Shown here piece after piece: positions 1-24,540 of a DNA stretch of 24,540 nucleotides. The notes beneath the pieces were generated by a model. It was not told the DNA's origin and searched no databases. It saw only the letters and a program-made list of their open reading frames with translations. The position numbers were made by a program, and so were the translations under genes. Within the stretch, counting starts at the first letter, position 1. The number at the start of each line of letters is the position of its first letter. Origin of the DNA: a virus. Where the stretch lies: positions 1-24,540 of the IMG/VR virus record IMGVR_UViG_3300020185_001503; one strand, 5' to 3'.

Positions 1-25
1 TTGGTTTCTTATAATCAAACATCAT
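1..25 (-). CDS. 5' end of a truncated unknown gene
   Basis: An ATG at 25 (or the adjacent ATG at 22) opens a frame reading MMFDYKKP before the window ends. A good ribosome-binding site, AAGGAAACA, precedes it inside the upstream kinase gene, whose stop it overlaps. That overlap is the usual junction style here. Too little is visible to assign a function. Confidence 0.4.
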
Positions 26-458
26 TGTTTCCTTCTTTGTTTTTAATCATTACATAACGTTGCACCACTTCATGCAAAACTTTTGGTGTATTAGTAAACC
101 ATTTTTCTACATGATAGTCTACGTTCTCAGGTGTTTCAAACATCTTATTCGTATCTTCAAAACGTCCCTCTTCAATAGTATCCATCCACACCGTGAAGTC
201 TGGATTAAATTGTTTCCTTGTTTCTTCTGTAGGGCAAACAAAGTCAGCTACTGCAACTCTACCTGCCATTACGATACCATCTGATAAATGTTTCATGCGT
301 TGTGCTTGTCTGATGCGTCCCTCTTTCGAGAAGTCCCAATCGTTATAGCTTGTTCGTATGATATCAGCGTTCACCCACACACCGCCTAGAAGCTCCGCTA
401 GAGGCCGTGCAAGGGTACTCTTGCCACTCCCAGGTAAACCCATGATAAGTATCTTCAT
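15..458 (-). CDS. Adenylylsulfate-kinase-like P-loop protein
   Basis: This 147-residue protein starts with a Walker A loop, GLPGSGKST, at residues 7-15. It continues with the pattern of the short APS-kinase-like proteins of marine T4-like phages (NADIIR, DWDFSKEGR, VADFVCPT, VWMDTIEEGRFEDTN). True APS kinases phosphorylate adenylylsulfate to PAPS, the sulfate donor. A sulfotransferase-like domain is encoded at 18581-20113, so PAPS supply is an attractive link, but it is inference. The protein is shorter than typical APS kinases (about 200 residues), so a polynucleotide or other small-molecule kinase remains possible. The ATG overlaps the stop of the upstream gene by 4 nt (ATGA). Family is fairly secure; substrate is not. 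Confidence 0.75.
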   Translation of the reverse strand: MKILIMGLPGSGKSTLARPLAELLGGVWVNADIIRTSYNDWDFSKEGRIRQAQRMKHLSDGIVMAGRVAVADFVCPTEETRKQFNPDFTVWMDTIEEGRFEDTNKMFETPENVDYHVEKWFTNTPKVLHEVVQRYVMIKNKEGNNDV

Positions 459-823
459 TCGTCGTCTCCGTCGATCTCACCCATGTCTACGTTCAACACA
501 GTGATCAAAATTGAAAGGGTTGTAATTAAAAAGTAGAGCGCAGAGAAACCTGCAATAAGTTCCCATCCTGCTACGTAGAACATATAGATGGAAAACCCTT
601 GTGTCGCATTATGCAAAAACTTCCATCTATATGGAATATGCTCAGCATAAGATAATTCAACTTCCCAATTAGGGCTTAGAACCAACACACCTACTTTGAT
701 GAATTGAAACAATGCATATGCCATAACTGCTAGGTTTAGGTAGAGATACATTGAATCTTCTGTTTGTTGAAAAGCTAGAATGCCAACAATATGGCAAGTC
801 ATGTAAATTAAAGTCCAGTTCAT
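455..823 (-). CDS. Small integral membrane protein, unknown function
   Basis: A 122-residue protein with about four hydrophobic segments (roughly residues 2-20, 25-50, 75-95 and 97-115) and an acidic tail ending in DGDDE. I chose the ATG at 823 over the in-frame GTG at 838. The ATG has GGAATATAAAAAA upstream, like the GGAATATATT leaders elsewhere here, while the GTG has no ribosome-binding site. The gene ends in an ATGA overlap with the kinase, so the two are likely cotranslated. No family recognised. Confidence 0.7.
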   Translation of the reverse strand: MNWTLIYMTCHIVGILAFQQTEDSMYLYLNLAVMAYALFQFIKVGVLVLSPNWEVELSYAEHIPYRWKFLHNATQGFSIYMFYVAGWELIAGFSALYFLITTLSILITVLNVDMGEIDGDDE

Positions 824-868
824 TTTTTTATATTCCACGAATAATCATTGAGGGGTCAAGGCCGATAA

Positions 869-894
869 GAGGAGTAGCCCTAGAGCTACTCCCC
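869..894 (-). terminator. Stem-loop between the DUF932 and membrane-protein genes
   Basis: The minus-strand RNA can form a perfect 8-bp stem, GGAGTAGC / GCTACTCC (871-878 with 885-892), around a 6-nt loop. Two more outer pairs, one of them G-U, extend it. The sequence after it (CTTAT) is only weakly U-rich. It lies in the one clear intergenic gap here, just after the DUF932 stop codon. It could be a terminator or an RNA-processing/stability hairpin. Confidence 0.6.
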
Positions 895-908
895 AAAACA
901 AGATTTCT

Positions 909-1865
909 TCAATTTGCATCAGCCATTTCCAATGCTAGATCAAGAGCCTTGACTTTACGGTTTGCATTGTTGCCAAACCATGCAGAAGTCATACGAGTGT
1001 CGGCAGAGCGTCCCAGTTCGTGGTCAGCCATGTATGTAACTGCATTGTAAGCATTCCACCATGTCCCCGGACGGAAGTTGTCACCCGGTTGGTTCTCAGT
1101 CACTTCCATTGCACGACGTGCTGTAGTTGAAAGTGTTTGATCTTCACGAGTAGACTCTCCAAAGATTTTACCAAAGAACTTCTCAAGAGTTTCACGCTTG
1201 TAGTTACGTGATCCAAGGAACTCAGCGGCTTCCTTGAATTGCTCTACTTTATTGTGAGAGACACCAAGGATTTCTTTTACACGCTCTGGATTGAACTGTT
1301 GACGGTGATTAACACGAACAGAAGCTTGGCTACCTTCGCTTAGCGCCACTGCCAGAGTGTTGTTGCAGACTACACGTTCCATCACGAATTTGATGTCGAT
1401 TGCCTTACCGTACTGGTGTGGATTTGAAAAGAGCAAATAACCCTTCACTTCGTCGCCATTAAAGAGCGAGAAACCATCACGCACATCAGCCATAGCCCAT
1501 ACGATTTGTCCACCTTTAAGCGAACCCGCAGTATCCATAGACATGTCACCGTTAGCAACAAACTCTGTAAAGAAGTCAAAAGCTTCTGAGTTTTGCACAG
1601 GGTTCCAGTTCTTACCAACTTGCGTCAGAACCTTACCGTCAGTCTCACGCACTAGTGCTTGTTGACCAGTAGCGATGTTATCGCCCTTAAAGCGGAAGAA
1701 AGTGTCAACCTTCTCTACACCCCAGTTAAGACCCGCAGCGTCCATCATCTCTTGCGGTGACATATCATCACCTACTGGAACCCCCAGACCGTGCCAAGGA
1801 AGACCGTTGCTTGCGCGATACGCCATTTGTGCTTCGCCATTAATCATTTCAAGTTCGTGTGCCAT
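909..1865 (-). CDS. DUF932 / phage-plasmid-like protein
   Basis: A 318-residue protein matching the DUF932 (TIGR03299) phage/plasmid family in length and motifs: NGLPWHGLG near residues 20-28, QQALVRETDG, VGKNWNPVQN, KFVMERVVCNNTLAVAL in the middle, and a C-terminal TWWNAYNAVTYMADHELGRS. The biochemical role of this family is unknown to me. Members occur on phages and plasmids and are often large and well expressed. The ATG has GAAAGGG upstream. A sigma70-like promoter precedes the gene and a stem-loop follows it, so it may be its own transcription unit. Confidence 0.85.
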   Translation of the reverse strand: MAHELEMINGEAQMAYRASNGLPWHGLGVPVGDDMSPQEMMDAAGLNWGVEKVDTFFRFKGDNIATGQQALVRETDGKVLTQVGKNWNPVQNSEAFDFFTEFVANGDMSMDTAGSLKGGQIVWAMADVRDGFSLFNGDEVKGYLLFSNPHQYGKAIDIKFVMERVVCNNTLAVALSEGSQASVRVNHRQQFNPERVKEILGVSHNKVEQFKEAAEFLGSRNYKRETLEKFFGKIFGESTREDQTLSTTARRAMEVTENQPGDNFRPGTWWNAYNAVTYMADHELGRSADTRMTSAWFGNNANRKVKALDLALEMADAN

Positions 1866-1912
1866 GATATAAACCCTTTCAAGGTTACTTAGTTTGTTTT
1901 CATTACATATAT

Positions 1913-1941
1913 TAATGTATCACAGTTTTAGCTGTTGTCAA
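1913..1941 (-). promoter_or_regulatory. Sigma70-like promoter for the DUF932 gene
   Basis: On the minus strand TTGACA (1936-1941) lies 16-17 bases before TACATT/ACATTA (about 1913-1919). The -35 is a perfect consensus; the -10 is weaker. It sits about 50 bases upstream of the DUF932 ATG, and the -35 overlaps the end of the preceding gene. Confidence 0.5.
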
Positions 1942-2191
1942 CTGTATAATGCTGAGAATTTTTAACGATTTCTTCAAACATGATTTTTGCGCCCATGTCT
2001 GTTTCAAAGTCTTCTTCAGTTGCAAAGTCCATAGAAGAAGAGAAGTACAATTCAGAGTTATCAATTCCATAGGCTTCAACCCAATAAACACCGTCTTCTA
2101 CAGTGTCGGCTCTTTTTGCAATTGAGCCTTCGTTTGCACATTCAATGTTGAAGATTAAACCGCCTTGGTCTGCTGAAACATAATTGATCAT
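1928..2191 (-). CDS. Small acidic protein, unknown
   Basis: An 87-residue acidic protein beginning MINYVSADQGG and ending QHYTVDNS, with no recognised motif, membrane segment or signal peptide. The ATG is preceded by a GAGA-type ribosome-binding site. It has its own near-consensus promoter 40-65 bases upstream, which suggests an early gene, a class that in T4-like phages often takes over host functions. No function can be assigned. Confidence 0.7.
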   Translation of the reverse strand: MINYVSADQGGLIFNIECANEGSIAKRADTVEDGVYWVEAYGIDNSELYFSSSMDFATEEDFETDMGAKIMFEEIVKNSQHYTVDNS

Positions 2192-2228
2192 TTTGATTTC
2201 TCTTTCGTTTGATTCTCTTTACTCTTAC

Positions 2229-2257
2229 TTTATAGAATCAAAACAAACTTGTGTCAA
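2229..2257 (-). promoter_or_regulatory. Near-consensus sigma70 (early) promoter
   Basis: TTGACA at 2252-2257 and TATAAA at 2229-2234 on the minus strand, with an exact 17-base spacer. The spacer and -10 nearly repeat the promoter at 2949-2977 (shared GTTTGTTTTGATTCTATAA). It drives the gene starting at 2191. Confidence 0.8.
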
Positions 2258-2260
2258 CCC

Positions 2261-2584
2261 CTAATGCATAGCCTCACTTGGCATATACATAGAGTCTATC
2301 ATGTCCCAAGCATAATCGCCAAAACCAGACTTGCATATATCAGTAATGCCAACGAATTGTTCATTGGTATCCGCATCAATCTCTGCAACGAAACTATGTT
2401 TAAGATGTCTTTTAATGTGCTTATACAGGTAAGCAGTAGCTTCTTCCCTAGTCTTCCAACAGGTTGCTCTTGTGATGTATAAAAAATTGTGGGCTGAGAA
2501 CAACATTCCCATCCCACCCATTTCTTCATCTTTTCTTGTACCCAGAAAAATCTTTTCATCTGGGTCAATGATGATGTAACGCAT
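2261..2584 (-). CDS. Unknown protein, 107 aa
   Basis: Begins MRYIIIDPDEKIFLG and reads as a compact mixed alpha/beta protein (ITRATCWKTREEATAYLYKH, FVAEIDADTNEQFVG). No family recognised. The ATG shares one base with the stop of the upstream gene (TAATG), with AGGAATGTA as ribosome-binding region, so it is cotranslated with it. Its stop lies just upstream of the -35 of the next promoter. Confidence 0.7.
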   Translation of the reverse strand: MRYIIIDPDEKIFLGTRKDEEMGGMGMLFSAHNFLYITRATCWKTREEATAYLYKHIKRHLKHSFVAEIDADTNEQFVGITDICKSGFGDYAWDMIDSMYMPSEAMH

Positions 2585-2916
2585 TACATTCCTTTCTTAG
2601 CTTTCCACTTAGCCATGATGTCAATAGACCACTGTGGATTTTTACCTTCTAAGATTGCGTGAGGCGTCAAGCCTTCGGCACGTTTGGCGGCATACTCTTC
2701 TACCGTCCAGTTTTTCTTCAACTCTTTAACAAAGTTTGCTTTTGTGAAAGGAGTACCACTGTACTTGAAACGAGCGATAAACAAGTCAATGCCACGACCA
2801 ACATTCGAAGGGTGGATATTTGGCTTGTCTTCGTAGACTGGTTGACCTTCATAAGAACCACGAAACATCAGGTATCCACCGTGGTAGTCTAGGTTTTCAT
2901 TTGTAAAAGCAGTCAT
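2584..2916 (-). CDS. Unknown protein, 110 aa
   Basis: Begins MTAFTNENLDYHGGYLMFRG and ends in a basic tail, MAKWKAKKGM. The central part (DLFIARFKYSGTPFTKANFVKELKKNWTV, split here only by description) looks like a small helical DNA- or protein-binding fold, but I recognise no family. It is the first gene after a near-consensus early-type promoter and is coupled to the following gene through a TAATG overlap. Confidence 0.7.
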   Translation of the reverse strand: MTAFTNENLDYHGGYLMFRGSYEGQPVYEDKPNIHPSNVGRGIDLFIARFKYSGTPFTKANFVKELKKNWTVEEYAAKRAEGLTPHAILEGKNPQWSIDIMAKWKAKKGM

Positions 2917-2948
2917 GTCATTCTCTCTTTCGTTTTGATTACATATAA

Positions 2949-2977
2949 CTTATAGAATCAAAACAAACCTATGTCAA
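2949..2977 (-). promoter_or_regulatory. Near-consensus sigma70 (early) promoter, near copy of 2229-2257
   Basis: TTGACA at 2972-2977, a 17-base spacer and TATAAG at 2949-2954 on the minus strand. The 19 bases including most of the -10 and spacer are identical to the promoter at 2229-2257. It lies 33 bases before the ATG at 2916. Confidence 0.8.
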
Positions 2978-2980
2978 GCA

Positions 2981-3184
2981 CTAATGTGCAAAATATTTGT
3001 CAAGCATTTCCAATACGTCATCATATTTTGCAATTTCAAGGATTTCCATTTCCATAGCTTCAAAAACATCTGGGTGTTCACCAATCCCTGCTGGGTTTGC
3101 TAGATATACTTCCACATTCATTTTGTGCTTATCGATATGTCCTTGTGCATGTGAACGCATTGCCTTTAACATTTTATTTCTCAT
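2981..3184 (-). CDS. Unknown protein, 67 aa
   Basis: A short mostly helical protein: a basic, histidine-bearing N-terminus (MRNKMLKAMRSHAQGHIDKH) and an acidic amphipathic C-terminal helix (FEAMEMEILEIAKYDDVLEM). The ATG follows AAGGAATATATT, the typical leader of this genome, 11 bases after the exonuclease stop. No family recognised. Confidence 0.65.
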   Translation of the reverse strand: MRNKMLKAMRSHAQGHIDKHKMNVEVYLANPAGIGEHPDVFEAMEMEILEIAKYDDVLEMLDKYFAH

Positions 3185-3195
3185 AATATATTCCT

Positions 3196-3864
3196 TTATT
3201 TTTCGTTGAGTTCTCTAAATTTCTTACGGACACTCAGAAAGTGTTCCAGATAATCGTATGTATTTATCTTGAAAACTTGAGGCTCATTATGATCCACTGT
3301 AATCAAGATAACACCTTGCTTAATAGGAATGCCAGTTCTCTCATAGAAAGCGGCGGCATAGAAAGATGCTTGGATGAAGTAACTTGTAATCCATTCCTCT
3401 TTCTTCGGTTTGCGAGATGTTTTGAAATCAATAATAGACAACTGACCGTCAAACTCTGCAATACAGTCAACCTGTCCAGCAGTCTTTAGTCGATCACTAT
3501 ACAAGAATACCTCTTGCATCCAAATGTTATTCAGACGCTTATCCATGATCTTCTTGATGTCTTCAAATGAGAATAGGTTGGTTGGCATTGCGCCTTCCTT
3601 CCAGTTTGGATCATTGTTAAGATAGTCCTCAGCCAACTTGTGAACTGCCGTACCTCTTACTGATGCTTGTTGGGATATCTTATTGGCTTCTTCCTCACCC
3701 ACACGCTTACGCCATGCGATGATGCCTTCCTTGTTCAATACACCCAAGACAGTGGTGATTGATGGGTATGCGTTACCTTCGGGCGTAAAATACTTACGTC
3801 CTTTGTCGGTTGTTTTTCTGGTCAACGTAGGTAACACTACGTCGTGCTTCACATGATTAAACAT
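3196..3864 (-). CDS. PD-(D/E)XK exonuclease (Cas4/RecB/MGME1-like)
   Basis: A 222-residue nuclease of the PD-(D/E)XK superfamily. Visible catalytic elements are H75 in GTAVHKLAED, E118, D133 in AGQVDCIAEFDG, and D146 and K148 in IIDFKTSRK, followed by Q165 in the QASFYAAAF helix. This arrangement matches the single-domain RecB-like exonucleases of T4-like phages and the mitochondrial exonuclease MGME1. It probably degrades or trims single-stranded DNA ends during phage replication and recombination. I see no four-cysteine cluster, so it is not an iron-sulfur Cas4. A possible promoter and a late-like box lie just upstream. Confidence 0.85.
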   Translation of the reverse strand: MFNHVKHDVVLPTLTRKTTDKGRKYFTPEGNAYPSITTVLGVLNKEGIIAWRKRVGEEEANKISQQASVRGTAVHKLAEDYLNNDPNWKEGAMPTNLFSFEDIKKIMDKRLNNIWMQEVFLYSDRLKTAGQVDCIAEFDGQLSIIDFKTSRKPKKEEWITSYFIQASFYAAAFYERTGIPIKQGVILITVDHNEPQVFKINTYDYLEHFLSVRKKFRELNEK

Positions 3865-3888
3865 AATATAACTTTCTATTGATTCTGT

Positions 3889-3917
3889 ATTATAACACAG
3901 AAAAAATTATTTATCCA
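3889..3917 (-). promoter_or_regulatory. Possible promoter upstream of the exonuclease
   Basis: A perfect TATAAT (3889-3894) on the minus strand lies 17 bases after TGGATA (3912-3917), a 4/6 match to the -35 consensus. The same stretch holds GATAAATA (3908-3915), 7/8 of the T4 late box, overlapping the TAA stop of the PAAR gene. Early, late or dual use cannot be decided from sequence. Confidence 0.45.
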
Positions 3918-4258
3918 CCTAAAAATACTTTACCTGATCCAGATGTGATTTCTGCGCCACAATTATATACATCACCTAAACGACCTGCACCTTTAGTTTC
4001 TATGAAAACCTTTGTGCTACCTACAGTTAATCCTGGTGTATGAGTGGAACAAGTGCCACCAATAGGATGGGCAGTAACGGCGTCATCCTTTCGAACGACG
4101 CCAATACCTTCTGCGAAAACCTTGCCGCTACATGCATCAGTTGATGTGGTGATAGGATCAACATCACAGAATGAATTGTCATTTGTGTTTGCGTCACCCG
4201 ACGCTACGTGAACCGTATTCACAGTCTCTGTTGCGTCTCCTCTAGCGGCTTTGGGCAT
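3911..4258 (-). CDS. PAAR-domain baseplate spike-tip protein
   Basis: A 115-residue glycine-rich protein with PAAR signatures: N-terminal MPKAARGDATET, repeated short beta segments, GTCSTHTPGLTVGS in the middle and RLGDVYNCGAEITSGSGKVFLGG at the end. The histidines and cysteines (HPIGGTCSTH, NCG) fit the metal-binding apex of PAAR tips. In contractile phages this protein caps the central spike and helps pierce the outer membrane. It is coupled to phoH by a TAATG overlap, with the ribosome-binding site inside phoH. Confidence 0.88.
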   Translation of the reverse strand: MPKAARGDATETVNTVHVASGDANTNDNSFCDVDPITTSTDACSGKVFAEGIGVVRKDDAVTAHPIGGTCSTHTPGLTVGSTKVFIETKGAGRLGDVYNCGAEITSGSGKVFLGG

Positions 4259-5007
4259 TATGCGGCTTCCATCATTTTTTCTTTGGCAATGATATATTCT
4301 TTAACTAAACCAGAGCGAACAATATCATCTACCGTGAATTTGATTGTCTTGAATGACGGAATGTCACTAAGAACATTCATAAACTCACCAAGACCAGAGA
4401 TGTCTGCCTTGTTACGGTTAATTGCCAAATCGTCTTGCTTCGTATCTCCACAGAAGATAATTCTTGAAGATTCGCCAACACGTGTAATGATTGTATCCAA
4501 CTCGTGATATGTCATTGACTGGCACTCATCAACCAAGATGATTGCATTGTCAAAGGTTAGTCCACGAACAAACGAAGACGTCATAAACTGGATCATCCCC
4601 TTTTGCTTTAGGATTTGATATGCATCTCTTCGACCAAATAGATCATTTGCAATATCTTGATACGGTGCTTCAAACACAGCCGCTTTTTCTGCTTGTGAAC
4701 CTGGCATAAATCCCTGTTCTCTTGTTTGGACTGCCGATCTAATGATGACAATCTTTTCATATTGGTGTTTCGTCATGACGTCTTGCATTGCTAGGTACAT
4801 ACCACACATCGTTTTACCTGTGCCAGCAGTACCAACTGCCGCGAGATTTTTTCCTTCTTTATAAGAGTTGAATAGTACCGACTGAGAGTCTGTTAACGGT
4901 GAAATTTGACGCATTGCAAATTTTTGGTTTAGGATACCTACTAAATGTTCGCTATCTCTCTCTTGTCTACGCTTTTCCTTGCGGGATAATCTGCGCTGTT
5001 TTGTCAT
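4258..5007 (-). CDS. phoH: PhoH-family ATPase
   Basis: A 249-residue P-loop ATPase with Walker A GTAGTGKT at residues 59-66, Walker B IILVDECQ at 156-163, and the family motif GDTKQDD near the end of the fold. The first 20 residues are strongly basic. PhoH-like genes are widespread in marine phages; a nucleic-acid helicase or RNA-related role is suspected, and the phosphate-stress link is mainly by regulation in E. coli. The ATG has an AAGGAGG Shine-Dalgarno sequence, the strongest seen in this window, implying high translation. It overlaps the PAAR gene by 1 nt. Confidence 0.92.
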   Translation of the reverse strand: MTKQRRLSRKEKRRQERDSEHLVGILNQKFAMRQISPLTDSQSVLFNSYKEGKNLAAVGTAGTGKTMCGMYLAMQDVMTKHQYEKIVIIRSAVQTREQGFMPGSQAEKAAVFEAPYQDIANDLFGRRDAYQILKQKGMIQFMTSSFVRGLTFDNAIILVDECQSMTYHELDTIITRVGESSRIIFCGDTKQDDLAINRNKADISGLGEFMNVLSDIPSFKTIKFTVDDIVRSGLVKEYIIAKEKMMEAA

Positions 5008-5040
5008 GAAACCTCCTTATGATAACTCAAAGTCAGGATT

Positions 5041-5277
5041 TTACCATGTGTTGATGTTATCTTTTTTATGATGATGTTTTACATTTTTGAGTACATCACG
5101 AAAGCCATCATCGGGCTTCATACGCCCAAGACGGTACGGGTCAACGAACCCCGGAAACTTTGTAAAGATTTGTTTGATATGGGTATTGGTAGCTAGATAA
5201 TGCTCTAAGTCTGCCCAAGGCATACTTTCTTCAAACTGTTCATGTGTTTCTTTGTTTTCAAAACTATAGGTAGGCAT
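5041..5277 (-). CDS. Small protein with FmdB-like N-terminus
   Basis: A 78-residue protein beginning MPTYSFENKETHEQFEESM. The start resembles FmdB-type zinc-ribbon proteins (MPTY.Y.C..C...FE) but the metal-binding cysteines are absent. The C-terminus is basic and histidine-rich (KNVKHHHKKD). Similar small proteins are common in T4-like cyanophages, with unknown role. The ATG follows AAGGAGC, and a perfect T4-type late box lies 26 bases upstream, so this and the PhoH-PAAR genes are probably late genes. Confidence 0.7.
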   Translation of the reverse strand: MPTYSFENKETHEQFEESMPWADLEHYLATNTHIKQIFTKFPGFVDPYRLGRMKPDDGFRDVLKNVKHHHKKDNINTW

Positions 5278-5302
5278 TAATGCTCCTTACTTTTCATACA
5301 TC

Positions 5303-5310
5303 TATTTATA
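5303..5310 (-). promoter_or_regulatory. T4-type late promoter box TATAAATA
   Basis: An exact TATAAATA on the minus strand, the core of T4 late promoters, 26 bases before the ATG at 5277. The TAA stop of the HAD gene is embedded in the box. It would drive the FmdB-like, phoH and PAAR genes, fitting a late role for the PAAR structural protein. Confidence 0.6.
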
Positions 5311-5893
5311 AGATTGAGTGGTAGATATCGTGCCAATTAGCGACATTTTTTACATTTGGGTGAGAAAAATTTCTGCTGTGGTTGGATGTCAATAGATATG
5401 AATCTAACCCCATCTCTGCGCCAAGTTGTGCGTTCTCTGGCTTATCTTCCACCCAAATACAACCGCTATCACGATAAGGCTCAAGTGCATCATTCTTATC
5501 AGCACCACAAGGCAAACAGATCAGTTCTTCAAAAATCTTTCGACCAAACACGGCTTCAAGGTTTTTCTTTCGTAGCTTACCTGCATAGATGTCATCTGAT
5601 AGAGATGTGATTACATGGAATACGTAACCATGATCTTGGTTTAGTTTGCGAACATACTTAACGGCATCACGGAATGGAGTTAACCACCCAATAGCCGCTG
5701 ACTGGTTGAAATACTCAATCAATCCATGCGCCTTCTCTGGTGTAATTCCAAACGTTGAACCCATACAGTAAGTCGAGATAGTTGGGTCTACAGGCTTGTA
5801 ACCCTGTTTCTCCATCCACCTAAAGAAGCTATATGTCCATTCTAGTAGTACACCATCACAGTCTACCATTATTACTTTTTCATTCATCATCAT
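5306..5893 (-). CDS. HAD-family phosphatase (nucleotidase-like)
   Basis: A 195-residue HAD hydrolase. Motif I is VDCDGVLLEW near residues 10-19, with the nucleophile and general acid aspartates. Motif II is ITSLSDD, and the motif IV region is WVEDKPENAQLGAEMGL. The overall shape resembles 5'(3')-deoxyribonucleotidases and other small HAD phosphatases; the substrate cannot be told. Three consecutive ATG codons (5893, 5890, 5887) could start it; the first is used here. Its first codons and leader lie in a segmental duplication shared with the next upstream gene (see 5871-5925). Confidence 0.8.
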   Translation of the reverse strand: MMMNEKVIMVDCDGVLLEWTYSFFRWMEKQGYKPVDPTISTYCMGSTFGITPEKAHGLIEYFNQSAAIGWLTPFRDAVKYVRKLNQDHGYVFHVITSLSDDIYAGKLRKKNLEAVFGRKIFEELICLPCGADKNDALEPYRDSGCIWVEDKPENAQLGAEMGLDSYLLTSNHSRNFSHPNVKNVANWHDIYHSIL

Positions 5894-5925
5894 AATATAA
5901 TACTTTCTTAATCGTCTTTAGTGAC
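5871..5925. repeat. Direct repeat, copy 1 (gene end, leader, gene start)
   Basis: Imperfect 55-bp direct repeat of 6048-6100. Two exact blocks stand out: 14 bp (5871-5884 = 6048-6061) and 24 bp (5902-5925 = 6077-6100), with an AT-rich leader conserved between them. On the minus strand it carries a VTKDD-stop gene end, the leader AAGTATTATATT and the first codons (MNEKVI) of the HAD gene. Confidence 0.9.
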
Positions 5926-5929
5926 GAAG

Positions 5930-6067
5930 TTATCTATTCAACATCCTCATGCATGTAAGTACAGAGTTTTCTCCCAAGCAATCAGACCAAATATGGTAAA
6001 GATACCATCCAACTAATACAATACCAATTGTAATAGCAATTCCATATATTACTTTTTCATTGATCAT
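5930..6067 (-). CDS. Tiny single-pass membrane protein, 45 aa
   Basis: Starts with ATG at 6067 and reads MINEKVIYGIAITIGIVLVG, then WYLYHIWSDCLGENSVL and a short tail. Residues 7-25 form one clear transmembrane helix. The first codons (MINEKVI) and leader duplicate those of the downstream HAD gene (MNEKVI), and its stop lies just before the remnant of an older gene end. It looks like a gene inserted by duplication. It is too short for standard gene callers; function unknown. Confidence 0.6.
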   Translation of the reverse strand: MINEKVIYGIAITIGIVLVGWYLYHIWSDCLGENSVLTCMRMLNR

Positions 6068-6100
6068 AATATAATAACTTTCTTAATCGTCTTTAGTGAC
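6048..6100. repeat. Direct repeat, copy 2
   Basis: Partner of 5871-5925, offset by 175-177 bp. On the minus strand it holds the last codons (SVTKDD, stop) of the 54-residue gene, the leader and the first codons of the 45-residue membrane gene. The two copies exactly bracket the membrane gene. Confidence 0.9.
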
Positions 6101-6247
6101 AGAGAGGTTTGCGTTTTTCTCTTCACGTTTCATGCGCTTTCGGTCACGACGTCGCTTCATTCGATGTTCTTTGTCTTGAACATCATCATCGTCCATTCCC
6201 CATTCTTCATCGTAGTCTTCACGAAATTTTTTAAAAGTCTTAGCCAT
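6083..6247 (-). CDS. Small highly charged protein, 54 aa
   Basis: ATG at 6247. It begins MAKTFKKFREDYDEEWGMDD, continues with DDVQDKEHRMKRRRDRKRMK and ends SVTKDD. The sequence is an acidic patch followed by a dense Arg/Lys helix, typical of small nucleic-acid-binding phage proteins and common in T4-like cyanophages next to the RNase H region. Its stop lies in the direct repeat. No function can be assigned. Confidence 0.6.
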   Translation of the reverse strand: MAKTFKKFREDYDEEWGMDDDDVQDKEHRMKRRRDRKRMKREEKNANLSVTKDD

Positions 6248-6254
6248 GTTTGTT

Positions 6255-6683
6255 TTACTCTTCGATTAATTCTGGAAACGCTTCCATTACGGTTTTCTTT
6301 GTAAGACCTTTGACGGACTTGTGCGAGATCATATGGTTTGCCAACAAGTCAGCATCATCATTATCAATATCTTCTAGTAAACTGATAAACAACTGTTCGC
6401 GTTTAATCGGTTTCAAACTGTCATATCCACCACCTTCTACGAAAATACGAAGTCTACGTGCTTCTTGAAATAAGAGCGCTTTAGCCTCATCTTCATACTC
6501 ATTATATTTCCAAGGTGGGGGTGTATCTGGTACTAAAAACTTTACCCCTACATCATATATATTCTTTAGCACAACTCGCAACGGTTGGCTGTCATTTTCA
6601 CGCAACCAAGCAATCTTGTCACTCTTAGAGCCAAGTGTTTGTACGTGATTTACGATTTCTGAAATAGATCGTCTTACTGCCAT
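6255..6683 (-). CDS. DUF6433-like T4-type phage protein
   Basis: A 142-residue protein with the pattern I associate with the DUF6433 family of T4-like phages: GSKSDKIAWLRENDSQPLR near the start, a VPDTPPPWKYNEYEDEA segment, EARRLRIFVEGGGYDSLKPI, and a C-terminal KSVKGLTKKTVMEAFPEL. No enzymatic motif is visible. In related phages it lies next to the RNase H-type 5' nuclease, as here, suggesting a replication-associated role (inference). AGGA precedes the ATG, directly after the stop of rnh. Confidence 0.75.
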   Translation of the reverse strand: MAVRRSISEIVNHVQTLGSKSDKIAWLRENDSQPLRVVLKNIYDVGVKFLVPDTPPPWKYNEYEDEAKALLFQEARRLRIFVEGGGYDSLKPIKREQLFISLLEDIDNDDADLLANHMISHKSVKGLTKKTVMEAFPELIEE

Positions 6684-6685
6684 TA

Positions 6686-7546
6686 TTAAAAATCCTGTAT
6701 GTCTGAAACCAAGTTCTTTAGTTTCTTAGTGATGAAGAAGTTGAACAGATGCTCACGTCCAACCATTTTTTCTTGTGTATATTCAGCAATGATCATATCT
6801 TGGTAGTTCTGAGGTACTTCTTTCAAGTCAATCATCTTTTTGTTGCGATTGTATCTTGCAATAGTTTCCTCATCCATATTCTCACTAGTGCCTCTATACA
6901 AAGCCATACGCTTCTGCGTCATAGGCTTCTGTCGTTCCCCAACAGCCAAACAATTGTCAGCCGATAGGATATTCGGTACGCCATCGCCAGCATCACCTTT
7001 CAGAATGTGTTCTTCAAGGAACTGCGTTGGGTTAGTATCAGTCAACCAACGTTTACGGATAGGATCAAATTGATCAACATTCGCATAAGTTTGTAGTTGA
7101 ATGAAGTCTTTGTCGGCAGAAAGAACAAGGTATTTCTCTGCACCAACATTCAAGTCAGTGCCTTCTTTGTGTATAATAGTACCGATAATGTCATCTGCTT
7201 CACAGTGATCAATATGAATTACTTTATACGGAAAGAACTCTTTCATCTCATCACGGATGACGTTCATAATATTGAATACGTTATTCCAGTCAAGATCAGA
7301 CTTGTCTCGTGTTTTCTTACGGTTTGCCTTATAGTAAGGGTACGCTTCGCGTCTCCATGTGTTTTTACCGTCAGCACAGATGATTATCTCACCATATTCT
7401 TCATGGAACTTCTTTCGATTTGTCCGTACTGAATTCAAGAACATATGACGAATGATGTTCTCATCAATGTCTATGTTTGTATGGTTACCTATGCTCGAAA
7501 AAAGCGATGCAAGGATAACCTGATTAAAATCCATTAATATTGCCAT
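6686..7546 (-). CDS. rnh: RNase H / 5'-3' exonuclease (T4 rnh-like)
   Basis: A 286-residue member of the FEN-1/T4 RNase H 5'-nuclease family. Metal-binding acidic residues are visible: D6 (LMDFN), D59 (ICADGKNTWRRE), E116/D118/D119 (CEADDIIG), D145/D147 (LSADKDF) and D185/D188 (GDAGDGVPN). It removes RNA primers and short flaps from lagging strands during phage replication. Length is close to T4 RNase H (305 residues). The ATG follows AAAGAGAAATATA, and a near-consensus promoter overlaps the end of the preceding gene. Confidence 0.93.
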   Translation of the reverse strand: MAILMDFNQVILASLFSSIGNHTNIDIDENIIRHMFLNSVRTNRKKFHEEYGEIIICADGKNTWRREAYPYYKANRKKTRDKSDLDWNNVFNIMNVIRDEMKEFFPYKVIHIDHCEADDIIGTIIHKEGTDLNVGAEKYLVLSADKDFIQLQTYANVDQFDPIRKRWLTDTNPTQFLEEHILKGDAGDGVPNILSADNCLAVGERQKPMTQKRMALYRGTSENMDEETIARYNRNKKMIDLKEVPQNYQDMIIAEYTQEKMVGREHLFNFFITKKLKNLVSDIQDF

Positions 7547-7574
7547 TATATTTCTCTTTGTTACATTATAGACT

Positions 7575-7603
7575 ATTTTAGTCTATATCTTCCTCATTGT
7601 CAA
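7575..7603 (-). promoter_or_regulatory. Sigma70-like promoter for rnh
   Basis: TTGACA (7598-7603), an exact 17-base spacer and TAAAAT (7575-7580, 5/6 match) on the minus strand, 29 bases upstream of the rnh ATG. It overlaps the last codons of the preceding gene and a perfect 7-bp palindrome (7569-7585). Confidence 0.6.
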
Positions 7604-7931
7604 GTATTTTATCTACTTCTTCGTGATACTCATCTAAGTCTATGGCATCATTCGCAAAGTCTTGCAGAGGATGGTGCAAACCTTGACTCAGTAGATGTAG
7701 TGATTTTATTGTTTCCAAAACAAGAACTATAGATGGGAAGTATTCTGATGGATCGTCACCAAAATCACAACCACTCCTAATAAGTTCAGTTAATACGGAT
7801 TGCCATATCAATTCAGAAACTTGATCAGCCAACCCATATCTGAAGTCTGTTACTTGTTCTTCAAGTTCGTCTTCATTCTGGGGTGGTGTCCCAAACCTTT
7901 TCTGCTTTGGGAATTCTATAATATCAGCCAT
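7578..7931 (-). CDS. Unknown acidic protein, 117 aa
   Basis: Begins MADIIEFPKQKRFGTPPQNE and ends in a very acidic tail (EEVDKILDNEEDID). The middle is helical (VSELIWQSVLTELIRSG, VLVLETIKSLHLLSQG). The N-terminal IIEFPK pattern and overall shape are common among small T4-like cyanophage proteins of unknown role. Its start overlaps the end of the glycosyltransferase gene by 8 nt, suggesting translational coupling. Confidence 0.7.
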   Translation of the reverse strand: MADIIEFPKQKRFGTPPQNEDELEEQVTDFRYGLADQVSELIWQSVLTELIRSGCDFGDDPSEYFPSIVLVLETIKSLHLLSQGLHHPLQDFANDAIDLDEYHEEVDKILDNEEDID

Positions 7932-8883
7932 TGGCTCTCAGTTCTAGCAAAAGTTTAGTCCAATTGCTTTTAAAAATTTCAATACTGTGAGGGTACAAAT
8001 TCGATCTGTCGTGGTTAGTCATCGAACTGATAAACTTAGGATCATCCTTTTGAATATCAAGAACTTGCTTGGCATACGCATAAGCAATGTTAGCATGCGC
8101 AGTCTGATCCTCATTATAATTGTACTGAATAGTTGCATTAGCACTTGTCTCGCCCAAAGCACCTAGATTTGGGTGAACGCAAAGCACACCAGAGCGGATA
8201 GCTTCGATCATTGCAATACACGATGTTTCTTGCCAAATATTTGGATACAAGAAGATGTGACTGTCTTTCAATGCTTGGATAACTACTTCATTAGGTTGTG
8301 CGCCATGGTATGTAATGTTAGGGTGATCTGTCAATTTCATAAACAATTCACGGTATGGTTCATCACGCTGTTCCCATCCGTAGATAGAAAAAGAAGAGAA
8401 AACGTCTAGGTGAATGTTGTCATGTACCTTAGTCAGTGCGTCAAACACTGGGTAGAGCAATTCTAAGCCCCTGTGAGGCGTAGTATGATAGATAAATCTA
8501 ATTTTGTCTGTAGGTTTGTCACGTGGCTCAAACGTCGTTTCTACGGCGTTGTGGATGACAGAACACTTTGAGTGTGGGATGCCATACATCGCAATGTACT
8601 GGTCACGTTGCCACTGAGAAACGAATACAAAATGATCAAACTGTTTCCACTCGCCATTGCGCAAGATTGTATTCTCTGGGTCTTGTGCCAAATCATGGCA
8701 GTATAGAATATTCTTATTTACATCTGTTGGAATTTGTCTTGGTCGTGAGAAGTGGATAGCCACGTCACCCAATAAATCAAAGTCCACGTTGTCCAATAGG
8801 CGCTTACGCATCATTTCTGTGCCACCATTAGCGTTCTTAGATTGTTCGCTTTCGACAATATGTCCTTTATGAATCATGCTCAT
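7924..8883 (-). CDS. GT4-type glycosyltransferase
   Basis: A 319-residue GT-B fold glycosyltransferase. The C-terminal donor-binding half shows the family signature ETSCIAMIEAIRSG (EX7E type) and GVLCVHPNLGALGE. The middle has FVFVSQWQRDQYIAMYGI and CSVIHNAVET, typical of the interdomain region. The N-terminal acceptor domain looks short. It should transfer a sugar from a nucleotide sugar to a surface glycan, virion protein or DNA; the acceptor is unknown. CGGAG precedes the ATG. It is separated from the main sugar block by about 3 kb of small genes. Confidence 0.85.
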   Translation of the reverse strand: MSMIHKGHIVESEQSKNANGGTEMMRKRLLDNVDFDLLGDVAIHFSRPRQIPTDVNKNILYCHDLAQDPENTILRNGEWKQFDHFVFVSQWQRDQYIAMYGIPHSKCSVIHNAVETTFEPRDKPTDKIRFIYHTTPHRGLELLYPVFDALTKVHDNIHLDVFSSFSIYGWEQRDEPYRELFMKLTDHPNITYHGAQPNEVVIQALKDSHIFLYPNIWQETSCIAMIEAIRSGVLCVHPNLGALGETSANATIQYNYNEDQTAHANIAYAYAKQVLDIQKDDPKFISSMTNHDRSNLYPHSIEIFKSNWTKLLLELRANG

Positions 8884-8898
8884 TATTAATTCTCCGAA

Positions 8899-9171
8899 TT
8901 ATAAAATTTTAAAATCTGTTACAGAATCCCAACGAAAAGAACGCCACCCTGGGGCATTAGTGTCGTACACCACGCAAACCTCTTCACTCACGGCACGAAC
9001 TTTTTTCTGTGTTAGGGGTTCGTCTTTGGAAGCTTTTGGCAACACACTTTCCATAAGTGTACATTGCATTACTCGAACTTCACCATTTTTCTTGGTGAAA
9101 GTTACTTCGCATCTTTGTTCTTTTAGATTGGCGACGATACCATCTTTGTATGCTTGTGTAATTGTTTCCAT
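8899..9171 (-). CDS. SH3-barrel-like small phage protein (DUF2693-like)
   Basis: A 90-residue protein with a beta-strand pattern I associate with the DUF2693/WYL_2, Sm-like SH3-barrel proteins of T4-like phages: LKEQRCEVTFTKKNGEVRVM near the start, MQCTLMESVLP, then VCVVYDTNAPGWRSFRWDSV. These are often described as putative nucleic-acid or protein binders; no precise function is known. AAGGAATATATATC precedes the ATG, the common leader type of this genome. Confidence 0.7.
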   Translation of the reverse strand: METITQAYKDGIVANLKEQRCEVTFTKKNGEVRVMQCTLMESVLPKASKDEPLTQKKVRAVSEEVCVVYDTNAPGWRSFRWDSVTDFKIL

Positions 9172-9200
9172 GATATATATTCCTTAGTTTGCTTAGTCAT

Positions 9201-9449
9201 TTATTTAGGCTCAAACTTGACCAATTGCAAGTCTTTGTTCAGAACCTTAAAAACTACGTCTGCCGTATCCTGTAATGGGTCTAGCCTTAGATTGGCAATA
9301 AACCGATCTACGTAATGTAGCTCTTTGTTGTTCTGTGCCGCTATTTCCAGTCCTTCAAAAAATGTTTCTACATCGTATGGGTTTTCATAAAATATTGATT
9401 CGCTTCTTGGCTTTGATTCTGCTCTACGTTCTTTCTTTGAAGACGACAT
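9201..9449 (-). CDS. Unknown protein, 82 aa
   Basis: Starts at the ATG at 9449 (MSSSKKERRAESKPRSESIF), which has AAGGAATACA upstream; an in-frame TTG at 9476 lacks such support. The N-terminus is basic and probably disordered; the rest is helical and acidic (DVETFFEGLEIAAQNNKELH). Its first 82 bases overlap the 3' end of the kinase gene in another frame, an unusually long overlap for this window. Function unknown. Confidence 0.65.
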   Translation of the reverse strand: MSSSKKERRAESKPRSESIFYENPYDVETFFEGLEIAAQNNKELHYVDRFIANLRLDPLQDTADVVFKVLNKDLQLVKFEPK

Positions 9450-10069
9450 TGTATTCCTTTTCGTATATCTTTCCAAGTGTGTGCAAGTACGTTGTGTAGG
9501 TCTTCTACACTACCATTGTTGTGTATTCTGTATGTGTCAACATCAAACTTATGGTCTAATATGTATTTAGTGTTAATTTCAGTTCGTGATGAAATAACAT
9601 GCTCTTTCACTACGTTACCATTAAAGTATCTACGACTGTCTATAGAGTAATCACATCCCTCACGCACAAGTTGTACAAGAACGAAATTATCAGTACCAAC
9701 TTTATCCATGATAGGGAACAGTTCATGAGAAAACCCACCATCAGATATAACATAATCTTTTTTGGGGTCTATCTCTTCTGCCACCATTTTACCAAAATAG
9801 TCTAACCCACGTTTTGGTTTGATGAAATTTTCACTGACGTGGATCATAGCTTCACGACGTGACATGCCACCAAGATAAGCTGATGGACGCTCTTTTACAT
9901 CACGATTGTCGTAATCTTCCATAAACCAATCTTCAGACACATCAAAATATTTAAAGGTTTCTCTAAATAGTTGGTACTTGAAGGATAGATGCTTATATCC
10001 CCTAGCTTTAAAAAAATCGGCGGCACAATCTTTACCAGATGCTGGTGGTCCGTTAAATAATATAATCAT
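9368..10069 (-). CDS. Deoxynucleoside monophosphate kinase
   Basis: A 233-residue P-loop kinase with Walker A GPPASGKD at residues 7-14, KARGYKHLSFKYQL, and a conserved SYLGG/MSRREAMIHVSE segment. These match dNMP kinases of T4-like phages (T4 gp1 relatives), which phosphorylate dNMPs for phage DNA synthesis. The final ~27 residues (QCRLQRKNVEQNQSQEANQY and on) look unlike a folded kinase end. They lie where the next gene begins, so the C-terminus may be an extension after loss of an older stop. The ATG overlaps the upstream stop by 4 nt (ATGA). Confidence 0.82.
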   Translation of the reverse strand: MIILFNGPPASGKDCAADFFKARGYKHLSFKYQLFRETFKYFDVSEDWFMEDYDNRDVKERPSAYLGGMSRREAMIHVSENFIKPKRGLDYFGKMVAEEIDPKKDYVISDGGFSHELFPIMDKVGTDNFVLVQLVREGCDYSIDSRRYFNGNVVKEHVISSRTEINTKYILDHKFDVDTYRIHNNGSVEDLHNVLAHTWKDIRKGIQCRLQRKNVEQNQSQEANQYFMKTHTM

Positions 10070-10278
10070 GCTGTATCACTTTCTGCTTTAAATGCTTCTT
10101 CCCATTCACCCTCTACTATGCCAGATAAGATAAACTCACGATCTGCATCTGATAGATATGGCATGGCTTCGCTAACACAAACCATTCCTGTTTCATATAA
10201 AGCCCAGTCTTGTGGGTCTACTGGTATATCTTTAGAACGAACTTTTCCACTGTACGCACTTTTTCTTTGAATTTTCAT
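10066..10278 (-). CDS. Unknown protein, 70 aa
   Basis: Starts at the ATG at 10278 (MKIQRKSAYSGKVRSKDIPV), preceded by GGAG. A GTG at 10314 is in frame but has no ribosome-binding site and lies inside the putative promoter. The body is DPQDWALYETGMVCVSEAMPYL, then DADREFILSGIVEGEWEEAF, a small helical acidic protein. Small proteins with the DREFI(L/I)SG pattern are seen in T4-like phages; no function is known to me. It is coupled to the kinase by ATGA. Confidence 0.65.
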   Translation of the reverse strand: MKIQRKSAYSGKVRSKDIPVDPQDWALYETGMVCVSEAMPYLSDADREFILSGIVEGEWEEAFKAESDTA

Positions 10279-10305
10279 GTTACCACGACTCCTACGATTT
10301 CTAAT

Positions 10306-10334
10306 AGAATACACTACTCTACCAGAAATGTCAA
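10306..10334 (-). promoter_or_regulatory. Possible sigma70-like promoter
   Basis: TTGACA (10329-10334), 17-base spacer, TATTCT (10306-10311, 4/6) on the minus strand, 28 bases before the ATG at 10278. It overlaps the 3' end of the GIY-YIG gene. Confidence 0.4.
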
Positions 10335-10736
10335 GTCTTTTACGTGACTACGATGAATTTTACAGTTTATAATTCCGTTGTAATAGTCATCACGCAGTAA
10401 TACGTCATGCTCAAACTGGTACTTAGCTTCAAGGTAGCCAAGTTCGCCTTTCTTCATACACAAAGTTAGTATCTCTCTGTGGAAGTTATCAGCACCTTTT
10501 TCTTCAAGCATCTCTTTCACAGCATCAGATGAACCATAATAGGTTTTCCAATCTGATTCTTTTATGACGGTACGCTTGCGCTTGTATCCTTTTAGGGGTG
10601 GTAGCTTACGAACAGATTTAAGTAGTTTCTTTCCAACGTACTTCATACCATTAGATTTGTCTGTGATGAGATACACAAAGCCAATGTATTCCCCAATCAT
10701 CTCAGACGTGAATTCTTCACCTTTGTAGTACCACAT
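10314..10736 (-). CDS. GIY-YIG-like endonuclease-fold protein
   Basis: A 140-residue protein whose GIY-YIG motif is readable as FVYLITDKSNGMKYVGKK at residues 20-37. Further conserved-looking parts are WKTYYGSSDAVKEML, NFHREILTLC, and EAKYQFEHDVLLRDDYYNGI with the glutamate expected of the fold. It lacks an obvious DNA-recognition tail, so it may be a free-standing endonuclease of T4-like phages rather than an active homing enzyme. GGAGATATATT precedes the ATG. Confidence 0.75.
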   Translation of the reverse strand: MWYYKGEEFTSEMIGEYIGFVYLITDKSNGMKYVGKKLLKSVRKLPPLKGYKRKRTVIKESDWKTYYGSSDAVKEMLEEKGADNFHREILTLCMKKGELGYLEAKYQFEHDVLLRDDYYNGIINCKIHRSHVKDLTFLVE

Positions 10737-10761
10737 AATATATCTCCATGCTATATGAAGT

Positions 10762-10769
10762 TATTTATG
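10762..10769 (-). promoter_or_regulatory. Weak late-promoter-like box CATAAATA
   Basis: CATAAATA on the minus strand, 7/8 of the T4 late box, 26 bases before the ATG of the GIY-YIG gene. The TAA stop of the preceding gene is embedded in it, as in the perfect box at 5303-5310. The spacing match to that box is the main support. Confidence 0.3.
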
Positions 10770-10992
10770 TTGGTTCGACAACCCTTGGAATGCAGATTGC
10801 TTGAGTTCCTTTAGGAAAGGAACCCATTACACCACTAAACTTAAACCCAAGTACAGATCGTGCTTCAAAGCACTCTAGCATAGTATCATAAGTCCAATGA
10901 CCTTCTACTGTGGGTTCGTGGTATTCTCCATTAAACATGAGATTTATGAATACTAATGTCCATAACTCAGTCAATTGAAATCTCCTCTTCAT
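10765..10992 (-). CDS. Unknown protein, 75 aa
   Basis: Begins MKRRFQLTELWTLVFINLMF and ends in TQAICIPRVVEPT. A short hydrophobic stretch (LWTLVFINLMF) is too short to call a membrane anchor with confidence. It overlaps the upstream gene by 26 bases and has a weak ribosome-binding site, so the start is uncertain; a later ATG (MFNGEY) is possible. No family recognised. Confidence 0.55.
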   Translation of the reverse strand: MKRRFQLTELWTLVFINLMFNGEYHEPTVEGHWTYDTMLECFEARSVLGFKFSGVMGSFPKGTQAICIPRVVEPT

Positions 10993-11200
10993 CTTCGTAT
11001 TCTACGAATATTTTGAGTGTACGATCATCGTCTTGTAATGACAAAGACACGTTGTTGACATTATGTTTGCCATAGGAACGACCTCTGTTGTCGATAACTT
11101 CGACACGAGTTACTGTTTTTGGGATATCAGTCATGTCCACGCCCAACAACCCAACTACCTTCAACTTCCCACTGTCTAACGTATGGAAAGAAATCTCCAT
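10967..11200 (-). CDS. Unknown beta-rich protein, 77 aa
   Basis: Begins MEISFHTLDSGKLKVVGLLG and ends with an acidic tail (VEYEDEEEISID). Alternating hydrophobic strands (VTRVEVID, VSLSLQDDDRTLKIFVEY) suggest a small beta sandwich or barrel. The first 74 bases overlap the end of the upstream gene in another frame, and the ribosome-binding site is weak, so expression probably depends on reinitiation. Function unknown. Confidence 0.55.
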   Translation of the reverse strand: MEISFHTLDSGKLKVVGLLGVDMTDIPKTVTRVEVIDNRGRSYGKHNVNNVSLSLQDDDRTLKIFVEYEDEEEISID

Positions 11201-11339
11201 GACTTGCTAGTTCGATTTCTGGGTATCCCTCTGAAATCAACCAAAGAGTAAGACTCCAAGGTTGAGGTAGGGGGTTGGGTAGTGCCTTTGGGAATCCATA
11301 CTTCCATCCACTGGGTGGGTCAACCATAGTAACTTTCAT
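11127..11339 (-). CDS. Conserved small T4-like phage protein, 70 aa
   Basis: Begins MKVTMVDPPSGWKYGFPKAL, a start I associate with small conserved proteins of T4-like marine phages, followed by WLISEGYPEIELASHGDFFP. It has a strong ribosome-binding site (AAAGGAGATATATT). The C-terminal 24 codons overlap the start of the next gene in a different frame. No biochemical function is known to me. Confidence 0.65.
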   Translation of the reverse strand: MKVTMVDPPSGWKYGFPKALPNPLPQPWSLTLWLISEGYPEIELASHGDFFPYVRQWEVEGSWVVGRGHD

Positions 11340-11351
11340 AATATATCTCCT

Positions 11352-11606
11352 TTAGAGTTTTCCGTCGCCAAATCCACCAGAGGTGTTCTCAAGCTCAGAT
11401 GCAAATTCGTTATACCCACCAATATGAGTTTTATATCGGAAGATTTGTGGTACAGTTTTATATCCTTCTGTAAGCAAACCGTCAAGTTCGCTCTTATACT
11501 TTTCGTACCCAATATCTTTGTATTCGTATTCAAGCCCCATGCGTTCACATAATTTCTTAGCCCTAAGGCAGAATGAACAAGTTGCAGTTCCGTAAATATC
11601 AATCAT
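11352..11606 (-). CDS. Glutaredoxin
   Basis: An 84-residue thioredoxin-fold protein with the dithiol active site CSFC at residues 10-13, the cis-proline motif TVPQIF at 51-56 and the glutathione-binding GGYNEF at 63-68. It probably supplies reducing equivalents to ribonucleotide reductase (nrdA is at the far end of this window) or keeps other thiol enzymes reduced. The active site is CSFC rather than the classical CPYC. It overlaps the upstream gene by 8 nt. Confidence 0.93.
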   Translation of the reverse strand: MIDIYGTATCSFCLRAKKLCERMGLEYEYKDIGYEKYKSELDGLLTEGYKTVPQIFRYKTHIGGYNEFASELENTSGGFGDGKL

Positions 11607-11832
11607 CGTCTGTTCCCATTAAATAAGCACCTTCTGGTAGATGCATTGCCGCATTCATTTCATTAAATTGTTCTGGTGACATTTCAATCAAAGCGAAAGC
11701 ATTTCCGTCTTGATCCCACTGGCGAATGTAACATATGTCATCATAAACAAGGAATTGAACATCTTCGTGTTCACCTGTGGAGTCTAAGATAGTTATTGCC
11801 GTTTCGTCCCAATCCATTTCGATAGTAAACAT
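11599..11832 (-). CDS. Unknown acidic protein, 77 aa
   Basis: Begins MFTIEMDWDETAITILDSTG. A strand-rich first half (FLVYDDICYIRQWD, FALIEMSPEQF) is followed by a helix and an acidic tail (GTDDD). Such short acidic proteins with ITILD patterns recur in T4-like cyanophages without known role. GGAGAATAATAT precedes the ATG, and the gene is coupled to glutaredoxin by an 8-nt overlap. Confidence 0.65.
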   Translation of the reverse strand: MFTIEMDWDETAITILDSTGEHEDVQFLVYDDICYIRQWDQDGNAFALIEMSPEQFNEMNAAMHLPEGAYLMGTDDD

Positions 11833-11835
11833 ATA

Positions 11836-12543
11836 TTATTCTCCTAATCCTTTAAGCTTATCCCAAGTTTCTTTCCAACTACTAACATGGAAGTTATTAC
11901 CGTATTTATTAGCAATTTTCAAAGCATAATCGTTACCACCTTCATCCATCGCATCACCGTAGAAGTAGACCTCACAACCCTCAAAGTCAACCATGATTTG
12001 GGATTTATCTGATCCTTTGGGTCCGATGTCCAATCCTGTCTCACCACCAACATTAGCTTGTAGGTCTGGAAACATTGTATTGAATGCGTTTGCTATATTA
12101 GAACGTTCATTAGTCTCCTTGTCCCATACGACATATTCTTTGCGCTGATCTTTTGTTGCATTTCTACCAACAACACTAAAGTTTATCATACCAGGACGTT
12201 CTTCGATGTGGTTTCCTGCGCGTAATTGAAATCCACTCTCATATTCGCAACTGATAAGGAAAGTTTTTGCTAGTTCTGGCAACTGCCACTCGCTTCTCTT
12301 CACATTATGGTCACGTTCATACACGTCACTACCAGAGCAATTGTAAACACGCTTACATGTATCATAGATGTATACACCAACCTGTTCTATAGTCTTTGCC
12401 CTGTCGCTACCAGTAACTAAGTACACATCATTACGTTCACAAAATTTACTAAACCACACAGCAAAGTGTTTGTTCATTCTTCCTCTACTAGGCGTCAATG
12501 TACCATCGACGTCGAAAACATATTTAATCTTCGTCTTCTTCAT
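11836..12543 (-). CDS. HAD-superfamily, phosphomannomutase-like protein
   Basis: A 235-residue protein resembling the eukaryotic-type phosphomannomutase/HAD-IIB family (about 240-250 residues): DVDGTLTPSRGRM at 11-23 with both catalytic aspartates, VYLVTGSDRAKTIEQVG, NCSGSDVYE, GGETGLDIGPKGSDKSQI and FYGDAMDEGGNDYAL near the end. PMM interconverts mannose-6-P and mannose-1-P on the way to GDP-mannose, fitting the sugar genes nearby; a sugar-phosphate phosphatase is the alternative. The ATG at 12543 with GAGGGG upstream is preferred over the GTG at 12558. Confidence 0.75.
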   Translation of the reverse strand: MKKTKIKYVFDVDGTLTPSRGRMNKHFAVWFSKFCERNDVYLVTGSDRAKTIEQVGVYIYDTCKRVYNCSGSDVYERDHNVKRSEWQLPELAKTFLISCEYESGFQLRAGNHIEERPGMINFSVVGRNATKDQRKEYVVWDKETNERSNIANAFNTMFPDLQANVGGETGLDIGPKGSDKSQIMVDFEGCEVYFYGDAMDEGGNDYALKIANKYGNNFHVSSWKETWDKLKGLGE

Positions 12544-12607
12544 AAATAAACCCCTCACTAATATCGTCTTCTGTTTGCGTCTTTTTAAACCACATTTTCA
12601 AAATCAT
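12524..12607 (-). CDS. Possible 27-aa microprotein overlapping the HAD gene start
   Basis: An ATG at 12607 opens MILKMWFKKTQTEDDISEGF and ends IYEEDED; its last seven codons overlap the start of the HAD gene in another frame. The composition (basic start, acidic tail) resembles other small phage proteins. The ribosome-binding site is poor. It fills the only unexplained gap (12544-12623) in the block. Weak call. Confidence 0.3.
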   Translation of the reverse strand: MILKMWFKKTQTEDDISEGFIYEEDED

Positions 12608-12623
12608 CAACTTAAACTTTGTT

Positions 12624-13433
12624 TTAAGAATAAATCTTTGTATACTGTTCATAAAACTTTCCTGCTATAAATTCATGCCCCTCAGCGTTTGGGTGTAGGT
12701 CATCTTTACTTATACAAAACTTGCTGTCTAGTTTATCTTGCATAACAAACCCACCGAAATTATTCAAGAATGGATGACCAATATAGTGATCTGTCTCCAA
12801 GTCATAGAAACTTTCTATTTTACCAAACATGATAGACCACTCGATTTCCGAAAACCCAACTTCTTCGTCATCAAACGATTTTAAACACTGTTTATACTTT
12901 TGTAGGGTAAAAGAACCACAGAGCGGAGCCATGATGTATTTGATGCCCAGCAGCTTACAAAGTTCTTGTATCTGTAGCATATTATCAACCCACGACTTAA
13001 GATGTGTTTGGAACAATGAAGGTACAGAGCTAGAATAATGTACGTCAATCAAATCTTGCTTGAACATATGTTTGTACAAATCTCTTGATGCTTCTTGGCG
13101 TGGATGTAGCTTCATTTCTGGTCTAAACAATGCTAGTATAGGATTGAATTGGTAGTGGTTATATGCGGAAAATCTCCAAATTTCAGACCAACCAACAACA
13201 ACCATTTCGATATTCCTATGATCTTTCAGAATAGTCTTGGTGAGTGTATTTGTTATATAATCATTTCCAGCCCCAGATTTACCTTGGTTGACAACTTTCA
13301 ATCCAGAATACTCTCCTAATATCTCAGGCCACTTAGGGAAAGAAACGTCAAGATCAGGATGTGAAATAGATTTGAAGTTCTCATCTGTAAAGCTACATCC
13401 AGATGCTAAAATATACTTAGAAGACTTCGACAT
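12624..13433 (-). CDS. SGNH/GDSL-family hydrolase
   Basis: A 269-residue SGNH-hydrolase-like protein. Block I is GCSFTD at 12-17 (Ser14 nucleophile), block III GAGND at 54-58 (Asn), and block V DDLHPNAEGH near 244-253 supplies Asp and His. Such enzymes deacetylate or esterify glycans and lipids; in sugar clusters they remove or add O-acetyl groups. The ATG at 13433 with AAAGGAAATATA is preferred over an upstream GTG. It overlaps the carbamoyltransferase gene by 17 bases, so the two likely act on the same glycan (inference). Confidence 0.8.
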   Translation of the reverse strand: MSKSSKYILASGCSFTDENFKSISHPDLDVSFPKWPEILGEYSGLKVVNQGKSGAGNDYITNTLTKTILKDHRNIEMVVVGWSEIWRFSAYNHYQFNPILALFRPEMKLHPRQEASRDLYKHMFKQDLIDVHYSSSVPSLFQTHLKSWVDNMLQIQELCKLLGIKYIMAPLCGSFTLQKYKQCLKSFDDEEVGFSEIEWSIMFGKIESFYDLETDHYIGHPFLNNFGGFVMQDKLDSKFCISKDDLHPNAEGHEFIAGKFYEQYTKIYS

Positions 13434-14772
13434 TATATTTCCTTTGAAACTCAAGAGCCTCACCCCATGTGTTTACCATGGGCTGACCTTTTATATTTAG
13501 GCTTGTGTTCAAAAGCATTGGACATCCAGTCTTAGTGTGCCATTCCTCAAGAATTGTTCTCAGCACAGATTTGCAGTCTTTTCTAACAATCTGTACTCTT
13601 GCAGTTCCATCTACGTGAGTTACGGACTTATGATCATGCTTTGCCTTAGCGACAAACTGCATGTACTCGTTCATGGGTCCTTCGAAATATTCATCAGCAA
13701 ACTCTTCCAAGATTGCAGGTGCAAAGGGTCTAAATTTTTGTCTGCGTTTAACCTCGTTAATAGTGTCTTTAATGTGCCGTCTAGGATCAGCAATAAGGCT
13801 ACGATTACCAAGGGAACGAGCGCCAAACTCAGCACGACCATTTGCAATACCACAATAACCACTACTCCCAAGAGTTTTGATAACATCTTTAATTTTAATT
13901 TCACGTTTAATCTCCGTTCCTAAGTATGGGTCAACCCAATTTAATTTCTTGCCATATGCTAATGCCGCCGCCCCTAAAGACGATCCACAGTCACCTGGGT
14001 TTGGCATGATCCAGATGTTTTTACCAAGGTCAGCTACCTTAGTATTCGCAACACAATTCATGGCAACGCCACCCATCATAACGAGATTTTCGTGTGGGCA
14101 GTATTTCTTTACCAAATCAAGTATTGCGTCTTCAACAACAGCTTGTGCTGATGCGGCTATGTCTTCGTTAAACCAATGCGATGGTAAACGTGGAAGTCCT
14201 TTATGGCAATTCAAGTTCACAAGAAAGTCTTTGAGTTCATCATAGAACCTTGGCTCACCGTAAGCCGCCATACCCATTGTAATGTATTCGTCTTCCTGTG
14301 GCTTCAACCCTATGCATCTAGTAACAGCGGAATAGAATAACCCAATAGAGTAGGGATACTTGAAACTCTTTTTCTTGATCATCTTTGGTACGCCATTATT
14401 CATCCACGCTTTCCAAACAGAAACCGTATCCCATTCACCAATGGCATCAATCACCAATACATTACAAGACTCGAATTTAGATGTGTAAAAACCAGACGCC
14501 GCATGCGACTGGTGATGATAGAAAGAAACGTCGTATTCAGTACGACATGGCTTCCACCCTTGACCCGCATATATTTGTCGAGTTTTCTTAAGCCAAGGCT
14601 TTTCGTAGAATGCAACTGTTGCATCAACATCTTTGGGATATTGTGAGGGATGCACCCAACGATCATTCTTCTTACGACTGTAGCGTTCGGCATGAGTGGC
14701 AGATAGAATATTCCCATCCTTGATTACACTCACGCCTGCGTCGTGAAAACCTTCGCTTACACCTATGATCAT
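13417..14772 (-). CDS. NodU/CmcH-type carbamoyltransferase
   Basis: A 451-residue O-carbamoyltransferase. The N-terminal Kae1-like domain has the metal-binding histidines HHQSHAASGFY (H86, H87, H90), EDEYITMGMAAYG and the VMMGGVAMNC turn. The C-terminal domain has GRAEFGARSLGNRS, FRPFAPAI, VDGTARVQ and LLNTSLNIKGQP. The family makes carbamoyl-adenylate from carbamoyl phosphate and ATP and transfers it to a hydroxyl, usually of a sugar. It is shorter than NodU (about 560 residues). The ATG overlaps the preceding stop by one base. Likely part of the glycan-decorating set here. Confidence 0.92.
   Translation of the reverse strand: MIIGVSEGFHDAGVSVIKDGNILSATHAERYSRKKNDRWVHPSQYPKDVDATVAFYEKPWLKKTRQIYAGQGWKPCRTEYDVSFYHHQSHAASGFYTSKFESCNVLVIDAIGEWDTVSVWKAWMNNGVPKMIKKKSFKYPYSIGLFYSAVTRCIGLKPQEDEYITMGMAAYGEPRFYDELKDFLVNLNCHKGLPRLPSHWFNEDIAASAQAVVEDAILDLVKKYCPHENLVMMGGVAMNCVANTKVADLGKNIWIMPNPGDCGSSLGAAALAYGKKLNWVDPYLGTEIKREIKIKDVIKTLGSSGYCGIANGRAEFGARSLGNRSLIADPRRHIKDTINEVKRRQKFRPFAPAILEEFADEYFEGPMNEYMQFVAKAKHDHKSVTHVDGTARVQIVRKDCKSVLRTILEEWHTKTGCPMLLNTSLNIKGQPMVNTWGEALEFQRKYNVEVF
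14640..14662. repeat. 23-bp direct repeat, copy in the carbamoyltransferase gene
   Basis: Exact 23-bp match to 15166-15188, followed by one mismatch and four more matching bases. Both copies are read in the same frame and encode RWVHPSQ. Confidence 0.85.
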
Positions 14773-14963
14773 TAGAAAGTCTGGTTGTCTAAAAGCAGAT
14801 CGATCTTAGCTTCGATTGCATCCATACGGTCAAACACTTCTTCCCACTGTGGTGTAAGTTCTGTTATTTGTTCTGGTTGTTGATAATCACTTACGAATAC
14901 GTCAGCTTCGTATTCCATAATTTCAACATAGTCATCTTTGCTTTTAGTAAATAATTTAAACAT
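14772..14963 (-). CDS. Small coiled-coil-like protein, 63 aa
   Basis: Begins MFKLFTKSKDDYVEIMEYEA and ends WEEVFDRMDAIEAKIDLLLD plus NQTF. The C-terminal half has a heptad-like hydrophobic pattern suggesting a short coiled coil or oligomerisation helix. GGGGACGTT precedes the ATG. Its stop overlaps the carbamoyltransferase ATG by one base (TAATG), so it is translated just before it and could be an accessory subunit, although nothing proves it. Confidence 0.6.
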   Translation of the reverse strand: MFKLFTKSKDDYVEIMEYEADVFVSDYQQPEQITELTPQWEEVFDRMDAIEAKIDLLLDNQTF

Positions 14964-14971
14964 AACGTCCC

Positions 14972-15199
14972 CTATTCAGTTCCTGTCCAATGCCCACGAG
15001 TGTGCGCTCTACTAGTCAATTCTATCAAGCGACTAGTTACTTTTTTCAATGTCTTTTTCGCAATAGGATTTGTTTCCTCATTAGTCAATACTTGCATAAC
15101 ATCAATTAATTTTAGGTCTTCTTGCATAACCTTATTCACATCATATGGTTCACGTTTTTCAATCAATTGTGAGGGATGCACCCAACGACCATTACTCAT
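14972..15199 (-). CDS. Unknown protein with RWVHPSQ start, 75 aa
   Basis: Begins MSNGRWVHPSQLIEKREPYD and is otherwise a charged helical protein (LKLIDVMQVLTNEETNPIAK, then VTSRLIELTSR). The N-terminal RWVHPSQ and the underlying 23 bases are identical to part of the carbamoyltransferase gene 500 bases away. The ATG overlaps the upstream stop as ATGA. No function recognised; the rest of the protein is unlike the transferase. Confidence 0.6.
   Translation of the reverse strand: MSNGRWVHPSQLIEKREPYDVNKVMQEDLKLIDVMQVLTNEETNPIAKKTLKKVTSRLIELTSRAHTRGHWTGTE
15166..15188. repeat. 23-bp direct repeat, copy in the small gene
   Basis: Partner of 14640-14662; see that entry. It encodes RWVHPSQ at residues 5-11 of the 75-residue protein. 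Confidence 0.85.
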
Positions 15200-15375
15200 C
15201 TTTGCACCAATGGGTTTGTCGATTGGCTATCGTGATAATCACCACTTTGGTAGTAATCACGCACTGCTTCTTCTTTAATCATAACGCCATCACGCATACG
15301 ATATGTTACGATTTCACGTCTGATCACACCTTTAACGTCTGCATCAAATGCGCTTTTAAATGGTCCTTCAGTCAT
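15196..15375 (-). CDS. Small T4-like phage protein, 59 aa
   Basis: ATG at 15375 reads MTEGPFKSAFDADVKGVIRR, then EIVTYRMRDGVMIKEEAVRD and YYQSGDYHDSQSTNPLVQR before a TGA. The RDYY..GDYHDS..T.PL ending is a pattern I have seen in short T4-like cyanophage proteins, so the frame is probably real. AAAGGAATGAATA is a good ribosome-binding site. It is coupled to the genes on both sides (TAATG upstream, ATGA downstream). Function unknown. Confidence 0.7.
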   Translation of the reverse strand: MTEGPFKSAFDADVKGVIRREIVTYRMRDGVMIKEEAVRDYYQSGDYHDSQSTNPLVQR

Positions 15376-15788
15376 TATTCATTCCTTTCACATACTCTCT
15401 TGCGTAGATCACTAGAACTAAATCTATGATCACGCTTATTGAAATATAGATCAATGTCACGTCTACGGCATATGTCTTTGCCTGTAAACTCTTTGTCTCT
15501 ATACTCTTCACCTAATATTCTAACATCTAATTTATACATTGTCAAGATATCTTCTACATCAGATTCTGATCCATATGGAATAATCTCATCCACGTACTTG
15601 ACACCCCTAAGTTGGCTATAACGCTCAACGATAGTTTGTACTGGGCTGTTCTTTTCTGGGCGATCTGTAGAGGGGTCCATCTGCAATCCACAGATAAGAT
15701 AGTCACAATGATCCTTAGCTTCACGAAGCATTTGGATATGACCTGCATGCAATAGGTCAAAGGTGCTAAACGTTATTCCCACTTTCAT
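15375..15788 (-). CDS. Glycerol-3-phosphate-type cytidylyltransferase
   Basis: A 137-residue nucleotidyltransferase with the HXGH motif in STFDLLHAGH (14-17), a RYSQLRGVKYVDEI segment, and a C-terminal DHRFSSSDLRKR corresponding to the ISTT-type motif. The family (TagD-like) joins CTP to glycerol-3-phosphate or a similar phospho-alcohol to give CDP-glycerol or a related activated unit. Length matches TagD (about 130 residues). It could feed a phospho-alcohol decoration of a glycan. The ATG at 15788 begins the conserved core; the GTG at 15800 is less likely. Confidence 0.87.
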   Translation of the reverse strand: MKVGITFSTFDLLHAGHIQMLREAKDHCDYLICGLQMDPSTDRPEKNSPVQTIVERYSQLRGVKYVDEIIPYGSESDVEDILTMYKLDVRILGEEYRDKEFTGKDICRRRDIDLYFNKRDHRFSSSDLRKRVCERNE

Positions 15789-15790
15789 TT

Positions 15791-16420
15791 TCAATCCCAC
15801 AAATTTTCGTAGTATTTACCAAACAACATAAAGCCATTTGTCATACGTTCTTGGTGGGCTTTGCGGCCTTCAAGGTCTTTCCAAACAAGTTTTAATCCTA
15901 AGCCAAGACCCTCAGTTTTAGTAGGATCATCTTCATATTTGTAATAATCTTCTTCCCAGCTATCACGAAGCTTTTGCTCAAACGCCCAGATCATTTCCCC
16001 CATAATCCAATCCCAACGAGCATGATGAAAGTCATCTGTATCATACTCATTCTCTTTAGGAGGAGCATTGGTGCTACGAAGTTCTTCTGGAACATCTTCA
16101 TCATCTGTCCAAGGTGACCCGTGCTTAGTTTCTTTTAATTGTTTGAGCATAGGAATAATGATAGGAGCAAGAGTATGATCCATGCTCCATGTGTCGTACT
16201 TGTCTATACGAACTCTAATCTTTTGGCCACTACGCTTGTCAAGATACAAGTTGATAGTGTGATTATAAAGCCACTGCAAACCGTCTTCTACTTTTTCAAG
16301 AAACGATTCAAAACGAGTTGAGCTTTCTTCCCATCCCCACCGACCATACTTCTTGTCCATATAATGATCATGGACATAGCTTACCCAACGATGGCGATAT
16401 TTTCCAATATAAATTTTCAT
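15791..16420 (-). CDS. Conserved T4-like phage protein of unknown function
   Basis: A 209-residue tryptophan- and tyrosine-rich protein beginning MKIYIGKYRHRWVSYVHDHY. It has a dense acidic centre (TDDEDVPEELR, ENEYDTDDFHHARW) and GRKAHQERMTNGFMLFGKYY near the end. I recognise it as a protein found in many T4-like cyanophages but know of no function. GGAG precedes the ATG, after the zinc-ribbon gene. Confidence 0.75.
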   Translation of the reverse strand: MKIYIGKYRHRWVSYVHDHYMDKKYGRWGWEESSTRFESFLEKVEDGLQWLYNHTINLYLDKRSGQKIRVRIDKYDTWSMDHTLAPIIIPMLKQLKETKHGSPWTDDEDVPEELRSTNAPPKENEYDTDDFHHARWDWIMGEMIWAFEQKLRDSWEEDYYKYEDDPTKTEGLGLGLKLVWKDLEGRKAHQERMTNGFMLFGKYYENLWD

Positions 16421-16422
16421 AT

Positions 16423-16662
16423 CTAACTCCTAAAACTAAACATCGACATCGGGCATTCGTAGGTTGGGCAGTAATAGTTTGTAATGCCCTTAAACTCCAT
16501 GCCGCATTTTTGACATTTGCTTACACCGAAATGTGGATCAATGTCAGGTTGAAATGGATTCTTTGGCTCAAGCTTCCAAGTATTTTCAAGACCCGCGAGT
16601 CGCTGGTTGATTTCTTTTAGCTCTTTATAGATAGCCTCTATGTGTCCTTCAGTTGTTTTCAT
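16423..16662 (-). CDS. Small zinc-ribbon protein, 79 aa
   Basis: A coiled-coil-like N-terminus (HIEAIYKELKEINQRLAGLE) is followed by a probable zinc ribbon, C50-x2-C53 and C65-x4-C70 (KCQKCGMEF, YYCPTYECPM). Such proteins usually bind nucleic acid or act as small scaffolds; the role here is unknown. The ATG overlaps the dehydrogenase stop by 4 nt (ATGA), with GAGGGATGAAAA as ribosome-binding region. Confidence 0.7.
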   Translation of the reverse strand: MKTTEGHIEAIYKELKEINQRLAGLENTWKLEPKNPFQPDIDPHFGVSKCQKCGMEFKGITNYYCPTYECPMSMFSFRS

Positions 16663-17405
16663 TTTTCATCCCTCAACCTTTCATTATATTGCATTGCCTC
16701 TGATAGAATGGACAAGTCTACACCCTTTGTATGTGCTGTATTTAGTAAGGCTGACACATCCTTGGGGAAGCAGTGACCACCGTAACCACGATCATCTTCA
16801 TGTACATTTGTGTGGCTCTTACCAATTCTAGGATCATCTGAAACGTTTTGTAACAGTTCGTGTGGGTCAACCCCAATGGCATTCGCCATATCATACACTT
16901 GGTTGAAGAATGCAACTTTCATTGCTAGGTATGAGTTGCGGAAATACTTAGTCATAATTAAAATCTCAGGCTTTTTCACGTGTATAGGAATGCCTAAAGT
17001 AGATAGTATATTAACCCAAACACCAATAGAGCCACCACCAAGAGAAATAGATTCTTGCGATTTGAAGTCTTCCATTGCATGATTAGCACGTAAGTATTCG
17101 GGTGAAAATGTAATTTGTTTGTCTGGATAAGAACGGTTGATAAGTTCCCAACCTTCAAGACTGATTGTTGATTTGATCAAGATTGGTACATCATCTTTAA
17201 CACGTTCAATGATTTCATACACATTACTCATGTTGCACGAACCATCTTCATCCTCAGGTGTTGACACAGCTATGATCACTGCATCACAATCAACCCAATC
17301 TTTGTATCCTTTCATAGGATCATATACGTGTGTCTTATAATACGGCTGCAGGGACAACGCATGCGCCATCCCCACGAAACCATATCCACAAATTAAAACC
17401 TTCAC
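16659..17405 (-). CDS. Shortened UDP-glucose/GDP-mannose dehydrogenase
   Basis: A 248-residue nucleotide-sugar dehydrogenase (UGDH type). The NAD-binding loop is GYGFVG at 7-12, followed by VSTPEDEDG, the STISLEG substrate loop, FSPEYLR and the catalytic lysine region YFRNSYLAMKVAFFN. The nucleophilic cysteine lies in GGHCFPKD (Cys212). UGDHs oxidise UDP-glucose to UDP-glucuronate. Bacterial enzymes are about 390-430 residues; the C-terminal UDP-binding domain is missing while all catalytic residues remain. I chose the GTG at 17405, which gives a GTGA overlap with the upstream stop. The true nucleotide-sugar substrate is uncertain. Confidence 0.85.
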   Translation of the reverse strand: MKVLICGYGFVGMAHALSLQPYYKTHVYDPMKGYKDWVDCDAVIIAVSTPEDEDGSCNMSNVYEIIERVKDDVPILIKSTISLEGWELINRSYPDKQITFSPEYLRANHAMEDFKSQESISLGGGSIGVWVNILSTLGIPIHVKKPEILIMTKYFRNSYLAMKVAFFNQVYDMANAIGVDPHELLQNVSDDPRIGKSHTNVHEDDRGYGGHCFPKDVSALLNTAHTKGVDLSILSEAMQYNERLRDEK

Positions 17406-17731
17406 TTCTTTTCTTTCCAATCATTAATAAAATTAATCTTTCGATCCTCTGTCCACTCCTCTTTCAAGTAATCATTATCACGATCAAACAAATTCAAAAC
17501 ACGTTCTTTGTCGAGAACAAATGTGTCAACGATATTCTCTCCCATCCAATGTTGGCTAAACTCTTTTACTTCTTGCATGGTCACACTGTCTTGAATATAA
17601 GTAATAGCTTCATCAGTGGTCAAAGGCATGTCCTCTTCATCATCACTCATAGCACTAATTGGGATTGCATAACGCATACGGTGTGTGCTGATTACTGTAG
17701 TCACTACATAAAGTTCATTATCTTTAGTCAT
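17402..17731 (-). CDS. Conserved small T4-like phage protein, 109 aa
   Basis: Begins MTKDNELYVVTTVISTHRMR and includes YAIPISAMSDDEED, a helical middle (TDEAITYIQDSVTMQEVKEF) and DTFVLDKERVLNLFDRDN. I have seen this pattern in T4-like cyanophages without a function. AAGGAAAATTAA precedes the ATG. It is linked to the dehydrogenase by a GTGA overlap. Confidence 0.7.
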   Translation of the reverse strand: MTKDNELYVVTTVISTHRMRYAIPISAMSDDEEDMPLTTDEAITYIQDSVTMQEVKEFSQHWMGENIVDTFVLDKERVLNLFDRDNDYLKEEWTEDRKINFINDWKEKK

Positions 17732-17741
17732 TTAATTTTCC

Positions 17742-18293
17742 TTATTTTTCAATGTAGAAGATGTGGCTTCCGATACGAGCAACACGGTTCAGAGATGACG
17801 CCCAGTAAGCTTTCATCCAGTGAGCATGGTAGTGCGTAGCGCCTTGTGTCATTCCACGAAAGTTTCCGTTCATATAGATATCGTGTGCGTACTTACGTGA
17901 CTGTTCCCAAGAGTCGTCATCATATGGTTCGTCATGCTTGCCATCGCAATACCAAGAAAACTGACAAGAACGACTGTCTTTCTTGTAACCTTGGTGGACA
18001 ACATCACACACTGTATCTGGGTAGCGTGTACTAACTACACGGTTTAAAACAACATCACTAACACTCATTGCATCTACTAGACTTTTTGCATGTGTCTCAA
18101 AGTAGATATTCAACGCCAAACACTCCATCTCTTCAGCTTGCGTCTCAGCCTGTTGGGCTTGATAAGACTCAAGGATACCCTGTAGTACCGCTTCGTCTTC
18201 ATGTGCTTGAGCAACAGTTCCTGCATATATCATAGCGGCAAATACTGCGGTGTTGATAGCTACTGCGATTGTGTTCTTGTAAATAGTCTTCAT
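17742..18293 (-). CDS. Secreted SleB/CwlJ-type cell-wall hydrolase
   Basis: A 183-residue protein with an N-terminal secretion signal (basic MKTIYKN, hydrophobic core to about residue 27, AQA site near residue 30). A hydrolase_2 (SleB/CwlJ) domain follows: ALNIYFETHA with probable catalytic Glu66, VVLNRV, CDVVHQG, CQFSWYCDG, QGATHYHA and IGSHIFY. These enzymes cut peptidoglycan, probably as lytic transglycosylases, and occur in alphaproteobacterial phages and hosts. The signal could be cleaved or act as a signal-anchor. A near-consensus promoter precedes it, suggesting control separate from its neighbours. GAGG precedes the ATG. Confidence 0.88.
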   Translation of the reverse strand: MKTIYKNTIAVAINTAVFAAMIYAGTVAQAHEDEAVLQGILESYQAQQAETQAEEMECLALNIYFETHAKSLVDAMSVSDVVLNRVVSTRYPDTVCDVVHQGYKKDSRSCQFSWYCDGKHDEPYDDDSWEQSRKYAHDIYMNGNFRGMTQGATHYHAHWMKAYWASSLNRVARIGSHIFYIEK

Positions 18294-18325
18294 TACTAAG
18301 CCTCAATTTCTGTTTCTATACAAGA

Positions 18326-18354
18326 CTTATATAATGATTCGTTTAGTCTGTCAA
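18326..18354 (-). promoter_or_regulatory. Near-consensus sigma70 promoter for the cell-wall hydrolase
   Basis: TTGACA (18349-18354), an exact 17-base spacer and TATAAG (18326-18331) on the minus strand, 33 bases before the hydrolase ATG. The TGA stop of the upstream gene lies inside the -35. Confidence 0.8.
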
Positions 18355-18584
18355 CTATAATTATTCTTTATTTGAGTTAACACATTCTTCAGTTTAAAGA
18401 CGATACCTGTTTTCAAAGCTTCCTCTGACCAAAAGGTATCGTCCTCTGTTATTGCCGACAAAGATTCTAACAACATCATGTTTTGCCCTTTCAAGGCATC
18501 AATCTCATTGTACAACTCTGTCTTATCAGACTTGAGGTGTTCAATCTCTGCAAATAGAGCATCTATGTTCGGCTTTCTTATCAT
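18351..18584 (-). CDS. Small coiled-coil protein, 77 aa
   Basis: Reads MIRKPNIDALFAEIEHLKSD then KTELYNEIDALKGQNMMLLE, a convincing heptad pattern over residues 8-42, with a shorter amphipathic C-terminal helix. It is probably an oligomeric scaffold; the partner is unknown. Its ATG overlaps the stop of the GT17-sulfotransferase gene as ATGA, so it may be made together with it. Confidence 0.65.
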   Translation of the reverse strand: MIRKPNIDALFAEIEHLKSDKTELYNEIDALKGQNMMLLESLSAITEDDTFWSEEALKTGIVFKLKNVLTQIKNNYS

Positions 18585-20113
18585 TTGTGTTTCTCGTAGA
18601 AATCATAATCTTCTTGGTAGATTTTCTTCACAAATGCCAACTGTTCTTCCGACAAGTCATCTCTCAAGATTTCTTTTTTCGTTTGGTTTAACTTATGGCT
18701 GACCTTAAATGTTTTCGAAACATCATGTTTGTCAACAACCGTAAACTTCTTGAACTTATCTTGATCAACAAACCACGACTGTGGGTGGAAGTGGTGAAGT
18801 TGATGGTGCGAAGATAGTTTGTTGAAGTTTGCAAAGAAATAGTCAATCTTCTCTTGTTTAGTACAAGTTTTCAGATCAACACCAAACGATGCGAACATAT
18901 CTTCACCATAGTGATAGTAGCGTTGCTTTTCTACTAGATAAGCATTGATACAAGACTCGAAACGTTCGACTGGATCGGAGAATACCATAATTGGTTTTCC
19001 TCTCAACTCATCGTAATCATCTGTATCTCGCATGATCTGTTTGCGATCAGGGAATGTTTCCTTGATTGTTACACTACAGCTTCTTGGCACTTCAAACCAA
19101 TTACGTTCACCATCAAGGTTATATAGCAATGGGAACTGAAGCTTCTGACACCAGAAACAATTACAAGCACTGAACTGGTAATCTTCATCCATTTTCACTG
19201 AAGGTAACAAGAATTCTTTGATCTCTTCATCTTCAAAGATCAACTTAGGTAGTTGCTCAACAGGGAACCTCTTTAGATGGTGGTTTACATTACCATCAGG
19301 TGCAGTACCTTCTTCCATAAGAGTGTCACCAAGTTTATCGTACTCAGAGTAACCTTTAGCGCCATCTGCCATCCACTCAAAAGAGTCGTGTGCATGAGCA
19401 AACGAGTCTGCCTTTGCTTGACGTTGCTTTGCGTTACCCATCCATGCAAAGTGCCAACCCATATCTTGGATTACTTTGTTGTTATGTGTAGGCCAACGAA
19501 TAGGCCATTCGATAGCACCACATCTAATGCGGTTAACAGAGGTCTTCATGATCTGAGCCTTAGTCGCAAAGAACATAGCCTTCCACCAAACAACATGACT
19601 ACCATCTGTATTGAATGCTCTTAGGTCAGCACGTCCTTGTAGGTATGCCAATGGAATTTTAAGAATAATGTCTTGGTGGTTAACACACATTCTCGCAACC
19701 CATCTGACGTTCTCAGGCTTAATGATCTCATCTGCATCGCCATAGATGAACACATCGTTATCATTAAACTGCCCCATTGCTTGCATAACTGCATCTTTTT
19801 GGAGACGTTCACGAACTCGTGCATACAGAGAATCTTGATTGTCTTTATTGACACCAGCGTTATTGATGTCAACTTTCATGATCTCTAGTTCTTCTGTTTC
19901 TGGGATGTCATGCTCAATGTAAATGATCTTTTCCATTGGCAACCCTTGTTTGAGCGCAATGTCAAGAAACTTGCGTTGAACTGGTTTACCGCTGTGTGTC
20001 TTGTTTGACTCCACAATGATAAACTTGTCAACGACATCCTTCAAGAGGTTCACTCTTAGTTTTAGCAGTTCTTCGCCATAAGGGGCAAAGAATGGAAAAC
20101 AATCAACAATCAT
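18581..20113 (-). CDS. GT17-like glycosyltransferase fused to a sulfotransferase-like domain
   Basis: A 510-residue two-domain protein. Residues 1 to about 300 follow the GT17 family (beta-1,4-N-acetylglucosaminyltransferase type): an LLKLRVNLL segment, VDKFIIVESNKTHSGKP, YGDADEIIKPENV and GWHFAWMG. Residues ~335-460 show sulfotransferase-like motifs: PRSCSVTIK (343-351, 5'-phosphosulfate-binding type), FSDPVERFESC (378-388, 3'-phosphate-binding type) and HFHPQSWF (441-448). It may add a sugar and a sulfate to the same glycan; PAPS could come from the APS-kinase-like protein at 15-458 (inference). It overlaps both neighbours through ATGA junctions. Confidence 0.75.
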   Translation of the reverse strand: MIVDCFPFFAPYGEELLKLRVNLLKDVVDKFIIVESNKTHSGKPVQRKFLDIALKQGLPMEKIIYIEHDIPETEELEIMKVDINNAGVNKDNQDSLYARVRERLQKDAVMQAMGQFNDNDVFIYGDADEIIKPENVRWVARMCVNHQDIILKIPLAYLQGRADLRAFNTDGSHVVWWKAMFFATKAQIMKTSVNRIRCGAIEWPIRWPTHNNKVIQDMGWHFAWMGNAKQRQAKADSFAHAHDSFEWMADGAKGYSEYDKLGDTLMEEGTAPDGNVNHHLKRFPVEQLPKLIFEDEEIKEFLLPSVKMDEDYQFSACNCFWCQKLQFPLLYNLDGERNWFEVPRSCSVTIKETFPDRKQIMRDTDDYDELRGKPIMVFSDPVERFESCINAYLVEKQRYYHYGEDMFASFGVDLKTCTKQEKIDYFFANFNKLSSHHQLHHFHPQSWFVDQDKFKKFTVVDKHDVSKTFKVSHKLNQTKKEILRDDLSEEQLAFVKKIYQEDYDFYEKHK

Positions 20114-20691
20114 CGCTTAGTCCTTTCTAGCACGGTCAATCCGTTATTATTTGTTCTAAATTCTCTAAACTTCCACTCAGGATTTTCCATAACAAAGTGA
20201 ACGATAGAAGCGATCAATCCTTCACCAGCCATTGGTCTTTTGTCCTTGAAGTCTCGCCAGTTCTGCTTCTCATCTCTACACCCATAAGTATGCGTGTCAT
20301 GAAATGCAAGGAACTTCCTAGCTTTATTGCCATGCATCTTAAGCTCTCTTTTTAGCTGAGAACCAGAATGCCAAGTATCGATAAACAATAGGTCAGTTTC
20401 TTCAATTTCTATTTTCAAAACGTTTTCTTCCATGTACTTCACGTCTTTACCAACAGTCTTAGCTCTTCTGAACAAATCCATCACTTCTTGATCTAGTTCG
20501 ATGTCATATGATCTTAGAGCGGCGTTAGTGTTGAGAAACGCTCTACTACTTTGTCCATCACGTACTCCCATTTCTGTGATGTGTTCACATTCCATTCCCA
20601 ATGTATAGAGCAACTCAATATGCTCATTGATATCAGAGAATGTATTCTTGGCGTTGTTGTATTCGCCTTCTATAAATTGCACAAAACTCAT
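20110..20691 (-). CDS. Class I methyltransferase-like protein (Methyltransf_24/CmcI type)
   Basis: A 193-residue Rossmann-fold protein with a SAM-site motif, ITEMGVRDGQS (about 39-49), LRSYDIELD for the second strand, and LLFIDTWHSGSQLKRELKMH plus FHDTHTYG. This pattern is seen in Methyltransf_24 and cephalosporin-hydroxylase-like proteins of sugar clusters. It probably methylates a sugar. The ATG at 20691 makes an ATGA overlap with rmlB and has AGGTGG upstream. An in-frame ATG at 20724, with GAGGTTACTGA upstream, would add 11 residues and is the alternative. Confidence 0.75.
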   Translation of the reverse strand: MSFVQFIEGEYNNAKNTFSDINEHIELLYTLGMECEHITEMGVRDGQSSRAFLNTNAALRSYDIELDQEVMDLFRRAKTVGKDVKYMEENVLKIEIEETDLLFIDTWHSGSQLKRELKMHGNKARKFLAFHDTHTYGCRDEKQNWRDFKDKRPMAGEGLIASIVHFVMENPEWKFREFRTNNNGLTVLERTKR

Positions 20692-21710
20692 ATGTCTAAC
20701 CACCTTGTATTTTTTAATGTCCATTCAGTAACCTCTGCTAGACGCTCACGTACTGGCTTTGGTTCCCAACCCAATTGATCTTTCATTCTATCGCCACACA
20801 TAGCATAACGTAGATCATGCCCAGGTCTTGACGAATGGAAGTCAACCATCTCGTATTTTAGTTCTTTACCTTGTGCCTCAGCAATGATTTGAGCAACCTC
20901 AAGGTTATCTAATTCTTCAGCACCAACAATGTTAAACTTCTGCGACTTGATCCCTGTTCCATCATTATTACGTTGGAACTCTGATTGGATAAGGTTTAGC
21001 GTAGCATCTGCTACATCATTCGCATGGATGTAATGTCGGCTTCCTGCCTTTGTCTTTTCAGAGTTACTGTGTACTGTCACTGACTTGCCATCACGGATAT
21101 TTCTAATGCACATGGGAATAAACTTCTCAGGATGCTGACGCTCCCCAAATACGTTCATTGTGTGCGTAATGTAGATTGGCATGTCGTAAGAGTTTTCGAA
21201 AGCAACGGCAAGTTCTTCGCCACCAGCTTTTGAAGCAGAGTATGGGTTAGTACAGTTGTAACGATCATATTCTTTATACTTGACACCTTCTGGTGCAGGT
21301 CCGAATACTTCATCAGTCGAGAAGTAAATCAAACGTTCAAGACTGTCTAGTTGTCTAGCATAGTTCAGTAGGTTGCATGTACCCACTACGTTATCCATCA
21401 CAAATTCCATAGGATGGTCAATAGAACGATCCACGTGCGAACCTGCCGCCATGTGAATTACGTAATCAATACGTCCAATATCCGCTGTGATCATGGGGTT
21501 TAGTTCAGCTTTCAGATCATGGTAAACTACCCTAAATCTTTTTCGCTGTGCATCAGTAAGGTCTGATAGAACGTCATGTAGACGGTTCAAGTTCCCACTA
21601 TAATCAAGACGATCTAGCGAAACAATTTCCCAATCGGTTCTTCTTAAAATTTCTGAAATTGTGTGGTGTGCAATGAAACCTGCACCACCAGTTACTAGAA
21701 CTCTTTTCAT
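20688..21710 (-). CDS. rmlB: dTDP-glucose 4,6-dehydratase (RmlB-like)
   Basis: A 340-residue extended short-chain dehydrogenase. It has the NAD loop GGAGFI at 8-13, catalytic Thr132, Asp133 and Glu134 in STDEVFG, Tyr157 and Lys161 in YSASK, and SRPGHDLRYAM near the end. All RmlB catalytic residues are present. The reaction is dTDP-glucose to dTDP-4-keto-6-deoxyglucose, the entry to deoxysugars such as rhamnose. No rmlA, rmlC or rmlD is visible here, so host enzymes or a different end-product are needed. GGAG precedes the ATG; a hairpin and a late box lie just upstream. Confidence 0.9.
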   Translation of the reverse strand: MKRVLVTGGAGFIAHHTISEILRRTDWEIVSLDRLDYSGNLNRLHDVLSDLTDAQRKRFRVVYHDLKAELNPMITADIGRIDYVIHMAAGSHVDRSIDHPMEFVMDNVVGTCNLLNYARQLDSLERLIYFSTDEVFGPAPEGVKYKEYDRYNCTNPYSASKAGGEELAVAFENSYDMPIYITHTMNVFGERQHPEKFIPMCIRNIRDGKSVTVHSNSEKTKAGSRHYIHANDVADATLNLIQSEFQRNNDGTGIKSQKFNIVGAEELDNLEVAQIIAEAQGKELKYEMVDFHSSRPGHDLRYAMCGDRMKDQLGWEPKPVRERLAEVTEWTLKNTRWLDI

Positions 21711-21742
21711 TATATACTCTCCATCAAAAACATTGTGTAATT

Positions 21743-21766
21743 AGCACCCCCTTATATGGGGATGCT
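21743..21766 (-). other. Intergenic RNA hairpin upstream of rmlB
   Basis: The minus-strand RNA can pair AGCAUCCCC with GGGGGUGCU (9 bp including one G-U) around the 6-base loop AUAUAA. The plus-strand RNA would have a C-A mismatch at that position, so the fold belongs to the minus transcript. There is no U-run after it, so it is more likely a processing, stability or 5' leader hairpin than a simple terminator. Confidence 0.55.
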
Positions 21767-21768
21767 TT

Positions 21769-21776
21769 TATTTATA
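21769..21776 (-). promoter_or_regulatory. T4-type late promoter box TATAAATA
   Basis: An exact TATAAATA on the minus strand, directly after the DUF454 stop and 59 bases before the rmlB ATG. A start a few bases downstream would place the hairpin (21743-21766) at the very 5' end of the transcript. It suggests late expression of rmlB and following sugar genes. Confidence 0.5.
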
Positions 21777-22247
21777 CTATTTCAACCAACCTATTTTCTT
21801 GCCTTCAGAAATTCTTCGTTCTGCTTCAGCTTGCGATCCTGGGTAACGCCAAGCCCAAAATACAATAAGTGCCATGGTAATGGCTAGGTATAGTACCGCC
21901 TTTGGGTTGCCTGTAGTGAACCACAGGAACGCTAGGGAAGATGACATTACTGCCACCATAAGGTACTTTGCTTTTTGTGGATACACACGATACTTAGACC
22001 AATTCTTGATAAAAGGTCCGAAAGTCTTGTGGTTCAAAATCCAATTATGGAACTTGTCACTAGACTTAGCAAAACAGAATGTAGCGCCAAGGATTGGCGT
22101 ACTCCACGGTAGTCCTGGGACAATAACACCCAAGTAGGCAACGCCCACCAAGATGATACCCAACACAAACCAAAATGGTTTCATGAGTTTTTTCATAGTG
22201 TTCTCTTTCTTACGAGGTGCGAAGAAATTAAATTCAAGTTGATTCAT
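21777..22247 (-). CDS. DUF454 (YbaN-like) inner-membrane protein
   Basis: A 156-residue membrane protein of the DUF454/YbaN family. The core has three to four hydrophobic segments, [20 protein letters not shown] (25-44), [14 protein letters not shown], and a C-terminal pair around residues 98-134 that includes the short soluble GNPK. The conserved VPGLPWSTP and [18 protein letters not shown] motifs of the family are present. A 17-residue extension ([17 protein letters not shown]) precedes the usual family start at Met18. The ATG at 22247 has AAAGAGG upstream and an ATGA overlap with hemA, so coupling to ALAS is tight. Function of the family is unknown. Confidence 0.85.
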
Positions 22248-23458
22248 CTTAAAACCTCTTTTAATGCTTCGACTAATTCTACCATCATGATATCGGTATG
22301 GAATGGAGTAGGAGCAATACGTAAACGTTCAGTTCCTACTTCCACTGTTGGCGAATTAATCGGTTGAATGTAAATACCGAATTCATTTAGTAGCCTATCA
22401 CTTGCTAATTTGCACTTGAAGGCATCGTTGACCATAACAGGGATAATATGAGTACAAGCATTAGGGTGAATATCCATACCTGCTTCAACCAACATTCCCT
22501 TTAGCTTAGCAGTTCTTTCTTGGTGCTTCTCTCTAATGTTGTTGTGATCTTTCAAGTAACTAACAGAAGCAAGAACACCTGCGCATAAAACAGGTGACAT
22601 ACTTGTTGTGAAAATAAAGCCAGCAGCGACTGATCTAATAGCATCCAAGACTACTTGTTTACCTGCAATATAACCACCTTGAACACCAAATGCCTTACCC
22701 AATGTACCGTTGATAATATCAATACGATCTGATAGACCCAACTTCTCACAATACCCACCACCAGTTTCACCATAAAGACCAACAGCATGAACTTCATCGA
22801 TGTAGGTAAAGGCTTCGTATTTGTCTGCTAGATCACATATAGCTTCAATAGGTGCAACATCACCATCCATGCTATACACAGACTCAAACAAGATCACAGG
22901 CATCTCATTGGCTTCTGTAGACGCCTTTAGATGCGCTTCTAGGTCAGCCATGTCATTGTGCTTAAAGATGCGCTTGTTAGCCTTAGAGTGCTTCACACCC
23001 ATTATAAGGGAGTTGTGGTTCTTGTCATCCGAAATAAAACATACGTTTGGCAAGATACGAGAGATAGCCACAAGCGACCACTCGTTTGCCACATATGCAC
23101 TGGTAAACAACAGGGAAGATTCTTTTCTATGCAACCCTGCTAATACACGCTCAAGAGTTACGTGGTAATGTGACGTACCACCAATATTACGTGTACCACC
23201 AGAACCTGCACCAGTTTGATCTAATGCAGTGTGCATTGCATCTATAACATACTGATTTTGACCCATACCAAGATAATCATTAGAACACCAGTTTACTATA
23301 TTCTTAGGTGCGTATTTGCCGTACCAAATGGAACGTGGAAAATTCCCACGCTCCCTTAGTATATCATTGAAAGTACGATAACGACCATCTTCTTTAAAGT
23401 CTTCAACCGTCTGGTTAAAGTAGTCGCTATAGTGTCGGTTACGCTTCACAGGCGGCAC
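22244..23458 (-). CDS. hemA: 5-aminolevulinate synthase (ALAS)
   Basis: A 404-residue PLP-dependent alpha-oxoamine synthase. ALAS-type features: [19 protein letters not shown] at 25-43, [25 protein letters not shown] at 83-99, [20 protein letters not shown] (Asp221 and His224) and the PLP lysine in TLGKAFG (Lys255). Length equals cellular ALAS. It condenses glycine and succinyl-CoA to 5-aminolevulinate, the first step of heme and other tetrapyrroles by the Shemin (C4) route. The N-terminal pattern argues against KBL or BioF. Start is the GTG at 23458 or 23449; no ATG is available and both overlap nrdA. ALAS is mainly alphaproteobacterial, which suggests the host group. Confidence 0.95.
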
Positions 23459-24540
23459 AATCTGCTGACATTACGCGCTTACGTGTTAGCGACTGAGCCG
23501 CTGACATTGAGAACGCATAGTACAAGCTCTTAACACCCATCTCATTTGCATACAGATACAATGCGTTAATTTCTTTAACTGACATATCTGGGTCAAGCAT
23601 CAAATTCAAGCTTTGGCTTTGATCAACATATTGCTGACGGATAGCCGCTTGATCGATGATTGTGTTAGGGCTGATCTCAGGGAATGTCTTAAATACAGCA
23701 CGTTCATCATCACTCAAGAATTCCAGATGCTGTACAGAACCATCGTGGTTCTTAATTGATTCCCAAACATCAGGGTTGTCCTGATCTTTTTCTACCAACA
23801 ATTCCTTAAGGTAAGGGTTGCGGATAGTAACTTTCATCTTAGCAAGGTCTTTCACATATGCGTTAGAGAACTCAGGTTCGATGGATTGTGATACTTGCCC
23901 AAGAATAAAGCTTGATGACTTAGTAGGTGCAATAGCCATTGTTGTTGTGTTACGCATGCCATAACCCTTCAACAGCGAAGGTTCGCCCAATGTTACTGCC
24001 ATTTCCTTAGACGCCGCATATGTTCGTTCTTGCATAGTCTGGGAAATTTCAAGGTTCAACTGTGCCGCTTCTTTAGACTCAAAAGAAATCATATTAGACT
24101 GTAGATATGAATGCCAACCAAGGACACCAGCACCCAACGCACGATGGTTCACAGCGAAGTCACGAGCGCGTTTCATGTAGATTTGACCTTCAGTTTTACG
24201 GATGAACTCTTCACACACAGTGTCAAGGAACATAGTAAGAACTTCAATGGCATCAGTATCTTTGATCTCATCCCAATGTAGTAGGTTCAAAGAAGATAGA
24301 ACACATGTAAATGTTTCTTCGTGGCTAGATGGCAACGCAATCTCAGCACACATGTTAGAAGCATGTACACGCATATCTTTATCTTTGTATACTTGTGGAC
24401 GCCCATCATTCACGTTGTCAGAGAACAGAATGTAAGGATAACCAATCTCTGAACGACGCTGTAGTACCTTAGCCCACAGACGACGCTTCTCAGGGTCACC
24501 TGACTTCATCTCATCAATGAACTTATTGCTTACTGTAATG
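23439..24540 (-). CDS. nrdA: Ribonucleoside-diphosphate reductase alpha subunit, C-terminal part
   Basis: The reading frame stays open to the window edge ([20 protein letters not shown]), so the 5' part is outside. Visible class I NrdA features are the active-site [11 protein letters not shown] (Asn, Cys, Glu), [24 protein letters not shown], the radical-transfer pair in KSLYYAF, and the C-terminal redox cysteines DCAAC. The enzyme reduces NDPs to dNDPs for phage DNA synthesis, using glutaredoxin or thioredoxin as reductant. It overlaps hemA by 20 bases. An nrdB gene is not in view. Confidence 0.95.

Follow-up and report, generated by a model that had tools for sequence, protein, structure and literature searches.

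Which process could be served by a phage gene for 5-aminolevulinate synthase (ALAS) that is coupled to a gene for a membrane protein of the DUF454/YbaN family? The question is raised by an IMG/VR record of 24,540 bases (IMGVR_UViG_3300020185_001503), a genome fragment that was analysed as a whole and is referred to here as the window. The window carries a T4-like gene set, and its marker genes conflict on the host, one leading to Sinorhizobium phiM12-type phages and another to cyanophages.

The locus and its enzyme

Table 1. Features of the ALAS-DUF454 locus in the window
Feature	Position	Strand	Evidence
nrdA 3' part (class I ribonucleotide reductase large subunit), upstream of ALAS, truncated by the record end	23439..24509	-	TIGR02510, PF02867
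Phage ALAS (valaS), 404 aa, GTG start	22244..23458	-	TIGR01821 match
ATGA shared by ALAS stop and DUF454 start	22244..22247	-	sequence read directly
DUF454/YbaN-type membrane protein, 156 aa, ALAS partner gene	21777..22247	-	PF04304 match
Hairpin AGCATCCCCATATAAGGGGGTGCT directly 3' of DUF454 stop	21743..21766	-	sequence read directly

An earlier note on this DNA had described an ALAS gene that overlaps nrdA at one end and is joined to DUF454 by an ATGA at the other, and both junctions were confirmed (Table 1). The overlap with the 3' end of nrdA, a gene recognised by TIGR02510 (505 bits over profile positions 207-560) as well as PF02867, spans 20 nt, and the ATGA has the geometry expected of translational coupling. 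The hairpin is a possible end of an nrdA-ALAS-DUF454 transcription unit. Adjoining the pair, at 12624-21710, lie nucleotide-sugar and surface-modification genes (carbamoyltransferase, cytidylyltransferase-like, UDP-glucose dehydrogenase, epimerase). No tRNA gene was found in the window.

The ALAS reaches 552 bits against TIGR01821, far above the curated equivalog cut-off of 338.55, and among solved structures its best relatives are those of ALAS (7x98 and 2bwn). The catalytic residues are all present under the numbering of the earlier note, namely the PLP lysine K255 and the PLP-binding D221 and H224, and T89/N91/I92 of the succinyl-CoA site align with T83/N85/I86 of the R. capsulatus enzyme. 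Of the residues involved in heme feedback, His342 of R. capsulatus is replaced by K348 in the alignment, and the C-terminal tail with Cys400 is missing. The same loss is found in 22 of 22 aligned phage relatives.

A published report of ALAS genes in aquatic phages, mentioned in the earlier note, does exist, namely that of Wegner et al. 2024 (PMC11480375). As described in its main text, the phage gene occurs alone or together with heme oxygenase and bilin reductase, lacks the heme-feedback residues and, in the case of a freshwater phage, complemented an ALA auxotroph. By analogy with this homologous phage enzyme, the window enzyme probably makes 5-aminolevulinate. It is hardly credible that it is another alpha-oxoamine synthase (glycine acetyltransferase or 8-amino-7-oxononanoate synthase) at a locus unrelated to tetrapyrroles: the fold is common to these enzymes and their models reach 317 bits at most, but the KBL, BioF and SPT models each stay under their own cut-off and only the ALAS model passes, the ALAS-type T/N/I residues are kept, bilin genes accompany ALAS in related phages, and the homologue described in the main text of PMC11480375 complemented the auxotroph. 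A KBL/BioF identity, which according to the earlier note would have spoken against its proposal, is rejected on scores and residues.

Phage ALAS is, then, a known gene type, and the novelty of the locus concerns its partner. The main text of Wegner et al. 2024 contains no DUF454, YbaN or "membrane protein" (PMC11480375), and the literature found on DUF454/YbaN included nothing on phages or auxiliary genes, in line with the earlier note's impression that the pairing was new. Neither the conserved, re-formed partnership with DUF454 nor the connection of DUF454 with heme genes of bacteria seems to have been described before.

Pairing of ALAS and DUF454 in phages

The pairing is real, widespread and far beyond chance. 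With ALAS as bait, DUF454 was found within 3.5 kb in 36 of 39 close viral loci having at least 3 kb of flank on both sides; on such adjacency in related phages the earlier note had made its proposal depend. A broader ALAS profile places DUF454 nearby in 22 of 40 viral loci. The other 18 comprise 12 heme oxygenase-bilin reductase-ALAS cassettes and six loci with ALAS alone, among which two records have DUF454 elsewhere. Most phages with the cassette are without DUF454, which is therefore not required for ALAS function. When DUF454 is the bait, ALAS is near in 10 of 12 and in 49 of 61 loci, these being the closest matches, so that the proportion for phage DUF454 genes as a whole is smaller. When NrdA served as an independent bait, DUF454 was recovered in 28 of 32 loci with ALAS versus 12 of 48 without it (Fisher p 5e-8, relatedness ignored). 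Across 58 ALAS clusters with DUF454 nearby (clustered at 88% identity), DUF454 lies downstream in sense orientation in 55, antisense in two and upstream in one, and the gap is about 45 nt or less in half of them. A tblastn search of INPHARED with both genes gave just weak, KBL/BioF-like or apparently bacterial matches, and hence no isolate in that collection carries the pair.

Quick trees (LG+G4, with few alignment columns for DUF454) were built for both genes with alphaproteobacterial homologues, as the earlier note had proposed. Each phage family came out as one separate clade: 74 phage ALAS rows against 22 cellular rows (SH-aLRT 100), and 33 phage DUF454 rows apart from 40 sampled alphaproteobacterial ones. 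This separation, and the location of both genes within a region of host-like genes, would agree with a cargo region into which two host-derived genes were inserted together once, to be co-inherited without joint function. Such hitch-hiking is nonetheless improbable, given the repeated re-pairing of differing ALAS and DUF454 lineages, the order swaps and the antisense placements. Mapping six DUF454 lineages on the ALAS tree requires 11 changes, against five if the trees were congruent. The identities of individual pairs diverge in both directions, with 64% for ALAS and 88% for DUF454 between L201 and L327, 71% and 95% between L075 and L082, where the gene order is swapped, and 80% and 41% between L029 and L038. 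The comparisons show that DUF454 lineages have been re-paired with ALAS lineages, which favours selection for keeping the two genes linked over mere joint inheritance. Hitch-hiking is also at odds with the co-occurrence of DUF454 and heme oxygenase where ALAS is missing, and with a parallel linkage in bacteria, both described below.

Phage-type pairs were also met in sequences filed as cellular. The MAG "Rhodobacteraceae bacterium Water_Bin34" includes three contigs (FZLS01000020, FZLS01000039 and FZLS01000005; L093, L094 and L095) that carry an ALAS-DUF454 pair amid T4-like genes (primase, thymidylate synthase, nrd), and the other ALAS of this bin (L435) groups with cellular ALAS. These contigs may explain the Rhodobacter-like bin within the phage ALAS group of Wegner et al. 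A further phage-type pair, on a 335-kb contig of a Neomarinimicrobiota MAG (PBPT01000016.1, L097), lies near PEPCK, alternative oxidase, a Pst-like phosphate transporter and an AlgH-like gene, and could be explained by transfer into a cell, by mis-binning of a jumbo phage or by a chimeric contig.

In two other viral loci (L164:7172-7993 and L200:1717-2616), DUF454 stands directly 3' of a class-I fructose-bisphosphate aldolase-like gene, with no ALAS nearby.

DUF454 and heme genes in phages and bacteria

The partner protein scores 98.2 bits against PF04304 (gathering cut-off 35.1) over profile positions 1-114 of 115. It thus shares a Pfam family with bacterial DUF454/YbaN, a Fur-regulated inner-membrane family from whose members the phage proteins differ by forming their own clade. 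Hydrophobic helices are predicted, hydrophobicity being strongest at about residues 20-50, and the AlphaFold2 model is all-helical (mean pLDDT 81, pTM 0.54). Comparison of this model with the PDB and with viral models gave no match under E 0.8 and is thus uninformative on function; a sequence search of the PDB returned nothing except one chance match. Residues W69, H73, G77, W83 and K94 are largely common to cellular members, and W69, H73, W83 and K94 are candidate contact residues, as are the less conserved H67 and C58. An N-terminal extension (MNQLE...FF, 22197-22247), conserved within the window's DUF454 clade and absent from other DUF454 clades, precedes a second in-frame Met.

In phages, DUF454 co-occurs with heme oxygenase as well as with ALAS. 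Among viral records with a length of 70 kb or more, PF01126 heme oxygenase is present in 22 of the 24 that bear DUF454, several of them without an ALAS match, and in one of the six that lack it, the cassette phage G218 (Fisher p 0.0008, for records not drawn at random). Two DUF454-bearing records above 100 kb have neither ALAS nor heme oxygenase. The arrangement of the genes varies: in L082, L165 and L166 the order is DUF454-ALAS-bilin reductase with overlapping ends, and in L201, L279-L285 and L290 the ALAS-DUF454 pair and a heme oxygenase-bilin reductase pair are transcribed divergently. The valaS gene and the hemO-pcyA/X-valaS cassette (Wegner et al. 2024, PMC11480375) resemble the window in having an ALAS of T4-like aquatic phages without heme-feedback residues, and the cassette is borne by related phages in the clade of the window ALAS. 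They differ in that the window ALAS is paired with DUF454 and that no heme oxygenase or bilin reductase match lies within the 24.5-kb record, the rest of the genome being outside this fragment.

A comparable linkage is seen in bacteria. A clear heme oxygenase was found in 24 of 299 Pseudomonadota genomes; DUF454 lies within 3 kb of it in 10 of the 24, and at less than 300 nt in nine of those. Haem oxygenase has been reported to co-occur with DUF454 near T11SS genes (PMC12282271). In an Acinetobacter locus (CAKLQH020000010.1, L476), a TonB-dependent receptor and heme oxygenase are followed by ybaN as the last gene, 28 nt downstream of heme oxygenase. These uptake loci share with phages the DUF454 gene directly beside heme oxygenase, but import heme via TonB receptors, whereas the phage module makes a heme precursor instead. 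The sequence itself is filed as "Acinetobacter phage MD-2021a" and looks like bacterial chromosome, with a heme-uptake locus and amino-acid transport genes.

Another connection is to CydDC, which transports heme after taking it up laterally from the membrane (PMC10374445). In genome G190, directly behind CydD, one 767-aa frame fuses CydC (TIGR02868, 437 bits, cut-off 329) to DUF454 (124 bits), and in G017 (L250) the cydC and DUF454 genes overlap. The order of G190 is represented by one genome among those searched, so the fusion stands on a single assembly, and a wider search of plasmids found no further CydC-DUF454 fusion. The phage locus differs from these in that no CydC or CydD gene is seen in the window. 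Besides these cases, DUF454 adjoins HemW in L244 and L246, and ALAS in the bacterial genome G132. Most other alphaproteobacterial DUF454 loci have no heme gene nearby, and E. coli, included as control rows, has DUF454 and lacks PF01126 heme oxygenase.

Three further apparent long DUF454 frames were not counted as fusions: L507 matches no second Pfam family, and L508 and L510 look like upstream read-through in GC-rich DNA.

A proposed role of the pair

The reading that we favour, with a probability of about 0.6, is that of a phage tetrapyrrole module in which a feedback-deaf ALAS increases the supply of heme, which DUF454 handles at the inner membrane. In this two-gene module of an aquatic T4-like phage, ALAS would condense glycine and succinyl-CoA to 5-aminolevulinate and, being without the known heme-feedback residues, would drive heme synthesis in the infected host. 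The DUF454 protein, translated together with ALAS, would handle the resulting heme in the inner membrane, most likely by holding or relaying it there. The consumer could be a heme oxygenase, for which the phage usually has a gene at another site in its genome, or an assembly path of respiratory oxidases, such as CydDC. Counting against this reading are the many bacterial DUF454 genes without an adjacent heme gene, the presence of DUF454 in E. coli, which lacks a PF01126 heme oxygenase, the scarcity of DUF454 in cassette phages, the two large DUF454-bearing records with neither ALAS nor heme oxygenase, and the failure of the fold search to yield a relative.

The earlier note had DUF454 acting on a membrane-linked heme or iron step. 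The link with heme has gained independent genomic support, from heme oxygenase, HemW and ALAS neighbours and the CydC fusion in bacteria and from heme oxygenase in phages, and as a reading of gene neighbourhoods it is well supported. The biochemical step of DUF454, with heme as its putative ligand, and the raised flux in infection, also proposed in the earlier note, are inferred.

The strongest competitor, which we regard as unlikely, is that DUF454 serves iron, not heme, as a Fur-type iron-economy membrane protein, accompanied by ALAS, heme oxygenase and ribonucleotide reductase because all of them bear on the iron supply of the infected cell. Indeed, ybaN belongs to the Fur regulon of E. coli (PMC10164565, PMC7157518), and DUF454 of Avibacterium is induced under iron restriction or starvation (PMC7970244). 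In L161, DUF454 comes after nrdA, nrdB and glutaredoxin, just as the window ALAS comes after nrdA. However, fusion to CydC and proximity to HemW and ALAS genes speak for heme and not for free iron, and in other clades nrdA is not consistently beside the ALAS-DUF454 pair.

The heme-handling module could be a special case of a wider role. As a tentative extension, to which we give somewhat less than even odds, DUF454/YbaN would serve bacteria generally as an inner-membrane carrier or adaptor for heme, passing it between makers (on the ferrochelatase side), degraders (heme oxygenase) and exporters (CydDC). Phages would have captured it repeatedly, along with ALAS and heme oxygenase, and so gained control of the heme economy of the host. 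The presence of DUF454 beside heme genes in both aquatic T4-like phages and bacteria suggests a role for the iron-regulated ybaN, and phage and bacterial neighbourhoods together yield a testable prediction for this uncharacterised gene of the Fur regulon, namely membrane heme handling. For the phages, DUF454 adds a fourth, membrane component to the set of tetrapyrrole genes.

A small membrane-like protein of 63-66 aa is encoded after ALAS or DUF454 in heme oxygenase-bilin reductase phages (L291:8188-8388, L290:8586-8777 and L280:8592-8789); the L291 protein has no Pfam match, and the small protein is possibly a further member of the module.
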